Both the position numbers and the translations under genes were made by a program. DNA of 64,000 nucleotides from Pseudomonas sp. SCA2728.1_7 (GTDB taxonomy: Bacteria > Pseudomonadota > Gammaproteobacteria > Pseudomonadales > Pseudomonadaceae): positions 558,001 through 622,000 of the forward strand of contig NZ_CP073104.1 of NCBI RefSeq assembly GCF_018138145.1, in the 5' to 3' direction. The notes under the pieces were generated by a model. That model was not told where the DNA came from. It made no database searches and saw only the letters and a list, made by a program, of their open reading frames with translations. Positions within the stretch are counted from its first letter, which is position 1, and every line of letters begins with the position of its first letter. This document shows, piece after piece, positions 1 to 64,000 of this stretch.

Positions 1-1804
1 CGCCGCAGCGCTGCAGTAGCTCGCGACACTCATCACTGATGTGTTCACCGCCGAGAAAGACTTTTTCAATGCCGCCGTAACGGCTCAGACGTAGCTGTTC
101 GTTGAGGAACAATCGATGCAGGGTGCTGGGCATGCCGATCAGCACGGTGACGCGCTGCTCGATGATCACTTGAGCAATGTCGCTATAGTCATCGTCGGCG
201 GGTGCGCCCATGGGCAGGTGAGTTGCGCCCAACAGTTCCAGTACTTTGGCGAAACTGAAGAAGCCGCCGTACAGGCTGCCACTGAAGAACAGGTTCATGA
301 CCTTGTCGCGACCCGGATCGAGTCCTGCCGCAAACAGACCATCGGCGGCGGCGCGCATCTGGCGTTGAAAGTCGCGGTAGCTGAACCCCGCTAGCGCCGG
401 TGTGCCGCTGCTGCCGCCAGAGCGGAAAAACAGTTGTGCGGCCGCTGTCGTCGGCCGCGCGATAAACGCCGCTTTGTCGGTGATCGGCAGGCCCGACAGC
501 GACGGCGCGCGAGGCGGCCGGTCGAGGGTCATATGGCTAGGCAAATGCGTTGGCGCGATGCTGACCGAGACACGTCGGCTCAGGCGTTGCAGTGCGTAAA
601 CGCCGTCGTGAGGTTCGCCGTCGTAGCCGTCATGAATGGCATTGACGGGCGTAATGCGGCTGACGCCCGCGGCAATCAGCGTGCGCGACAGTTCAGCGAT
701 CTGCGGTTCGGCACACACCAGTGCACAACTCTGCAATACGTTGCGCCAGGGCAGCAGCGTCTGGGCCAGACGCGCGCGTGGCAGGGGCTTGAGCAGCAGC
801 GTGCGAAACAGTGGCGAGGGCGCGAGCACTTGGTCATGGCGCCAGACAACTCGCCAGCCCGGCGCGCTCCAGACGTGCGCCGTCACAGCAGAAAAGCTCT
901 GGGCCAGGCGCGTCATCAAGGTATGGGTGGTGATCTCGCTGGCTTCCTGGACCGTTGGGGTCAGCGCCGGCCATTGCCCGGCACGGCGCTCGAACGCCGT
1001 GGCCAACGCTGAGCCGATTTCGTGCAGCACGGCCGGTTCGTCGCTGTCGACCAGTAACCATTGCGGGCTGGAACAGGCCTGCTGATCCAGTCGGCAAACC
1101 TCATCGGCTATCGCCTCCAGCGTTTGCGGCGTGGCAGCGTCCGGCGTCAGGTAGGCAAAACTGACGCGGTGGCCCCAATCGATCCAGCGGCATCCGGGCG
1201 GCAACTGTTGGCGGATGGCTTGCAGCGCGGCTTCGCCACCCCACGCCGATACGCCATTGGCCATTTTGCACAAGCGGCCGATTTGCGCGGTCGCCACCGG
1301 CAGCACGGCCACGTAATGGTGCAGTTGACCACTGGGGTCGCATTGCACCAACGCATGCAGCAGACGTGCAGTCAGACCTTGGTCGCTGCGGCTGGGGCGT
1401 AGCCAGTTGATGTTGCCGGCCAAGAGGCTTTCGATCATCGCGCAGCAGGCCAGCAATGGCGCGTTGGCCGGTGTCACGTGGACCACCAGACCCAAGGGGC
1501 TCCAGCGCTCGAAACGCGATTGCCGACAATCGAAGCGGCGCAGGGAATCGGCATGATCACCCAGCTCGCGTTCAAGTTTGTTTTGCAGGGCGTGAGGCTG
1601 ACAGAAATCGATCAGGGCCTGGCGTTGTTCGTCATCCAGCGGCAATTCGACGCTGTGCAGTTGCTGCGCAAGGTTTGCCGCGGCGGTCAGCACAGTGGCG
1701 CGCTGCAGCGGTGTGCTCAGGTGTTGCGCTAAGGTCTGATGCAGCAGCGTCAGTGCGGTGTCGAGATCGAAGTCCGCGTGCAGTTCTCCGTTGATCAGGT
1801 ACAT
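1..1804 (-). CDS. LuxC-like acyl-CoA reductase fused to AMP-forming acyl/aryl-CoA ligase domain (3' end beyond window)
   Basis: One uninterrupted minus-strand frame of 601 codons starts at ATG 1804 and runs off the window edge. Residues about 1-400 resemble LuxC, the fatty acyl reductase that turns acyl-CoA or acyl-enzyme into aldehyde. The family active-site motif 'DQQACSSPQ' puts the catalytic Cys at residue 244. From about residue 460 the chain resembles adenylate-forming enzymes of the phenylacetate-CoA ligase group, with the ATP-binding loop 'FFRSGGSSGTP' and a downstream 'FLGGEHIS'. LuxC proteins are normally about 480 residues without a ligase, so this is a two-enzyme fusion. It begins one base after the stop of the LuxE-like gene, so the two are almost certainly co-transcribed. 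The inference is that one polypeptide activates a carboxylic acid and reduces it. The substrate is unknown, and the C-terminus cannot be seen here. Confidence 0.85.
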   Translation of the reverse strand, partial: MYLINGELHADFDLDTALTLLHQTLAQHLSTPLQRATVLTAAANLAQQLHSVELPLDDEQRQALIDFCQPHALQNKLERELGDHADSLRRFDCRQSRFERWSPLGLVVHVTPANAPLLACCAMIESLLAGNINWLRPSRSDQGLTARLLHALVQCDPSGQLHHYVAVLPVATAQIGRLCKMANGVSAWGGEAALQAIRQQLPPGCRWIDWGHRVSFAYLTPDAATPQTLEAIADEVCRLDQQACSSPQWLLVDSDEPAVLHEIGSALATAFERRAGQWPALTPTVQEASEITTHTLMTRLAQSFSAVTAHVWSAPGWRVVWRHDQVLAPSPLFRTLLLKPLPRARLAQTLLPWRNVLQSCALVCAEPQIAELSRTLIAAGVSRITPVNAIHDGYDGEPHDGVYALQRLSRRVSVSIAPTHLPSHMTLDRPPRAPSLSGLPITDKAAFIARPTTAAAQLFFRSGGSSGTPALAGFSYRDFQRQMRAAADGLFAAGLDPGRDKVMNLFFSGSLYGGFFSFAKVLELLGATHLPMGAPADDDYSDIAQVIIEQRVTVLIGMPSTLHRLFLNEQLRLSRYGGIEKVFLGGEHISDECRELLQRCG

Positions 1805-1805
1805 A

Positions 1806-2936
1806 TCAGTGCTTCCCCAATAATTCAGATGCCGCCATCGCGCAGCTTCTGCCGACGGTAGTGCCCGCGCGGCCATGCAGTTCGAACCAGTCACTGGCCA
1901 GACCGCAGCCGCAACTCGAGCCGGGATACAGCGTCGCCAGGTCGCTCATCACCACCGCGTGCGCCGGGCTGGATGAAATGTAAGGCGAGACAAAACCCAG
2001 CAAGCCTTGCTGGCCGTAGGGCTGGACGGAAAAGTCGCGCGGATTGCGCACGTAAGCCTTGGCGTAAACCGGAACATGAAAATGATGCCGGGCACATTCG
2101 ATGTAGGGCACTGCGTGCTCGACCGCACCGTAACCGTCTCGGCATCGCGACATCTCAATGCCCAATTGCCGGGCGATGTGCTCATACAGTTGTTGTTTTG
2201 GAATCTCCTCGCTGGCGCGGGTTTTCCAGCCACCGCCGAAAAACACCAGCGAATCGGCCGGCAGTTGCAGGGCAGGCATGCCGGTGGTCTGCATCTGCTG
2301 CAGGGTCTGCCAGAGAAATGCCGGGAAACCGAAAATGCGCACCGGCAGGCATTCTTCGGCGAACGATTGCAGGGCAGCGATGACGCCAAACACATCGAAC
2401 TGATGGCCGTCGCCGTTGCAGCGCAAGGCATAGACGACCCGATTGACCGGGGCAAAGCGGCAGAGGAATTGGTCGGTGTAGGACGTCCCCAGCGTGATCG
2501 CGCCTTGCGGCTCGTAGCTCAGCAGCAGGTAGTTGCACGGCGTGTCCGGTGAATTCCAGCCGTAGTGGCTAAAGATCCGTTCGACCATGAACTGCGCGCT
2601 CGACAGACTGCGTGGGTCGTAGCGCATGCGGCTTTTCTGGCCACTGGTGCCGGACGAGGTCAGTTCCAGAGCGGTTTCTCCGGTGGGACTGAGCAGCAAT
2701 TGCTGTTTGAAGAAATTGGCCAGAATTGGCGGCAGTCGCGACCAGTCATCGAGACCGTCCAGGTCCTGTACGTCAAAGCCGTTCGCGTTCAGCCAATGTG
2801 CGTAGCCGGGGGTGTGCTGGCAATGAAACCGACTGATCTCGGCCATGGCCTGATCGAACAGGCCGGCAGGCACGGCCTCCGGGCAATAGGGGTGCGGCAA
2901 CGCGCAGAGCGCATCGCTGGCGGGGAAGTGGTTCAT
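1806..2936 (-). CDS. LuxE-like acyl-protein synthetase / acyl-activating enzyme
   Basis: This 376-residue protein has the length of LuxE. LuxE activates fatty acids as acyl-AMP, holds the acyl group on a C-terminal Cys and passes it to the LuxC reductase. The nucleotide-binding loop 'SSGTSGQKSRM' lies at residues 94-104. A C-terminal 'GRSCAMAASELL' places Cys365 close to where the acyl-accepting Cys of LuxE sits (about 364). The start has a good ribosome site (AAGGA). It follows the exporter gene by 11 bases and precedes the LuxC fusion by one, so the three form an operon. No luciferase luxA or luxB is present in the window, so the role is probably in a specialised lipid or aldehyde pathway rather than light. 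The family assignment is firm; the substrate is unknown. Confidence 0.85.
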   Translation of the reverse strand: MNHFPASDALCALPHPYCPEAVPAGLFDQAMAEISRFHCQHTPGYAHWLNANGFDVQDLDGLDDWSRLPPILANFFKQQLLLSPTGETALELTSSGTSGQKSRMRYDPRSLSSAQFMVERIFSHYGWNSPDTPCNYLLLSYEPQGAITLGTSYTDQFLCRFAPVNRVVYALRCNGDGHQFDVFGVIAALQSFAEECLPVRIFGFPAFLWQTLQQMQTTGMPALQLPADSLVFFGGGWKTRASEEIPKQQLYEHIARQLGIEMSRCRDGYGAVEHAVPYIECARHHFHVPVYAKAYVRNPRDFSVQPYGQQGLLGFVSPYISSSPAHAVVMSDLATLYPGSSCGCGLASDWFELHGRAGTTVGRSCAMAASELLGKH

Positions 2937-2947
2937 TCAATATTCCT

Positions 2948-4195
2948 TTATTGAGCAGAAGCGGAGTCAGGTCGGTTGCGTTGCAACAGTCCCTGGACCA
3001 GAGGCAGGCACATCAGGCCGCTGAAGGCGGCGTAGAGCGCAAAGAGTTCGAGGCGTGCGCCACCACCGATGGCGGCAATGAGCGAACCGCCGAGGCCCAT
3101 CACCGCAATCGAAATCATCCCGACCAGCGCCGAGACCAGGCCCTTGCTGTCATCGCTGGCAAACAGCGCCAGCCGATACACTGCGGCGTTGCTCATGCCC
3201 AGCCCTATCGCATACAGCGCCAGGCTCGCGACCACCGGACCAAGACCGGCGCCAGATAGTGCGCAGCCGATCAACGCCAGAAGTCCCAGGCAAAACGGCC
3301 AGAGCGCCAAGCGAATCAGCCGCGGTAACGAGTGCGTGGCCAGCAAGCGGTCGAGGATCAGATTGCCGACGATAACGGCGGAGAAAATCGGCATCTGCCA
3401 CAAGGCATATTCCACTGGCGGCAGCCCCAGCAACTGCATCAGCAGCAACGGCGCCAGGCCGATCCACGCGATCAGCGGCAGGCTCATCAGCCCCAGCGCA
3501 AGGCTTGCGGCGAGAAACCGGCAATTGCCAAACAGCGCGCGGTAACGCTGGCCGGTCTGGCGCCAGGAAAAACGCACCACTGGTTGCAGGCGTCCATCGC
3601 GACGCACGGTCCCGACTGTTTCCGGCATGCAGACGAAAAGCCCCAGCCAGACCATTGATGCGGCAACACCCAAACCGAGAAACAACTCACGCCAGGACAG
3701 CCATTGCAGGAGCAGGATGCCCAGCAGCGGCCCCACCAACGGTGACAGCAGGGCGATATTGCCGAGCAGTGCCATCAAACGCACCGCATCGGCCTCGCAG
3801 AACACTTCTTGAAGGGCGGGATAACTGACCGCCACGACAAACCCCAGGCCCATGCCTTGCAGCAGTCGCAGCAGATTGAAGGCTTCAATGCTGTGACTGG
3901 CAAATGCTCCCGCGCAGGCGACACCGAACACTGCGCAACCGCTCAACAATACCCGCCTTCGACCCCATTGATCGGACAGCGGCCCGATCAGCCATTGCAG
4001 GCAGACGCCGCCTAGCAGATAGAGATTGAAGGCGTTGGGAACATGTCGCGCATCGGCTTGAAGTTCTGTTGTAACGGTCAGCATGGCCGGCATGATCAAG
4101 TCGCTGGCCAGGTAAGTCAGAAGTTCAAAAGCGCTGATGGCCAAACAAAACCCGAGCACTTGGAGTGGCCCGATTGGTATGAGTGTTCTCTGCAT
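2948..4195 (-). CDS. MdfA-like MFS drug/metabolite exporter
   Basis: A 415-residue inner-membrane protein with about 12 hydrophobic segments. The first helix carries Glu24 and Asp32 in 'AFELLTYLASDLIMPAM', matching the paired acidic residues of E. coli MdfA. Motif A, 'GPLSDQWGRRR', is at residues 71-81, and the antiporter motif 'SPLVGPLLG' at about 151-159 supports proton-coupled export. Known MdfA relatives expel lipophilic cations and neutral drugs. It is the first gene of the unit that continues with the LuxE- and LuxC-like enzymes. By context it may export the product of those enzymes or protect the cell from it; that is inference. Confidence 0.85.
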   Translation of the reverse strand: MQRTLIPIGPLQVLGFCLAISAFELLTYLASDLIMPAMLTVTTELQADARHVPNAFNLYLLGGVCLQWLIGPLSDQWGRRRVLLSGCAVFGVACAGAFASHSIEAFNLLRLLQGMGLGFVVAVSYPALQEVFCEADAVRLMALLGNIALLSPLVGPLLGILLLQWLSWRELFLGLGVAASMVWLGLFVCMPETVGTVRRDGRLQPVVRFSWRQTGQRYRALFGNCRFLAASLALGLMSLPLIAWIGLAPLLLMQLLGLPPVEYALWQMPIFSAVIVGNLILDRLLATHSLPRLIRLALWPFCLGLLALIGCALSGAGLGPVVASLALYAIGLGMSNAAVYRLALFASDDSKGLVSALVGMISIAVMGLGGSLIAAIGGGARLELFALYAAFSGLMCLPLVQGLLQRNRPDSASAQ

Positions 4196-4365
4196 ATACG
4201 TCCCTGTTGGTGAATGGAAGAAAGTTGCCAGAGACTAGTTGCAGAGGCTTGTGCGACCTACTTTTTTGCTGCGACATTAGATTTCAAATACTTGCAACTT
4301 GTTTAGGGGGTTGCACTTTGCGCAGGAACACTTGTTACCTCTGCGTGGCAGATGCCAGCGGCAAA

Positions 4366-4396
4366 AACAGAAAAGCCCGCTACACGGCGGGCTTTG
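4366..4396 (-). terminator. Rho-independent terminator after small lipoprotein gene
   Basis: Read on the minus strand, the stem GCCCGC / GCGGGC with a short loop is followed by TTTTCTGTTTTT. It lies about 80 bases past the stop of the lipoprotein gene at 4473. Confidence 0.7.
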
Positions 4397-4472
4397 TTTG
4401 AAGTGGGTCGGGCTGGTGAGTCTCCCGCCTCGGCTTGTTCATCGACAAGCGAGTGGGATGAACATTCCTGTT

Positions 4473-4613
4473 CTATCGATGTTGGTAATAGCCAGGGCCA
4501 CCCTGGTAGTAGCGATGATGGTCACCGTGCCAGCCGCCGTGGGGGAAGATGATGCAGCCACTCAGGGTCAGCAGGGCAAGAACGGGAATCAGCCAAGTGA
4601 TTCGACGCAGCAT
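4473..4613 (-). CDS. Small lipoprotein (46 aa)
   Basis: A short reading frame of 46 residues starts at ATG 4613 behind the ribosome site GAGGAA. It opens with a basic and hydrophobic signal sequence ending in the lipobox 'LTLSGC', so the mature protein should be lipidated on Cys19. The remainder is rich in Gly, His and Tyr ('HGGWHGDHHRYYQGG') and ends in TAG. A terminator follows. I do not recognise a function. The His-rich tail might bind metal, which is speculation. The signal sequence, ribosome site and terminator together make it a convincing gene. Confidence 0.7.
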   Translation of the reverse strand: MLRRITWLIPVLALLTLSGCIIFPHGGWHGDHHRYYQGGPGYYQHR

Positions 4614-4771
4614 TTTGAAAATTCCTCATGGTTACGCCGTCATGAAGCCAAAACTCTTCATCGGCTGTAACATGAGACCCCGATTGCAGCAGCGCATCCC
4701 CGTAGAACGGTAAGTGCATGGCATGCAAACGGATACAAACCGGATACATTTCAACGTTTCAGGAAGCCGCA

Positions 4772-4960
4772 ATGACCCACAAGCAACGCTTGATTTATTC
4801 GATTCTGATCGCCGTGTCGGTCCTGGCGATCATGCTCGGCCTGTCCTGGCTGCAAAACGCCGGCATGATTTCGGAGAAGACGTTCCAGTTCGTCGCCATC
4901 GGTGTGGCGGTGATCGTTGTGGTGATCAACGGCGTCATGCGCCGCAAGGTCAAGCCTTGA
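4772..4960 (+). CDS. Small inner-membrane protein (62 aa)
   Basis: Two hydrophobic helices, at residues about 8-25 and 37-53, are joined by a short polar turn, with a basic C-terminal end ('MRRKVKP'). The start at ATG 4772 is chosen because AGGAAG lies directly upstream; an in-frame ATG at 4718 has no such site. It converges on the regulator gene at 4979, with only 18 bases between the two stops. No known function is recognised; it is probably a conserved hypothetical membrane protein. Confidence 0.65.
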   Translation: MTHKQRLIYSILIAVSVLAIMLGLSWLQNAGMISEKTFQFVAIGVAVIVVVINGVMRRKVKP

Positions 4961-4978
4961 CGGCGATTGCCGTACGCT

Positions 4979-5356
4979 TCAATCGTTGTTGAGGACGGCC
5001 GCAGCCTGTGGATGCAGGCTGTAGCTCTTGTCTTCATTGAAGGTGATCACACCTTCGGCGCACAGGCGCTTGAGCACTTCGCGCACACTGAGAAAGGACA
5101 GCGGAATATCCAGGTCCAGCAATTGGCTGTGGACACCGCGCACGCCCAGACGTCGCTCGCTTTGTGCGGCAACCAGCAGGGCGTCGATGACTTTCAGACG
5201 AATCAGGCTGGTGCGCAGCCCGAAACTTTTCAGCAGCAAGCGGATGCGTTCGTTTCCGTGACGCTCGACGCGTTGCCCGAAATCGCTCGCGTGTGGGCTC
5301 ATGGAAACTCCTTTGGGTGCCTGGCTACCGTCCGTTGGTAGTTGCGAGTTGTACAT
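4979..5356 (-). CDS. Winged-helix regulator, Fur-like fold (Fe2+/Zn2+ uptake regulation type)
   Basis: The encoded protein has 125 residues from ATG 5356, or 107 from ATG 5302. The core 'RLLLKSFGLRTSLIRLKVIDALL' followed by a recognition-helix-like stretch 'LSFLSVREVLKRLCAEG' and a short wing resembles the DNA-binding half of Fur-type repressors. It lacks the His/Cys-rich metal-binding dimerisation domain of full Fur proteins (usually about 135-150 residues). Both in-frame starts have near-perfect ribosome sites (AAAAGGAG and AAAGGAG), so the start is uncertain. It is likely a DNA-binding protein of unknown target; the Fur label is by resemblance only. Confidence 0.55.
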   Translation of the reverse strand: MYNSQLPTDGSQAPKGVSMSPHASDFGQRVERHGNERIRLLLKSFGLRTSLIRLKVIDALLVAAQSERRLGVRGVHSQLLDLDIPLSFLSVREVLKRLCAEGVITFNEDKSYSLHPQAAAVLNND

Positions 5357-5589
5357 GCGATTACTCCTTTTCAGAGTCTGATCGGGGAGGGTTTTTTTGC
5401 TCTCTCTAAACAAGACGTATCAGCACGACAAATCATGAAAGAAAATATGTAGAAAATTTGTTGGGGGTTTGTCTTTTTCTTGTGATTTCGGGTTGGGGGG
5501 GGTTGGCCGTGGCGGCCTTTGGGCCGACCAGGTTCTTGGGGTTTTGGGGGTATATCCGTTTTTTTTGGGGTTGCGGCTGGCGGTTCCGC

Positions 5590-5870
5590 CCTTACGGCGG
5601 GTCACTTTTTCAGACGCCAAAAAGTAACCAAAAGCTGGGCCCCGGCGTTCGGCCCTCGCCGTGGCTCGGGTTCCTTCGTTACGGGATCTATCCGGGGGCA
5701 TCGCCTACGGTTTGCTTCGCTGCACCTCCTCTCGATGCATTTGGCTCCGCCAAACGGTCGCTGCGCTCCCACCCCCGGATAAATCCCTCCACTCAGCCTG
5801 CCGAAGGGGCCAGCACGGCAAGATCAAGAGCTGCAGTCGAGCTAACGCTCATCCTGTTGAGTGGTGAGTA
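5590..5870. repeat. Large dispersed intergenic repeat
   Basis: This stretch has the composition of a repeat that recurs between genes in many fluorescent pseudomonads: 'CTTACGGCGGGTCAC', 'CCAAAAAGTAACCAAAAG', 'GGATCTATCCGGGGGCATCGC'. It contains short inverted repeats. Reading frames of 65-140 residues exist on both strands, but they have skewed composition and no ribosome sites, so no gene is called. The flanking stretch 5414-5590 is G/T-rich and shows nothing else. Confidence 0.5.
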
Positions 5871-5883
5871 GCGGGCGGGGGGG

Positions 5884-6893
5884 CGGCTTTTGATTTGTTT
5901 CTGAATTTGAGTGCGGCTCGGTATCTCACACGTCGGCGTACCTCTACCAATCACCTCGGTCAGTTCCCTCTCCCTCTGGGAGAGGGCCAGGGTGAGGGGC
6001 TTTTGATTTATTTCTGAATTTGAGTACGGCTCGGTATCTCACGTCGGCGTACCTCTACCAATCACCGCGATCAGTTCCCTCTCCCTCCGGGAGAGGGCTA
6101 GGGTGAGGGGCTTTTGATCTGGTTCAGTATCGAATTCAACTCGGTATTTCATGTCGCTGTATTTCTCGCAATCACCTCGGTCAGCTCCCTCTCCCTCCGG
6201 GAGAGGGCCAGGGTGAGGGGCTTTTGATCTGGCGCGGTATTGAGTTTAACTCGGTGTTTCATGTCGCTGTATCTCTCGCCATCACCGCGGTCAGTTCCCT
6301 CTCCCTCCGGGAGAGGGCCAGGGTGAGGGGCTTTTGATCTGGCGCGGTATTGAGTTTAACTCGGTGTTTCATGTCGCTGTATCTCTCGCCATCACCGCGG
6401 TCAGTTCCCTCTCCCTCCGGGAGAGGGCCAGGGTGAGGGGCTTTTGATCTGGTTCAGTATCGAATTCAACTCGGTATTTCATCTCGCTGTATCTCTACCA
6501 ATCACCGCGATCAGTTCCCTCTCCCTCCGGGAGAGGGCCAGGGTGAGGGGCTTTTGATCTGGTTCAGTATTGAGTTCAACTCGGTATTTCATGTCGCTGT
6601 ATCTCTACCAATCACCTCGGTCAGTTCCCTCTCCCTCCGGGAGAGGACCAGGGTGAGGGGCTTTTGATCTGGCTCGGTATTGAGTTCAACTCGGTGTTTC
6701 ATGTCGCTGTATCTCTACCAATCACCTCGGTCAGTTCCCTCTCCCTCCGGGAGAGGACCAGGGTGAGGGGCTTTTGATCTGGCGCGGTATTGAGTTCAAC
6801 TCGGTATTTCATGTCGCTGTACCTCTACCAATCACCGCGATCAGTTCCTTCTCCCTCCGGGAGAGGGCTAGGGTGAGGGGCTTTTGATTCCGC
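5884..6893. repeat. Nine tandem copies of a 110-bp hairpin-containing unit
   Basis: The hairpin core CCCTCTCCCTCCGGGAGAGGG begins at 5966, 6077, 6187, 6297, 6407, 6517, 6627, 6737 and 6847, a period of 110 bases (111 for the first step). Each unit also holds 'GGTGAGGGGCTTTTGAT', 'CAACTCGGTATTTCATGTCG' and 'CAATCACC(T/G)CGGTCAGTTCC'. Some neighbouring units are almost identical over their full length, which points to recent expansion. No coding frame with a credible start crosses the array. Single or partial copies of the core occur at about 17138-17190 and 28878-29290. Confidence 0.9.
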
Positions 6894-6916
6894 TTTGGGG
6901 GATTGCGTGGAGAACC

Positions 6917-6939
6917 TAAATTTTTTCCTCTGACTTCGT
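6917..6939 (+). promoter_or_regulatory. Candidate iron-starvation sigma (PvdS/FpvI-type) promoter for pvdQ
   Basis: The sequence CCTAAAT, then 15 bases, then CGT fits the bipartite iron-starvation box (TAAAT at -35, CGT at -10) used by PvdS-like ECF sigma factors. It lies about 100 bases before the proposed pvdQ start. The same element with the same 15-base gap precedes the siderophore receptor gene at 32108-32130. Confidence 0.5.
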
Positions 6940-7038
6940 TTCTTCGACAGGCTCATTGCGCGTGGACGCGTGGGTGTTTCCAGGGCGGGTCCGCGTTAGC
7001 GCCAGATCCGCTCTTTGGCATGTCGATCAGGAGCGAGC

Positions 7039-9486
7039 GTGATTATTTCCAGACAGTTAACCGGATTGAGGCAGCTGCAAGCTTCGAGCTTCGAGCGGCA
7101 AGTTGAAAACTTCGGTTCGAATGTCAAATATGGCTTTTGCTCGAAGCTTGTCGCTCGTAGCTTGCAACTTACAGTGGCCAGCGTGCTTTTCGGACTGAGT
7201 TGCTCAGCCCATGCGTTCAGCCCGGCCACTGATGTCAGCGCGGATATCCGCCGTACCGCTTTTGGCGTGCCGCATATTCGTGCGCAAGACGAGCGCGGGC
7301 TCGGGTTTGGCATTGGTTACGCCTACGCGCAGGACAACCTGTGCCTGTTGGCCAACGAGATCGTGACCGTCAACGGCCAGCGTTCACGTTATTTCGGCCC
7401 GGATCAGTTCACCGTCGAACAACGCGAAAACCGTGTCAGCGACGTGTTCTTCACCTGGCTCAATACGCCCGAGGCGGTCAAGGCTTTCTGGCAGGCGCAA
7501 CCTGCGCAGGTGCGTGATCTGGTCGAAGGCTATGCCGCCGGCTACAACCGTTATCTGGCTGAGCGCCGCCCGCAGGGCTTGCCGCAACAGTGTCAGGGTG
7601 AGTGGGTGCGAGACATCGCTGCGCAAGATCTGGTGAAGCTGACCCGCCGTTTGCTGGTCGAGGGGGGTGTCGGTCAGTTCGCCGAGGCTTTGGCCGGTGC
7701 TACACCGCCGCATGCGAGCGCCGCAATCGAACAGAACGCGCAGGCCTATCAGTTGGCCGATGCCCGTCAGCAGCGTTTTGCCCTGGATCGTGGCAGTAAC
7801 GCTGTCGCGGTGGGCAGCGAGCGCTCGTTCAACGGGCGTGGGATGTTGCTGGCCAACCCGCACTTCCCTTGGGTTGGCGGCATGCGCTTTTATCAGATGC
7901 ACCTGACCATTCCCGGCAAACTCGATGTCATGGGCGCTGCCTTGCCGGGCCTGCCGATGATCAATATCGGTTTCAATCAGCACCTGGCCTGGACGCACAC
8001 GGTCGATTCATCGAAACACTTCACACTCTATCGTCTGCAACTCGATCCGAAGGATTCCACGCGCTATCTGCTCGATGGCAAATCATTGCCGCTGAACAAG
8101 CAGACCGTCACCGTGCAGGTGAAACAGGCCGACGGTCAGGTAGTGCCGGTCTCGCGTGATGTCTACAGCTCGCAGTTCGGGCCGATCGTGCAATGGCCGG
8201 GCAAGCTCGACTGGGACAATCAGTTTGCCTACAGTTTGCGCGACGCCAATATCGACAATGATCGGGTGCTGAACCAGTGGTACACGATGAATCAGGCGTC
8301 CACGCTTCAGGAATTGCAGGATTCAGTGCACAAGATTCAGGGTATTCCGTGGGTCAACACCCTGGCCGTCGATGACAAGGGCCAGACGCTGTACATGAAC
8401 CTGTCGGTGGTGCCAAACGTCAACGCCGAGAAGCTGGCCAAGTGCAGTGACCCGCGTATTGGCACGCAAATGATTGTGCTGGATGGCTCCAACAGCGCCT
8501 GCGCGTGGGACATCGACCCAACTGCGGCGCAGAAGGGCATCTATGCCTCCAGTCAGTTGCCGCAGCTGTTGCGCAAGGATTTCGTCCAGCATTCCAACGA
8601 CTCTGCGTGGCTGGCCAACCCGGCGCAACCGCTGACCGGTTTCTCGCCGCTGATCAGTCAGGAAGGTCAACCGCTGGGCTTGCGTTCCCGTTTCGCGCTG
8701 GACCGCTTGAGCACGCTGAGTAAAAAAGGTCCGTTGGCAGTGAAGGATCTGCAGCAGATGGTAATGGACGATCAGGTGTATCTGGCGACTCAGGTTGTAC
8801 CGGATCTGCTGAAGTTCTGTGCCTCTGACCTTGGCGCCGACGCGCAATCCCTGAAGCCGGTCTGCACCAGCCTCAAGGCCTGGGATGGCCGGGCCAATCT
8901 CGATTCGGGCGTGGGCCTGGTGCACTTCCAGAACATCATGCAGGCATTGGAGGCCTCGCCGGATGTCTGGCGCGTTGCGTTCGATCCCAAAGATGCGCAA
9001 CACACCCCGCGTGGACTGGCCGTCGAGCAGCCGGCGGTGGCCAAGGCATTGCGTGAGGCCATGCTGGCGTCGGTCGAATTGAGCACAAAGATGGGTCTCA
9101 AGCCGCAAACCCGCTGGGGTGATATCCAGGTGGTCAGCAGTGGCGGGCAACAGACGCCGATTCACGGCGGGCCGGCTACCCTGGGAATCTACAACGCCAT
9201 CCAGAGCGTGCCCCGTGAGGACGGCAAACTCGAAGTGGTCAGTGGCACCAGCTACCTGCAAGTCGTGACGTTCGATGACAAGGGCCCGCACGCCCAAGGG
9301 CTGCTGGCATTCTCGCTGTCGAGCGATCCGGCGTCGAAGTATTCGCGGGACCAGACCGAGGCGTTCTCGAAGAAACAGTGGAGTGTGCTGCCGTTCACCG
9401 AACAGCAGATTCAGGCTGACCCGCAGTATCAGGTGCAGACTGTTCGCGAGACGTTGGACAAGGCGGGGAACGTTGCCGCTCAATAA
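7039..9486 (+). CDS. pvdQ: PvdQ-type acyl-homoserine-lactone / pyoverdine-precursor acylase (Ntn hydrolase)
   Basis: A periplasmic enzyme that in Pseudomonas removes the fatty-acid tail of the pyoverdine precursor and can also cleave long-chain acyl-homoserine lactones. The signature 'RGSNAVAVG' marks the autocatalytic cleavage site, with the nucleophilic Ser at residue 253 from GTG 7039. Other family stretches are '[19 protein letters not shown]', '[18 protein letters not shown]', '[15 protein letters not shown]' and '[13 protein letters not shown]'. The N-terminus ends in a signal peptide, '[16 protein letters not shown]'. The start is uncertain: there is no ATG, GTG 7039 has AGGAG upstream, and TTG 7015 lies further out. 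The first 45 or so codons pass through a short inverted repeat, so the protein is longer than the usual 760-residue form. An iron-starvation box upstream fits regulation with pyoverdine genes. Confidence 0.93.
7066..7173. repeat. Short inverted repeat overlapping the pvdQ 5' end
   Basis: The arms 'GCTGCAAGCTTCGAGCTTCG' and, inverted, 'CGAAGCTTGTCGCTCGTAGC' flank a central AT-rich loop. This 'AGCTTGCAGCTCGAAGCTTG' composition is typical of small intergenic repeats in Pseudomonas, here read in frame with the acylase. Confidence 0.55.
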
Positions 9487-9510
9487 ACCCGAGCGTTAGT
9501 GTCGACGAGT

Positions 9511-9546
9511 CTGAAGGCCGCATCCTGCAAAGGGTGCGGCCTTCAG
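9511..9546 (+). terminator. Bidirectional terminator between pvdQ and the FpvR-like gene
   Basis: A 16-base stem with one mismatch (CTGAAGGCCGCATCCT / AGGGTGCGGCCTTCAG) and a 4-base loop is followed by CTTTTT. Its right arm covers the stop codon (9543-9545) of the convergent gene. Confidence 0.85.
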
Positions 9547-10547
9547 CTTTTTGGCGGCTGTTGCGGTATCGAGTTGATCACCGGGTTACCTTCCTTGTTG
9601 CGGCTCAGGTAGACCGGCAGCACCTTGGGCAGGCTGTTGGCGAGGTTGCTCAGCTCTTTGATGTTGTAGATGCCGCCCACGCGAATCGAACCGGTGTGAG
9701 TGTCAGCCAGCTCCAATGGATTGCTCAGATATCGATTGATCAGTGGCAGGGCGTCGCTCAGCGCGAGGTTATCCAGCACCAGTTTGCCGTTGCGCCAGGC
9801 CAATGAACTGTCATCGGCGTAGGTCTGGCTGATCTGCGGCATGTAGTCGCCTTGTTTGTAACGTGCCTGCATCGATGGGCCGAGGCGCAAGCCGTCGCCT
9901 GGTAATGAACGATTGCTGGTGACCAGCACTGAACCTTCGATCAGGTTCACGCGCACCTGGTCCTGATACATCCAGACATTGAAACGCGTCCCCGTGACGC
10001 GAATCCTGCCTTCGCCTGCGCGAACGACAAACGGGTGGGCCATGTCGTGACTGACCGTAAAGAACGCTTCACCTTTTTTCAGGGTGACGCGGCGTTCGTC
10101 CTTGTAATTGCTGAAGGTCAGATCGGTGTTCAGGTTCAATTCGAGCTGGCTGCCATCACTCAAGGTAACCTGCCGGACATTATCGGTGGCAGCGAAATGC
10201 TGGTAGCTGTTCGGCAACCAGCCCAGATTCCAGCCGGTATAAGCCGCCAGCGGCAGTGCGAGTGCAAAGACACCTGCGGCTACAGCGAACTGGCGCCACG
10301 AGCGCGAAGAAGTTGGCCGCGGTGTCACGACCGAGGGCGATTCGGGGCGCGGCAGGTGTTCGGCCACGTCCCAGATTTCCAGCATGGCTTCATACTCGAA
10401 CGCGTGCAGTGGATGAGCGTCGTGCCATTGCTTGAACGCGCGACGCTCTTCTTCCGTGCAGTCGGCGGCGTGCACACGCATGCACCAATGCGCAGCGGCA
10501 TCGGTGATCGCATCGTATTCGGCTTCCGAAAGGGTGTCTTGGGTCAT
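9543..10547 (-). CDS. FecR/FpvR-like anti-sigma regulator
   Basis: A 334-residue membrane-anchored regulator of ECF sigma factors. From ATG 10547 (AGGA upstream) it shows an N-terminal DUF4880-type cytoplasmic segment with 'AAHWCMRVHAADCTEEERRA' at about 12-31, one transmembrane helix ('FAVAAGVFALALPLAAY') at about residues 87-103, a periplasmic FecR domain with 'VTLSDGSQLELNLNTDL', and a C-terminal sensor-type region. A start at ATG 10568 is also in frame but has a poorer ribosome site. FecR proteins usually sit beside their sigma factor; none is adjacent here. Its place next to pvdQ, as in P. aeruginosa where fpvR lies near pvdQ, suggests control of PvdS/FpvI. That specific role is inferred. 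Confidence 0.8.
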   Translation of the reverse strand: MTQDTLSEAEYDAITDAAAHWCMRVHAADCTEEERRAFKQWHDAHPLHAFEYEAMLEIWDVAEHLPRPESPSVVTPRPTSSRSWRQFAVAAGVFALALPLAAYTGWNLGWLPNSYQHFAATDNVRQVTLSDGSQLELNLNTDLTFSNYKDERRVTLKKGEAFFTVSHDMAHPFVVRAGEGRIRVTGTRFNVWMYQDQVRVNLIEGSVLVTSNRSLPGDGLRLGPSMQARYKQGDYMPQISQTYADDSSLAWRNGKLVLDNLALSDALPLINRYLSNPLELADTHTGSIRVGGIYNIKELSNLANSLPKVLPVYLSRNKEGNPVINSIPQQPPKS

Positions 10548-10699
10548 TGACTCGTCCTGATTTCGCACATTCTAACCTTGTCGGGAAGTTACCGAGAACA
10601 TCCGTCATGGCATTTGCCCATCAAAGTGGAACTTATTTTTCGCTCAGGCACCCAAAAAGCAGGACGCCAATGACCACTATCCACAAATGGAGTGAAAAA

Positions 10700-10969
10700 A
10701 TGATCAAAAAGACATTCGCAGCCTTGATCGCTACTGCCGGTTTGCTGAGTGCAGGCGCCGCGCTGGCTGACCGGCCGGGCGCAGGCTGGATTACCATCGA
10801 AAAAGCCATCGAGATCGTCAAAACCAAGGCCGGTTACGTCGAGGTCTATGAGATCGAGGCCGACAACGACGGCTACTGGAAGGGCGAAGGGCGCAAGGCT
10901 GATGGTGTTGTCTACGAGTTCCGCATCGACGGCGCGTCGGGCAATGTATTGCGGGATCAGAAAGACTGA
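10700..10969 (+). CDS. Periplasmic PepSY-domain protein
   Basis: An 89-residue secreted protein. The start at ATG 10700 follows GGAGTGA. A signal peptide runs to 'LLSAGAALA' with cleavage before Asp24. The rest is one PepSY domain: 'WITIEKAIEIVKTKAGYVEV' then 'YEFRIDGASGNVLRDQKD'. Proteins of this size with a single PepSY domain are thought to bind or inhibit periplasmic enzymes and are often linked to two-component or stress regulation, but the partner here is not evident. It is divergent from the FpvR-like gene and ends in a strong terminator. Confidence 0.8.
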   Translation: MIKKTFAALIATAGLLSAGAALADRPGAGWITIEKAIEIVKTKAGYVEVYEIEADNDGYWKGEGRKADGVVYEFRIDGASGNVLRDQKD

Positions 10970-10993
10970 TTAGCCGGTCATGACCGCAAGCAG

Positions 10994-11021
10994 GCGCAGG
11001 TTTCGACCTGCGCTTTTTTTT
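10994..11021 (+). terminator. Rho-independent terminator of the PepSY gene
   Basis: Perfect stem GCGCAGGT / ACCTGCGC with a TTCG loop and a run of eight T. Confidence 0.9.
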
Positions 11022-11026
11022 GCGGT

Positions 11027-12577
11027 TCAGGGCAGCGGAACCGGATCGAGCTGTCGACCCATCTCGCAGACAATACGGGCGATCGAATCGGCGTTGCGCA
11101 AGATCACATCGATACGAATGTCCGCTGACGCCTGATCCAGAAACGCATCGCGCGCCTTCTCCATGTCGGAGCTGCGGGTTAGCTTGAGGATTTCCTTGGC
11201 CAGGCCCTTGGTAGACTTGAAGTGTTCCAGTGTGAGAAATGAGCCGCTATTTTTGTCCCATCGAGCAAACAGTTCATCTCGAGGTGTCGCGAGTGAAAGC
11301 GCCTCGGTCTGGAATCTTTCCAGTTCAGCCTGAGCAGCACGTCCATAGGCGGAGACGGTAGAGACCAGATCGTGAAACGGGCGTCGCGCTTCCAGCGAGG
11401 CTATGTCCTCAGCCATTGAAAACTGATGGGAAAATTCGTGGATTATCGTCGCGGCTTGGGCATGGCCATCAACATCGAAGTCGGCAGGCACTAGCGGTTT
11501 GTACAAATCCAGCAACGGGTGGAAGAAGTTCTCGGTGAAGTGCACCTTCTTCAGATCGTCATTGTTCAGTACAAACGCAATGATGTGGGAGAAGTAGGTG
11601 TTGGTGCCGACCACGAAACGTTCGGTATTCATCAAGTCATCGTTGGGGTCCACCAGTGCCTTGCAAATGGGCGCGATGCTTTTGTTGAGTTTGCTCAGCA
11701 AGTTCAGATCGACCTGGGGAACACCAAAGCACATCTTGAGAAAACCATCGAGTCGAGTGCCGGGGACGTTGGCTTTCAGTTGCGCGAGGTTATGCAGGCA
11801 GTTGAAAGCATAAGAACGGGCAAGGTTGATGGCATGCTGGATGACCCAGGCTTTATACGGATAGTTGCGTCGAATTTCGGTCATGCCCACCGCTTCGATA
11901 TTCATCAGCGCGCGACGATTCTGATTCACCCCGTGGCGCTTGTAGAGTGTCGACATCGCTTTGCCGTAGTGCACAGCGTGGCGGTCGGGCGCCAACAACA
12001 ATCGTGAGCCAGACAGGGTCAATGACGGGCCGGCAATTTTCTCGTTGACCATCTGCCACACAGCTCCCGGCTGTTCAATCCGTACAACCTTGCCATCGAT
12101 GGCTGTGTACGTGCGCTTGCTGATCGGGTCTTCGAAGGTGCCCTTTTTGGTCTGACGCTTGAGATCTTCCAGTGCCACGGCGCTCGTTTCGAAGGTTCGC
12201 AGTTCAGTGCGTAACGGCGAAGTTATCCGCAACTGCGACCAGGCAACGGCCGCTGGTGCGGGTGAATTTGTGATTTCGGCCCCGTCAGATGCGCTTGGGG
12301 AAGGTGTTGAGGATGTTGGCGCCGCCGCAGCGACGGCTTCCGTGGATTCAATGCTCAGCCGCCCCAGACTGATCATCTGGAGCGCACCCTCGATAAATGA
12401 CTTCAGTGCACGTGACCAGTGATGATCCTGCAGGTTTTCCGCCGAATCCTTGAACGCTTTGTAGGCTTGCCAGAGAAACGTTATGTAGGAGATTTTGCCC
12501 GGCAGCAGCCCCGCCGTCAGATGGAAGCCGCGACTGAACAGGTGTTTCGCCGCCTCCCAGTCGGCCTGAGCATGGTG
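11027..12577 (-). pseudogene. C-terminal half of interrupted toxin: zinc-metallopeptidase-like domain
   Basis: This segment continues, in the same frame, the gene that stops at TAG 12578-12580; no base is gained or lost. The first ATG after the stop is at 12376, giving a 449-residue piece, but the frame is open from the TAG onward and reads like normal protein ('DWEAAKHLFSRGFHLTAG'). A zincin motif, HEFSH (HExxH), lies at 11426-11440, residue 1477 of the joined protein, inside 'ATIIHEFSHQFSMAEDI'. In large Pseudomonas toxins such C-terminal domains carry the activity. No ribosome site is obvious for separate translation, so it is probably silent unless the stop is read through. Host target unknown. 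Confidence 0.7.
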
Positions 12578-15500
12578 CTATAACTGACACGCGAGCAACT
12601 GTGGCAGGAGCTTGAGATTGTCCGCATGGAAGCGGTGCAAGAGGTTGCCGGTTATGGCGTTGCTGGACAGGGTCATCTCACTGGTTTCCCCTACGGTCGA
12701 TCGCAACAGGCCGGTAAACACCGATTGCTGCGCTGCCGGCAACCGGCGAATCAGCAGGTCCTGAAATTGGCCCGGTGTATTCACCGCCGCAATCAGGCTG
12801 GCCGCGTCAGTGAACTCGCGCAGCACCTGTTCGGCATACGGTGCGTACAGGACCAGTGGTCCTTCATGACCGCTACCGGGGCCAATCACATATAAACCCA
12901 GGGTTTGTACGGCGCTGGCACCGGCGGTTTTGACCAGCGACAGGGGCGAGACGATGGCGTGCGCACCCTCAACCGTTGTACGCGCAATGCCATCCGGCAT
13001 ATCCAGTACCTGACAGAGCTGATCGAACGCTTTGCTCGACAACAGCTGTTGCAACTTCAGTTCATGGGCGTGCTGCAGCAATTGCCAGGGCAATTGGCGA
13101 AAGAAGCGCTGCTTGCGTGCATCGGCCTCGGCGTGGCCAGTCGACAACGCAGCGGTCACGGACCGGGCGTAGGTGGTCGGTATGTCCAGCGACAGCAACA
13201 GTTGCCGGACTGCGTTCTGATCGAAGTCGGGCGGCAGCGTCTTGGCCGTTTTCGAGATAACGCTGAAGCCGGTGCCCTGGGCGATGTTGATGTGGTTCAG
13301 GGCAAATTCGCTCAGCGCCCGAGCGGGCCCGGCCAAGGCCAGGTTGGGAATGATCTCGATGTCCTGTGGATCGAGTTGATGGCCGCTAAATCGCGCATCC
13401 AGCAGTGTTTTCAGGGTTGTATTTACGTAATCGGGCAGGGTGGGCAGATCGCTGAGGTAATCCTTGTGGTCGGCCATGCTGTGGCGCCACTGCTCAAGCA
13501 GTTCGAGGTGCAATTGCTGCTCTTCCACTCGCGCCATGCCGAGCCAGGCGGGCAGTGATTGCTGTTGATTGATCGCCTTGGCCACGTCGATGCTGCGCAG
13601 CAGGTTGGTGTCGATCGGTGTTTTTTTCAGGCGATTGAGCGTCGCTGTCAGCCCGGGCTGGTCCTTGAACCGTTCGCGTGCCCAGTCACAATGCGCAAGT
13701 ACATGCTCGATGCCGGATTGCACGCAGTGGTGCAGGACATTGTCCTCGATCAAGCGCAACGCCCCCAAAGCGTAGTCTTGATGGAACAGGCGATCTTCCG
13801 GAGCGAGGTTTTCCAGCAGCGAAAGGCGCCCGACACTGTCCTGCAGTCGGCGGCCAAGTGCCCGCCGCGCACTGGCAATTCCCGGAAAACCCTCAAGGCC
13901 CTGAGCCGGTGTCCACAGCATGGCTTTGCCTGAATGCATGTCGTCAAGGCCACCGCGTTCGGTCAGCAAGATACAGTGAGCCAGTGGCAATGGTGCCTGG
14001 GTCTTGGGGTGCTGCACCGTGAGTGACCAGGCATCAGGCCGAAAACCGTTGAGCGAGCGCCGATTGTCACGGCTCGGTTGATCGGGATGGAATACGGTAT
14101 CGACAATCGCCTGTTCAGCCGTGTCGAGCGAGCCACTGAGCACCCGCAACGCGGCTTCACCCGTGACGCCGACAAACAGTGAGTGGGCCAGTTGGGCCTT
14201 CATGTTTTCAAGGAAGCTACGTTGCTGGGTCGGCGTGATTGTCGGCTGGCTTCTGAACATGCCAGTGAGCAAGGCATCGATCCCCGAAAATGACCTGATG
14301 ACTTCTTCTGCCTTGTGCGCGAGCACCACGGACGGTTGCTGGACCCCGGCGAACACCGGTCTGGTCGACCAGCGTTCGCCGGCATCCAGTGCCAGCAGGC
14401 GCTCGTGAATCATGGCGCGGATGTCCAGTGCCTTGTCGAACAGGGCATGGAGGTCCACCGCGCCATCGCTCTGCCGGAACACCTGCGTGGCATAGGCGAT
14501 GTTCTGTCGTTGCTTGGTGATGATGGCCTCGAACAGCACTTTGAAGGTCTCACCGCTGATGCTTTCTCCGGTGACATGCGGCTGGTCGAAGCCGACGAAG
14601 CGTTTGCGCTCTTCGAGGTTCAGCAGTCCATACAATTCATCCTCGTGGCCGGGTGCGCGGAATTTGCTCAATACGGTGTTTTTCAGATCAAGGTAATCGT
14701 GCAGGACTTGCAGGCCCATGGTCGGCGTGTAGAGACAGGCGTCGGCATGACTGATCATCAACGATCCCGCGAGTTCGACGTAGTTGGGCTCGTACTCCCA
14801 CAGGCGCACACTCTCGATGGTTGGACGGCGGGCCGGCACGTCGGTGGGTTTGATCATGTGATGCAGGGTGGCGAACTGTGTGGCGTCGATGATCCCGGTT
14901 TCGCGTTTGATCAGCAGTTCGGCGCGCGCCTGTTCCTCCAGCACCGCGCTGAAAAACGTGCGGCGCGCAGATCCCGAAACGGCGGGTGCACTCCAGTATT
15001 TTTCCAATTCGCCAAACAGCAAAACCGGGAGCTTGTCCGAGGCTAGCTTGAGCGCGGCTTCCCAAATGGCGTGGTCTCCGGGGACAGAGGTGTGCCCGGG
15101 ATTGATGAATTCGTGCAACTGGTCGACTGGCCATTTCTGGTGCCGATAGTACATAAGCAGGGCTTCGCTCAAGCTCATTGATGCGTGCCAATGCCTGCTC
15201 GTTGTCGGCGCGGAACCGCTGTCATCGCTGAGCGCGTCGGTATAAAAATTCACCCGGGTCTGCGCCTGACGTACGTCGGGAAAATTCACCTCTAGCAGGT
15301 CATCAAGGATTGTTTCCAGCAGGGCGGTGAGCGCAGGCAATTGTTTCAGTTCGCCAAGCACGGCCTCGGCATTGATGCGCTGGCTGGCGAGAATGACTTC
15401 TTGCTGGCTATCGAAAATATCGCCTTCAATGGTTTCGTAAGTCAGACTGATGCCGCTCTGTTCGACTACTTGTCTGCGCTCCGACAGTGCAAGAAACGCT

Positions 15501-15868
15501 AGAACGTCATCCTCTTCACCCGCTTTGTTCAAGCGTGTTTCGAGCAGGGTTTCAAGGGTTTCCAGGTCTTCGTATGGCTTGATGCCTTCGTAGGGGGTGT
15601 AGAGAATCGCACGCTTTTTCTCGGCGTTTTCACTGAGGATGAAACTGCCCGACAGCGTGATGGGCGCCAGTTTGCCGGCATTGAGGCGAATACGCTGGGC
15701 GAACATCGGGCGGGGTTGCTTGATGCGCAGCGCATGGGTCGACAGTTTGATGTGGCCAAGCCATTTGAAATCCTCGTCTTCGAGACCGTGGTTTTTGCCG
15801 AGGGCCGGCCACAGACCGGGGGAATTCAATGCTTCGGGGAAAAACAGGGGGGACGCCGCTTCAGACAT
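12578..15868 (-). CDS. Dermonecrotic-toxin-like large protein, N-terminal part (DUF6543 type), ended by in-frame TAG
   Basis: This 1096-residue frame starts at ATG 15868 (GAGG upstream; a further in-frame ATG lies at 15907). It has the repeated architecture of the very large Pseudomonas 'dermonecrotic toxin domain' proteins, with features such as 'NAGKLAPITLSGSFILS', 'ILYTPYEGIKPYEDLETLE', 'LSEALLMYYRHQKWPVDQ' and later 'AMLWTPAQGLEGFPG'. It has no signal peptide. Family members are usually 1500 residues or more and end in an effector domain. Here translation stops at TAG 12578-12580 although the same frame continues for 516 more codons. It is therefore most likely a nonsense-mutated toxin gene. 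Delivery route and target are unknown. Confidence 0.75.
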   Translation of the reverse strand: MSEAASPLFFPEALNSPGLWPALGKNHGLEDEDFKWLGHIKLSTHALRIKQPRPMFAQRIRLNAGKLAPITLSGSFILSENAEKKRAILYTPYEGIKPYEDLETLETLLETRLNKAGEEDDVLAFLALSERRQVVEQSGISLTYETIEGDIFDSQQEVILASQRINAEAVLGELKQLPALTALLETILDDLLEVNFPDVRQAQTRVNFYTDALSDDSGSAPTTSRHWHASMSLSEALLMYYRHQKWPVDQLHEFINPGHTSVPGDHAIWEAALKLASDKLPVLLFGELEKYWSAPAVSGSARRTFFSAVLEEQARAELLIKRETGIIDATQFATLHHMIKPTDVPARRPTIESVRLWEYEPNYVELAGSLMISHADACLYTPTMGLQVLHDYLDLKNTVLSKFRAPGHEDELYGLLNLEERKRFVGFDQPHVTGESISGETFKVLFEAIITKQRQNIAYATQVFRQSDGAVDLHALFDKALDIRAMIHERLLALDAGERWSTRPVFAGVQQPSVVLAHKAEEVIRSFSGIDALLTGMFRSQPTITPTQQRSFLENMKAQLAHSLFVGVTGEAALRVLSGSLDTAEQAIVDTVFHPDQPSRDNRRSLNGFRPDAWSLTVQHPKTQAPLPLAHCILLTERGGLDDMHSGKAMLWTPAQGLEGFPGIASARRALGRRLQDSVGRLSLLENLAPEDRLFHQDYALGALRLIEDNVLHHCVQSGIEHVLAHCDWARERFKDQPGLTATLNRLKKTPIDTNLLRSIDVAKAINQQQSLPAWLGMARVEEQQLHLELLEQWRHSMADHKDYLSDLPTLPDYVNTTLKTLLDARFSGHQLDPQDIEIIPNLALAGPARALSEFALNHINIAQGTGFSVISKTAKTLPPDFDQNAVRQLLLSLDIPTTYARSVTAALSTGHAEADARKQRFFRQLPWQLLQHAHELKLQQLLSSKAFDQLCQVLDMPDGIARTTVEGAHAIVSPLSLVKTAGASAVQTLGLYVIGPGSGHEGPLVLYAPYAEQVLREFTDAASLIAAVNTPGQFQDLLIRRLPAAQQSVFTGLLRSTVGETSEMTLSSNAITGNLLHRFHADNLKLLPQLLACQL

Positions 15869-16084
15869 GATCGAGCCTCGGTAGGGGCGCGTGTGTTCGA
15901 CACGCAAGTGAGGCCAAGACTAAGAACAACGCTGTATGCACGGGTGGTAGCCAGTTACCGCATCCCGGCGGAATTTGTTGATCTCGCGACCAAGGGTTGA
16001 CAGGCGGTCGTCGCGCCATGGTTAATCGGCGAGCAAGTCGTCCGTACGCTGTTGTTCCCTCCAATAATCATTCTGGAGCTTCAG

Positions 16085-17125
16085 ATGTCTGCGCCACACG
16101 ATCATGTGTCTTCCGCTGCCTCGTCTTCGTTGTCTCTCGACGCGCTGACGCAACTGCTTGAAACGATTTTTCTGCGCCACGGCACCTCTGTCGAAGTCGC
16201 GCGAGTACTGGCCGCCAACTGCGCCGGGGCCGAACGCGATGGTGCCCACAGCCACGGTGTGTTCCGCATTCCCGGCTATGTCTCGACGCTGGCCAGCGGC
16301 TGGGTCAACGGACAGGCGGTGCCGCACGTCGAAGATGTCGCCTCGGGATTTGTCCGTGTCGATGCCGGTAACGGTTTCGCGCAACCGGCACTCGCCGCCG
16401 CTCGGCCGTTGTTGGTGGAGAAGGCGCGCAACGCCGGGATTGCCGTGTTGGCGATTCGTAACTCGCATCACTTCGCCGCACTGTGGCCGGACGTCGAGCC
16501 GTTCGCCGATGAAGGCCTGGTGGCGCTCAGTGTGGTCAACAGCATGACTTGCGTGGTGCCCCACGGCGCCGACCGGCCGCTGTTCGGCACCAACCCGATT
16601 GCGTTCGCCGCACCACGGGCCGGTGCTGCGCCGATTGTCTTCGACCTGGCTACCAGCGCGATCGCCCATGGCGACGTGCAGATCGCCGCGCGCAAAGGCG
16701 AGCGGCTGCCGGCCGGGATGGGCGTGGATAGCCTCGGTCAGCCGACTCAGGATCCCAAGGCGATTCTTGAGGGCGGGGCGTTGTTGCCGTTCGGCGGCCA
16801 TAAAGGTTCGGCGCTGTCGATGATGGTCGAGCTGTTGGCCGCAGCATTGACGGGAGGCAATTTTTCCTTCGAATTTGATTGGTCCAATCATCCGGGGGCG
16901 AAAACGCCGTGGACCGGGCAGTTGCTGATCGTCATCGATCCGAGCAAAGCCGCCGGGCAGAGTTTTGCCGAGCGCAGTGGCGAGCTGGTGCGGCAGATGC
17001 ATGGCGTCGGGCTCAAGCGTTTGCCGGGGGATCGTCGGCATTGGCAGCGTAGTAAGTCGTTGGCTGAGGGTATTGTGCTGGAGGCGCAGACGTTGGCGCA
17101 GTTGCGTGAGTTGGCTGGGGGCTGA
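16085..17125 (+). CDS. dpkA: Delta1-piperideine-2-carboxylate / pyrroline-2-carboxylate reductase (DpkA, Ldh2/MDH2 family)
   Basis: A 346-residue NADPH-dependent imino-acid reductase of the malate/L-lactate dehydrogenase-2 family. In Pseudomonas it acts in D-lysine and D-proline breakdown by reducing the cyclic imines to L-pipecolate or L-proline. The sequence closely follows P. putida DpkA as I remember it: 'ERDGAHSHGVFR', 'GYVSTLASGWV', 'NSHHFAALWPDVEPFA', 'SMTCVVPHGADRPLFGTNPI', 'GGALLPFGGHKGSALSMMVE'. The start at ATG 16085 has GGAG upstream; an in-frame ATG at 16052 is less likely. It is a stand-alone gene divergent from the toxin gene. The 216-base gap between them holds only a small palindrome (GCGTGTGTTCGACACGC). 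Confidence 0.9.
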   Translation: MSAPHDHVSSAASSSLSLDALTQLLETIFLRHGTSVEVARVLAANCAGAERDGAHSHGVFRIPGYVSTLASGWVNGQAVPHVEDVASGFVRVDAGNGFAQPALAAARPLLVEKARNAGIAVLAIRNSHHFAALWPDVEPFADEGLVALSVVNSMTCVVPHGADRPLFGTNPIAFAAPRAGAAPIVFDLATSAIAHGDVQIAARKGERLPAGMGVDSLGQPTQDPKAILEGGALLPFGGHKGSALSMMVELLAAALTGGNFSFEFDWSNHPGAKTPWTGQLLIVIDPSKAAGQSFAERSGELVRQMHGVGLKRLPGDRRHWQRSKSLAEGIVLEAQTLAQLRELAGG

Positions 17126-17137
17126 GCAAAGAGCAAA

Positions 17138-17190
17138 GGCCCCTCACCCTAGCCCTCTCCCAGAGGGAGAGGGGACTGACCGAGGTGAAT
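17138..17190. repeat. Dispersed hairpin repeat (same core as the 110-bp array)
   Basis: The sequence 'CCCCTCACCCTAGCCCTCTC' followed by CCAGAGGGAGAGGGGACTGACCGAGG is the reverse complement of the array core. It stands alone between dpkA and the DUF883 gene. Confidence 0.75.
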
Positions 17191-17280
17191 GGGGGATGTG
17201 CGCCGACGTGAAAGATCGAGCTGAGCTCGGGTTTTGAAAGCCTGACGCTGGTCCCTAAGCCGCTGGAATCAAGCAGGCAT

Positions 17281-17312
17281 AAAAAAGGCGAACCCACCGG
17301 GTTCGCCTTTTT
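17281..17312 (-). terminator. Bidirectional terminator after the DUF883 gene
   Basis: Stem AAGGCGAACCC / GGGTTCGCCTT with A and T runs on both sides, 15 bases past the DUF883 stop. Confidence 0.85.
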
Positions 17313-17326
17313 AGTGTGCGTTTGAC

Positions 17327-17644
17327 TCAGCGACGGCCGAGCAGCAAGCCGACCACCAGACCGAAACCGGCGGAGATCGCCACGGTCTGCCACGGGTGGC
17401 CGCCGATATAGCTTTCGGTGGCATCGACTGCCGGTTTGGTGCGGTCACGTACGCTCGAGACCGAATCCAGCGCCTGCTGCAGTTTCAGGGCGATCTGTCC
17501 GCGCAGCGTTTCCGCTTCTTCGCCGACCAGTGAGGCGCTGCTCTTGAGCAGTTTGTCGGACTCTTGAATCAGAGCCTGAAGTTCGCTGAAGGCCTGATCC
17601 TTGATTTGATCTTCGGCGGCTTGCACGGCGGATTTGCGGGCCAT
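17327..17644 (-). CDS. DUF883/ElaB-YqjD family membrane-anchored protein
   Basis: A 105-residue protein from ATG 17644 with AAGGAG upstream. The first 80 residues are charged and helical ('SELQALIQESDKLLKSSASL'). They are followed by the family hallmark 'YIGGHPWQTVAISAGFGLVVGLLLGRR' (given here in part: one glycine-rich transmembrane helix ending in Arg-Arg). E. coli ElaB, YqjD and YgaM are inner-membrane proteins that bind ribosomes through the N-terminal part, mainly in stationary phase and under stress. Length and C-terminus fit this family fully. It has its own terminator and stands alone. Confidence 0.9.
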   Translation of the reverse strand: MARKSAVQAAEDQIKDQAFSELQALIQESDKLLKSSASLVGEEAETLRGQIALKLQQALDSVSSVRDRTKPAVDATESYIGGHPWQTVAISAGFGLVVGLLLGRR

Positions 17645-17798
17645 TGGGTGACTCCTTGCAGTTGAATGGACAGTGATCAATGGAGTGTGGCGCTTGCTGA
17701 AAAGTTGCACTGAATTTAGGTCAGAAAGAAAAACCTGCGCGGGAGATTTCCGTCGAGCGTGTAAGATGTCGCCATTTTACGCAGCAGGATAATTCCCC

Positions 17799-18053
17799 AT
17801 GAGTTTCAATCTGGCCGACAAATCCCTCGCAGAGCGCGCTGCGCTGGAAGACGAGAAATCCCGTCTGTTCGAACTCTGGCAGAACAATCTGGGCAAAGCC
17901 AAAGGCGAAGCCGCGCGTCTGTTCGGCGAGCGCGGCAAGCGCAAAGGCAAATGGGCCGAGTGGGTCCGTGCGGAACTGGACGGCATGTCGCCGCCGGAGT
18001 TCGCCAACATGGTGCGCAGTGAAGTCAATCGCCTGATGGCCGCCAACAAGTAA
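17799..18053 (+). CDS. Conserved small cytoplasmic protein of unknown function (84 aa)
   Basis: A highly charged, helical protein with many Lys, Glu and Arg residues ('EDEKSRLFELWQNNLGKAKG', 'RLFGERGKRKGKWAEWVR'). It has no signal or membrane segment. The start at ATG 17799 follows AGGA at a fair distance. It runs towards the LysR gene with only four bases between the stops, so the two transcripts meet tail to tail. The composition and clean ribosome site support a real gene; no function is recognised. Confidence 0.7.
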   Translation: MSFNLADKSLAERAALEDEKSRLFELWQNNLGKAKGEAARLFGERGKRKGKWAEWVRAELDGMSPPEFANMVRSEVNRLMAANK

Positions 18054-18057
18054 AGTC

Positions 18058-18966
18058 TCAGGTGAACGTTGCGGCAATCGCCTCGCGCACTTTGACCACC
18101 AGCGGATCAATCTGCGTGCTGGTGCGCCAGCCCAGTTCGATCGGATAACGCGGCAACTTCAGCGGGCAGGGCAGTAGCGCCAGACCGCTGAGTGCTGCGA
18201 TGCTTTCGGCGGCATGCGCCGGAATCGTCGCCACCGCCCGGCTGCCCTTGAGCAGATACGGCAACGCGGCGAAATGTGTGGTTGAGGCGCACACCCGTCG
18301 ACTCAGGCCCAGCGCCGCCAAACCCTCATCGGTAATTCCGATAAAACCGCCGGACGACACCAGAATGTGCTCGCGGGCGACGAACTCGTCGAGGTCGATG
18401 TGCTGCTGGCCGGGCGCAAGGCTCGCTGGATCGAGCAGACAGGCATAGCCACCTTCGCCCAACACCTGACGGCTGAGCAAACGCTCGGCAAAGCCACCGG
18501 CAGTGATTGCCAGGTCGATGCTGCGCTCCATCAGCGCGCGGGCGACGATCTGGCTGTGGGTCTGACGAAAAATCAGCCGCAGCTTGGGTGCGCTGCGGGC
18601 AATTTCCTCGATCAGGCGGCGACCGTAGGCAATCTCGAAGTCATCCGACAGCCCCACCGTGACCGAACGGCCCTCGTATTGGTTGGCCGCCGGGTCGACC
18701 ATCGCCAGGCTCTGCCGGCATTTGTTCAGCGCTTCGCTGACCACCGGTTTCAATTGATTGGCCTGGAGCGTCGGCGCCAGTCCGCGTCCGGTGCGCACGA
18801 ACAACTGATCGCCGTAGACCTCGCGCAACCGGCGCAGCGCCGCACTGACCGCCGATTGCGTAACGCCCAGACGCAACGCTGCGCGGCTGGCGCTGGATTC
18901 TTCATGCAGGGCTTCAAAGACTTTCAGCAGGTTGAGGTCGACGGTGGCGATATTCATTTGGCTCAT
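18058..18966 (-). CDS. LysR-family transcriptional regulator, divergent from nitrilase
   Basis: A 302-residue LysR protein. The N-terminal winged helix is clear ('NLLKVFEALHEESSASRAAL', 'GVTQSAVSAALRRLREVYGD', 'LFVRTGRGLAPT'), followed by an effector-binding domain of normal length. The N-terminal 'VDLNLLKVFEAL' is typical of the NodD/SyrM-like branch. It is divergent from the nitrilase gene, with 84 bases between the starts, so it probably controls that gene in response to the nitrile or its product. An alternative start three codons in (18957) is possible because neither has a strong ribosome site. Confidence 0.88.
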   Translation of the reverse strand: MSQMNIATVDLNLLKVFEALHEESSASRAALRLGVTQSAVSAALRRLREVYGDQLFVRTGRGLAPTLQANQLKPVVSEALNKCRQSLAMVDPAANQYEGRSVTVGLSDDFEIAYGRRLIEEIARSAPKLRLIFRQTHSQIVARALMERSIDLAITAGGFAERLLSRQVLGEGGYACLLDPASLAPGQQHIDLDEFVAREHILVSSGGFIGITDEGLAALGLSRRVCASTTHFAALPYLLKGSRAVATIPAHAAESIAALSGLALLPCPLKLPRYPIELGWRTSTQIDPLVVKVREAIAATFT

Positions 18967-19050
18967 ATCATTCAGCAGCGAACGGGGCTTTATTCATGAT
19001 CGCGTGACGCCGCAGAATCGGCAACCACTGAACCTGATGGAGTTACCGCG

Positions 19051-19974
19051 ATGGTCAAATCAATCGTTGCTGCGCTGCAAATCGGCTCCTTGCCCGAAGG
19101 CAAAGACGCGACCCTGGAGCAGATTCTCAGTTGGGAAGGCGCGATCATTGAATCCGGAGCGGCATTGGTGGTGATGCCCGAAGCGCTGCTGGGCGGCTAT
19201 CCGAAAGGCGAGGGATTCGGCACGCAATTGGGTTATCGCCTGCCTGAGGGGCGTGAAGCGTACGCCCGTTACTTCGCCAACGCGATCGACGTGCCGGGTG
19301 CCGAGACGCAAGCACTGGCCGGTATGTCGGCGCGCACCGGAGCCAATCTGGTGATCGGTGTGATCGAACGCTCCGGCAGCACGCTGTATTGCACCGCGCT
19401 GTATTTCGACCCGCAGGCCGGCCTCGTCGGCAAACACCGCAAACTGATGCCCACTGGCACCGAGCGGCTGATTTGGGGCAAGGGTGATGGCTCGACCTTG
19501 CCGGTGTTCGACACACAGGTCGGCAAGCTTGGCGCGGTGGTGTGCTGGGAAAACATGATGCCGCTGCTGCGCACGGCGATGTACGCCAAAGGCATCGAAG
19601 TCTGGTGCGCGCCGACTGTCGATGAGCGCGAGATGTGGCAGGTCAGCATGCGCCACATCGCCCATGAAGGCCGCTGCTTTGTGGTCAGTGCCTGTCAGGT
19701 GCAGGCTTCGCCCAACGAACTGGGCGTGGAGATTGCCAATTGGCCGGCGGAGCGCCCGTTGATTGCCGGTGGCAGCGTGATTGTCGGGCCGATGGGCGAT
19801 GTGCTGGCGGGGCCGTTGCGCGGGGAGACGGGGTTGCTGACGGCTGAAATCGACACCGATGAACTGGTCCGCGCGCGGTATGACTACGATGTGGTCGGCC
19901 ACTATGCGCGGCCGGATGTGTTTGAGTTGAGTGTGGATGAGCGGGCAAAACCGGGCGTGCGTTTCAACACTTAA
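19051..19974 (+). CDS. Nitrilase (carbon-nitrogen hydrolase)
   Basis: A 307-residue member of the nitrilase superfamily, converting nitriles to acids plus ammonia. The catalytic triad is visible: Glu44 in '[12 protein letters not shown]', Lys131 in '[11 protein letters not shown]', and Cys165 in '[13 protein letters not shown]'. The 'CWENxMPLxR' context is that of true aliphatic or aryl-aceto nitrilases rather than amidases. Characterised nitrilases are usually 330-360 residues, so the C-terminal tail is short here. The paired divergent LysR gene suggests induction by substrate. The natural substrate cannot be read from sequence; plant-derived nitriles are a reasonable guess for a soil pseudomonad. 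Confidence 0.88.
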
Positions 19975-19995
19975 CCCACTGGCTGACACAAAACC

Positions 19996-20085
19996 TGTAG
20001 GAGTGAGCCTGCTCGCGATAGCGGTCTGCCAGACACCATAATCGTTAACTGACAGATTGCTATCGCGAGCAGGCTCACTCCTACA
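19996..20085. repeat. REP pair (inverted, GTAGGAGTGAGCCTGCTCGCGATAGC type)
   Basis: Two inverted copies of 'GTAGGAGTGAGCCTGCTCGC' flank 40 bases, in the gap between the nitrilase and the convergent acetyltransferase gene. The whole can fold into a long hairpin. Confidence 0.85.
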
Positions 20086-20109
20086 ATGGATCGGTGGTGT
20101 GTCTGGAAA

Positions 20110-20655
20110 TCAGTGCCGTTGCTGCCATTCTTCGCGGGTGATTTCCCACAGCTCCCGAGGGAAACGCCCACCGACGAAATCGCCTTCATCGGTCCGGATC
20201 AAGCGCATCCCCGCGCGCTCCGAGAGCTTGCGCGAGCCGATGTTCGGCGCCGCTTTCGGCACGCGCATCACTGGGCGTTGCAGAACGTTGAACCAGTAAT
20301 CGGTCACCACCGCGCAGGCTTCCGTCATCAAACCCTGACCTTGCCACGCCGGCGCCAGCCAGAAGCCGCGGTGGTTGTCCGCCTGATCCATCAGGCTGAT
20401 CTTGCCGATCAACAGTTCCGGTGCCGATTTCAGGCGAATCGTCCAAGGCCATTCCTTGCCCGCCGCAACCGCCGGCAAGGCAATGTCGCGCAGATAGGCG
20501 AGGGCACCGTCTTCCGGGTACGGCCATGGCACGGCCGCGTTCAGATAGCGCACCACGTCCCAATGCGGAAATTCGCGCTGCACGGCGTCGGCATCGGCCA
20601 GTTGCAGTGGGCGCAGGATCAGTCGTTCGGTGTACAGCGTCGGTATGTCTTCCAT
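20110..20655 (-). CDS. GNAT N-acetyltransferase (RimJ/RimL type)
   Basis: A 181-residue acetyltransferase of the RimJ/RimL group. It begins with the usual 'LYTERLILRPLQLADADAVQ', has the acetyl-CoA-binding loop 'WLAPAWQGQGLMTEA' and the late motif 'NIGSRKLSERAGMR' where an N-S-x-x-L segment is expected. Members acetylate N-terminal amines of ribosomal proteins, antibiotics or small molecules; which one applies here cannot be told. It stands alone, with a REP pair downstream, and the upstream gene begins 54 bases away. Confidence 0.85.
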   Translation of the reverse strand: MEDIPTLYTERLILRPLQLADADAVQREFPHWDVVRYLNAAVPWPYPEDGALAYLRDIALPAVAAGKEWPWTIRLKSAPELLIGKISLMDQADNHRGFWLAPAWQGQGLMTEACAVVTDYWFNVLQRPVMRVPKAAPNIGSRKLSERAGMRLIRTDEGDFVGGRFPRELWEITREEWQQRH

Positions 20656-20708
20656 AAACCTGCAGCCTCCCTGAATGTCTTTGATGAACGAAGCAGGCTA
20701 ACGCATTT

Positions 20709-21182
20709 TTACCAGGTCGCGGCAGTAGCTTTGGGCAGGCTGAGCTTGCCGCTGTCGACAAAGCGCATGGTGCCGAACAGACCGCCGGCAAGCTTGCCGC
20801 GCAGCACATAGGGCAGGTTGTCGAGGGTTTGCGTCTGACTCAGGCCCAACGTCTGGCGCAGTACCGAGAACGCCGAGATGCTGACCGGTACTGTGACGAT
20901 GCTTTCGGAAAACCGTGGGATCGAGCCGCTCTGATCGCTGACACCCGAGGCCAGTGAATGGCCGTTGACTTCGAGATCCAGCGCAATGCCGTTGTAGTCG
21001 ATGGCCGTTTCATTAGGGTTTTGCACGCGAATCTTGATGGCGAAGCGCACTTCCAGATCCTGACTCGGCAACGGCTCGAGGCCGACCACGTTGATGTTTA
21101 CCGGATCACGGTTGGGAAACAGCGCACAGGCGCTGAGCGACAGCAGAAGCAGTGACAGAATGACGGCTTGAAAACGGCGCAT
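20709..21182 (-). CDS. LEA14-like (WHy domain) lipoprotein
   Basis: A 157-residue lipoprotein from ATG 21182. The signal sequence 'AVILSLLLLSLSAC' ends in a lipobox with Cys20. The mature part is a single LEA type-2/WHy beta-sandwich: 'VNINVVGLEPLPSQDLEVRF', 'IKIRVQNPNETAIDYNGIAL', 'VPVSISAFSVLRQTLG'. In plants and bacteria this domain is linked to desiccation and stress tolerance; the pseudomonad role is not defined. A longer in-frame start at 21239 would place the lipobox too deep. A terminator sits between it and the upstream permease gene. Confidence 0.85.
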   Translation of the reverse strand: MRRFQAVILSLLLLSLSACALFPNRDPVNINVVGLEPLPSQDLEVRFAIKIRVQNPNETAIDYNGIALDLEVNGHSLASGVSDQSGSIPRFSESIVTVPVSISAFSVLRQTLGLSQTQTLDNLPYVLRGKLAGGLFGTMRFVDSGKLSLPKATAATW

Positions 21183-21202
21183 AAACGGTCTCTCAACAAA
21201 AA

Positions 21203-21230
21203 AGGGCTGAACCGTCACCGGCTCAGCCCT
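21203..21230 (-). terminator. Rho-independent terminator of the permease gene
   Basis: Stem AGGGCTGA(A)CCG / CGG(C)TCAGCCCT; on the minus strand it is followed by TTTTTT. It lies 20 bases past the permease stop. Confidence 0.85.
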
Positions 21231-21249
21231 TTCTAGCAAAGGCCAGACG

Positions 21250-22716
21250 TTAGCGGTTCAACTGTGCGACAGCCGCCGCCGGGGCAGGTTCACCTTTGGC
21301 CGGCATGTCCGGGTTTTCCATGACCTGAAGAATAGAAGCTTCCGGGTCGAAATCGTCTTCTTCCAGTTCGATGAATTCTTCCGGCAGGAAGATGTTCAGC
21401 ACGATAGCGCACAACGCACCGACGGTGATCGGCGATTCGAAGATGTTGCGCAGCGCTTGCGGCAACTCGCGCAGGACTTCCGGCACGGCCGCGATGCCCA
21501 GGCCCATGCCCAGCGAAATCGCCACGATGAGCATGTTGCGTCGGTGCAGGCCGGCTTCGGCGAGGATCTTGATCCCGGCCACCGCGACGGTGCCGAACAT
21601 CACCAGTTCAGCACCGCCCAGCACCGGTTTCGGCATCAGTTGCAGTACCGCGCCAATCATCGGGAACAGCCCCAGCAGCACCAGCAAGCCGGCGATGAAG
21701 AAGGCTACGTAACGGCTGGCCACACCGGTCAGCTGAATCACGCCGTTGTTCTGCGCGAAGGTCACCATCGGCATGCTGTTGAACACCGCCGCCATGGCCG
21801 AGTTGAGGCCGTCGGCGAGCAGGCCGGACTTGATTCGGCGGATGTACAGCGGGCCTTTGACCGGTTGCCGGGAGATCATCGAGTTGGCGGTCAGATCGCC
21901 CGCAGCCTCCAGTGGCGAGACAAGGAAAATCACCGCCACCGGTACGAACGCCACCCAGTCGAAGTTGAAACCGTACTTGAACGGCACCGGCACGCTGACC
22001 AGTGGCACTTCGGGCATCGAGGCGAAATCCACGGTGCCCATCAGCCACGCGACCACATAGCCCAAAGTCAGGCCGATAACGATTGCGCCCAGACGCAAAA
22101 ACGGCACGTCGACGCGGTTCAACACGACGATGGTGCCGATCACCAGCGCTGCCAGGAAGATGTGGCTGGCCGCGCCCAGATCCGGCGCGCCGAAACCACC
22201 GGCGATGTCGGTCATTGCCACTTTGATCAGCGACAGGCCCATCAGGGTGATGATGGTGCCGGTGACTACGGGAGTGATCAGCATGCGCAGTTTGCCGATG
22301 AACTGGCTCAGCACCACTTCGATGAAGGCGGCGAAAAAGCACACGCCGAAGATCGTCGAGAGGATTTCGTCGGTGCCGCCACCGCGCGCCTTGACCATGA
22401 AGCCGGCGCTGAGAATCACGCTGATAAAGGAAAAACTGGTGCCTTGCAGGCACAACAATCCCGAACCGACCGGGCCGAAACGCTTGGCCTGGACGAAGGT
22501 GCCGAGGCCGGAGACGAACAGCGCCATGCTGATCAGGTAAGGGATTTCACTGTGCAGACCGAGGGCGCCGCCCATGATCAGGGTGGGGGTAATGATGCCG
22601 ACGAAGCTCGCCAACACGTGTTGCAGCGCAGCGAATACGGTGGCAGTCAGGTGTGGGCGGTCGTTGAGGCCGTAGATCAGATCGTTGTTGCGCGGGGCTT
22701 TTTCAGAGGCGGTCAT
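21250..22716 (-). CDS. NCS2-family xanthine/uracil:cation symporter
   Basis: A 488-residue inner-membrane permease of the nucleobase-ascorbate/NCS2 family, importing purines or uracil with protons. Family hallmarks are 'LQHVLASFVGIITPTLIMGG' near the N-terminus, the substrate-site helix 'VSPLEAAGDLTANS', and the conserved 'FAQNNGVIQLTGVASRYV', which matches the QNxGxxxxTxxxSR signature of xanthine-type carriers. The start MTASEK at 22716 is preferred; upstream codons to 22800 are Pro-rich and atypical. A low-complexity acidic tail ('EFIELEEDDFDPEAS') follows the last helix. A terminator lies downstream. Substrate preference between xanthine and uric acid or uracil is not settled. Confidence 0.88.
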   Translation of the reverse strand: MTASEKAPRNNDLIYGLNDRPHLTATVFAALQHVLASFVGIITPTLIMGGALGLHSEIPYLISMALFVSGLGTFVQAKRFGPVGSGLLCLQGTSFSFISVILSAGFMVKARGGGTDEILSTIFGVCFFAAFIEVVLSQFIGKLRMLITPVVTGTIITLMGLSLIKVAMTDIAGGFGAPDLGAASHIFLAALVIGTIVVLNRVDVPFLRLGAIVIGLTLGYVVAWLMGTVDFASMPEVPLVSVPVPFKYGFNFDWVAFVPVAVIFLVSPLEAAGDLTANSMISRQPVKGPLYIRRIKSGLLADGLNSAMAAVFNSMPMVTFAQNNGVIQLTGVASRYVAFFIAGLLVLLGLFPMIGAVLQLMPKPVLGGAELVMFGTVAVAGIKILAEAGLHRRNMLIVAISLGMGLGIAAVPEVLRELPQALRNIFESPITVGALCAIVLNIFLPEEFIELEEDDFDPEASILQVMENPDMPAKGEPAPAAAVAQLNR

Positions 22717-22850
22717 GGTGTTTTGCGCGCCGCGAGGCGGGGCCGGGTCAGAAAATGGAGGCGCAGGATGCCGGAAGAGGGCGGCGAGGGCAACGAGCAA
22801 TAACTGCCTGAAAGGTCAGGTTTTATTGGTCGCTATCGGCAAACGCCCGT

Positions 22851-22936
22851 GTAGGAGCTGTCGAGTGAAACGAGGCTGCGATCTTTGAAGATCAAAAGAT
22901 CGTCCGATCGCGGCCCGAGCCTGCGGCAGCTCCTAC
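22851..22936. repeat. REP pair overlapping the LysR stop codon
   Basis: 'GTAGGAGCTG..' and its inverted partner 'GCGGCAGCTCCTAC' flank 'GGCTGCGATCTTTGAAGATC'. The right arm contains the last codon and stop of the LysR gene that ends at 22933. Confidence 0.8.
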
Positions 22937-23835
22937 GCGAGATTGAATGCGGCCAGTAAATCCTCTTCAAACGCCTTTTGCGCATCCCCCGGTACCTGCG
23001 CCCGATGCCGGGCCAGATGAAACGCCACCTCGAAACTCAACTCGCCCTCACGAATTGGCCGCAGCAGGCCCTTTTCCTGCCAGCTCCGCGCATAGTGATC
23101 CGGCAGATAACCCACATGTTTGCCGGACAGAATAAACGTCAGCGTGCCCTCAACCTGTTCCGACCGCGCCGAGCAGACCTTGCCCTGAAACGGTTCGTCA
23201 CTGCGGAAAAAACGATAGGGGTGATCGACCCGGTCGCAGGCCTGTAACGCGGCATCGCTCGGCGTTTCATCGGAAAACAAGGGATGGCCGGCAGCGCAGT
23301 ACAGATGCTGGGTTTCGCTGAACAACTGCTGATAGTCGAAGGCACTTTGCACTTGCGAGAAATAACCGATCGCCAGATCCAGCCGCTGTTGCAACAGCAG
23401 CCGTTCCATTTCGCCGGGCATGGCGCTGATCAGCTCGATGCGCACCGACTCATCGCGCTCGCGAAAACGCCGGATCGCCTCAGCCACGCGTTGTAATACG
23501 GATTGATCGACCGACTCGGAAATCCCCAGGCGCACTTCACCGATCAAGCGCCCGGCGACGCCGTTGGATTGATGGCGGAAGGTTTCGATCGATTCAAACA
23601 ACGTGCGTACCGCGATCAACAACTGTTCACCCTTGGGCGTAACGCTGAAACCAGCCTTGCCACGGCTGCACAAACGGTAACCGAGGCGGGTTTCCAGTTT
23701 GGCCATTTGCTGGCTGATGCTTGACTGGCTCAGGCCCAGATCACCTTGGGCAGCGCTGAAGCCACCGCACTCGACCACCCGCACAAACAGGCGCAACAGC
23801 TGCAAATCGACGTCGTGCAGTTGACCCAACATCAC
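22933..23835 (-). CDS. LysR-family regulator, divergent from polyamine-binding protein gene
   Basis: A 300-residue LysR protein with a normal N-terminal winged helix ('LQLLRLFVRVVECGGFSAAQ', 'GLSQSSISQQMAKLETRLGY', 'LCSRGKAGFSVTPKG') and a substrate-binding-like C-terminal domain. The start at ATG 23835 has GGAG upstream. It is divergent from the polyamine-binding protein and agmatinase genes. In Pseudomonas, LysR genes beside ureohydrolase genes (gbuR, gpuR) activate them in response to guanidino compounds, so this one may govern the neighbouring pair. The last codons and stop overlap a REP element, an odd arrangement that fixes the C-terminus. Confidence 0.87.
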   Translation of the reverse strand: MMLGQLHDVDLQLLRLFVRVVECGGFSAAQGDLGLSQSSISQQMAKLETRLGYRLCSRGKAGFSVTPKGEQLLIAVRTLFESIETFRHQSNGVAGRLIGEVRLGISESVDQSVLQRVAEAIRRFRERDESVRIELISAMPGEMERLLLQQRLDLAIGYFSQVQSAFDYQQLFSETQHLYCAAGHPLFSDETPSDAALQACDRVDHPYRFFRSDEPFQGKVCSARSEQVEGTLTFILSGKHVGYLPDHYARSWQEKGLLRPIREGELSFEVAFHLARHRAQVPGDAQKAFEEDLLAAFNLA

Positions 23836-23931
23836 ATTACTCCGGGATAAAGTCAGGATAATTATTCGGCTATTTTTCTAATGTATCCGACGGCGCATCC
23901 TGCAACCACTTCCTCCGGTCAGGTGTTCGTC

Positions 23932-25023
23932 ATGGCTCCCGTGTTCAAGCTGTGTTTCCCCGCGCTGCTGTTGTCCGTGGTTGTTCAGGCTCAGGCCGAG
24001 GACAAAACCCTCAATCTCTACAGCTGGGCCGATTACGTGCCGCCGCCAACCCTGCAACGGTTCGAACAGGAAACCGGCATTCATGTGCGTTACGACACCT
24101 TCGACACCTCCGAGGTGCTGGAAACCAAGTTGCTCACCGGCGGCAGCGGTTACGACGTGGTGGTGCCGTCGTCCAGCGTTCTGGCGCGGGGACTCGCGGC
24201 CGGCGCGTTGAAGGAAATCCCTCACGAGGGCCTTAAGGGCTACGCCAATCTTGATCCGGATTTGCTGGAGAAAATGGCTGCTGTCGACCCCGGCAATCGA
24301 TTCGGCGTGCCCTACACCTGGGGCACGCTGGGTCTGGGTATGAACGTCGAGGCAGTGAAGAAACGCTTGCCCGATGTGCCGCTGAACAGCCTGGATCTGC
24401 TGTTCAACCCCGAGAACGCCAGCAAGCTCAAGGACTGCGGCATCGCCATTCTCGATTCGCCGCAGGAGGTCATCGGTCTGGCCCTGCATTATTTGGGCAA
24501 GGATCCCTACAGCACCGACAAAAACGACCTGGCCGCCGCCGAGGCGTTGTTGCAGAAACTCCAGCCATCGGTGCTGTACGTCGCCAGCGGTCGGCAGATC
24601 AATGATCTGGCCAGCGGCAACGTGTGCCTCGCGCTGACCTACAACGGCGACGCGAGCATGGCCGCAGATCAGGCGCACAAGGCCAATAAACCGTACGAAG
24701 TGGCCTACCGCATTCCCAAGGAAGGCACGCTGGTATGGCAGGACAATCTCGCCATCCCCAAAGACGCGCCGCACCCCGAAGCCGCGCGGGCGTTCATCGA
24801 ATTCATGCTGCGCCCGGACTCAGTGGCCGAACTGACCAACACGTTGTTTTTTGCCACCGCCAACCAGGCCGCCACGCCGCTGGTGGATGAGGCCGTGCGC
24901 AACGACCCCGACATCTATCCGCCGAGCGACGTGCGTGCGCGGCTCTACGCCGATCGCAGCATGAGCCTCAAGGACATGCGTCAGCGCACGCGTCTGTGGA
25001 CCACTTTCCGTAGCCATCAATAA
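23932..25023 (+). CDS. Periplasmic polyamine-binding protein (PotF/SpuD-like)
   Basis: A 363-residue ABC-transporter substrate-binding protein of the PotD/PotF family. A signal peptide ends at 'VVVQAQAEDK'. It is followed by the classic opening 'TLNLYSWADYVPPPTLQRFE' and 'TGIHVRYDTFDTSEVLETKL', then 'GYDVVVPSS' and 'FGVPYTWGTLGLGMN'. Trp and Asp residues in such segments bind putrescine or spermidine. The start at ATG 23932 places the signal peptide first; an in-frame ATG at 23881 would add 17 residues. No permease or ATPase gene is beside it, so it may share a transporter encoded elsewhere or act as a sensor. It is in an operon with the agmatinase gene 16 bases downstream. Confidence 0.88.
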   Translation: MAPVFKLCFPALLLSVVVQAQAEDKTLNLYSWADYVPPPTLQRFEQETGIHVRYDTFDTSEVLETKLLTGGSGYDVVVPSSSVLARGLAAGALKEIPHEGLKGYANLDPDLLEKMAAVDPGNRFGVPYTWGTLGLGMNVEAVKKRLPDVPLNSLDLLFNPENASKLKDCGIAILDSPQEVIGLALHYLGKDPYSTDKNDLAAAEALLQKLQPSVLYVASGRQINDLASGNVCLALTYNGDASMAADQAHKANKPYEVAYRIPKEGTLVWQDNLAIPKDAPHPEAARAFIEFMLRPDSVAELTNTLFFATANQAATPLVDEAVRNDPDIYPPSDVRARLYADRSMSLKDMRQRTRLWTTFRSHQ

Positions 25024-25039
25024 CAACAGGAGCACCACG

Positions 25040-25999
25040 ATGGATGTGCCCATGCAAAACGACCAGGCCCTGACCCGCGACAGCCTCTACGGCACCTCTG
25101 CCGAAAGCACCTACGCCGGCATCACCAGTTTCATGCGCCGGCGCTACAGCCGAGACCTGCGCGGCGTGGATGTTGCGGTCAGCGGCGTGCCGTTCGACAC
25201 CGCCACCAGCAACCGCCCCGGCGCACGTTTCGGGCCACGGGGGATTCGCGCCGCGTCCACCGGGATTGCCTGGGAACGCCACTGGCCGTGGACGTTTGAC
25301 CCGTTCGATCATCTGGCGGTCATCGATTATGGCGACTGCGACTTTGATTTCGGCGCGCCACACAGCGTTCCGGAAAGCATCGAAGCTCACGCCGAGCGAA
25401 TTCTTAACGCCGGCAGCGCGATGCTGACGTTTGGCGGTGATCACTTCATCAGCTATCCGCTGCTCAAGGCTCACGCGCGCAAACATGGCACGCTGTCGCT
25501 GATTCATTTCGATGCGCACAGCGACACCTGGCCAGACGAAGAGGGCAAGCGGGTCGATCACGGCACCATGTTCTGGCACGCCGCTCGGGAAGGCTTGGTG
25601 GATCCGGCGCGTTCGGTGCAGATCGGTTTGCGCACGACCAATGACGATCACATGGGCTTTCAGGTGCTGGATGCCCGACAGGTGCATCGCCGTGGCTGCG
25701 AAGCGATTGTCGAAGCGATCCGCGCGCGGGTGGGCGATAACCCGGTGTACCTGACGTTCGACATCGACTGTCTGGATCCGGCCTTCGCACCGGGCACTGG
25801 CACCCCTGTCTGTGGAGGCTTGAGCACCGTGCAAGCGCTGGAAATTCTCGGTGGTTTGCGTGGGATCAATCTGGTCGGGATGGACGTGGTGGAAGTCGCC
25901 CCGGCCTACGACCACGCCGAAGTCACTTCATTGGCTGCCGCGACACTGGCGATGGAAATGCTCTGCCTCTACGCCGCCCGCCACAAAGTCGATATTTGA
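25040..25999 (+). CDS. speB: Agmatinase (ureohydrolase family)
   Basis: A 319-residue ureohydrolase hydrolysing agmatine to putrescine and urea. All six manganese ligands are present: His135 in 'FGGDHF', Asp158, His160 and Asp162 in 'HFDAHSDTW', and Asp241 and Asp243 in 'TFDIDCLDPAFAPGTGTP'. The late motif 'GMDVVEVAPAYDHAE' is that of agmatinases. The sequence tracks E. coli SpeB through most of its length. The start at ATG 25040 follows AGGAG. It is co-transcribed with a polyamine-binding protein, which fits use of agmatine as a carbon and nitrogen source. A guanidinobutyrase or related activity cannot be ruled out because these families share all the motifs. Confidence 0.87.
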   Translation: MDVPMQNDQALTRDSLYGTSAESTYAGITSFMRRRYSRDLRGVDVAVSGVPFDTATSNRPGARFGPRGIRAASTGIAWERHWPWTFDPFDHLAVIDYGDCDFDFGAPHSVPESIEAHAERILNAGSAMLTFGGDHFISYPLLKAHARKHGTLSLIHFDAHSDTWPDEEGKRVDHGTMFWHAAREGLVDPARSVQIGLRTTNDDHMGFQVLDARQVHRRGCEAIVEAIRARVGDNPVYLTFDIDCLDPAFAPGTGTPVCGGLSTVQALEILGGLRGINLVGMDVVEVAPAYDHAEVTSLAAATLAMEMLCLYAARHKVDI

Positions 26000-26018
26000 C
26001 GCAACACTGCGTACCCCT

Positions 26019-26107
26019 GTGGGAGCGAGCCTGCTCGCGAAGGCGTCAGCTCAGCCAACATCATTGTTGCCTGACACACCGCTTTCGCGAGCAGGCTCGC
26101 TCGCACA
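26019..26107. repeat. REP pair (TGTGGGAGCGAGCCTGCTCGCGA type)
   Basis: Two inverted copies of 'GGGAGCGAGCCTGCTCGCGA' (second: 'TCGCGAGCAGGCTCGCTCGC') surround about 45 bases, between speB and a regulator remnant. Confidence 0.85.
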
Positions 26108-26179
26108 TTGCTCCTGCCAGTTTTCTGACACTAGCCTTTGCTAAGCTCCGCCATCCTTCCCGTCCAGAGCCTGAACATC

Positions 26180-26420
26180 GTGTCGCGTACCACTCGTCTT
26201 TTGATTTTGCTGCAAGTGTTGCGTGGCAAGAAGCGCCCGGTGACGGCGGCGACTCTGGCTGCCGAACTGGAAGTATCCAAACGCACGCTTTATCGCGATA
26301 TCGCGGAACTGACCGCCCTCGGCGCGCCGATCCACCTTCCCCGGCAGTCCGGCGCAACTGCGCTACATGTTTCGTTTGAACGAGCAGGGGAAAATCGCCC
26401 GACTGGATATTTCCCTGTAA
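26180..26420 (+). pseudogene. Remnant of a YafY/WYL-type HTH regulator joined to the 3' end of another gene
   Basis: From GTG 26180 the frame encodes an intact N-terminal helix-turn-helix of the YafY/DeoR-like kind ('TRLLILLQVLRGKKRPVTAA', 'AAELEVSKRTLYRDIAELTA'). Such regulators continue for about 180 more residues with a WYL ligand domain, but here the similarity ends at 'LGAPI'. In the next frame the bases 26350-26420 encode a plausible C-terminus of an unrelated small protein, 'LRYMFRLNEQGKIARLDISL', ending in TAA. The simplest reading is that a deletion fused the start of the regulator gene to the end of a neighbour. The product is presumably non-functional. Confidence 0.6.
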
Positions 26421-26442
26421 TCGGCGTGGCATACTGCCGCGC

Positions 26443-27558
26443 ATGACTTTCGACTCCCCCCTCAGCGCCTGGCAACACGCCGTGCAACACAAGGGCTTCA
26501 TCCAGGATGAAGCCCAGGAACACGCAGTCTGGGCGCTGCAAAAATGCCACGAAGCCCTGCACGCCGGTGCCCGTTCGGTCAGCGGCGTTTATCTGTGGGG
26601 CCCGGTCGGACGCGGCAAGACCTGGCTGATGGATCAGTTCTATCAGAGCCTGCGCGTGCCGGCGCGACGCCAACATTTTCATCACTTCATGGGCTGGGTG
26701 CATCAGCGCTCGTTCCAGTTGACCGGGATTGCCGATCCGTTGCGCGCGCTGGCCAGGGAGCTGGCATCCGAGGTGCGGGTGCTGTGTTTCGATGAGCTGT
26801 TCGTCAACGACATCGGTGACGCGATCATTCTCGGTCGGCTGTTTCAGGTGATGTTCGACGAAGGCGTGGTGATCGTGTGCACGTCCAACCTGCCGCCGGA
26901 TGACTTGTACGCCGATGGTTTCAATCGCGACCGTTTTGTCCCGGCAATTGCCGCGATCAAGGCGCATATGCAGGTGGTGGCGGTGAATGGCGCCGAGGAC
27001 CATCGCCTGCATCCGGGGGCGGGGTTGCAACGCTACTTTGTGGCCACATCCGGGGTCAGTGCGCTGGACGAAGTTTTTCAGGCACTGACCGCCGGGCAAT
27101 CGGCCAGCGCTGAACCGGTGTCGGTCGGGCATCGCCGGTTGAACGTGGTGCAGGCCAGTGAAACGGTGGTGTGGTGTCGCTATGCGGATCTCTGCGAGCA
27201 ACCGTTCGCCGCCATGGATTTCATCGCGCTGTGTGACCGCTACACGGCTATTCTGTTGAGCGAAGTGCCCAACCTGAGCGCACAGAAACGCGAAGGGCGC
27301 ATCGCTCGCGGTACCGAAGATGGCGCCGAACGGGTGGTGGCCGGTGACCGCGAGTTGCCGCAATTGTCGGTTCACGACGACGGCGTGCGGCGTTTCATCG
27401 CGCTGGTCGACGAGTGCTACGACCGCAAGGTGCCGCTGTACATCGAGGCGCAAGTGCCAATGGCTGCGCTGTACACCGAGGGTTATCTGGAATTCCCGTT
27501 CCGCCGCACCCTCAGTCGCTTGCAGGAGATGCAACTGCAGCGCTTTGCCGAAACTTGA
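26443..27558 (+). CDS. zapE: ZapE/AFG1-like ATPase
   Basis: A 371-residue P-loop ATPase of the AFG1/ZapE family, which in E. coli associates with the FtsZ ring and is needed under stress. Walker A is 'GPVGRGKT' at residues 53-60, Walker B 'VLCFDELFVND' lies near 110-120, and the sensor 'TSNLPPDDLY' follows. The opening 'GFIQDEAQEHAVWALQKCHE' and the ending 'GYLEFPFRRTLSRLQEMQL' are typical. Many pseudomonads carry two zapE paralogues; this one lies away from any cytochrome bc1 or ribosomal genes, so it may be the secondary copy. It is followed by the DinB-like gene at 17 bases. Confidence 0.88.
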   Translation: MTFDSPLSAWQHAVQHKGFIQDEAQEHAVWALQKCHEALHAGARSVSGVYLWGPVGRGKTWLMDQFYQSLRVPARRQHFHHFMGWVHQRSFQLTGIADPLRALARELASEVRVLCFDELFVNDIGDAIILGRLFQVMFDEGVVIVCTSNLPPDDLYADGFNRDRFVPAIAAIKAHMQVVAVNGAEDHRLHPGAGLQRYFVATSGVSALDEVFQALTAGQSASAEPVSVGHRRLNVVQASETVVWCRYADLCEQPFAAMDFIALCDRYTAILLSEVPNLSAQKREGRIARGTEDGAERVVAGDRELPQLSVHDDGVRRFIALVDECYDRKVPLYIEAQVPMAALYTEGYLEFPFRRTLSRLQEMQLQRFAET

Positions 27559-27575
27559 GTGAAGAGGGCGCCACC

Positions 27576-28157
27576 ATGAGCCAACCGCTTTCCCATCATC
27601 TGCTGACCATGGCTTATCAGAATGCCTGGGCCAATCATCGTCTGGCCAAGGCCTGGAGCCAGCTCGAAGCGGCAGATCTGGTCGCGCCCCGGGTGAGTTT
27701 CTTCCCGAGCATTCGTCTGACCCTCAATCACATCCTCACCTGCGACTGGTTCTACGTCGATGCGCTGGAACGCGAGTTGCGTGGGGACGAGCCGCATCCC
27801 GATTGCTATGTGTTTTTCAACGCGGATGAGCCGTTTACCGAGGGCGCGCAGTTGCGTGAAGAGCAGGCTCACGTTGATCGGCGGCTGATTGCTTATTGCG
27901 AGCAACTGCGCGATGCCGATCTGGCCCGCATCGTCACCATCGCCCGCGATACGCCGCAGCACGACAGCCGTTTGCGCATGCTTTCGCACCTGTTTGAACA
28001 TCAGCTTCATCACCGTGGCCAGGTGCATGCGATGCTCAGCGGCACCGCGGTGGAGCCGCCGCAACTGGATGAGTTTTTCTGTCTCGGCGAGAGCAGTCTA
28101 CGCGCCGAGGACTTTGCTGAACTGGGCTGGACTGAAGAGTTGATTTGGGGCCACTGA
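27576..28157 (+). CDS. DinB-family four-helix metalloprotein
   Basis: A 193-residue protein of the DinB/YfiT-like four-helix-bundle family. The expected His triad is visible: one His in 'LTLNHILTCDWFYVDAL' and the pair in 'LFEHQLHHRGQVHAML'. Members bind divalent metal and include thiol transferases that use bacillithiol, mycothiol or glutathione; many have no known reaction. The start at ATG 27576 is preceded by GAGGG. It follows zapE closely and is probably co-transcribed. A REP pair marks its 3' side. The substrate is unknown. Confidence 0.83.
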   Translation: MSQPLSHHLLTMAYQNAWANHRLAKAWSQLEAADLVAPRVSFFPSIRLTLNHILTCDWFYVDALERELRGDEPHPDCYVFFNADEPFTEGAQLREEQAHVDRRLIAYCEQLRDADLARIVTIARDTPQHDSRLRMLSHLFEHQLHHRGQVHAMLSGTAVEPPQLDEFFCLGESSLRAEDFAELGWTEELIWGH

Positions 28158-28165
28158 AAAAGCCA

Positions 28166-28249
28166 AAGATCGTCCGATCGCGGCCCGAGCCTTCGGCAGC
28201 TCCTACATCCGATTATCTGTAGGAGCTGCCGAAGGCTGCGATCTTTTGA
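28166..28249. repeat. REP pair (GTAGGAGCTGCCGAAGGCTGCGATC type)
   Basis: Inverted copies 'GATCG..CGGCCCGAGCCTTCGGCAGCTCCTAC' (in parts) and 'GTAGGAGCTGCCGAAGGCTG' meet around a 12-base centre. Immediately after it the 9-mer TTTTGATCT recurs four times (28251-28280). Confidence 0.85.
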
Positions 28250-28373
28250 CCTTTTGATCTTTTGATCTTTTGATCTTTTGCATTTGCGGGTTGCCCGCCC
28301 GATCACCCCCGCGCTAAGGTCAGACAGCCTTTCAGCACGCACTTTGCGCGCCGGGGCTTTTGTGTGTTCGGGG

Positions 28374-28877
28374 ATGGAAATGGATTCCGCAGAAATTCTT
28401 GTGCTTCAAGCCAGCTACAGCAATCCAACGCACGCCGAGGCCATCGGTATCGTGCTCAATCATTACGCAGAAGACCCCATGGGCGGCGGTCATTCGCTCG
28501 ACCCTGAGCTGTTGCGTCGACTGCCCGAAGAACTGGCCCGACGCCCGCATGCGTTCAGTGTGCTGGCCTTTGTCGGGGGCGAGCCGGCGGGGCTGGTGAA
28601 CTGCTTTGAAGGGTTCTCCACGTTTGCCTGCAAACCGTTGGTCAACGTCCACGACGTGGCGGTAGTGGATAAATTCCGCGGTCTCGGTCTGAGCCAGAAA
28701 ATGCTGCAGAAAGTCGAGGAGATTTCTCGCCAGCGCGGCTGCTGCAAGATCACCCTCGAAGTGCTGGAAGGCAACGCCGTAGCGCAGAATGCCTACAGCA
28801 AATTCGGCTTCGCGCCAGGCATGTTCGACCCCGATCATGGGCGGATGCTGTTCTGGATCAAGAATCTGCAGGCCTAG
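28374..28877 (+). CDS. GNAT N-acetyltransferase
   Basis: A 167-residue acetyltransferase. The central acetyl-CoA loop 'VVDKFRGLGLSQKMLQKVEE' holds the R-x-x-G-x-G signature, preceded by the strand 'KPLVNVHDVAV' and followed by 'ITLEVLEGNAVAQNAYSKFG', the usual late motif with Asn and Tyr. The start is either ATG 28374 or ATG 28380; both lie just after a purine-rich stretch. Its acceptor substrate is unknown. Hairpin repeats begin seven bases after the stop. Confidence 0.83.
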   Translation: MEMDSAEILVLQASYSNPTHAEAIGIVLNHYAEDPMGGGHSLDPELLRRLPEELARRPHAFSVLAFVGGEPAGLVNCFEGFSTFACKPLVNVHDVAVVDKFRGLGLSQKMLQKVEEISRQRGCCKITLEVLEGNAVAQNAYSKFGFAPGMFDPDHGRMLFWIKNLQA

Positions 28878-29290
28878 AAGCCCCTCACCCTAGCCCTCTC
28901 CCAGAGGGAGAGGGGACTGACCGAGGTGTTTGGGCGGGGTACGCCGACCTGAAATATCGAGCCGAACTCAGGTTTTGAAAAGCATACAGATCAGCTCCCT
29001 CTCTCTCGGGAGAGGGCTGAGCGGGCGGCGTTCCGATGAGGGGCGAATTCACCACAAATCAAACGCCAAACACACAGCTGCCTACCAGACAAACTCCGAT
29101 CCCGAAAACACCACAAATCGGCTCCCTCTCCCTCGGGAGAGGGCTGGGGTGAGGGGCGAATTCACCACAAATCAAACGCCAAACACACTGCTGCCTACCA
29201 GGCAAACCCCGATCCCGAAAACACCACAAAACAACTCCCTCTCCCTCGGGAGAGGGCTGGGCGGGCGGCGTTCCGATGAGGGGCGAATTC
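28878..29290. repeat. Cluster of dispersed hairpin repeats
   Basis: One copy of the CCCCTCACCCTAGCCCTCTC core at 28880 is followed by three copies, in the opposite orientation, of a 113-127 base unit centred on CTCCCTCTCCCTCGGGAGAG (at 28997, 29124 and 29237). Each is followed by 'GAGGGGCGAATTCACCACAA' and 'CCGATCCCGAAAACACCACA'. Open frames across it have no ribosome site. Confidence 0.8.
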
Positions 29291-29327
29291 GCCACGGTCG
29301 AAAGCCGAACACCCAACTCAACGCCCA

Positions 29328-29355
29328 TAAAAAAAGGCGCCCCAATCAGGGCGCC
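29328..29355 (-). terminator. Rho-independent terminator of the small exported-protein gene
   Basis: Stem GGCGCCC / GGGCGCC with a 6-base loop; on the minus strand it is followed by TTTTTTT. Confidence 0.85.
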
Positions 29356-29416
29356 AAACTGTCTTCTTCCAGGCCAGAGCGGAGCCACGGAAGGTCCATC
29401 GGTTGCTCGGTCAATC

Positions 29417-29626
29417 TCAGTCGCGGTAGGACTCGGTCACTTGCGCCGTCTGGTCGGCGGGAACGCGAATTTCTTTCGCGTTGGCGTCGCTCTTCTGTTC
29501 GCTCTGGGCGTGGTGGACCGGGAAGTTGTCGTAGTAATAACGCATGCGCTCAGCGCCGCCCTCGGCGAAAACGCTGGCAAAACCCAGGGCAAACAGCCCG
29601 GCAAGGATTACGGTAGTGATTTTCAT
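29417..29626 (-). CDS. Small exported protein (69 aa) of unknown function
   Basis: ATG 29626 follows a near-ideal AGGAGG. The signal peptide 'MKITTVILAGLFALGFASVF' ends at about Ala22-Glu23. The mature part is short, polar and rich in Tyr and charged residues ('GGAERMRYYYDNFPVHHAQS', 'TAQVTESYRD'). It is followed by a strong terminator, so it is a complete single-gene unit. I do not recognise the family; it may be a small periplasmic protein specific to Pseudomonas. Confidence 0.75.
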   Translation of the reverse strand: MKITTVILAGLFALGFASVFAEGGAERMRYYYDNFPVHHAQSEQKSDANAKEIRVPADQTAQVTESYRD

Positions 29627-29767
29627 GGTGCCTCCTACTGAACAAGTGGGAGCCGTTCGTCCATGAAGCAGATCTCGGAGGAGAGTCTGGGTGGCATGAA
29701 TTAACACGGGGTTAACGGCGATTCAATGTAGGTTTTGCAGCATGTTGCGGGGCGATATCAGACAGAT

Positions 29768-29797
29768 GCGGCGCACCTCCATGCGAAGGTGCGCCGC
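29768..29797 (-). terminator. Strong hairpin after the TonB receptor gene
   Basis: A perfect 11-base stem GCGGCGCACCT / AGGTGCGCCGC lies 17 bases beyond the receptor stop at 29814. No T run follows on the minus strand, so it may act as a transcript-end stabiliser rather than a classical terminator. Confidence 0.6.
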
Positions 29798-29813
29798 GCA
29801 CGAGAGGCAGGGC

Positions 29814-32060
29814 TCAGAGCTTCCAGTCGAGACTCAGGGTGACGGTGCGCGGGTCACCCCAATACACGCCGTTATAGAAGCCGACGTTGTCGTAATACTT
29901 CTTGTCGAACAGGTTGTTGACGTTCAGTGAGGCCGACAGGTGTCGGTCGAACTCGTAGCGCGACATCAGATTGACCACGGTGTAGGCGTCCTGACTGATG
30001 CGTGTGCGTTCGGTGATGATGCGTCCATTGGCGCCGCGCCCGACCGGGCGGTTGGAGTTGCCGTAGACGTCGCTCTGCCAGTTGACGGCGCCACCCACGG
30101 TCAACGCGTTCCAGTGGCCGGGCAGGCGATAAGCCGTGGACAGCCGGAACATGTTCAACGGCTGGTTGGTGTTGCTGCGTTCCTTGTCGCCATTGGCCGA
30201 GTGGGTGTAGGTGTAACCAGCGGTCATGTTCCAGCCATCAAGGAGTTCGCCAGACACTTCGGCTTCGAAACCATTGACCTTGTTGCCCTTGCCACCGCTC
30301 TTGTAAAACTCCTCTCCGGTCACCGGATCTGGCGCCACGGAATCGTCCACCTCGGCGACATTGTCCTGTTTGCTCCAGAACAGCGCGGTCGCCACATTCA
30401 GGCGTTCGTCCAGCAAGCTGCCCTTGAGGCCCAGCTCGTAATTGCTGCCCACCACCGGTTCCAGGTATTTGCGACTGCTGTCGCGATTGCTTTGCGGTTT
30501 GAATATGTCGGTGTAGCTGACGTACGCGGTGTATTCCGGCGTCAGGTCGTAGAGCAGGCCTGCGTAGGGTGTCCAGATGTCATTCTGGCGCTGGCTGGTT
30601 GCGTCGAAGCTGCTCAACTGCAGTTGGCTGTCGTAGTAATTGTCGCGTTGGGACTCTTCCCAACTGCCATAACGGCTACCGAGCACGGCGTGAAGTTCGT
30701 CGGTAAAGCTCAGGCGAGTAGCCAGGTATCCGGCCTTTTGCCGGGTCTTGCTTCGTGAGCCATTGCGGTCAGTGACGGTATCGGAAAACTTGCCGATGTC
30801 GCTCATGTATTTCCAGTCACGGATGCTGCCGTAATCCGCCGCCTCTGGGCCATCGATCATATAAGGCGACTCGGCGCCGCGTTCGGCTTCGCCATAGCCG
30901 AACATCATTTCGTGCTCGCGCCCGAACAGCGAGTAGGGGCCGGCGACGTTGAAGTCATACACTTTCATGGTTTGCTCGCCGAGCATATGGCCCATGTAAG
31001 CGCTCATGCCGCTGCGATCGGCCTCGGGAAAACCGCCACCGCCGTAGTAGATCTTGCCGTCGGTCTCACTTTTGCGATGGGTGTAGGCGGCCTTCAGATG
31101 CCAGCCTCCAGCCAGCTGCTGGTCGACGGTAGCAAACGCGGTTTTGTCCTTCAGCGGCCACGAACTCCAGGATGTCGCCATGTTGGTCGACCGGCCAAGA
31201 CCGGCCTTGCCGCCCTCGGCATTCCAATACGGCACCGTGCCCCACGATGAGCCTTGCACGTGCTTGTTTTGATAGTCGTAGCCGACCGCCAGCACCGTGC
31301 TATCCGTCAGATCCGCTTCGAGAATCCCGTAACCGACCTCCCGTTGCAGCGCATAGTGATCGCGGATCGACTTGTTGTCGCGGTAGGCCAGCACCGTGCG
31401 ACCGCGCAAGCGGCCGTCGAACGCCAGCGGGCCACCCACGTCGACGTAGCTGTAGTAATTGTCGTAGCTGCCACCACTGACGCCCGCCAGCGCCTGCAAT
31501 TGTGCGGTCGGACGCTTGCGCACCATGTTGATGGTGGCCGAGGGATCGCCCGCACCGGTGGTCAGTCCGGTGGCGCCGCGAACCACTTCAATGCGGTCAT
31601 AAATGATGGTGTCAGCGTCGGACTGCATGCGATCGAAGGTGTTGAGCATCCCGTCGATCTGGAAGTTTTTGATCGTATAGCCGCGTGACGAATAGCTCAC
31701 CCGATCCGAGTCGAGGTGCTGAACCACCACGCCCGTGGTCTGACGCATGGCCTCGGACAATGTACCGAGTTTGAAATCGTCCATCTGCTGACGCGTGATC
31801 ACCGACACCGATTGCGGGGTTTCCTTGATCGACAGGTTCAGCCGAGTCGCCGTACTCATCGCGCCCGTGGTGTAGGCGTCGGTGTTTTCGGTGGTGCTGC
31901 CCAGGCCTTGAGCACTGACGTTGGTGGTGGCCAGCTCCAGTGCCGGCGCGGCGGGCTCCGGTTGCTTTTCGGCTTCGCTTTCAGCCAGCAGATCCGCACT
32001 GAAAGCAGCGCTGCAGAGACCCAGGGCGAGGGTCATGGAACGGGTAATGGGCGCGAACAT
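29814..32060 (-). CDS. TonB-dependent ferric-siderophore receptor (FpvA/FoxA-like, no signalling domain)
   Basis: An outer-membrane receptor of 748 residues importing a ferric siderophore with TonB energy. From ATG 32060 (AAGGAG upstream) it has a signal peptide ('RSMTLALGLCSAAFSADLLA'), a plug domain with 'ETPQSVSVITRQQMDDFKLG' and 'IYDRIEVVRGATGLTTGAGD', and a 22-strand barrel ending in the outer-membrane signature 'DPRTVTLSLDWKL' (C-terminal aromatic motif). The plug follows the signal peptide directly, so the N-terminal transducer domain of FpvA-type signalling receptors is absent. An iron-starvation sigma box at 32108-32130 implies expression with pyoverdine genes. The ligand is probably a pyoverdine or hydroxamate; this is inferred. 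An in-frame ATG at 32105 would lie at or before the expected transcript start and is rejected. Confidence 0.9.
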   Translation of the reverse strand: MFAPITRSMTLALGLCSAAFSADLLAESEAEKQPEPAAPALELATTNVSAQGLGSTTENTDAYTTGAMSTATRLNLSIKETPQSVSVITRQQMDDFKLGTLSEAMRQTTGVVVQHLDSDRVSYSSRGYTIKNFQIDGMLNTFDRMQSDADTIIYDRIEVVRGATGLTTGAGDPSATINMVRKRPTAQLQALAGVSGGSYDNYYSYVDVGGPLAFDGRLRGRTVLAYRDNKSIRDHYALQREVGYGILEADLTDSTVLAVGYDYQNKHVQGSSWGTVPYWNAEGGKAGLGRSTNMATSWSSWPLKDKTAFATVDQQLAGGWHLKAAYTHRKSETDGKIYYGGGGFPEADRSGMSAYMGHMLGEQTMKVYDFNVAGPYSLFGREHEMMFGYGEAERGAESPYMIDGPEAADYGSIRDWKYMSDIGKFSDTVTDRNGSRSKTRQKAGYLATRLSFTDELHAVLGSRYGSWEESQRDNYYDSQLQLSSFDATSQRQNDIWTPYAGLLYDLTPEYTAYVSYTDIFKPQSNRDSSRKYLEPVVGSNYELGLKGSLLDERLNVATALFWSKQDNVAEVDDSVAPDPVTGEEFYKSGGKGNKVNGFEAEVSGELLDGWNMTAGYTYTHSANGDKERSNTNQPLNMFRLSTAYRLPGHWNALTVGGAVNWQSDVYGNSNRPVGRGANGRIITERTRISQDAYTVVNLMSRYEFDRHLSASLNVNNLFDKKYYDNVGFYNGVYWGDPRTVTLSLDWKL

Positions 32061-32107
32061 CGCAGCCGACTCCTTGTCTTCGAGGGAAAAATTCCGTTTG
32101 TTCAAAG

Positions 32108-32130
32108 ACGAAGGGTGGCGTTGGGATTTA
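32108..32130 (-). promoter_or_regulatory. Candidate iron-starvation sigma (PvdS/FpvI-type) promoter of the receptor gene
   Basis: On the minus strand ACTAAATCCC, with TAAAT separated by 15 bases from CGT, is a close match to the iron-starvation box, including the CCC after TAAAT. It lies 48 bases before the receptor start. Confidence 0.65.
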
Positions 32131-32200
32131 GTGTCAAACGAGAAATATTGTTATTTGTGGGTGTTCCAGCGGTAGGTCTCGACCTCGCTTGAAAATCAAA

Positions 32201-32268
32201 AAATCGCAGCCTTCGGCCGTTCCCACAAAGGTCGGTGCAGGAGCTGCCGAAGGCTGCGATCTTTTGCT
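32201..32268. repeat. REP pair (CTGCCGAAGGCTGCGATC type)
   Basis: 'AAATCGCAGCCTTCGGCCG' and the inverted 'GAGCTGCCGAAGGCTGCGAT' flank about 20 bases, between the receptor gene and the 88-residue gene. Confidence 0.8.
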
Positions 32269-32278
32269 CTTGCCGCTA

Positions 32279-32545
32279 TCAGACGCGCAAACGAATCTGC
32301 CGCCCCAACACATCCATCACGTCACAGCCATCGCGCAGCAACATCGCCGCGGCATGGGCCAGTTGCTGCACATCGGCACCTTTGGCGGACGAAATATCCA
32401 GACTGGCCAGACTTTCCATCATCTGTGTCACCGCCAGAAACCGACTGGCTGCGCTGCTGTGCAAGACATCCAGCGGGGCTTCGCTGGAGATCAATAAAAC
32501 CGGAATGCTGTCTTCGTTGTGAGTCATCGAAATGTGCGAACTCAT
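32279..32545 (-). CDS. Small protein of unknown function (88 aa), coupled to DUF3077 gene
   Basis: ATG 32545 overlaps the stop of the upstream DUF3077 gene by four bases (ATGA), so the two are translationally coupled. The protein is helical with an amphipathic pattern ('HSSAASRFLAVTQMMESLAS', 'DVQQLAHAAAMLLRDGCDVM') and has no signal peptide. Its overall helical shape is like that of the upstream neighbour, and both may belong to the small proteins that occur in tandem arrays in Pseudomonas. No function is known to me. Confidence 0.65.
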   Translation of the reverse strand: MSSHISMTHNEDSIPVLLISSEAPLDVLHSSAASRFLAVTQMMESLASLDISSAKGADVQQLAHAAAMLLRDGCDVMDVLGRQIRLRV

Positions 32546-32826
32546 GCCTCACCTCCGGCTTGCGCGGCGTGTAAACCGGCGACCGATGCCAGCACCAACG
32601 CGCGGGCGGTGGCGAGCATTTGCTGGCTGGCCCAGTGCAGCGAGCCGCTGTGTTCCGGGCGGGTGGCGGTTGGGGCTTGATGAGCCAGGGCTTCGGCGCA
32701 GTTGAGGTAAACGGAGGCGTGTTCGAGGGCGTCGAGTAGGGGGATGTCGGGTTGGACGGTGAAGAGATGGTGGGCGACGTGGTCGCAGGGGGCGAAGGGG
32801 GTGGATTTTGTGGTTGGATCGGTCAT
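32542..32826 (-). CDS. DUF3077-family small protein (94 aa)
   Basis: Start ATG 32826 follows AAGAGG. The segment 'FAPCDHVAHHLFTVQPDIPL' then 'LDALEHASVYLNCAEALAHQ' fits the DUF3077 pattern (F-x-x-C, H-x-L-F-x-V, D-A-L-x-x-A-S), and the C-terminal helix 'ASQQMLATARALVLASVAGL' completes it. These proteins are common in Pseudomonas, often several per genome, and are of unknown role. It is co-translated with the 88-residue gene. A 474-base gene-poor region lies upstream. Confidence 0.75.
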   Translation of the reverse strand: MTDPTTKSTPFAPCDHVAHHLFTVQPDIPLLDALEHASVYLNCAEALAHQAPTATRPEHSGSLHWASQQMLATARALVLASVAGLHAAQAGGEA

Positions 32827-32845
32827 GGGTGCAGCCTCTTGGAAG

Positions 32846-33157
32846 TCAGAGAACCGCCACTTCATCGCCGTCAAACGAATAGGTGGCAACTGTGTGCAGG
32901 TTGACGGACCGGTCCAAGACACCCGGCGCACCCGAAGATGCCCCGCACACAGTCACCATTGAGCAGTGCGTCGGACACAGGAGTGCGCGCGCATTGGAGA
33001 GCAATGTGCGTCTTGAATTTTTCAGGCCGTCAAACCCGATCACGAATGAGTCGTGACAGGGCGCGAGGATAGGGAGTGGGGGGAGGGGAGTCAACCGCTG
33101 CAGTCTGCGGGAGTTCTCCGAGATTTCTTGTAGGTGCGAAGCTAAGTGCTTTGGCAT
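32846..33157 (-). other. Leader region of the DUF3077 pair, with possible leader ORF
   Basis: An open frame of 103 codons ends 19 bases before the DUF3077 start. Its last 60 codons look more ordered than a chance frame ('SFVIGFDGLKNSRRTLLSNA', 'VNLHTVATYSFDGDEVAVL'). No good ribosome site is seen. It may be a leader peptide, a structured RNA leader or chance. The rest of 33158-33300 contains only a REP-like pair. Confidence 0.3.
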
Positions 33158-33177
33158 ACCGCCAGTTTTCTCCAGCG

Positions 33178-33242
33178 CAAAAGATCGCAGCCTGCGGCAG
33201 TTCCTAAGTTGAATTGTTTAGGAATTACCGAAGGTTGCGACC
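33178..33242. repeat. Degenerate REP pair
   Basis: 'AAAGATCGCAGCCTGCGGCA' and a decayed inverted partner 'GGAATTACCGAAGGTTGCGA'. Confidence 0.6.
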
Positions 33243-33300
33243 ATTGGATATTTAATTCAGCGATTAAGAAATTGTGGCCTATTCTCGCCTGTGTTTCGGA

Positions 33301-36300
33301 CTATGATGGAGTGTCTGTCCAGCCGATCCCGATTCTATAACCCTGGTTTAGAGTCTCGCGGATGTTTCTCCAAAAAGCGGGTCCCTCATCCCTTTCGATG
33401 TAATAGCTATTAAATCTGTTTACCCAGAAACTTTGATGAAGAGTGGGTTGATTGATCGCTGGAAAAGCGGCCTTAAAAGATGCGAACATGTCGTCGGTTA
33501 ATGGTCTTAGTGAGTTGATCTCACGCCATGTGTGGGCTTGGAGGGGCAACATTCTTGTGGATGTGTTGTGAATAATTCGTACTCCTTCCACTGTCACTTT
33601 GATTCGTTTTTTCTGTCCGCACATGTCTGATACGGTAATGTAAGTTGTACCGTTCCCGGTGCCTTGAATCCGGCCAATGCCTTGTTCAAGTACTGTGGCG
33701 ATTCCGTCGTTGTCTGAGGTGAAGGTATAGGGTGGAGTTCCTTGGTCAGGATACCGATCTGCATAGTCACCCTGATGAAGAGAAGGTACGGTGACATAGA
33801 ACGGATTATGAAATACCCATTTTGGCCCGGTCAGAAATACGTCACGATCGTCGATAATTAATTCTGGTACAGCCCTTACTGTATAAGCCTGCTCCGGAAA
33901 AGCCACTGCCTTTTCAGCATTCGCCACTTTGTCATAGTTCACCTTGAACGTAATCGTCAGCGTAGTTCCATCCTTAAGCTCCCGTAACCATGCAACTAGC
34001 GCAGCTGTCACCAACCCCTCCGCCTGCTGATGCGCCTCACCTGCCCAGAACACGTACTCTACGGGCTTGCCGTTTTTGTCAGTACCGTCATAGCGCAACC
34101 AGATGCACTGGTACAAAGCCTGCAGTAACCATTTGTCGATGCGTAACTGCGCCGAATCTTTCAGTAGTGTTACATCCAGTTCATTGCCGACCGCTCCATC
34201 GATTGATGGCGTCGGCAGATTGTTATCGCCATCAACAATCGCCGCTACATGCAGCGTCGACTCTTTCGAACCCAGCGGTGTTCCATTAAGAGTAACGATG
34301 TAACTGACCTTCACATCTTTATTGCCCAAATTTAACGCAACCAGCAAATTATCCAGCGAAACCTCCAGATCCTGCTGCGCCGTCACGGTTATCGGGCCGA
34401 CGGTTGTGCTGCCTTCACCGGGCGTGCCAGCCCAGGTCACGCTCACCTGTGTACCGACCATGTTCGGGAACGCCCGGACAATCGCGGTCAGTGTGTTTCT
34501 GGCAGCGATGGGCTGAAGGACGTTATTGACAGCTTCCTTGATCTCGGGAGCTTTCAGATCCGGCTTTACCCCGACATTGAACTTCAGCGTATCCGAATAA
34601 CTCGTCCCACCCGCCGCCCACTCGATCTGGTAATCCGCCTCCGCCGTCCCGCCTTCGTTGTCCTTGATCAGTTCGGCCTTGATCGGGAACGGCACAGGCT
34701 GGCCGGCGGTGAAGGAGCTCAGTTTGACCCAGTCGCTGTTTACGCCAGTGTTTGAGCCTCTCCAGAAGCGGGTGACGATGTCGCCAACGGAAGTCTTGAG
34801 GTAGTTCACGGTCAGCGTGGTGCCGTTGGTGTCGGGTGGCAGCATGCCGTCGACTACGCCGTCCACTTGAGGCTCGGGCAATTCCTTGCGTGGTTCGCCG
34901 ATCTGCAGGATGTCGGCGTGGATCGATTCGCGGATGGCGTGGGTCTGGCTGAGTTGGGTCATGGTGCCGAGCACCGAGTCGTCGATCAGCAACTGGTAAT
35001 ACAGCTCCAGTTTTCCGCCAATGATCGCTGTCAGGTGCTGAATGTCGACGATGATCAGCAACGGTTCTTTGGCCTCGTAATCGCCTTGGCTAATCGGCCG
35101 TAATGGCAGGGTCGGCAAGTAGGTACTCAAGTCGGGGCGGGTGCCGAGCCAGAACTGTTTGATCGCCTGGCCGGGCTGGAACGAGGCATCGAACGGTATC
35201 TCGATACGCACCTGTTTCAGATCCGGATCCAGAGGGTCAATGGCGCCTTGCTCCGCATCAAGGGCCACGGGGGCGGCCAGCCGGTGGATCTCGCCGATGG
35301 CGCTGATGAATTGGGTCTTGGATTTCAGTTCGGTTGAGCCGTCGGCCTTCTCCAAGCGGTAAGAGAGAGCAATCTGGGTTTGCACCAACTGGCGCAGTAC
35401 GGCGTTGGGAATATTGGTTTCATGAGTGGTTGGCACGCTGACCAACTTTTCACCACGCACTTCGAGATCAATCGGTTGGCCTTCGCGCGGAGTCCCCCTG
35501 ATTCGCAGGACGGGCCGGTCGCCGACTTTAAACGAGTTGCCTGAGATCCAGACCTGGGCCGTACCGGCGCCGCCGGCCAGTTTATCGACATCCAGCTCAT
35601 TGTTGATGGCCTCCTTGAGCAACGGTGCGACCAATAACGTCGTTTCAAGTGTCACCACCACCCGTTGTTCTCTACTCCAGTCTTCGGAACGGTTGTGGAC
35701 GGGGTCGTAGACCTCGAAGGCTATGGGCATACCTGTAGCGTCGGAGTCGCCGGCTTTTCTTATCGTCTCCTCGGGGATGGTCACGACGAGCGGAGTCGTT
35801 CCGTTTGCCTGCTCCTCGGTCAGCTCCTGGGCTTCGTAGAATATACCGCCACAGGTGAACTGGAGCTTATCGCCGGCGGAAGCGAACGGATAAGGCGGCG
35901 TGCCGTCGCCCTTGCCGAGGGTGACGGGTATGCCGTTTTTGACGTTCTCCATATTGATGCCACCCTCCAAAATCTCCTTGGCGATGGACATGACCAGAGC
36001 TGGATGGCCCGGGGTTTCGCTGTGGTCAGGGCCACCGGGGAGGGTGGTTTTGACCAGCACCTGCATCACTTCCGAGTGTTCGGGCGTACCGCCGAGGCGG
36101 GTGACGGCGTAGGAGATTTTGTGCATACCATCGGGAAAGTGTATGGCCTGCACGAATATTTGCAGCTCGGTGTTGACCTCATCCTTATCAACGATTTTCA
36201 GCCCTATCAGCTGGTCGGAACCCCGCCAGATCCGCAGCGTGTCGCCGATATCCATCGTCCCCCAAGGCCCGGCCTGGCATAGCAGACCCTGACGAGGGAA

Positions 36301-36429
36301 GTTGAGCTTCAGTGCGGCGAGATTGATGCCCCACGTCAGAGGCGTCTGCGTCACCGGACCGGTACGGCCGGGGATTTTGAGCTCCTTGAGCAGTCGCGGG
36401 GCGTTGTTGGATGGGGCGTTGGCGGACAT
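33301..36429 (-). CDS. Large Ig-like-repeat protein of unknown function (1042 aa)
   Basis: ATG 36429 follows GGAG; an in-frame ATG at 36492 is less likely. The protein is built of repeated beta-sandwich modules of about 100-110 residues. Recurring boundaries read 'EIKEAVNNVL', 'SIDGAVGNELDV', 'LKEAINNELDVDKL', 'QVDGVVDGML', with strand pairs like 'TVTVSDM' and 'VSYIVTLNGTPLG'. Near the C-terminus there is a bacterial-Ig-like stretch ('YTFTSDNDGIATVLEQGIGR') and then a distinct 85-residue end domain ('HTWREINSLRPLTDDMF'). There is no signal peptide, lipobox or membrane helix, so it may be cytoplasmic or exported by an unrecognised route. Related proteins are frequent in Pseudomonas; the role is unknown. 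The 3' part has lower G+C than its surroundings. Confidence 0.7.
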   Translation of the reverse strand: MSANAPSNNAPRLLKELKIPGRTGPVTQTPLTWGINLAALKLNFPRQGLLCQAGPWGTMDIGDTLRIWRGSDQLIGLKIVDKDEVNTELQIFVQAIHFPDGMHKISYAVTRLGGTPEHSEVMQVLVKTTLPGGPDHSETPGHPALVMSIAKEILEGGINMENVKNGIPVTLGKGDGTPPYPFASAGDKLQFTCGGIFYEAQELTEEQANGTTPLVVTIPEETIRKAGDSDATGMPIAFEVYDPVHNRSEDWSREQRVVVTLETTLLVAPLLKEAINNELDVDKLAGGAGTAQVWISGNSFKVGDRPVLRIRGTPREGQPIDLEVRGEKLVSVPTTHETNIPNAVLRQLVQTQIALSYRLEKADGSTELKSKTQFISAIGEIHRLAAPVALDAEQGAIDPLDPDLKQVRIEIPFDASFQPGQAIKQFWLGTRPDLSTYLPTLPLRPISQGDYEAKEPLLIIVDIQHLTAIIGGKLELYYQLLIDDSVLGTMTQLSQTHAIRESIHADILQIGEPRKELPEPQVDGVVDGMLPPDTNGTTLTVNYLKTSVGDIVTRFWRGSNTGVNSDWVKLSSFTAGQPVPFPIKAELIKDNEGGTAEADYQIEWAAGGTSYSDTLKFNVGVKPDLKAPEIKEAVNNVLQPIAARNTLTAIVRAFPNMVGTQVSVTWAGTPGEGSTTVGPITVTAQQDLEVSLDNLLVALNLGNKDVKVSYIVTLNGTPLGSKESTLHVAAIVDGDNNLPTPSIDGAVGNELDVTLLKDSAQLRIDKWLLQALYQCIWLRYDGTDKNGKPVEYVFWAGEAHQQAEGLVTAALVAWLRELKDGTTLTITFKVNYDKVANAEKAVAFPEQAYTVRAVPELIIDDRDVFLTGPKWVFHNPFYVTVPSLHQGDYADRYPDQGTPPYTFTSDNDGIATVLEQGIGRIQGTGNGTTYITVSDMCGQKKRIKVTVEGVRIIHNTSTRMLPLQAHTWREINSLRPLTDDMFASFKAAFPAINQPTLHQSFWVNRFNSYYIERDEGPAFWRNIRETLNQGYRIGIGWTDTPS

Positions 36430-36561
36430 GGCGTGGCACTCCGTGGGTTTGAGCGATGGAGTGATTGAACGGCTAAACGGCAGTTTGCGCACCTGTCAGA
36501 TCTGACAGGTGCGGGCTGAAATCCGACGTACGGTACCCATGTTTCCGGCCCTTGGAATAAA

Positions 36562-36593
36562 AAAAGCTCTGCATCTTTCGATACAGAGCTTTT
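36562..36593 (-). terminator. Bidirectional terminator after the phosphoethanolamine transferase gene
   Basis: Stem AAAAGCTCTG / CAGAGCTTTT around CATCTTTCGATA, with A and T runs on either side, about 60 bases beyond the stop at 36652. Confidence 0.85.
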
Positions 36594-36651
36594 CAATGGA
36601 TCAGGCACAACGCACTTCGGTTGCGTTCACCTAGAGAGATCCACAGCAGCT

Positions 36652-38400
36652 TTACTGCTGCGCGACGCCCGCAGGTGCTGCGTCGGGTTTCTTCGGCTTC
36701 ATCAAACTGAAGTCGATCAACGCGCGCTGCTCAGTCTGGTACGGGTCGCCGATCAGCAGTGGACGCACTTTGAAGCTGTCGCTGACCAGGCTCTTGCTGC
36801 GGTCGAGTTCATCGAAGCTCAATCCAGCCAGGTCAGCCCAGGTGTGGATCAGGTGCGAGCTGCTGTACGGACGATCAAGGTCAGCGGCGAAGTTCCAGTC
36901 GTGGCTTTCCTTCCACTTCGGCGACGCCCAAGCCATGAACGGGATGGTGTACATCGGCGCGGTCGGTTTGTTTTCGTTGCGGCCCAGGGTCTTGTGGCCC
37001 ACCGAGTCGAACACGTCTTCACCGTGGTCCGAGAGGTACAGCAGGAAGCCGTTCGGATCGGATTTGGCGTAATCCTTGATCAGGCTCGACACCACGAAGT
37101 CGTTGTACAGCACGGCGTTGTCGTAGCTGTTGTAGGTCGGTACCTGATCATCACGCACACCGGGTGGCACGCCGTTGCGATCCTGAAACTTGTCGAACGT
37201 CGGCGGATAGCGGTACTGGTAGCTCATGTGCGTGCCGAGCAAATGCACGACGATCAGCTTGCGCGGTGCCGCGTCAGCCAGTGCCTTGTTGAACGGCTCG
37301 ATCACATCACCGTCGTACTGCGCGGCGTTCTGGTTGCGGTTGTTGTTCAGGTACACCTGCTCGTCAGCCTGTTCGGAGAAGGTCGTGAGCATGGTGTTGC
37401 GCTTGGTCATGGTCTGCTGGTTGGTGATCCAGAAGGTCTTGTAGCCTGCCTGTTTCATCATGCTGACCAGCGACGGGGTCGACAGGTACAGATCCGGATG
37501 CTCTTCGTCAGCAAAGGTCAGCACCTGCTGCAACGCTTCGATGGTGTACGGGCGAGGGGTGACGACGTTGTCGAACACCGCCAGTTGATCCTTGAGCTTG
37601 TCCAGTTCCGGCGTGGTGCTGCGCTGATAGCCGTAAAGGCTCATGCGCTGACGGTTGGTCGATTCACCGATCACCAGCACCAGGGTCTTCGGTTGGTCGG
37701 CCGAGGCGTCCTTGAGGTTTTTCAGCGGCGGGATCTTGCTGACGTTATGCAGCATGCCCTGCATGTCAGCGAGGGTGTCCAGATAACGGTGATAAGCCAC
37801 AGCCATCTGCCATGGCACTGCAGGCTCGATGCGGGTTTCGAATTTTTCGAAGCCTTGGGCGAACGAACCCATGCGTAGCGTTTGTTTGACCAGTGGATAG
37901 CCAACCACCGCGATCACGATCGCAGCGGCGGCGACCATCGCACGGCCACGGGGCATGTACACCGGGCGCAGGCGGGTCCACAGGAAATACGCGAACGCGG
38001 TATGTGCAAGGAACGCCACCACCATCCACCAGGCAAAGTACTGGGTCATGTACTCGCCGGCTTCAGAGATGTTCGACTCGAACATGATGAAGATGACGCT
38101 TTGCGAGAATTCCTGCTGATAAATGAAGAAATAGCCAAGACTGGCCATCGAGCAGGCCCACAACACCACGCCGATCACGGCGGCGAGGACTTTGGTGCGT
38201 TTGGGGAAGAGCAGCATTGGCGCCAGCCACAGTGCGCTCATGAAGAACGCCTGACGGAAGCCGCTGAAGCCGGAGGTGCCGGTCAGCTGGATCAGCAGTT
38301 GGGTGATACCCGAGAAGTACCAGAAGAATACAAACAGCCAGAGAAGTCCGGCCCAGTCGAAACCTGTCGCAGTCGTTTTGCTGCGTTTGAACAATGCCAT
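36652..38400 (-). CDS. cptA: CptA/EptA-type lipopolysaccharide phosphoethanolamine transferase
   Basis: A 582-residue inner-membrane sulfatase-fold enzyme that moves phosphoethanolamine from phosphatidylethanolamine to lipopolysaccharide. Five hydrophobic helices occupy the first 170 residues; the periplasmic domain starts near 235. 'LVIGESTNRQRMSLYGYQRS' carries the metal ligand Glu246 and the acceptor Thr248. 'YLSDHGEDVFDSVGHKTLG' gives the later metal-binding Asp and His residues. The 'GESTNRQRMSLYGY' form is that of CptA (core heptose) rather than EptA (lipid A, 'GETARA'). Start ATG 38400 has GGAG upstream; an upstream in-frame start at 38445 adds a non-membrane extension. Regulation is not visible. 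The heptose target is inferred from motif type only. Confidence 0.85.
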   Translation of the reverse strand: MALFKRSKTTATGFDWAGLLWLFVFFWYFSGITQLLIQLTGTSGFSGFRQAFFMSALWLAPMLLFPKRTKVLAAVIGVVLWACSMASLGYFFIYQQEFSQSVIFIMFESNISEAGEYMTQYFAWWMVVAFLAHTAFAYFLWTRLRPVYMPRGRAMVAAAAIVIAVVGYPLVKQTLRMGSFAQGFEKFETRIEPAVPWQMAVAYHRYLDTLADMQGMLHNVSKIPPLKNLKDASADQPKTLVLVIGESTNRQRMSLYGYQRSTTPELDKLKDQLAVFDNVVTPRPYTIEALQQVLTFADEEHPDLYLSTPSLVSMMKQAGYKTFWITNQQTMTKRNTMLTTFSEQADEQVYLNNNRNQNAAQYDGDVIEPFNKALADAAPRKLIVVHLLGTHMSYQYRYPPTFDKFQDRNGVPPGVRDDQVPTYNSYDNAVLYNDFVVSSLIKDYAKSDPNGFLLYLSDHGEDVFDSVGHKTLGRNENKPTAPMYTIPFMAWASPKWKESHDWNFAADLDRPYSSSHLIHTWADLAGLSFDELDRSKSLVSDSFKVRPLLIGDPYQTEQRALIDFSLMKPKKPDAAPAGVAQQ

Positions 38401-38611
38401 TCGGCGCTCCAGCTCACTCGTTACAACCACCGCCGGAACATCCATGAAGCCGACGAACGGAGGCCGTACACGCAGGTACGGCCAGAATGGGGCGGAGTAT
38501 TACGAAGAGAATGTGAAAAGTTTGTGAGTTGCCGCTTTTTGGCTTTCGCCAGGCGGGCAGCGGTGCATCATGCCGGGAACAGCGGCGGCCGTTCCCGAAT
38601 CGTGCGGGGGA

Positions 38612-38794
38612 TCAGGCGTGGGGGTGACGCTGAACGACCGGCAAAGGTTGCGGTTGCGCACCCTGGGTCAACAGGCGCAGCTGCGCCAGCTCCTGCTTCA
38701 ACTGGTCGCGTTCGTCTTTCAACTGACGCAATTCATCGCGACGAATCGTCACGTACAGGGTTTGTGGCGGCATTGCTGTGTGTACTGTGCCCAT
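38612..38794 (-). CDS. Small coiled-coil protein (60 aa)
   Basis: ATG 38794 is preceded by GAGGTGAGC, a good ribosome site. Residues 18-42 form a strongly charged heptad pattern ('RRDELRQLKDERDQLKQELA') typical of a two-stranded coiled coil; the tail is rich in Gln and Pro and ends in 'RHPHA'. No signal sequence. It stands alone between the transferase gene and the divergent gnd operon. Function unknown. The 270 bases between it and gnd hold the gnd promoter region, where no clear operator was found. Confidence 0.65.
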   Translation of the reverse strand: MGTVHTAMPPQTLYVTIRRDELRQLKDERDQLKQELAQLRLLTQGAQPQPLPVVQRHPHA

Positions 38795-39067
38795 TGCTCA
38801 CCTCGCAAATGGCGTGCATCAACTGTAGGTCGCGCCCGATTTGGGTCGCTGACTTACTATCGGCGCCGATTTTGATTTCTTTTGCCTGTGAATGGAACTT
38901 TTTTATTTTTCATGGTCGGTGTGTCTTCTGCATGATTCGGGGCGTTATCAGTCTGGATCGGGCACAATGCCCGGAAACTTCATCGCAACGCTCTGGACTA
39001 ACCTCCATCAGTCGCGTTGGGCTATAACCAATGACACACATTTATTTGTAGTAAGGAGCATCAGCAC

Positions 39068-40048
39068 ATGCAACTCGGGATTATTGGACTGGGCCGCATG
39101 GGCGGCAATATTGCGCGACGTCTGATGCTCAACGGTCACACCACCGTTGTTTACGACCGCAATACCGCTTTCATCGATAACCTGGTCGCCGAGGGCTCCA
39201 CCGGCGTCGCCGACTTGCCGGCACTGGTTGCCGGCCTGGCCAAACCGCGCGCGGTCTGGGTCATGCTGCCGGCCGGCGCACCCACCGAAGACACCATCAA
39301 CACCCTGAGCACACTGCTTGAAGCCGGCGATACGATCATCGACGGCGGCAACACCAACTATAAGGATGACATTCGCCGGGCCAAGACCCTGGCCGAAAAA
39401 GGCCTGCACTACATCGACGTCGGTACTTCCGGCGGCGTCTGGGGCCTGGAGCGCGGTTATTGCATGATGATCGGCGGCGACGCTGAAACCGTGCAGCGCC
39501 TCGACCCTCTGTTCGCCGCACTGGCGCCGGGCATGGGTGATATCCCGCGCACCAAGGATCGCAAGTCCGACGACCATCGTGCCGAGCACGGTTACATCCA
39601 CGCCGGTCCTGCCGGTGCCGGGCACTTCGTGAAGATGATTCACAACGGTATCGAGTACGGCATGATGGCCGCGTTCGCCGAGGGCTTCGACATTCTCAAG
39701 ACCAAATCCAGCGAGCGACTGCCGGAAGATCAGCGTTTTGATCTGAACGTGGCTGACATCGCCGAAGTGTGGCGTCGTGGCAGCGTGGTGTCGTCGTGGT
39801 TGCTCGACCTGACCGCCGATGCGCTGGCCAGCGATCCGAAGCTCGACGGTTTCTCCGGCTCTGTTGCCGACAGCGGCGAAGGTCAATGGACCATCGAAGC
39901 GGCCATGGAACAAGCGGTGCCGGTGCCGGTGCTGTCGAACTCGCTGTTCTCGCGCTACCGTTCGCGCGGTCAGGGCACCTTTGGCGACAAGATTCTTTCG
40001 GCCCAGCGCTTCGGCTTCGGCGGCCACGTGGAGACACCGAAGAAATGA
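39068..40048 (+). CDS. gnd: 6-phosphogluconate dehydrogenase, decarboxylating (short form)
   Basis: A 326-residue enzyme converting 6-phosphogluconate to ribulose 5-phosphate, the short tetrameric type found in Pseudomonas, as opposed to the 468-residue NADP form. The nucleotide fold is '[17 protein letters not shown]'. Substrate motifs are '[15 protein letters not shown]', '[20 protein letters not shown]' and '[20 protein letters not shown]' with the catalytic Lys. The Asp after the second strand ('VYDRN') is compatible with NAD preference. Start ATG 39068 follows AAGGAG. It is the first gene of an operon: its stop overlaps the zwf start by four bases. Pseudomonas makes most hexose flow through the Entner-Doudoroff route, so this enzyme gives a pentose branch. 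Confidence 0.93.
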
Positions 40049-41568
40049 CCCATACGATCCGCAGAAAATCCAAGGCAGAACCCGCACCACCGACCACGCT
40101 GTTTTTGTTCGGTGCCCACGGCGACCTGGTCAAGCGCTTGCTGATGCCAGCGCTGTACAACCTCAGTCGCGACGGCTTGCTTGACGAAAATCTGCGGATC
40201 GTTGGCGTTGACCACAACGCCATTACCGATGAGGCCTTCGCGCAGAAGCTTGAAGACTTCATCCGTACCGAAGTGGCGGCGAAGGTCGGCAAGGGCGATC
40301 AGATGCTTGATCCGGCCTTGTGGGCCAAGCTCGCCAAAGGTATCAGCTACGTTCAGGGCGACTTTCTGGACGACAGCACCTATTCAGCCCTGGCGGCGAA
40401 AATCGCCGACAGCGGCACCGGCAATGCGGTGTTCTACCTGGCCACCGCGCCGCGTTTCTTCAGCGAAGTGGTGCGCCGACTCGGTAGCGCCGGTTTGTTG
40501 GAAGAAACCCCTGAAGCGTTCAGAAGGGTGGTGATCGAGAAGCCGTTCGGCTCCGATCTGCAAACCGCTGAAGCGTTGAACGCCTGCTTGCTCAAGGTGA
40601 TGTCCGAGAAGCAGATCTATCGGATCGACCATTATCTGGGCAAGGAAACCGTACAGAACATTCTGGTCAGCCGGTTCTCCAACAGCCTGTTCGAAGCGTT
40701 CTGGAACAATCATTACATCGACCACGTGCAGATCACCGCCGCTGAAACCGTCGGTGTCGAAACCCGTGGCAGTTTTTACGAGCACACCGGCGCACTGCGT
40801 GACATGGTGCCCAATCACCTGTTCCAGTTGCTCGCCATGGTGGCGATGGAACCACCGGCTGCGTTCGGCGCCGATGCGGTGCGCGGCGAGAAGGCCAAAG
40901 TGGTTGGCGCGATTCGTCCGTGGACCACTGAAGAGGCGCGGGCCAACTCGGTTCGCGGCCAGTACAGCGCAGGCGAAGTCGATGGCAAGTCACTGAACGG
41001 TTATCGCCAAGAGCCTAACGTTTCGCCTGAGAGCAGCACCGAAACCTACGTTGCACTGAAGGTGATGATCGACAACTGGCGTTGGGTCGGCGTGCCGTTC
41101 TACCTGCGTACCGGCAAGCGCATGAGTGTGCGCGATACCGAGATCGTCATCTGCTTCAAACCGGCGCCGTATGCGCAATTCCGTGACACCGAAGTCGACG
41201 AATTGCAGCCAACCTATCTGCGTATCCAGATCCAGCCCAACGAAGGCATGTGGTTCGACCTGCTGGCCAAACGGCCGGGGCCGGCGTTGAACATGGCCAA
41301 CATCGAACTGGGTTTTGCCTACAAAGACTTTTTCGAGATGCAGCCGTCGACCGGTTACGAAACCCTGATCTACGACTGCCTGACCGGCGATCAGACGCTG
41401 TTCCAGCGCGCCGACAACATCGAGAACGGCTGGCGCGCGGTGCAACCGTTCCTCGACGCCTGGCAACAGGACGCGAGCGTGCAGACCTATGCCGCCGGTG
41501 AAGACGGCCCGCAAGCCGCCGAAGATCTACTGACTCGCGATGGTCGCGTCTGGCATGGCCTCGGATGA
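40045..41568 (+). CDS. zwf: Glucose-6-phosphate 1-dehydrogenase
   Basis: A 507-residue enzyme oxidising glucose 6-phosphate to 6-phosphogluconolactone. The coenzyme site is '[20 protein letters not shown]' (GxxxDLxK variant), the active-site signature is '[13 protein letters not shown]', and 'RTGKRM' near residue 350 is the usual coenzyme/substrate loop. ATG 40045 overlaps the gnd stop (ATGA), indicating translational coupling, and the stop in turn overlaps the HAD gene start. Pseudomonads usually have two or three zwf genes. This one, paired with gnd rather than with hexR-pgl-eda, is probably the paralogue feeding the pentose-phosphate branch. The long upstream open frame reaching 39769 is only an extension within gnd. 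Confidence 0.93.
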
Positions 41569-42386
41569 GTGACTTGCCGAAACAACCTGTCCGTTTTCTG
41601 CTCAGCGACATGGACGGCACGCTGTTGCTGCCGGATCACACGCTGAGTCAGCGCACCATTGATGCGGTGCGTTCGTTGCGTGAGGCGGGCGTGTTGTTCA
41701 GCCTCGCCACGGGCCGACCGCCGAAAGCCATGCTGCAGCAGATCGAAGCCCTGGGCGTTGATCTGCCGACAGCGGCGTTTAACGGTGGAACCATCGTCAA
41801 TCCGGATGGCAGTTTGCTGGTTGCGCATTACCTGCCGGCGACCACCGCGCTGATTGCGCTGGCCACGTTTGCCGATCAGTCGGATGTGGAGATCTGGGTG
41901 TTCAGCGGCGGTGACTGGCTGCTCAAGGATCCGCACGGGCCGATGGTGCCGCGCGAACAGCATGGCCTCGGTTATCCGCCGGTGGTGGTCGAGAGTTTCG
42001 AGCCGTATCTGGAACGCATCGACAAGATTGTCGCGACCAGTAACAACACTGACCTGTTGATCGAGCTGGAGGCGCAACTGCTGGCCAAGGTCAACGGCAT
42101 GGCGCAGGTATCGCGTTCACAACCGGTGTATCTGGACGTGACAGCGCTGGAGGCCAACAAGGGCACCGCGCTGGCGACCCTGGCCGAGCATCTCGGTATC
42201 CCGCTGGAGCAGACGGCGGCCATCGGCGATGGCGGCAACGACCCGGCGATGTTCCATTGCGCAGGCTTGTCGATCGCCATGGGCCAGGCGGAGGAGGCGG
42301 TGAAACGCCAAGCCGACGTGGTCACAGCGCAGAACACCGAAGACGGCGTAGCCCAAGCGATCGAAAACTACATCCTCCCTCACTGA
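41565..42386 (+). CDS. HAD-superfamily (Cof-type) sugar-phosphate phosphatase
   Basis: A 273-residue HAD phosphatase of the Cof/IIB group. Motif 1 'LLSDMDGTLL' supplies the nucleophile Asp15 and acid/base Asp17, motif 2 is 'FSLATGRPP', and motif 4 'AAIGDGGNDPAMFHCAG' gives the magnesium-binding Asp residues. The large cap between motifs 2 and 3 is typical of phosphosugar substrates. Its start overlaps the zwf stop by four bases, making gnd-zwf-HAD one operon. By position it may act on a pentose-phosphate intermediate or a side product, but the substrate is not known. A single REP element follows the stop. Confidence 0.88.
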   Translation: MSDLPKQPVRFLLSDMDGTLLLPDHTLSQRTIDAVRSLREAGVLFSLATGRPPKAMLQQIEALGVDLPTAAFNGGTIVNPDGSLLVAHYLPATTALIALATFADQSDVEIWVFSGGDWLLKDPHGPMVPREQHGLGYPPVVVESFEPYLERIDKIVATSNNTDLLIELEAQLLAKVNGMAQVSRSQPVYLDVTALEANKGTALATLAEHLGIPLEQTAAIGDGGNDPAMFHCAGLSIAMGQAEEAVKRQADVVTAQNTEDGVAQAIENYILPH

Positions 42387-42401
42387 GACCACCAAAAACC
42401 A

Positions 42402-42436
42402 AATGTGGGAGCGAGCCTGCTCGCGAAAGCGGTGTG
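42402..42436. repeat. Single REP element
   Basis: 'TGTGGGAGCGAGCCTGCTCG' followed by CGAAAGCGGT; no inverted partner nearby. Confidence 0.75.
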
Positions 42437-42440
42437 TCAT

Positions 42441-42560
42441 TCACCTATTTGTCTCTAACACTCCCTCATCGGGCAACAGGTTATCGGCGCTGACGTAGGC
42501 GTAGTCGGTGAGGCCATTGTCGGAATGTTTTTGGGTCAAATCTCGATTCCAGTCGCAGGT
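42441..42560 (-). pseudogene. Possible coding remnant downstream of the DUF6708 genes
   Basis: On the minus strand about 38 codons with protein-like composition end in TGA at 42441 ('NRDLTQKHSDNGLTDYAYVS', 'NLLPDEGVLETNR'). There is no start or ribosome site, and the frame begins after the stop of the DUF6708 gene. It may be the tail of a lost effector or immunity gene. Very tentative. Confidence 0.25.
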
Positions 42561-42587
42561 TTGTCGAGGGAAGAAAAATGAGCAACG

Positions 42588-43391
42588 TCACGGCGCCGTC
42601 TTCGATTCCAGATCAATATTTACGGGCCACCGCACTTTGGGCGCCAAGCGGCGCGCAAGATTGAACGTCACGTCTTCGTTGTTCCAGTCGCGCGGCGGTT
42701 TAGAGAAGGCGGGCAGGGCTTGTGGGCCTTGCTGCATGAACAGTTGGGCCATGGCCCAGTACATTTCGCCTTGCATGGTGCCGTGGGCGAAATGGAAGCG
42801 TTCGAGCACCTGACAGGTGCCGGGTTTCACCACGGCGATGCTCACCGACTCGATCAGGCCGCCAGTGCCCATGGGGCCATATACGCTGCTCACCTCGGCA
42901 CGCAGATCATCCCAGTCGTAAACCTCCGTACGCACGCCCCAGGCAGTTCGACTGAAAGGGCGTAGCCCGTTGTGGTGGAAGCGATAGACGTAAACTTTGC
43001 GGCGCAGGCGGTTGAAGCGGATGGGTTCGTCGAGGGGGGCTTCTACATCCATTCGCCAGACATGAATACCGAACCAAAACAGGACAATGGATAAACCGAG
43101 GCAGACTAGAATGAAGCCCCAATCAACAGATTCCCATGGTGCAGGAGGGAGGATTAGGGGAGTTGTAAGCAGGAGAAAGGACAAACCTAGAATAGCTATC
43201 GCCAACCAGGCGCCTAGCCCCCGTATTCTCAGTGCCGAGCGGGGCAGTTCAAGGTAAATGGCATCCGCATGATTAGGCGGACTTGGCATTACGGGTGGAT
43301 ATGGGAGGTTGTTAGGAGTTTGATCCGGCTTTGGCAGATCGCGTTTCCAGGCAGGCGCGGGTTTGTCGAGCAAAGGAGCTGTAAATAGCAT
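42588..43391 (-). CDS. DUF6708 membrane protein, probable T6SS immunity protein (copy 1)
   Basis: A 267-residue protein from ATG 43391 with the same opening as its neighbour ('MLFTAPLLDKPAP'). Two transmembrane helices at about residues 55-80 and 90-112 are followed by a cytoplasmic part with the DUF6708 pattern 'EPIRFNRLRRKVYVYRFHHN', 'DWDDLRAEVSSVYGPMGTGG' and 'PRDWNNEDVTFNLARRLAPK'. It and the adjacent copy are about 70 percent identical in the C-terminal half but diverge in the membrane helices. They follow the VasX-like effector gene, and membrane proteins in that position commonly protect against pore-forming effectors. The immunity role is inferred. Confidence 0.7.
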   Translation of the reverse strand: MLFTAPLLDKPAPAWKRDLPKPDQTPNNLPYPPVMPSPPNHADAIYLELPRSALRIRGLGAWLAIAILGLSFLLLTTPLILPPAPWESVDWGFILVCLGLSIVLFWFGIHVWRMDVEAPLDEPIRFNRLRRKVYVYRFHHNGLRPFSRTAWGVRTEVYDWDDLRAEVSSVYGPMGTGGLIESVSIAVVKPGTCQVLERFHFAHGTMQGEMYWAMAQLFMQQGPQALPAFSKPPRDWNNEDVTFNLARRLAPKVRWPVNIDLESKTAP

Positions 43392-43496
43392 GATGAGCAG
43401 TTCCGGTTCTATGTGAGTGCTGCTTGCAGCTTTAAATTTGCAGACGCGCCGGCAGGTAGCCAAAGGGGCATATGCCCTATCGCGGCGGGTCCGTAT

Positions 43497-44300
43497 TCAG
43501 GGAGCGCTGCGTGATTCCAAGTCTATTTCCGCAGGCCACTGCACTTTGGGAGCGAGGCGGCGGGCGAGGTTGAAGCGCACGTCTTCGTTGTTCCAGTCGC
43601 GCGGCGGTCTGGGGAAGGTGGGCAGGGCTTGTGGGCCTTGCTGCATGAACAGTTGGGCCATGGCCCAGTACATTTCGCCTTGTTGAATTTCATGGGCGAA
43701 ATGAAAGCGATCTATTACCTGATGGGTGCCAGGTTTCACCACGGCGAGAGTGACGGTTTCGATGAGACCGCCACTGCCCATGGGACCGTAGATGCTACAG
43801 GCCTCGGCGCGCAGATCATCCCAGTCAAAAACCTCGACGCGCACACCCCAAGCGGTGCGGCTGAAGGGTCTGAGGCCGTCGTGATGAAAGCGGTAGACAT
43901 ATATTTTGCGTCGGGCGCGGTTGAAGCGGATGGGTTCGTCGCGGGGGGCTTCAGTGTCCATTCGCCAGAAAAACACGCCTGCCCATATGGTGATGATAAG
44001 TGCGATGAGTCCGAACAAATTGAATACAAAAGAAGGTACAACTCCAGTGGCTATAAAAAGAATGATCCAAACGCTAGGAGGGATGAGAGCAAGCGCGAAC
44101 ATGAAGGGTGTGAGCCAAACACCAACTCCCCGAATTCTCATTGTGGCTCGCGCTAATTCGAGACACACGTCATCAACATGGTTGGGTGAATTTGACAGTA
44201 CGGGCGGATACGGTTCTGTGGACGGCGATTCGTTTGGCCCCGGCAAGTCGTGCTTCCAGCCGGGCGCGGGTTTGTCGAGTAAAGGTGCTGTAAAAAGCAT
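43497..44300 (-). CDS. DUF6708 membrane protein, probable T6SS immunity protein (copy 2)
   Basis: A 267-residue paralogue of the preceding entry, from ATG 44300. It shares 'EPIRFNRARRKIYVYRFHHD', 'RPFSRTAWGVRVEVFDWDDL', 'YGPMGSGGLIETVTLAVVKP' and the end 'RRLAPKVQWPAEIDLESRSA'. Two hydrophobic segments occur at about residues 58-82 and 87-107 ('FNLFGLIALIITIWAGVFFW'). It lies 144 bases after the effector gene and 105 bases before its own copy, in the same direction. G+C is lower across the membrane segment. Duplication with divergence in the membrane part suggests recognition of different pore variants, which is inference. Confidence 0.7.
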   Translation of the reverse strand: MLFTAPLLDKPAPGWKHDLPGPNESPSTEPYPPVLSNSPNHVDDVCLELARATMRIRGVGVWLTPFMFALALIPPSVWIILFIATGVVPSFVFNLFGLIALIITIWAGVFFWRMDTEAPRDEPIRFNRARRKIYVYRFHHDGLRPFSRTAWGVRVEVFDWDDLRAEACSIYGPMGSGGLIETVTLAVVKPGTHQVIDRFHFAHEIQQGEMYWAMAQLFMQQGPQALPTFPRPPRDWNNEDVRFNLARRLAPKVQWPAEIDLESRSAP

Positions 44301-44444
44301 GTAGATAGATCCAAGGTTAAGTGAGAACCTTCGTAACCCAGGAATGCTAAAGCCCAGGTTACAGCGCGGTGCTGAGGACGATGGTGGTGCTTGCGATGGG
44401 GTAGTCAGACAATTCATCAAGCTGAGTGCGCTGCCGGCTGTGGT

Positions 44445-47400
44445 CTACAGGCTGTCCATCAGGATGAGCTCCGCATAGGCGTCCTGAATGTCGCGATCGG
44501 GCCAGTAGGTTACCGACAAGGTGGCTGCTTCAATGTTGTGCCGACGGGTGCTGGGCAGCAGTACTAATGCGCCTCTGATCACCTTGACCTGCTGGGTACT
44601 GGCGTCGGGCAGCGTGAGGGTGCGTACTTCCTGGATTGGGGTGTTGCTGTCGCTCCGAAAATCAGGCTTTTTCGGCCGCTTGGATACCGCCAGCGCCGTC
44701 CGCCGTTCGCCTGCCGCGGTGGCCAGCGTGGGTGGGCTCAACGCGCCCTCGGCCAGCACTTCACCCCCGGTGTAATGGTCGGCGGACCCATCACCGTAGC
44801 GATGAACCGTCAGCGACCACCGATAGGCCGAGCGCTTGGCGTCGAAGAGCGGCAAAACCAGGCGATATTCGAGGCGCTGCTCATGGTCCTGCGCGCCGAC
44901 GCTGCCCATCGGACCGCCCAAGCCATGCGAGCCGCTGCCGACGATGAGTAAGCGAAAACTGACACCGGCTTCAAGCCCTAAGGTCGCCGCATTAAGTTCG
45001 GCGATGGCAACGTGGGCGTGTTCAGGTTTGTTCCAGTGAATGGGCGGATTTTCGTTGTGCTTGCCGAAATAACAACGGCGCGCCCAGCGGTCGAGAGGGG
45101 TCGACTCCTTCCCTTCGGCCAATTTATACAAACCATATCCCGCTAGGCCGAGAAATATGGCTATCCCCAGTGGGCCAAACAGCGTGCTGGCGCCTATAGC
45201 AGCGGCCCAGATCCCCATTCCAGCTCCAGCACCTGAAAACACAGTTGAAACCGTGTAGAGACCCGCAGCAGAGGTATCACCTTCCTTCCAAGTACGACTA
45301 GCAGCAAACCCCGCACGTGTCGCATCGTACAGTCCCGCTACTGCACCAATACTCCCCCCGGCCCTTACAATCAGGTTGCCCGCCTGCGCACTTGCTTTTG
45401 CGGCAGTCAACGCCTGATTAGACAAATTGCCAACCTTCTGCACCCGCTTCGCGCCGTTTTCCAACGCAATACCGACCAGTTCAACCCCTCCACCCAGCAC
45501 CCCGAGGCTACTGCCATACAACGCCAACCTGGCTTCAAACGCTCTGTCCCCCATGGCTTGTTCAACGTCCTTGAGACTCTTGCTCAACGAATCACTGAGC
45601 AGGTATATCCCGCCCATCGCCAGTAACAATTCGCTGCTACCTGCCGCTCCGCGCAGCCCGGTGAATCCGGTACGTACCCACTTGGCCACCTGTGTCGAAC
45701 TCACCTTGACACCTTGCAATGCTCCGCGTGCCTGCGGGTCCAGCGTGGCAACACCGACGGCAATGTCGACCAGTGTTGCGTGAGCTTGCTTGCCCAACTG
45801 GTCCACGCCGAGGTTGGCCTGGCGCATAAGGGTGTCCTGCAGTGCGGTGACCTCGCCCTCGACCCAGACGCTGATGGTCACACTGAGGTTGGCTATTTTC
45901 GGGTCCAGCACCGCCAGGCTCAGCAGGCCGCTCTGGATCAGCGGACGTACCTGCTTGCGCACTTTTCGCGCCTCATCGTCGGTTTTCGCCAGGTTGTTCT
46001 TGGTGTCCTCCCACGTGCGATCGATGGCGTCAGCGGCTTTGCCTTGCAGGTTGCGCAGCTGTTCGCATTGCAGGGCGTAGTACTCGCCCAGCTTCATCTT
46101 CAGCTTGAGCTCGGTCAGATGAACGCCGTTGTACAGCAACTGGCTGGCACTGTTGATTCGCGAAACCACGCATTTCACACCCTCGCCGAGCGACGGCTGC
46201 AAGCGGGTGGCAGCGGCATTGAGGGCGCCGAGAAGCTGGGCCATGGCTTGCTGTAGGTGGGGGCGGACATGGTGCTTGAAATCGTCGTTGCCGATGAGCT
46301 TGGTCACGGCCGCGTACAATTTTTCACTGTCGTTCCAGTCGATGTCACCCGTCGCATTGAAGCTGGGTAAGAGATCGGCCAGTAACTGTTTGTCGCGTAG
46401 TAAAAGCGCCCGATAGATGGGACTTTGCGGGTTCTTCAGCCAATCGCTCCAAAGGGAAACTGTGTGGCCTGTATCTTCAACGGGAGCGGTTTCCTGCGGG
46501 TGATCCGCTTGTCTGGCCGAAGACTCGCTGACGCCACCGCTCAGACACAACGCCATGGTCTGGCTGTAGGCCCGCCCCGACGGACGATCATCGCCGTCGT
46601 AGTCATTTTGCTCGATACACACAAATTGCAGGGAGCGACACGCTGCCGCGTAAGCGTGTCCGCTTTGATCGATGTAATGCTGATATTTTTCGCATTCCTG
46701 CTCATACCACCGGTGAAACCTGGCGCGGCTCGGCTCGTTGTAGCGTTCCTCAAGGTCTTGGTTGTAGCCCAGGGTGCGCTTTTGAACGATCCGTTCGCGT
46801 TGAGCCTCGGGGCTGGAAAATACAGGGGGGCCATCGCCAGTCACGGGTTCGACGAACGCTGGCAGGGGCGTTGTGTTTTCTGCGCGCTCTCGATGAACTT
46901 CACGAATGGCCAGCAGTAGCTGGGAGGTCTGGTACTGGTAGGCGCGGTCAGGATCGCTCATCCAGTCTTGTCGTTTCTGGATCCAGCCGTTGCGAGTGTT
47001 GTTGAACTCCTGCACCAGGCCAATTGTGTCATCCAGCACAAACGCCAGAACGCCTTGTTGAAGATTGTGCTGTGGGATGACGTTGCGCAGAAAACCTTTC
47101 AGTGCACTGAGGCGATGAGCACGGCTATGGAAACCATGCACGCTATGGAATCCTGTCTGCGCCGAATGCTGGTAGAAACGCCAGTCGGACCCGGTCGTGG
47201 CAGACAATTGCGTCTGCTGGTATTCGTAGACCTGCTTGTCCACCTGCAGGTTTTCATCCGTCATGGCCAGTCCAACGCTGGCGGGATTGTCGCGTGCGCT
47301 GGCGAGGTCGAGTTTGTGGAAACGCTCTGAAGCATGGCCGGCCTTGTAAGCATCCAATACGCTGATCGGCCACGGGTCACTGGCAAAGGCCAGCCACGCC

Positions 47401-47786
47401 TGGGTGTGTTTGTGGGTGTCAATGTTGAGGAACGACGCCGGGCAATCATGATTGGCCGAAACGCATGCCTCGCCAAGTGAGGTGTCGTTGGCCGGCGCAG
47501 GCGCGTAGGGATTGAACTGACGCAAATAACCATCCGGGGTCACCTGGTACGCGTGCCAGATCGTGCGATCCAGCAACACGTACAGGTAGCCCGCACGCAA
47601 GGTGCGCAAACCTGGGCGAGTGTCGATATGCAGGTGCTCCGGCCCCAGCGGATCACTCGGTGAGCGTGGCACCAGCGCGTGGCGCAACGGCAGAATGGGC
47701 AACCCTTCACGTTGGCAGGCTTTGCATTGATCTTTTGAAGCCGTGGTTTCGGCTATAGCGATACGCAGTTGGGTGCCCAAGGTCAT
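44445..47786 (-). CDS. VasX-like T6SS pore-forming effector
   Basis: A 1113-residue toxin. The N-terminus matches the VasX N-terminal region: 'CKACQREGLPILPLRHALVP', then 'DTRPGLRTLRAGYLYVLLD' and 'YQVTPDGYLRQFNP'; the paired Cys and the 'LPLRxALVP' start are characteristic. The middle is helical (residues about 300-650). Several hydrophobic, glycine-rich segments between about 700 and 920 ('GIWAAAIGASTLFGPLGIAI', 'FLGLAGYGLYKL') can form membrane helices, as in V. cholerae VasX. ATG 47786 overlaps the DUF4123 adaptor stop (ATGA), which in turn overlaps vgrG, so loading on this VgrG is expected. Membrane disruption in rival cells is inferred from the family. Confidence 0.83.
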   Translation of the reverse strand: MTLGTQLRIAIAETTASKDQCKACQREGLPILPLRHALVPRSPSDPLGPEHLHIDTRPGLRTLRAGYLYVLLDRTIWHAYQVTPDGYLRQFNPYAPAPANDTSLGEACVSANHDCPASFLNIDTHKHTQAWLAFASDPWPISVLDAYKAGHASERFHKLDLASARDNPASVGLAMTDENLQVDKQVYEYQQTQLSATTGSDWRFYQHSAQTGFHSVHGFHSRAHRLSALKGFLRNVIPQHNLQQGVLAFVLDDTIGLVQEFNNTRNGWIQKRQDWMSDPDRAYQYQTSQLLLAIREVHRERAENTTPLPAFVEPVTGDGPPVFSSPEAQRERIVQKRTLGYNQDLEERYNEPSRARFHRWYEQECEKYQHYIDQSGHAYAAACRSLQFVCIEQNDYDGDDRPSGRAYSQTMALCLSGGVSESSARQADHPQETAPVEDTGHTVSLWSDWLKNPQSPIYRALLLRDKQLLADLLPSFNATGDIDWNDSEKLYAAVTKLIGNDDFKHHVRPHLQQAMAQLLGALNAAATRLQPSLGEGVKCVVSRINSASQLLYNGVHLTELKLKMKLGEYYALQCEQLRNLQGKAADAIDRTWEDTKNNLAKTDDEARKVRKQVRPLIQSGLLSLAVLDPKIANLSVTISVWVEGEVTALQDTLMRQANLGVDQLGKQAHATLVDIAVGVATLDPQARGALQGVKVSSTQVAKWVRTGFTGLRGAAGSSELLLAMGGIYLLSDSLSKSLKDVEQAMGDRAFEARLALYGSSLGVLGGGVELVGIALENGAKRVQKVGNLSNQALTAAKASAQAGNLIVRAGGSIGAVAGLYDATRAGFAASRTWKEGDTSAAGLYTVSTVFSGAGAGMGIWAAAIGASTLFGPLGIAIFLGLAGYGLYKLAEGKESTPLDRWARRCYFGKHNENPPIHWNKPEHAHVAIAELNAATLGLEAGVSFRLLIVGSGSHGLGGPMGSVGAQDHEQRLEYRLVLPLFDAKRSAYRWSLTVHRYGDGSADHYTGGEVLAEGALSPPTLATAAGERRTALAVSKRPKKPDFRSDSNTPIQEVRTLTLPDASTQQVKVIRGALVLLPSTRRHNIEAATLSVTYWPDRDIQDAYAELILMDSL

Positions 47787-48721
47787 TGAAGTGCTCCGGA
47801 ACAGGTCACATCCGCCACGGCCCGCTGCCAGGCGTGATCGTTGTAGGGGGTCAACAATTGGCTAAGTGGCGCTTGTCCTTGGGCTGCTTGTTCAATCAGG
47901 GCGCGAACGCCTGCGTGCTGATGCAGTTGTGGGTGCAGCATCAGACAGTGCAAGGCCAATGTCAGAATGTCTTCTTGCTGGCTTAGCCCCAGATGGCGGG
48001 CTTGCTGTATCTGGTTATAGGCCCGTACCGCCGCTTGGGGCGGGAGTGCAGTAGCGCCGTTCCAGCGGGCGGGCGCATACGTCAGCGGCAACTGAAGGGC
48101 GCGACGCCAACCGCTCAGCAAGGCCGACACAAGAGGGGCATCCCGCTGTACTGCCGTCGCTCGGGTATCCGGGGCGGTGCCACGTTCGGGAACGCCAGTC
48201 AGTAAGCTGGTGGCGCCGCTGCTGGTGGGCAGTAGCCAATGTCGAATCGGCCACCACGGCCCGACTTCGTTCTGGCGCAAGGTGCCGGCCAGCAGCTCGA
48301 GACGAAGGGGTTCGTGGATCGGGAAAAACGCTCGGCCCTGCTCCAGTGGAAGTAATCCGAGCGAAACGATGTGAGCACTTAAATACCGGGCTTCGGCGTT
48401 GCTGCTCAGCCAACCGCACACATAACGTTTGTGACGGGCCAGATCCTCAAATGCGCGTAAGGCAGATAGCGCCAATAGTCCCTGCGACGGCGAGACGCCG
48501 GGCATAGCGAGAGTCACCAACACTGGGCAGGCCGACGGTGTATGAATCAGATCGGGCCGATGGAGAGACGTGACGGCGTCCCCGCCAAGCGCTTGGCGCA
48601 GCGCCTCGATGTGCAAGGGATCATCCGCGGCACAATCGGCCGAGGGGTCGAGTAACAAGTACAGTGCAGCATCCGGTAGATGCTCTTCGGCGACGAACGC
48701 ATGGACGCGAGCCTGGTTCAT
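47783..48721 (-). CDS. DUF4123 T6SS effector adaptor/chaperone
   Basis: A 312-residue protein from ATG 48721, overlapping the vgrG stop by four bases. The N-terminal 130 residues fit DUF4123 ('EEHLPDAALYLLLDPSADCA', 'FEDLARHKRYVCGWLSSNAE', 'FFPIHEPLRLELL'); the C-terminal half is a helical region. DUF4123 proteins (Tap-1/TEC) bind an effector and load it on its VgrG without being exported. The four-base overlaps with both vgrG and the effector gene support a dedicated set. Confidence 0.85.
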   Translation of the reverse strand: MNQARVHAFVAEEHLPDAALYLLLDPSADCAADDPLHIEALRQALGGDAVTSLHRPDLIHTPSACPVLVTLAMPGVSPSQGLLALSALRAFEDLARHKRYVCGWLSSNAEARYLSAHIVSLGLLPLEQGRAFFPIHEPLRLELLAGTLRQNEVGPWWPIRHWLLPTSSGATSLLTGVPERGTAPDTRATAVQRDAPLVSALLSGWRRALQLPLTYAPARWNGATALPPQAAVRAYNQIQQARHLGLSQQEDILTLALHCLMLHPQLHQHAGVRALIEQAAQGQAPLSQLLTPYNDHAWQRAVADVTCSGALQ

Positions 48722-50748
48722 CGGTTTTTCTCCACGCACGTCTGGCCCGCCCCGGGCTGTAACTGCAGCGTCAGCGCCTGGCCGTTGCCTGGAGCTGTCG
48801 CGGTGACCGGACCACGTAAAGTTATCGCCACGCCATTGAGATGAATGCCTTGCGCGTCCAGCGTCAGGCTCCCCCCGGGGCCCTGAAAGACCACGCGCTC
48901 ACTGGCATTCAGTTGATAGACGGTGGTGGCCTGGTGCATACCTTGGCCGGCAGTCAGGCGATGTTGTCCAGAGATCGTTTGCTCGCAGTGACCGCCCACT
49001 TTGCTTTGGTGATCGGCTGTTGTGGTGTCATAGCGATTATTGCCGACACGCTCACTGCGATCCCGACCGATAGTGGCTTCATGATCACGTGCAGTGGACA
49101 GAGTATGATCCCGACCAATTTCATGGCATTGATCATTACCGATCAAAACATGCTCATCGTTCCCAATCTCTTTTTTACGATCATTGCCAACAAACACCCC
49201 ATTGTCGTTTTTGACATGAACGTTCTTGTCCCTCTCCGCATGAATAAACACCTCCTGCTGCCCCACCTCATCTTCAAACCGCAGCTCATTGAAACCTGCC
49301 CCCTTATGAGTGCGGCTTTTGATGGTCATCCGGGTTTTGTGTTTCGGTAGTTCATACGGCGGCAAGTTGGTTTGCCGATATGCACGCCCGGTGGCAATCG
49401 GTTGATCCGGGTCGCCGTCGAGATAGCTGATGATCAGTTCCTGTCCGACTCGAGGTATCGCCATGGCGCCCCAGGTCGCCCCGGCCCAGCCTTGCGCCAC
49501 ACGAATCCAACAGGAGCTCTGGTCGTTGTTTTTATCCGAACGGTCCCACGGGAACTGCACCTTGACTCGGCCCCATTCATCGCAATAAATCTCTTCCCCC
49601 GGAGGCCCGACCACCGTGGCGATCTGCGGGCCGTCGATGCACGGTTTGTTCCGCAACGGCGCTTTCCAGTCTGAAGTCCAGCGGATGGCTGTGGCCGTCA
49701 TTTCGTAGTACGTGCCGTGTGCGCTGCCGAACGATTCCTCCTCCAGGCTGGCGTGTTGTTTGCCTTCGTGGGTGATGGCGATGGTGCGCCAGCGATCGTT
49801 GAAGTCCTCGCGCGGGTGGTCGCTGAGATCGAACGCCAATCCCGGTTGCAAACGCGCATCGTCACCTTTGAGATGCGCGAGTTTGGCGTCGTTGCGCAGC
49901 GCAGCCAGCCGGGTCTTGGTGAAGGGCTTTCCGGCGATGTCGCGCTTGTAGCGGCCGGGATAGTCGTAGCGTTCGTAATCCTTATGCTGGTTGTTCAGAT
50001 CCTGATCACCGCTCGCGGTGTGCTGCTGGTTATAGCGAGGGTGGGTGAAGGTGTAGTCGCGCTGCACCTGCACCGCCGTGCGCACTTGTTCGGTGTAGTG
50101 GAAACGGGTCAACGCCGGCTCCGTGGAGTCGCCGCCCCCCATGGGTTGGTAGATCACCGGGCAATCGGTGTGGGTGCCGATGGTGCCGAGCCCGCCGACG
50201 CGGTCGGTGAGAACGAGGGTGTGGCCGTCGGCGCGGTGTTCGAAGGTGTAGAGCAGGCCTTCCTCGGCGGCGAGGCGGGCGATGAAATCGAGGTCGGTTT
50301 CGCCGGCCTGCACGCAGTATTCGCGGGGTTGGTGCTCGAAGCAGATTTCGCTGCGCAGGTCGGTCAGCTTCTGCTCGGTCAGCACGCTGGTGATGATGTC
50401 GGGCACGGTTTGGGCCTGGAAGATGCGCCAGTTGGAACGCAGGTTGAAACGCGCCAGGGTCGGCTCGACTACGGCGGTGTAGCGGGTGCGGCGAAAGCCG
50501 GTGTCGCCCTGGCTGAACAGGCTGACCAGACCGTGGACGTAACGCACCGCAGTTTCGCCGCGACAGATCGTGAACAGCCCGGCCAGATCGAGCACGCGAT
50601 TGAAGTCAATGGCGGCGTTATGGCTGGCAAGTTCCAGTTCGAGTTTGAAGGGCTGGGATAGTCCTTCTTGTAGAGTGAACGAGACCACTTCGAAGGGATC
50701 GCCCTTCAAGGGCTCAAAGGTGAAACGCAGGTCGCTTTGGCGGGGCAT
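48718..50748 (-). CDS. vgrG: T6SS spike protein VgrG
   Basis: A 676-residue VgrG, the trimeric spike at the tip of the Hcp tube. The N-terminal gp27-like part starts 'DLRFTFEPLKGDPFEVVSFT' and includes 'FKLELELAS'; the gp5-like OB domain contains 'EIYCDEWGRVKVQFPWDRS' and 'SCWIRVAQGWAGATWGAMAI', then 'RVGQELIISYLDGDPDQPI'. A C-terminal beta-helix is rich in 'GND' and 'GRD' repeats ('VGNDRKKEIGNDEHVLIGND'). No extra enzymatic domain is fused. ATG 50748 follows GGAGG. It overlaps the adaptor gene downstream, and PAAR is just upstream. Confidence 0.95.
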   Translation of the reverse strand: MPRQSDLRFTFEPLKGDPFEVVSFTLQEGLSQPFKLELELASHNAAIDFNRVLDLAGLFTICRGETAVRYVHGLVSLFSQGDTGFRRTRYTAVVEPTLARFNLRSNWRIFQAQTVPDIITSVLTEQKLTDLRSEICFEHQPREYCVQAGETDLDFIARLAAEEGLLYTFEHRADGHTLVLTDRVGGLGTIGTHTDCPVIYQPMGGGDSTEPALTRFHYTEQVRTAVQVQRDYTFTHPRYNQQHTASGDQDLNNQHKDYERYDYPGRYKRDIAGKPFTKTRLAALRNDAKLAHLKGDDARLQPGLAFDLSDHPREDFNDRWRTIAITHEGKQHASLEEESFGSAHGTYYEMTATAIRWTSDWKAPLRNKPCIDGPQIATVVGPPGEEIYCDEWGRVKVQFPWDRSDKNNDQSSCWIRVAQGWAGATWGAMAIPRVGQELIISYLDGDPDQPIATGRAYRQTNLPPYELPKHKTRMTIKSRTHKGAGFNELRFEDEVGQQEVFIHAERDKNVHVKNDNGVFVGNDRKKEIGNDEHVLIGNDQCHEIGRDHTLSTARDHEATIGRDRSERVGNNRYDTTTADHQSKVGGHCEQTISGQHRLTAGQGMHQATTVYQLNASERVVFQGPGGSLTLDAQGIHLNGVAITLRGPVTATAPGNGQALTLQLQPGAGQTCVEKNR

Positions 50749-50775
50749 GGGGCCTCCCTGTCGAGTGTGTGAATG

Positions 50776-51033
50776 TCAGTCGATCAACCAACTGCTATCA
50801 CCGTTTTCCAGTTCGCCATCGTGGTCGGTGGTGTCGCCGACACGGGCTACAGGTTGTCCGTTGATGGTCATGGAGGACGCGCCACTGGTGATCACGGCGC
50901 CGCAGCCGAGGGTGTCGCCGACGCGGGCGACGGCGCGGCCGTTGACTTTGAAGGCCGGCGATCCACTGTCCACGGTGGTAGAGCCACACAAGGGGCAATC
51001 ATGGTCGTGTCCGACCAGAACGACGGCGGGCAT
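50776..51033 (-). CDS. PAAR-domain spike-tip protein
   Basis: An 85-residue single-domain PAAR protein from ATG 51033 (GGAGGT upstream). 'VNGRAVARVGDTLGCGAVIT' and 'INGQPVARVGDTTDHDGELE' are the usual repeated turns, with His and Cys residues ('GHDHDCPLCG', 'DTLGCG') positioned to bind zinc at the tip. It is the cone that sharpens VgrG. It lies between hcp and vgrG with the same direction. No toxin domain is attached. Confidence 0.9.
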   Translation of the reverse strand: MPAVVLVGHDHDCPLCGSTTVDSGSPAFKVNGRAVARVGDTLGCGAVITSGASSMTINGQPVARVGDTTDHDGELENGDSSWLID

Positions 51034-51102
51034 AGAACCTCCAGATAGCATCGAGTCAGTGAACATTCCGCCGTCTGCACGGCGGAACGTGCCGGTTGCT
51101 GG

Positions 51103-51615
51103 TTAAGCCGGTTTTCGCCAGTCATCCGAGGCTTCGGTGCCGGCCACGACATGGCTCCAGCTCACCTTGCGATAGGCCAGACTGGTCTTGATCAACTGGG
51201 TGTAGCTGGCGTTGAAGCTGTCCTGCGCGTGTGGCAGCACAGTGTGGATTTCGACGACGGTGGCCTCTTCCAGTTTGGTGGTGAAGAAGTGCTCTTGTAT
51301 GCCATCGGTGTTGGTACGGAACCACTTGACCTCGACGGTCGGCAGCATTTCACCGGTGGCCAGGGCCTGGTAGAGCATGGGGGAGGCTTTGCTCAGCGCG
51401 CTGGTGAAGGTCAGCGGTTTATGCACGCGCTGACCGGCGGGCTGACCACTTTGCGGGTCGGTGGGCGTGGTGATCCGATGATCGATTTCCTGTGCAAGGA
51501 TTTCGTCCTCGTGGCCTTCCACAAAGACGTTACCCACCGAGTCAGCGGTGAATGCATCCTTGGTGATATGGCCCTGGTTTTTTCCGTGAATGCTGATGTA
51601 TGCAGGTGTTGACAT
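51103..51615 (-). CDS. hcp: T6SS tube protein Hcp
   Basis: A 170-residue Hcp, the hexameric ring subunit of the secreted tube. 'YISIHGKNQGHITKDAFTAD' opens the fold, with 'PLTFTSALSKASPMLYQALA', 'VEVKWFR' and 'SYRKVSW'-like end strand ('LAYRKVSWSHV'). Start ATG 51615 has AAGGAG. The gene has about 107 bases of its own upstream region after tssL, so an extra promoter is possible, but none was identified. Confidence 0.93.
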   Translation of the reverse strand: MSTPAYISIHGKNQGHITKDAFTADSVGNVFVEGHEDEILAQEIDHRITTPTDPQSGQPAGQRVHKPLTFTSALSKASPMLYQALATGEMLPTVEVKWFRTNTDGIQEHFFTTKLEEATVVEIHTVLPHAQDSFNASYTQLIKTSLAYRKVSWSHVVAGTEASDDWRKPA

Positions 51616-51721
51616 GACAAACTCCTTGTCGCGATCAATTGAACGACCCGTGGGGTCGCGGGTTATGGCCGACACGGCCATGGCTTTGCAGGTGCTCTGG
51701 ATGAGTACGCTGAAAAAACGT

Positions 51722-52246
51722 TTACAGATTGAGAATCCGCTCCAGGGACACCAGCACTTCCTGAGTGATGGCGTTCAGGCGGATCGAGTAGGCCGTGTAG
51801 GCGCAGGTCAGGACGGCGGCGGCCAATGCCCATGGCGTCCACAACGGCCAGGCGCGTTTGATCCGGTAGTTGCGCGGCGCGACGTTGCTCAACGGGTCGG
51901 TCAGGCGTTGGGGCGTTTCGCCGCGCAGTGGGCGAAGCAAGCTGTGCAGTTGGTTGATGATCTTTTGTATTTCGTCATCGCCCTTGGCCTGGTTACCGTA
52001 CTTGCCCTTCAGGCCGGAAATCAGGCATTGGTACATGAACTCCAGCACATGCTGGTATTTGGTGGCTTCGAGGGTCATGCGAGTCAGCACCGTGAAGAAT
52101 TTTTCGCCACCCCAGGTTTCTTCATGAAATTGGCTAAGCAATGAGCGCGCACTCCAAATGGAGGATTTGCCCCAGGAGGTGCTCATGACCACCTCATCCA
52201 GCAACAGACAGAGGCTGTAGGAATAGGCCTTGAGTGTGCCGGAGTC
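51722..52246 (-). pseudogene. tssL: C-terminal part of interrupted tssL (DotU domain and membrane anchor)
   Basis: This piece continues tssL in the same frame after the TAA at 52247. It holds the typical DotU core 'LDEVVMSTSWGKSS', 'SLLSQFHEETWGGEKFF', 'LEFMYQCLISGLKGKYGN', and the single C-terminal transmembrane helix 'WTPWALAAAVLTCAYTAYSI'. The first plausible start after the stop is TTG 52204 or ATG 52186, neither with a clear ribosome site. Without the first 93 residues, the cytoplasmic hook would be incomplete. Confidence 0.8.
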
Positions 52247-52528
52247 TTAGTCGAGCTGGCTGACTTCTTCCATGATCGTGATGATCTGGTTGCTGACGCT
52301 TTGGTACAGCGCGGGCACGTCGTTGTGCTGGTCCAGGCGACGCAGACGAATCACCAGGCCGATCAACGGTGTGGCGGCATCGCATAACGGATTCCAGGCC
52401 AGACCGCGCATGTCGAACTCTGGATCAGCCAAAAGGGTTGGGTTGCTAACAGTGATTGTTTCGCTATCAAAGTTGATGGCGCCGGAGACTTCCTCGTGAA
52501 GCCATGCATCTGGTGTTGGCTTAGTCAT
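52247..52528 (-). pseudogene. tssL: N-terminal part of interrupted tssL (TssL/DotU inner-membrane component)
   Basis: TssL anchors the membrane complex with TssM and TssJ. ATG 52528 overlaps the end of tssK by eight bases. The visible N-terminal 93 residues include 'WNPLCDAATPLIGLVIRLRR' and 'YQSVSNQIITIMEEVSQLD', then TAA at 52247-52249 where homologues have Tyr in a 'YDSxTL' motif; the same frame resumes with 'DSGTLKAYSYSLCLLLDEVV'. A single base change from TAC or TAT would explain it. The joined length of 268 residues is normal for TssL without a peptidoglycan-binding extension. The gene is thus nonsense-mutated, unless this is a sequencing error or is read through. Confidence 0.82.
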
Positions 52529-53867
52529 CTTTCTCACTCCTGATCGCCCAGAACTGCAACTCCAGCTCCGGGAATTCGCCAGCGATATGGAAGCCAAACC
52601 CGCTGCCGCTACTCAGGCCCTGCCAGGTGGGGTGGTGGCGGTCGAGTTCGAAGTAACTGAAACCGGCGTGAAACGGCAGGTGCCGTGGCGCCACGGGCAG
52701 TGGGATCAACGGGATGCCCGGCAGTTGCAGGCTGACCAATTGCTCCAGGCCTTCGGTGGAGCTGATCTTGATCTGCTTGGGCAGTTGCTGACGCAGGGTC
52801 TCCGCTGGCAGTTCGGCCCGCACGGCGAGAATGAATTCGGCGTTGTCCAGCAGGCGTCTGTCGTTCAACGCAGCGGTGCGTACGCCGTATTGCTGCTCGA
52901 TGATCGGCAGCGACACCGCCCGCGGTTGCAGCACGGTGCCCAAGGCGCGGCGCAGGGTGTGCTCCAGAATCTGGAAGGACTCGCGCAGGTTGTCGTGCTG
53001 GTAGGCCGGGTATTCCTGGGGCAGGTGACCCTCATCGGTAAAGGTCACCAGCTCGCCGCACGCTTGGGCCAGTGCGATGTACAGCCGTTCCGGATGAACC
53101 TGGCGCTGGCGGGCCAGGTGCTGAAACAGCGGGAACAAACGATTGAGGGTTTGCAGCAGGTTGAAGTCGGTGACATCGGCGACCCCCGACTGCCCCGGCG
53201 AACCGATGCGCTGGGCCAGGTTCTTGGCGCGCTCGCGCATCAGCCCGGCCACTTCGCCCAGGTAGCGGTGTAGCGCCGGTACGGCTTGCAGGGACAGGCT
53301 GGTAGGGTAGAAATGCTCATCCATCACCAGGCTGCCGTCCGGGCGCTTGTCTTTGATCCTGCCGATGGCGATGCCGGTGAAGGCGCTGCGGTCACTGCGT
53401 TCGAGCATCAATTGCAGGTTGGGCACAGCCAGATCCATAGCCACCTGGTCGCCGTCATCGCTGTGGGTATCGCGGATTTCTTCGCGGCGGGCGATGTAGC
53501 GGCTGTTGCCGTACTGATCGGGCCAACGCACTTCGAGGGCGCCGCTGGAGCGCAGCGGCAGGGCCAGGTAGACGATCTGGTTCACTGCGCTGCTGTCGGC
53601 GATCTCTAGAGGAGGGGGCGACGCCAGGTCGTGGGGGATATCGAAGACACTGCCGTCTGGCATGATTCCACACGCCTTGGTAAGGGCGACCTTGCCGAAG
53701 CTCAAATATTCGCTGTTCAACTCCAGCTCGCTGAAGCCATAGAGAGCGTCGTTCAGGCTATGCACGCGCTGATGCACGGCAGCTTCGGCGGCGCGAGCCT
53801 GTTGCTGGAAGTGCTGAGGCTTGACGAACAAACCTTCATGCCAGATGACGGGGTTGCGTGAACTCAT
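52521..53867 (-). CDS. tssK: T6SS baseplate protein TssK
   Basis: A 448-residue baseplate component linking the baseplate to the membrane complex. The opening 'NPVIWHEGLFVKPQHFQQQA' is the classic TssK start, followed by 'YGFSELELNSEYLSFGKVAL'. The middle 'LFPLFQHLARQRQVHPERLY' and the C-terminal 'QLWAIRSEKDD'-like end ('LELQFWAIRS') fit the family. It follows the FHA-TssJ gene by 37 bases. Its last bases overlap the tssL start. Confidence 0.95.
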   Translation of the reverse strand: MSSRNPVIWHEGLFVKPQHFQQQARAAEAAVHQRVHSLNDALYGFSELELNSEYLSFGKVALTKACGIMPDGSVFDIPHDLASPPPLEIADSSAVNQIVYLALPLRSSGALEVRWPDQYGNSRYIARREEIRDTHSDDGDQVAMDLAVPNLQLMLERSDRSAFTGIAIGRIKDKRPDGSLVMDEHFYPTSLSLQAVPALHRYLGEVAGLMRERAKNLAQRIGSPGQSGVADVTDFNLLQTLNRLFPLFQHLARQRQVHPERLYIALAQACGELVTFTDEGHLPQEYPAYQHDNLRESFQILEHTLRRALGTVLQPRAVSLPIIEQQYGVRTAALNDRRLLDNAEFILAVRAELPAETLRQQLPKQIKISSTEGLEQLVSLQLPGIPLIPLPVAPRHLPFHAGFSYFELDRHHPTWQGLSSGSGFGFHIAGEFPELELQFWAIRSEKDD

Positions 53868-53904
53868 CGGTAATTACTCTGCGCAAAAGCGGCTGAAAAT
53901 GACG

Positions 53905-55254
53905 TCATCGGGTCTCCCCTTTGAGGCTGACCTGCTCGGCGTCCAACTGCACCAGCACGGCGTATCTGCGGCCCTTGGGCTCGACCCGCAGATGCTGTTT
54001 CCACTGGCCGACATCGCTGTTGTGGTAGTTGGCGATCACCGCGATAAATCGGGTGTCTTCCTCCAGGGGGCGCAGGTCGACGAACTTGAATTGACCCGGC
54101 TGGAGCAGGTAGTCGTCGGCGCGGATGTAGGTGCTGCCCAAGGTCTTTTTCAGGTCTTCGGCCATGGCCTGGGGGCTGGCGTTAACCAGCAGCGAATCGT
54201 CGGTCAACTGCAAGACCTTGAAGGCGATCGGCGTGGCGACGTGTTGCAACGTCGGGTCGCCCCATGGCGTGGTCAGGCTGACGCCTTGGGCGTCGTAGTC
54301 GCCCAGTAGCGTGTCTTCGAGGGGCGACATCGTCACCTCGGGCGTCGGTTTCACGGTCAGCAACGACTGTGCCGGCACAGCTTCGTAGAGGTGATTGAGC
54401 AGGGTTTGCACTTTGTCCGTCAGTGCTTGCGGGCTGGTCGCCTGAACGTAGAGGTTGTAGGGCGAGAGGCTCGCGTCCTCATCCGGTGCGGTACCGGTGC
54501 TGATCAGGCGCTGGTTGACATGGTCGCTGGCGTGCAGGCTCAGGGAGTAGCGGCTGGGTTGATCGTCGGGGCAACCGACCGGGATCGATGGGTCCCAGAT
54601 CACTTGACCGACTTTATCGAGCATGGTGCAGCCGCCGAGCGTGAGGCAGGCCAGCAACAAGGTGCTCAGGCGCAGGTTGCTGAACAGGCTGACGGGACTA
54701 TCGGGTATTACCGCTTTAATGTCAGCCAGCGGTTTTGGCGGCGGCACTTCATTCATCGCCCGCAGCGGATCGCCTTGCTCAGTCAAATTCACAGGTTGGC
54801 AAAGGCGTTCGAATTCCGGGCAAACAGTCGGTCGCGGATCGGACAGGGGCAGGTTCGGTAAATCCTCCAGGTGCCAGGCTTGCGTGCCTTGTGGGAGGCC
54901 GGTGAACAGGTCATCGAGCGAACGCTGACTTGCGGCGTGCTCACCAAACTGCACCGCAACCTGGTAAGCCCCTATTTGCAGAAGGTCCCCATCGTTCAGG
55001 CTCACGGCAACATGGCGATCCAGCGGTAAATCATGACCATTGACGCAGGTTCTGCCGCTGCGGTCGATCACGCAGAAACGTCCTTCGACGACCCGGATTT
55101 CGCAATGGTTCGGTTGGACGCTGTTTTGGCGATCCACCAGGCACCAGTCCGCCGAGACACCGCCGATGTTGCCACCCCGCGAGTCAAATTGATGACTGGG
55201 CAGATACCCGTGCAGCAACTGCGCAGGATTGCTGATAACCATGCTCAGTTTCAT
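53905..55254 (-). CDS. FHA domain fused to TssJ lipoprotein (T6SS)
   Basis: One 449-residue frame combines two T6SS parts normally encoded separately. Residues 1-110 form an FHA phosphothreonine-binding domain ('VQPNHCEIRVVEGRFCVIDR', 'TCVNGHDLPL', 'NDGDLLQIGAYQVAV'). Residues about 110-190 are a Pro-rich linker. A lipoprotein signal then lies inside the chain: 'NLRLSTLLLACLTLGGC' with lipobox Cys209, followed by a TssJ domain ('YSLSLHASDHVNQRL', 'PQALTDKVQTLLNHLYEA', 'RFIAVIANYHNSDVGQWK'). A free TssJ would need internal initiation or processing at Cys209; otherwise an FHA domain would be tied to the lipoprotein. ATG 55254 overlaps the tssG stop (ATGA). Confidence 0.85.
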   Translation of the reverse strand: MKLSMVISNPAQLLHGYLPSHQFDSRGGNIGGVSADWCLVDRQNSVQPNHCEIRVVEGRFCVIDRSGRTCVNGHDLPLDRHVAVSLNDGDLLQIGAYQVAVQFGEHAASQRSLDDLFTGLPQGTQAWHLEDLPNLPLSDPRPTVCPEFERLCQPVNLTEQGDPLRAMNEVPPPKPLADIKAVIPDSPVSLFSNLRLSTLLLACLTLGGCTMLDKVGQVIWDPSIPVGCPDDQPSRYSLSLHASDHVNQRLISTGTAPDEDASLSPYNLYVQATSPQALTDKVQTLLNHLYEAVPAQSLLTVKPTPEVTMSPLEDTLLGDYDAQGVSLTTPWGDPTLQHVATPIAFKVLQLTDDSLLVNASPQAMAEDLKKTLGSTYIRADDYLLQPGQFKFVDLRPLEEDTRFIAVIANYHNSDVGQWKQHLRVEPKGRRYAVLVQLDAEQVSLKGETR

Positions 55255-56270
55255 GCGCGCCCCCGAATCCGTACCACGGCGCGATAGCGGTGCTGATGTT
55301 CGATAAAACTGGTCCAGCCCAAGTGAGTGCCACTGTGGCGTTGCAGGTTGAACGGCGGTACATCCTCTTCGCGCAACCCCAGTTCCAGGTCATAGGCGGT
55401 GACGTCGCGCAGCAGAAAATCCATCAACTGGCGCAACCGCCCAAACTGCTCACCGCTGGGCAAAAACTGGCGGAAGCGAGCTTGGCTCAGATTAGGAATC
55501 ACCAGGGTGAACTTGCTGGCGCGGGTCTTGCTGCGGTCACCCACCACAAAATCGCTGCCCAGCGTGCCATTGGCTTTGCCCAACGCCATGCGCTGACGCT
55601 GCGGCAAACTCACCGAACGCACCTCGAATTCACGGATGTACACGCCGTGCAGATCAAAGCAATGCTCGACAATTCCAGACACAACCGAGGGCGAACGACT
55701 GCGACTGGCGATCAACCCGGCAAAGCTCAACAGGCGACCCCATGGCAGCGGTGTCGCGCCACGCAGGTCGTTATCGTTCAGGCCGATCAGTGAAAACACA
55801 TAACGCGAAAAACGGTCGCTGGCCTCGACCTGAAAGCGGATGTAATAGCGGTATTTACGCCAACTGTGGTGCAGCAGGGTCAGCAAACGATGATTGAAAA
55901 AGTCCATGAACGCCGGGCGAATACCGCGCTCCTGGGCCTGCTCGTAGGCCAGACGATCCAGGTAATAACCGGGCAGCGGCGAGTCGGTGCCATGTAGGCC
56001 AAAGAAGCTGGTCTGCAGGCGATAACGCACTTCTCCGCGATCCTCCTCCAGACGTGCCGCCACGATTACATCGGAGGCCGGGAAGCCCAACCCCGCATGG
56101 CTTTGCAGACACACACGGCGGCGCGCCGCCGCACTCAAGGGCTGTGCTTCAAGGTCATCGCCGTGCAAAGCGTGCAGATGCTCAAGCAGACGGTGAAACG
56201 AATAGTTCCGCGCGTCGGCCAGCAGCACATCGGCTAGATCACGGGTTGTCTGCCGGTCAACAGTGGCCAT
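55251..56270 (-). CDS. tssG: T6SS baseplate protein TssG
   Basis: A 339-residue baseplate protein (wedge, with TssF). It begins 'ARNYSFHRLLEHLHAL', has 'LGFPASDV' and 'VRYRLQTSFFGLHGTDSPLP' where the family has its F-G-L-x-G-x-x-x-x-L-P signature, and ends 'LGWTSFIEHQHRYRAVVRIR', close to the usual 'LGxxxWLG' region. The start lies 37 bases inside tssF, so the two are coupled. Normal length for TssG. Confidence 0.93.
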   Translation of the reverse strand: MATVDRQTTRDLADVLLADARNYSFHRLLEHLHALHGDDLEAQPLSAAARRRVCLQSHAGLGFPASDVIVAARLEEDRGEVRYRLQTSFFGLHGTDSPLPGYYLDRLAYEQAQERGIRPAFMDFFNHRLLTLLHHSWRKYRYYIRFQVEASDRFSRYVFSLIGLNDNDLRGATPLPWGRLLSFAGLIASRSRSPSVVSGIVEHCFDLHGVYIREFEVRSVSLPQRQRMALGKANGTLGSDFVVGDRSKTRASKFTLVIPNLSQARFRQFLPSGEQFGRLRQLMDFLLRDVTAYDLELGLREEDVPPFNLQRHSGTHLGWTSFIEHQHRYRAVVRIRGRA

Positions 56271-58000
56271 TCATAGCACTCGTTGTTAGTGGTATTGATC
56301 ACTTCCAGGCGATGGAAGGAATTGATGCTCGCGTACAGGGCGAAGAAGTGCGAAAGCACGCTGGCAAACAGGAACAACTCGCCCTCACAGAGGAAGGCGT
56401 TCTGGTCCAGTTGCAAGCGGGTCCGCAGGCCGCGCACCGGCTGGCCTTTCATCAGCCAGTCGATGGGAGTGGTTACCGCCTCGTGGATGCCGTTGAGGCG
56501 TTTGCGGGTGGCGCGGGCCTGTTGCAGGTCGTGCAGCGCAGCGAAGTCATAGGCGCGGATCACCGCCTTGAGCGGCTCGGCCGAGAGCAGTGACAGGTAG
56601 TTCAGCGACAGGTTGGAAATCAACGTCCAGTGCAGGCTGCTGTCCAATACTGGCCGGTAGCTGCGCGTCGGTGCGATCAGGTTGGTGTAGGTGGCGAACG
56701 ACGGAGTGACTTCGGTGGACAGCGAAACATCCCCCACGCCCAGCAACTGCGGCAGGTCGCAATTGGTGCAGGTCAGTTCGATGGACGCCGCTTCGTGCTC
56801 GCCGATGTACAAGCTCTCATCGCCACGCACGAAGGCGATGCGATGGCGCAAGCCCTCGCGGCCATGTGATTCCTCGATATGCGTGCGGAAGTACAGCGCC
56901 GTGCGGCCCCGTGCGTGCTCGATCTCATGCTGGAACGATTCGAACGGGGTAAACCTGCGCAGCGGATCGCCCTTGTGCTCCTTGTCGGCGGCGTCCCAGC
57001 CGGCCACATTGTCGACGCTGAAAATCTCGTAGGCTTCGGGACGGTTTCCGCTGGGGCTGATACGCCGCTCCTGGCTGCGCCCGTCCAGTGCGATTGGGTC
57101 GGCATCGTGGCGGAACAGGTTCACCGCCGGCGCGCAGTACAAGTGCAGGTCGTTGGTACGCAAGCGGATGTCCGGCGGCATGGGCCGGGTGAACTGAAAC
57201 TCGAAACGCAGGGTGGTGGCGCTGACATCCGGCCAGACGTGAGCCAGGCGGGTCAGGCTGAAAAAGTGGAAGCGTTGCGGGAATACAAAGTATTCCTGCA
57301 GGATGCGGTAGCCATCGAACACATTGCGCGGGTAGGGCAGCAACGCCTCTTCGGCAGTGAAGCCGGGGAAGCCAATGTCCTTGGCGGACAAGCGATAGCT
57401 TTGGCCATTGATCTGCAGCGTGACGCTGTCCAGGTAATGGGCGATCCACAAGTATAAGGTCAGCGCGGTGGCGTTATCCCCGCCCAGATGAAAATCCAGC
57501 TGATCACAGGCCATGCTGGTGAGCGGTTGCTCCGTCAACACCTTGAGATCGATGCGCATCACCGAGGCCTCACGACTGTGAGCGTCGCTGACCTCCTGCA
57601 AGGCCAGCGGGTACAGGTTGACGTCGGTGCACGTGCGAAACTGGCAGGAGATGCCATCCACCGGTTTGGCAAACAACGGCGTGCCCTTGGGAATCACTTG
57701 GCGCTGGCTGATTGCATCGGGCAGTGGTGCAAAGCGAATGATGGTTGCACTGGGCAGGGGCCGCAGGTAGTTGGGCCAGAGCATCTGCAGCAGCGGATGG
57801 GTCAGTTCCGGCAAGTCGTCGTCGATCTTCATTCCCAGCTTGGCGGTGAGGAAGGCGAAGCCCTCCAGCAGTCGCTCCACGTCCGGGTCGCCGGCCTGAT
57901 CGCCGAGAAACTGCGCGAGTTGCGGGTTGTCTTCGGCGAACTCGCGGCCGAGTTCGCGCAGGTAGCGCAACTCCTCGGCAAAGCGTTGTTTCAGGTCCAT
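56234..58000 (-). CDS. tssF: T6SS baseplate protein TssF
   Basis: A 588-residue baseplate wedge protein. The N-terminus 'QRFAEELRYLRELGREFAED' with 'NPQLAQFLGDQAGDPDVERL', 'EGFAFLTAKLGMKIDDDLPE' and 'LLQMLWPNYLRPLPSATIIR' is the standard TssF opening. Internal 'GTPLFAKPVDGISCQFRTCT' and 'LYFRTHIEESHGREGLRHRI' also fit. ATG 58000 follows AGGAAG and starts seven bases after the tssE stop. Confidence 0.95.
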   Translation of the reverse strand: MDLKQRFAEELRYLRELGREFAEDNPQLAQFLGDQAGDPDVERLLEGFAFLTAKLGMKIDDDLPELTHPLLQMLWPNYLRPLPSATIIRFAPLPDAISQRQVIPKGTPLFAKPVDGISCQFRTCTDVNLYPLALQEVSDAHSREASVMRIDLKVLTEQPLTSMACDQLDFHLGGDNATALTLYLWIAHYLDSVTLQINGQSYRLSAKDIGFPGFTAEEALLPYPRNVFDGYRILQEYFVFPQRFHFFSLTRLAHVWPDVSATTLRFEFQFTRPMPPDIRLRTNDLHLYCAPAVNLFRHDADPIALDGRSQERRISPSGNRPEAYEIFSVDNVAGWDAADKEHKGDPLRRFTPFESFQHEIEHARGRTALYFRTHIEESHGREGLRHRIAFVRGDESLYIGEHEAASIELTCTNCDLPQLLGVGDVSLSTEVTPSFATYTNLIAPTRSYRPVLDSSLHWTLISNLSLNYLSLLSAEPLKAVIRAYDFAALHDLQQARATRKRLNGIHEAVTTPIDWLMKGQPVRGLRTRLQLDQNAFLCEGELFLFASVLSHFFALYASINSFHRLEVINTTNNECYEWPLLTGRQPVI

Positions 58001-58007
58001 TGCTTCC

Positions 58008-58424
58008 TCATCTCACGCGGGTGTAGCCGTCGCGGCCGTGCATGGCCACTTCGATCTGCACCTGTTCTTCCTTGTGGTTGACCCGCACCTGGCAATCCAG
58101 GCGAAAGTTCAGCTCCAGCGGCAAGTCCGGGTCGGGTTGATAGCGCACGCCCGTCACCTTAATGCGTGGTTCAAATGCCTCCACCGAGCGCCGGATGTCG
58201 GTGCTGATGGCGACCACCAGATCACTGCTGGCCTGGGTGACCCCGTTGAAGTCACGCAGGCCCAGTTCAGGACTGCTTTGCGAGCAGCCCTGGCGTGAGT
58301 TGAGCACTTGTTCCAGATGGCGTTTTATCGCCTCGACACGCTGGCACGCCTGCTCATCCGCGCTGCCGGGGCGGTAGCGCGGTGCGTCGGGTTCAAGGCG
58401 TTCGAACAGGCTGGAACCGCCCAC
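58008..58424 (-). CDS. tssE: T6SS baseplate protein TssE (gp25-like)
   Basis: A 138-residue gp25-like baseplate protein. It starts at GTG 58424, the codon directly after the tssC stop, with 'SSLFERLEPDAPRYRP'. Family features are 'HLEQVLNSRQGCSQSSPELG', which matches the 'LNTRxG' pattern, 'DFNGVTQASSDLVVAISTDI', and 'FEPRIKVTGV'. No upstream ATG is available in frame, which supports the GTG start. Coupled to tssC and followed closely by tssF. Confidence 0.92.
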   Translation of the reverse strand: MGGSSLFERLEPDAPRYRPGSADEQACQRVEAIKRHLEQVLNSRQGCSQSSPELGLRDFNGVTQASSDLVVAISTDIRRSVEAFEPRIKVTGVRYQPDPDLPLELNFRLDCQVRVNHKEEQVQIEVAMHGRDGYTRVR

Positions 58425-59903
58425 TTATTGCGTATCCAGTCGACCGACCAGTGAGATCTCGAAGTTGGCGCCCATGTACTTGAAGTGCGGGCGTACTGCC
58501 AGCGACACTTGGTACCAACCCGGATTACCGGCCACGTCCTGAACTTCAATTTTCGCGGCACGCAATGGTCGACGACTGCGCACGTCGGTCGACGGATTTT
58601 CCTGATCGGCGATGTACTGCTTGAGCCACATGTTCAGCTCGCGCTCCAGGTCCTGGCGTTCTTTCCAACTGCCGATCTGCTCGCGTTGCAGCACCTTGAT
58701 GTAGTGGGCCAGGCGATTGACGATAAACAGGTACGGCAACTGGGTGCCGAGTTTGTAGTTCGTCTGGGCTTCCTGGCCTTCGCGGGTCTTGGGGAAATTC
58801 TTGGGCTTTTGCACCGAGTTGGCGGAAAAGAACGCCGCGTTGTCGCTGTCCTTGCGCATGGTCAGCGGGATGAACCCGGCTTCGGCCAGCTCGAACTCTT
58901 TGCGGTCGGAAATCAGTACTTCGGTGGGGATCTTGGCCTGCAACTGGCCGAGAGATTCGTACAGATGCACCGGCAGATCATCCACCGCGCCGCCGGATTG
59001 CGGGCCGATAATGTTCGGGCACCAGCGGTAGCGGGCGAAGCTGTCGGTGATCCGCGAAGCCATCAGAAAGGCGGTGTTGCCCCACAGGTAATTGTCGTGG
59101 TTGCCGTCGACGTTTTCGTTATAGCCGAAGCTGCGGGTGGTGGTGTCGTCGGTGCTATACGGCGTGCGCAACAGGAAGCGTGGCAGTGTCAGGGCCAGAT
59201 GACGGGCATCTTCGGACTCACGCAGGCTGCGCCATTTGGTGTGGCGTGGGCCGTCGAAAATGTCGCTGATTTCCTTAAGGTCGGGCAGCCCCTGGAAACC
59301 TTCCAGGTTGAACAACTCTGGGCCTGCCGCCGAGACGAACGGTGCATGGGACATGGCGCCGATGGAGGCCACGTAACTGAGCAACTTGATGTCTGGCGAA
59401 CTAGGGCCAAAGGTGTAGTTGCCGACGATAGCCCCAACGGGCTCACCTCCAAACTGGCCGTAGCCGGCGGTGTAGACGTGCTTGTACAAGCCGCTGCGGG
59501 TGATGTCACCGGCATTGTCGAAGTCGTCCAGCAGCTCTTCTTTGGTGACATGCAGCATTTCCAGCTTGATGTTTTCGCGAAAATCCGTGCGATCCACCAG
59601 CAGCTTCAGCCCACGCCACGACGACTCCAGTTGCTGGAACTGCGGCTGATGCAGAATCACATCCATCTGCTTGCTCAGGGCACGATCAATCTCGGCAATC
59701 ATCTGGTCGACCCGATGCTTGTTCACCGGTTGCTGGTGATCGCCGCTTTGCAGAATCTCGCTGATGAACGCAGCCACGCCTTGGCGAGCTACCGCGTAGC
59801 CTTCCTGAGACGGGCGCATGGTGGTGTTGGCCAGCAGTTGATCAAGTAGCGACGGTTGTTCGTCAGCCACCAACACTTGGGCGGCGGCGCTTTCCTTAGG
59901 CAT
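58425..59903 (-). CDS. tssC: T6SS sheath large subunit TssC
   Basis: A 492-residue sheath protein from ATG 59903 (GGAG upstream; an in-frame ATG at 59933 is also possible). Characteristic parts are 'LSKQMDVILHQPQFQQLESS', 'WRGLKLLVDRTDFRENIKLE', 'GAIVGNYTFGPSSPDIKLLS', 'RSFGYNENVDGNHDNYLWGN' and 'LPYLFIVNRLAHYIKVLQRE'. With TssB it forms the contractile sheath. It sits 31 bases after tssB. All segments that interact with TssB and ClpV are of normal length. Confidence 0.96.
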   Translation of the reverse strand: MPKESAAAQVLVADEQPSLLDQLLANTTMRPSQEGYAVARQGVAAFISEILQSGDHQQPVNKHRVDQMIAEIDRALSKQMDVILHQPQFQQLESSWRGLKLLVDRTDFRENIKLEMLHVTKEELLDDFDNAGDITRSGLYKHVYTAGYGQFGGEPVGAIVGNYTFGPSSPDIKLLSYVASIGAMSHAPFVSAAGPELFNLEGFQGLPDLKEISDIFDGPRHTKWRSLRESEDARHLALTLPRFLLRTPYSTDDTTTRSFGYNENVDGNHDNYLWGNTAFLMASRITDSFARYRWCPNIIGPQSGGAVDDLPVHLYESLGQLQAKIPTEVLISDRKEFELAEAGFIPLTMRKDSDNAAFFSANSVQKPKNFPKTREGQEAQTNYKLGTQLPYLFIVNRLAHYIKVLQREQIGSWKERQDLERELNMWLKQYIADQENPSTDVRSRRPLRAAKIEVQDVAGNPGWYQVSLAVRPHFKYMGANFEISLVGRLDTQ

Positions 59904-59934
59904 GGGGAGTACTCCGTTGAGAAGGGCGTTCAAG

Positions 59935-60438
59935 TCAGTTGTTTGGCGCGTCTAGCACCAGGTTCAGTTCACTGGCCAGGCGTTGGCGGGCGGTTTCATC
60001 GGTCAGCAGGTTTTGCAGGTGTTTGCGAAAGGCCGGGACGTTGCCCATCGGGCCTTTGAGCGCAACCAGGGCTTCGCGAAGTTCCAGCAACTTGTTCAGT
60101 TCGGGTACTTGGCGAGCGACGGCGTCGGGGCCGAAGTCATTGATACTTTTGAATTGAAGTTGCACATTCAAGTCGGTATCGCGGTCGTTGTTCAGAACGG
60201 ACGGTACTGCCATGTCCAAGGCAACTTCGGCTTTGATCAGTACTTCGTTGAAAGTGTCTTTGTCGATGCGAGTGGATTGCCGATCTTCAAGGGCGGTGAT
60301 TTCGCCGTGGCCTTTGAAGTCGCCCGTAACCAACAGTTTCAAAGGTAGCTCTACTTCGGCTTGTTGGTCACCCGTGGCTGGGACGTACTTGATGTTGATG
60401 CGCTCTTTGGGCGCGACAGAGCCGTGATTTTTCGACAT
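59935..60438 (-). CDS. tssB: T6SS sheath small subunit TssB
   Basis: A 167-residue sheath protein, the first gene of the minus-strand T6SS unit. Start ATG 60438 follows AAGGA. 'SVAPKERINIKYVPATGDQQ' and 'EVELPLKLLVTGDFKGHGE' open the fold; 'QSTRIDKDTFNEVLIKAEVA' and 'FKSINDFGPDAVARQVPELN' are conserved in the family. The end 'RQRLASELNLVLDAPNN' is normal. The ClpV partner (TssH) is not encoded in the window. Confidence 0.96.
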   Translation of the reverse strand: MSKNHGSVAPKERINIKYVPATGDQQAEVELPLKLLVTGDFKGHGEITALEDRQSTRIDKDTFNEVLIKAEVALDMAVPSVLNNDRDTDLNVQLQFKSINDFGPDAVARQVPELNKLLELREALVALKGPMGNVPAFRKHLQNLLTDETARQRLASELNLVLDAPNN

Positions 60439-60776
60439 AGGAAGAATCCTTTTCATAAGGTCGGCGTATTAGAAACAGTTGTTGCAATGTTTGTCTTGTA
60501 GGACGTTGCGGACGCGATTCGTGGGTTTTTATTGTAGGAAATAATACCTGGAAGATTGTTTCTGATTTTCCTACGCCTTCTACGGATGAATCTGAAGGAC
60601 TTGTCCTTTTGTTAGGGTTTTTGCAATGCGCTGTTTGTCTTTTACTTGCTTATTCATTGGATTCTGGTGAGGCTCTGAAAGTTAATTTGTTGAACTTTCA
60701 AGACGGGTGAAGGTGTTTTGAAAGTTGAACAAAACATGCGGTTTTGATTTCGACGAGAAATATCTGGAGGCTGTTG
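60439..60776. promoter_or_regulatory. Divergent T6SS promoter region with long inverted repeat
   Basis: This A+T-rich intergenic stretch separates tssB (minus) from vasI (plus), and both promoters must lie in it. An inverted repeat with one mismatch in 16 bases lies at 60686-60701 (TTTGTTGAACTTTCAA) and 60718-60733 (TTGAAAGTTGAACAAA), 43 bases before the vasI start. I saw no convincing sigma-54 (GG-N10-GC) promoter and no gene. Confidence 0.6.
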
Positions 60777-61433
60777 ATGCGCGGGCAAGGATGGAAATGG
60801 GGGCTTTGTCTGGCGGTGGTGGCCGTAATGGAAGTGCAGGCGGCAACACAAGACTGCCCTTCAATCGTCTCGCCCTTGAAGCGTCTTGAGTGTTTTGATT
60901 TGGCCGCTGGTACGCCCATCCATCACGCGCCAGCGGCGCCACGCGCCGTTGGGCAGGTACTGCCAATTGTTGATCTGGTGCAACGCAATGAAGTCAAGCG
61001 CCCACCCGAGGATCAGCGTTTTCTGCTGTCGTCGTTTCCAGAACCGGACGATGAGCAGCAACAACGGCTGGTGATTTCCGCCCCAGCCTTGGGCGCGTTG
61101 CCACCTCGACCTTACTTGGCCATCAGCTGCGAATCGAAAATTTCTCGCCTGCAACTGGTGCTGGATGAGCCGGCCAAACCCAACAAAATTCGCATCCAGC
61201 TATTCAAGGACGAGCGCCCGGTCTCCGAGGCCTATCAGTGGCAAGTGCTGGACGATGCCGGTCTGGTGGTGGATGCGGGACGTGGCCTGCAGGCCATTGC
61301 CTTGTTACGCAACATGGGTGGCGGCCAGCGCCTGCGACTGGAGAGTGACTACCCACGGCTGCACGGACTGGTGTTCGACGCTGAAGGGCTTGGCAAACTG
61401 ATCGAGCAGGAGCGCCAAGTATGTCGCTGGTGA
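60777..61433 (+). CDS. tagO: T6SS-associated periplasmic protein VasI/TagO
   Basis: A 218-residue exported protein. ATG 60777 follows GGAGG; the in-frame ATG at 60744 lacks a site. The signal peptide ends near 'MEVQAATQDCPSIVSPLKRL', and the mature start 'CPSIVSPLKRLECFD' with two Cys is the hallmark of VasI/TagO. Later 'LAISCESKISRLQLVL' and 'GRGLQAIALLRNMGGGQRLR' fit. In Enterobacteriaceae and Vibrio it supports T6SS assembly or activity; its exact role is not settled. The tssA start lies 13 bases inside the end of this gene. Confidence 0.8.
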   Translation: MRGQGWKWGLCLAVVAVMEVQAATQDCPSIVSPLKRLECFDLAAGTPIHHAPAAPRAVGQVLPIVDLVQRNEVKRPPEDQRFLLSSFPEPDDEQQQRLVISAPALGALPPRPYLAISCESKISRLQLVLDEPAKPNKIRIQLFKDERPVSEAYQWQVLDDAGLVVDAGRGLQAIALLRNMGGGQRLRLESDYPRLHGLVFDAEGLGKLIEQERQVCRW

Positions 61434-62857
61434 TCGACGTGCCGGCGGACACCGTCAAGCGGCTACTGACCCCCATCGACCCAGAGCAACTCGCCGGCCA
61501 TTTCGATGTGGAGGACGAAACCTATCAGGCCATCGACCAGGAAATGGTCAAGCTCGGCGGCCTGCGTGAAAGCGACATCGATTGGCCGTATATCGACGAA
61601 GCCTCCCGCGAATATCTGGCCACTCAGTGCAAGCACTGGCGCATCCTCGGTCATCTGCAAGTAGTGTGGTTGCGCACCCGGCAATGGGCGCGCTGGGCAG
61701 ATGCGTTGGGTTTGGTGGCCGGTATGGTCGAACTGTATTGGGACAGTGCCTACCCCAAGCCCGGCCCGACGGGCTACCTGAACAAGCGTAAGCAGGTGCA
61801 GCGACTGTTGGAGAACCTGGGGCAGGTGTTGCCGTCCCTGGATCGCGGTAGCTTTACCCCGGCTTACCAAGCGGCTGCGGAGTCGGCCGTGGCTACCCTG
61901 CAACGATGCGTGGAAAACGCCAGGTTCGATCCCGCCCCGTTGGAGGCATTGCAACGTCAGTTGGGCAAATACAGCGAGCCGGTTGTTGCGACCGAAACCA
62001 CCCGTGTAGTCACCTCCGGCAGCGTTCTGGATTCAGCGTTTTTCACCAGCCCCAAACCGCAGGCGCCGGGGAATGAGCGTGAACAACGCCGCGCCGTGTT
62101 GAGCATGGCCGAGCAGATCAATCAGCAGGACCCCTACGACCCCACTGGCTATCAATTGCGACGCTTCGGTCTGTGGTCGCATTTGCGCACCGCGCCTCCC
62201 ATCACCCGTGACCGTCGCACTGAATTGACGGCCGTGCCCAAGGACATCGTCGACGGCTATCAGGATGCGCTGAATCACAATGCGCTGGATCCGAACCTGC
62301 TACTGCGCCTCGAAAAAAGCGTCTGCGCCTCACCATACTGGCTGCGCGGCAGTTACCTGGCCGCCCAGGTCGCCTCGCGCCTGGCGATGGAGCAAGTGGC
62401 CGCTGCCATCCGCCAGACCTGCGAACGTTTCGTCTGCCGCCTGCCGGCTCTGCTGGAGTTGTGTTTCAGCGACGGCACGCCGTTCGTTGATGCACAAACC
62501 CAAGCATGGATCACCGGTGCCGATCAGGCGCAAACCACCGGTAGCCCGGTGCAGGAATATGCCGGCCTGCGCGACGAACTAACCACCCAGCTCAATACTG
62601 AAGGCGTTGAAGTGGTGCTGCTGCGCCTGCAGGACCTGCACGCTACCCATGACGCCCCACGCCAACGCAGTTACGCCACGGTGATTGCCGCCGACCTGCT
62701 GGCGTCACGTGGCCTGTCTTGGTTAGCGGACGACCTGTACGCCAGCGTCGCGCGACTGATGCGCGATACCACGGCGCAGGGGTGGGAGCCGGAGTTGTAC
62801 CGGAAAGTGGCGCAACCCATCGACGACAGTCATTTGATCAAAGCGGTTAAGGAGTAG
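61421..62857 (+). CDS. tssA: T6SS cap/baseplate protein TssA (VasJ type)
   Basis: A 478-residue TssA with the ImpA N-terminal domain: 'DVEDETYQAIDQEMVKLGGL', 'IDWPYIDEASREYLATQCKH', 'RILGHLQVVWLRTRQWARWA', 'WDSAYPKPGPTGYLNKRKQV'. The C-terminal half is long and helical with 'YQLRRFGLWSHLRTAPPITR', typical of the VasJ (C-terminal VasL-like) branch. It starts 13 bases before the end of vasI, so the two are coupled, and tssM follows nine bases after its stop. TssA guides tube and sheath growth from the baseplate. Confidence 0.9.
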   Translation: MSLVIDVPADTVKRLLTPIDPEQLAGHFDVEDETYQAIDQEMVKLGGLRESDIDWPYIDEASREYLATQCKHWRILGHLQVVWLRTRQWARWADALGLVAGMVELYWDSAYPKPGPTGYLNKRKQVQRLLENLGQVLPSLDRGSFTPAYQAAAESAVATLQRCVENARFDPAPLEALQRQLGKYSEPVVATETTRVVTSGSVLDSAFFTSPKPQAPGNEREQRRAVLSMAEQINQQDPYDPTGYQLRRFGLWSHLRTAPPITRDRRTELTAVPKDIVDGYQDALNHNALDPNLLLRLEKSVCASPYWLRGSYLAAQVASRLAMEQVAAAIRQTCERFVCRLPALLELCFSDGTPFVDAQTQAWITGADQAQTTGSPVQEYAGLRDELTTQLNTEGVEVVLLRLQDLHATHDAPRQRSYATVIAADLLASRGLSWLADDLYASVARLMRDTTAQGWEPELYRKVAQPIDDSHLIKAVKE

Positions 62858-62866
62858 GAGCCATTT

Positions 62867-64000
62867 ATGGGGATGTTCTGGGGTTACCTCAAACGCTGGG
62901 GCCTGCCGGTACTGCGTCAGTTCAACCAGGCATTGCCGATACTGGTGCTGCTGGGCGTGGTGTTTTTATTGATTGCCATCTGGTGGCTGGGCCCGCAGTG
63001 GGTCTGGCGTGAACATCAGCCGCTGAGTGAGTTGGCGATGCGCGTCTCGGCCAGCGTCGTGGTGTTGGTGGTGCCGTTGCTGATCTGGGCATGGCGGGTG
63101 CGTAGTCGTTACCACCGGCTGCAGCTTGAACGCCACCATGAGGCCGCGGTGCAGGCCGACCCGTGCCTGCCTTACATCGAGGCGCAGGAGCGAGCACTGG
63201 ACCGCAGCCTGGGCAACTTGCTAAACAACATGGAGCGCCGCCGTTCGCTCTATCAACTGCCGTGGTATCTGGTGCTGGGCGAGGAAAATGCCGGCAAGAC
63301 CAGCCTGATCACCCGCTCCAATCAGAGCTTTGCCTTGTCCCATGTGACCAAGGCCGGAGTCAGGGCGCACCAGGAAGAGCAACTGGCCTTTCCGGTGGAC
63401 TGGTGGATCGGTGACGAGGCGGTGTTGATCGACCCACCGGGTGAGTTCCTCAGTCACCCGGAGCCAACGGCAGATAACACCGAGCAGCAGGGCGCGACCC
63501 AGGGCAAGGTCAAACCGGTATTGCCCGAAGGCGCCCACTCGCGTCTATGGCTGCACCTGCTCGACTGGCTGGCGCGCAACCGCAGCCGTCGGGCGCTCAA
63601 CGGGGTTGTTTTGGTGATTGATGTGCAGGCTTTGTTGGGGCAACGTCCCGAACAACGCAAGGCGCACGCCAACCTTCTGCGCACCCGGCTGTTTGAGCTG
63701 ACGCGGCAATTGGGTACGCGCTTGCCGGTGTACGTGACGCTGAGCAAGTTTGATCTGCTGGAAGGGTTTGAAGAGTTCTTCGCTCGGTTGTCGCGCAGTG
63801 GGCGCGAAGACCTGCTGGGCTTCACCTTCAGCCTGGACGCGGTGGATGATTTCGATGTCTGGCTGGCGGAGTTGACCCGCCAGTACCAGACTTTTGTCAC
63901 CTACCTGAGTGAACAGATCTTCGACAGCGTCAAGGAGTCGCGTGGGTTGACCGAACGCGACCGATTGCAGGGTCTGTTACGTCAGATGGCGGGCCTGCGC
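62867..64000 (+). CDS. tssM: T6SS inner-membrane ATPase-like protein TssM/IcmF (3' end beyond window)
   Basis: The first 378 codons of TssM are visible. Two transmembrane helices lie at about residues 20-45 ('ALPILVLLGVVFLLIAIWWL') and 58-77 ('MRVSASVVVLVVPLLIWAWR'). A cytoplasmic NTPase-like domain follows with Walker A 'LVLGEENAGKTSLI' near residues 136-149 and 'VLIDPPGEFL' as Walker B. ATG 62867 follows GGAGTAGGAG. The large periplasmic part lies outside. With TssL and TssJ it forms the trans-envelope channel; its partner TssL is nonsense-mutated here. Confidence 0.95.
   Translation, partial: MGMFWGYLKRWGLPVLRQFNQALPILVLLGVVFLLIAIWWLGPQWVWREHQPLSELAMRVSASVVVLVVPLLIWAWRVRSRYHRLQLERHHEAAVQADPCLPYIEAQERALDRSLGNLLNNMERRRSLYQLPWYLVLGEENAGKTSLITRSNQSFALSHVTKAGVRAHQEEQLAFPVDWWIGDEAVLIDPPGEFLSHPEPTADNTEQQGATQGKVKPVLPEGAHSRLWLHLLDWLARNRSRRALNGVVLVIDVQALLGQRPEQRKAHANLLRTRLFELTRQLGTRLPVYVTLSKFDLLEGFEEFFARLSRSGREDLLGFTFSLDAVDDFDVWLAELTRQYQTFVTYLSEQIFDSVKESRGLTERDRLQGLLRQMAGLR

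Follow-up and report, generated by a model that had tools for sequence, protein, structure and literature searches.

The three genes at the start of the window, the 64,000-nucleotide stretch of DNA analysed here (G000:C1:558001-622000), are very likely the promoter-side section of an operon of the leupeptin (leup) type that consists of an exporter gene followed by leupA, leupB, leupC and leupD. The gene set implies that the bacterium probably synthesises a leupeptin-like inhibitor and secretes it, along a route that has already been described. This kind of system is known, and no report of leup genes in Pseudomonas was listed in searches of open-licence papers, although Li et al. 2020 (Angew. 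Chem.), reportedly the primary paper on the leup operon, may mention them.

Gene content and catalytic parts of the operon

The exporter, LuxE-like and LuxC-ligase genes are consecutive on the minus strand with intergenic gaps of 11 and 1 bases (Table 1), which agrees with an earlier note on this DNA that described three adjoining genes on one strand, 1-11 bases apart. That note called them a three-gene operon, but the window edge cuts the operon, and the host genome (6.78 Mb, one contig) adds two further genes beyond the left edge. The full order of the five genes is MFS exporter, LuxE-like, LuxC-ligase fusion, stand-alone PaaK-like AMP ligase and GNAT, with a gap of 41 bases between the fusion and the stand-alone ligase genes and an overlap of 19 bases between the ligase and GNAT genes. 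Homologues of leupA, B, C and D are contiguous in that order, and the MFS gene lies 11 bp upstream of leupA. The earlier note had proposed an undescribed acyl-aldehyde pathway and had named downstream genes completing a known pathway as evidence that would speak against it. The ligase and GNAT genes are exactly such genes: they complete the described leupABCD set, and the pathway is therefore not an undescribed one.

Table 1. Features of the operon. Plain positions are those of the window; L002 is the host-genome stretch G000:C1:546001-564000; L140 is the Klebsiella-type locus used for comparison.
Feature	Position	Strand	Remarks
MdfA-like MFS exporter, gene 1	2948..4195	-	Pfam MFS_1; NCBIfam MdfA subfamily (below cut-off); 46% identity to L140 counterpart
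LeupA-like, LuxE family	1806..2936	-	Pfam LuxE, E 1.2e-25; 61% identity to L140 LeupA
LeupB-like, LuxC + PaaK-like AMP ligase	1..1804, cut by the window edge; full gene L002:11408-13804	-	Pfam LuxC, E 3.8e-109
leupC-like, stand-alone PaaK/DVU_1553-like AMP ligase	L002:10065-11366, beyond left window edge		
leupD-like, GNAT acetyltransferase, 314 aa	L002:9139-10083, beyond left window edge		
CAGGGACG, ribosome site of exporter gene	4199..4206	-	fits RsmA/RsmE motif CANGGANG

Two small genes without a Pfam match lie upstream of the exporter. On the other side, the GNAT gene is followed by an opposite-strand gene without a Pfam match and then by a chemoreceptor gene, and farther left there are DUF411, VTT, hydrolase, 2-hydroxyacid dehydrogenase and glycogen-synthase-type genes.

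The family assignments made from the window alone were sound. The exporter matches Pfam MFS_1 and scores 318 bits against the NCBIfam MdfA subfamily model, though the cut-off of this model is 439. The LuxE-like protein belongs to its Pfam family, and both its P-loop (TSSGTxGQKS) and the C-terminal Cys365 to which the earlier note had drawn attention are invariant in nine aligned sequences. In an alignment with a solved LuxE (7xc6_E), Cys365 falls on a cysteine close to the C-terminus, and the LuxC part of the fusion aligns with a solved LuxC chain (7xc6_A); the cysteines aligned to these chains are those that we take to be catalytic in LuxE and LuxC. The fusion protein, 798 aa counted from a conserved ATG, indeed joins LuxC to a PaaK-like AMP ligase, and its LuxC Cys244 (motif DQQACSSP) and C-terminal SGK lysine are invariant in the nine aligned sequences. 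Each of the two ligase units matches phenylacetate-CoA ligases with solved structures and carries, in the same alignments, an invariant C-terminal lysine in an SGK or R-x-GK motif. None of the catalytic motifs searched (LuxC and LuxE cysteines, three adenylating units) is disrupted in the window operon or in five other operons, a result that concerns motif presence alone. The predicted structure of the GNAT protein has a mean pLDDT of 93.1, and its residues ~4-170 match GNATs and form the standard GNAT fold. In the same model, the order of strands and helices in residues ~176-278 resembles, by eye, a second, degenerate GNAT unit.

Comparison with known leup operons

A passage of PMC8283571 places "the transporter and leupABCD" of K. 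michiganensis CAV1374 at nt 315,353-321,183 (5,831 bp) and gives primers, leupA_f and leupB_r, that yield a 1,235-bp product. An operon of this type was sought among 20 genomes of one genus, to which a match of a flank primer had led, and two of the 20 contained the fusion gene. At the locus L140, leupA_f and leupB_r each find a perfect match and delimit exactly 1,235 bp, the length of the published product; in the second genome the same primers have 4 and 2 mismatches and delimit 1,235 bp as well. Both insertion-site primers of PMC8283571 match the L140 genome, one on each side of the operon, with core_r taken as printed in the text of that paper, for which a corrigendum corrects core_r.

L140 encodes an MFS protein, LuxE, LuxC-ligase, ligase and GNAT in the same order as the window operon. 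Besides the exporter and LeupA values given in Table 1, the identity between the two operons is 53% for LeupB (802 columns), 50% for LeupC and 37% for LeupD. The leupA-D span is 5,798 bp in the host genome and 5,837 bp in L140, close to the 5,831 bp given in PMC8283571. Thus, the K. michiganensis (formerly K. oxytoca) leup operon, as far as it is set out there, shares with the window operon its five genes, their order and orientation, a near-equal leupA-D span and intact motifs, and differs from it in having only 37-61% protein identity and different chromosomal neighbours. Because the window operon is collinear with a primer-matched Klebsiella-type operon, of a kind that makes leupeptin, it is most likely leupeptin-type itself.

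What such operons make is described in passages of PMC11480411. The leup cluster of K. oxytoca is responsible for leupeptin, a Lys analogue and derived pyrazinones; that of Photorhabdus gives a leupeptin-derived pyrazinone, and the Photorhabdus and Xenorhabdus clusters give a homoarginine pyrazinone. Typical laboratory media leave the K. oxytoca operon silent, and sialic acid induces it. According to an excerpt of PMC12542766, the Photorhabdus khanii genome contains a region listed as "Leupeptin".

The sequence distances among these genera put those of the window operon in scale. We term the locus L122 Photorhabdus-like on account of its LeupB, which shares 84-86% identity with two proteins named Photorhabdus; L123-L125 carry the same genus label. 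L140 and the Photorhabdus-like operon are 68, 52, 54 and 44% identical in LeupA, LeupB, LeupC and LeupD, respectively, so that the window LeupB is as close to the Klebsiella-type operon as the Photorhabdus-like LeupB is, whereas LeupA, C and D are 4-7 points farther. Against the Klebsiella-type, Photorhabdus-like and Xenorhabdus operons, the window proteins are 61-65% identical in LeupA and 35-39% in LeupD, compared with 66-74% and 39-44% among those three; for LeupB (52-54 vs 51-60%) and LeupC (46-50 vs 47-56%) the values are about level. The Xenorhabdus and Photorhabdus operons thus have the LeupA-D order of the window operon at 35-65% identity by gene, but differ in having no MdfA-type exporter detected beside them and, according to the passages of PMC11480411, in their homoarginine products. 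A further parallel is the livipeptin cluster of Streptomyces lividans, for which PMC10548850, in the part bearing on it, proposes an acylated leucine-argininal that is likewise made without a full NRPS line; it relies, however, on a C-minus NRPS that includes a reductase domain, together with an L/F-tRNA transferase, and not on LuxE/LuxC and PaaK-like ligases.

Spread, export and regulation

Relatives were collected by scanning a genome collection with the fusion protein, which found 130, of which the best 80 were kept. Among these best 80 of 130, the LuxE, LuxC-ligase, ligase and GNAT genes occur in the same order and on one strand in all 80 loci, and the exporter is called first in 69. The gene-order conservation far exceeds chance: all five genes are together in 69 of the 80 and the four enzymes in every one. 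The 11 kept loci without a called exporter comprise ten from Xenorhabdus and one from Pseudomonas (L012), where no separate frame was called for the exporter. The closest named loci among the 80 carry Pseudomonas labels, mostly of fluorescens-group names. Of 398 genomes sampled within the genus, 74, counting the host, have the fusion gene at E 1e-100 or better. In a phylum-wide sample, 13 of 398 genomes have a match at 1e-20 and only two of these, one being the host, have it at full length. An enterobacterial family sample gave a match at 1e-100 in 15 of 392 genomes, two of them part-length only.

The exporter accompanies the operons of Pseudomonas, Rugamonas and Parachitinimonas and several of those from enterobacteria. 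A remnant or broken copy of it stands in L119 (on a Salmonella plasmid) and L127, and no MdfA-type exporter was detected beside the operon in ten Xenorhabdus loci, of which L074 has less than 1 kb upstream, or in the four Photorhabdus-like loci L122-L125. At L072, another MFS-looking gene can be seen upstream of the operon. A Streptomyces plasmid carries linked homologues of LeupA, LeupB and LeupC (48, 41 and 38% identity) in another gene order, together with a weakly similar linked GNAT and a linked MFS gene without significant similarity to the window exporter. As the exporter is present, undetected or unrelated across leup-type loci, this distribution suggests that export may have been joined to the leup pathway more than once.

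The ribosome site of the exporter gene overlaps CANGGANG, which we take to be the RsmA/RsmE motif. This overlap is found in 31 of 67 loci, in comparison with 13 of 603 other starts, or 7 of 432 when these are restricted to starts with GGA in the same place. As the loci are kin to one another, the count of 31 is not one of independent cases and hints at Gac/Rsm control without proving it. At least three of the 36 loci that miss the motif (L015, L025 and L053) look like misplaced starts, and all ten loci L055-L064, of corrugata/brassicacearum-type strains and their kin, are without an Rsm-type motif. By sight, a hairpin with a T run stands upstream of the exporter, and the interval between the two is a leader. 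The candidate site at the exporter start is thus suggestive only of Gac/Rsm control of the operon; the trigger of the Klebsiella leup operon, in contrast, is sialic acid (passages of PMC11480411).

Proposed pathway and alternative readings

Leupeptin is acetyl-Leu-Leu-argininal, and the older enzymology of its synthesis comprises an acetyl-CoA:leucine acyltransferase, an ATP-dependent leupeptin-acid synthetase and an ATP- and NADPH-dependent leupeptin-acid reductase. The GNAT, the two PaaK-like ligase units and the LuxE/LuxC pair fit these three activities, which leaves only the exporter over. In the pathway proposed here, LeupD would acetylate leucine from acetyl-CoA, and two PaaK-like units (LeupC and the C-terminal ligase half of LeupB) would activate acetyl-Leu and acetyl-Leu-Leu as acyl-AMP, so that Leu would be added first and a basic amino acid (arginine or a related one) second. 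The free carboxylate of the tripeptide would next be adenylated by the LuxE-like LeupA, which would carry the acyl group on Cys365 and pass it to Cys244 of the LuxC-like part of LeupB, where NAD(P)H would reduce it to the peptide aldehyde that the MFS protein would export. Three acyl activations are needed, and the operon has as many adenylating units, alongside a single reductase and a single acyl-CoA transferase, a balance that fits leupeptin. The bond assigned to each ligase, the part played by each protein and the product of this strain are to be read as putative.

This scheme retains one part of what the earlier note had suggested: the LuxE/LuxC carboxylate-to-aldehyde module and the exporter are consistent with an aldehyde that is secreted, but it would be a peptide and not a fatty one. 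The fatty version, an undescribed pathway in which LuxE and LuxC reduce a fatty acid, draws on the membership of both proteins in the LuxE and LuxC families. It is nevertheless very improbable. The window LuxC and LuxE fall far under the luminescence equivalog cut-offs (50.6 of 750 and 50.5 of 550 bits, respectively), the operon shows neither an ACP gene nor one for fatty-acid synthesis, and the complete leupABCD set is present. The LuxE and LuxC parts align to chains E and A of the solved fatty-acid reductase of luminous bacteria (7xc6), but the operon further departs from this reductase in the fusion of a ligase to LuxC, in its stand-alone ligase and GNAT, and in having no adjacent luciferase. 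The absence of luxA and luxB holds for the five operon genes and the neighbours scanned, but elsewhere the genome has seven members of the broad luciferase-like monooxygenase family PF00296, the nearest ~100 kb off. A search for LuxD gave no match in the host or in any of 14 control genomes. A fatty-aldehyde signal and a lux remnant were both set aside.

Pairs of luxC and luxE outside luminescence are also known from flagellin-glycosylation islands, which, according to passages of PMC4875605 and PMC7874193, hold luxC, luxE, AMP synthetases and acyltransferases. Membership of the operon in such a flagellin or surface-glycan modification island is the least probable reading of all, since no pseudaminate, ACP or fabG gene is among the scanned neighbours and the sole glycosyltransferase-type gene in the left stretch, which lies ~7 kb past the operon, belongs to the starch/glycogen-synthase type; luxC and luxE are thus not surrounded by glycosyltransferase and pseudaminate genes. 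The window LuxC domain, moreover, scores 274-863 bits over 22 leup rows (self-match included) and 43-68 bits for five of 11 other LuxC loci of the phylum sample. The LuxC-domain tree is weakly resolved around very long outgroup branches, and its five non-leup rows do not form one clade and need two changes; for these reasons we do not take it as evidence of monophyly. Two papers that mention acyl-CoA reductases (PMC13106123 and PMC7326052) offer, in the relevant passages, no tie to the window operon. The ioc/leu cluster, as outlined in part of PMC9177418, is distinct, with leucine biosynthesis genes and an enzyme for a beta-lactone.

A possible, if somewhat unlikely, refinement of the leupeptin-type reading, narrower than it and not exclusive of it, is that the operon has drifted to another acylated short-peptide aldehyde with a different N-acyl cap or different residues. 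The presumed capping enzyme LeupD is 37% identical to that of Klebsiella, as opposed to 44% between Klebsiella and the Photorhabdus-like operon, and LeupA is also a few points lower, so that the cap or a residue could differ. The basic residue already varies among leup genera, being Lys in Klebsiella and homoarginine in Xenorhabdus and Photorhabdus (PMC11480411, same passages). However, LeupD is the least conserved enzyme in every one of 15 operon pairs (32-48%), which makes its low identity by itself weak evidence for drift, and the similarity of LeupB and LeupC is about equal to that among the leupeptin-making genera. A related proposal, again a somewhat unlikely one, is that the leup machinery of Pseudomonas, possibly under Gac/Rsm control, makes an acyl-peptide aldehyde other than leupeptin, differing in its N-acyl cap or basic residue and acting on plant, insect or protist proteases, and that the Streptomyces set with its unrelated exporter may be an overlooked NRPS-independent source of the leupeptins of Streptomyces.

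Under the leupeptin-type reading, the genes that are labelled acyl-CoA reductase and phenylacetate-CoA ligase in 74 of the 398 sampled Pseudomonas genomes would together specify a predicted secreted serine and cysteine protease inhibitor of the leupeptin type. Such an inhibitor, if found, could explain protease-inhibiting activity of the strains that bear the operon.

Exporter remnant and fused or possibly fused genes

The leupeptin-type (leup) operon on a conjugative plasmid of Salmonella enterica (L119) retains its exporter gene only as a remnant, a frame of 121 aa. Recombinase genes lie about 6 kb or less from this operon. The single frame that spans the exporter region and LuxE in Pseudomonas fluorescens PfAR1 (L012) could be either a gene fusion or a sequencing error. 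In two loci of genus g101 (L096 and L098), LuxE and LuxC are joined in one protein of ~820 aa, a construction different from the LuxC-ligase fusion of the leup operon. The frame beside the L098 fusion resembles, as judged by sight, an AMP ligase.

Locations of the features discussed
Feature	Position	Strand	Source or remark
leup operon	L119:5467-11630		CP054717.1, conjugative plasmid of Salmonella enterica
LeupA/B/C homologue locus	L120:3842-11283		NZ_CP108162.1, Streptomyces plasmid
LeupA, LeupB, LeupC homologues	L121		pSCAT of Streptantibioticus cattleyicolor
Exporter region + LuxE, one open frame of 794 aa	L012:7618-10002		Pseudomonas fluorescens PfAR1
Penicillin-amidase-family acylase	window 7015-9486	+	PF01804
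FecR-type gene	window 9543-10568	-	adjoins the acylase
449-aa protein	window 11027-12376	-	HEFSH metal-binding-like motif, by sight

Other genes of the window

The 449-aa protein, whose N-terminus appears by eye to be Ser/Pro-rich, gave no match in a Pfam search; it is perhaps a metalloprotease-type protein.

Homologues on Streptomyces-type plasmids

The Streptomyces plasmid (L120) encodes homologues of LeupA (48%), LeupB (41%) and LeupC (38%), accompanied by an annotated, weakly similar GNAT and by an MFS gene unrelated to the exporter of the window operon, from which the gene order also differs. Three annotated I36 peptidase-inhibitor genes adjoin these homologues. PMC10548850 treats the leupeptin of Streptomyces as NRPS-made, and gene sets of the L120/L121 type may therefore be an overlooked, NRPS-free source of this compound.
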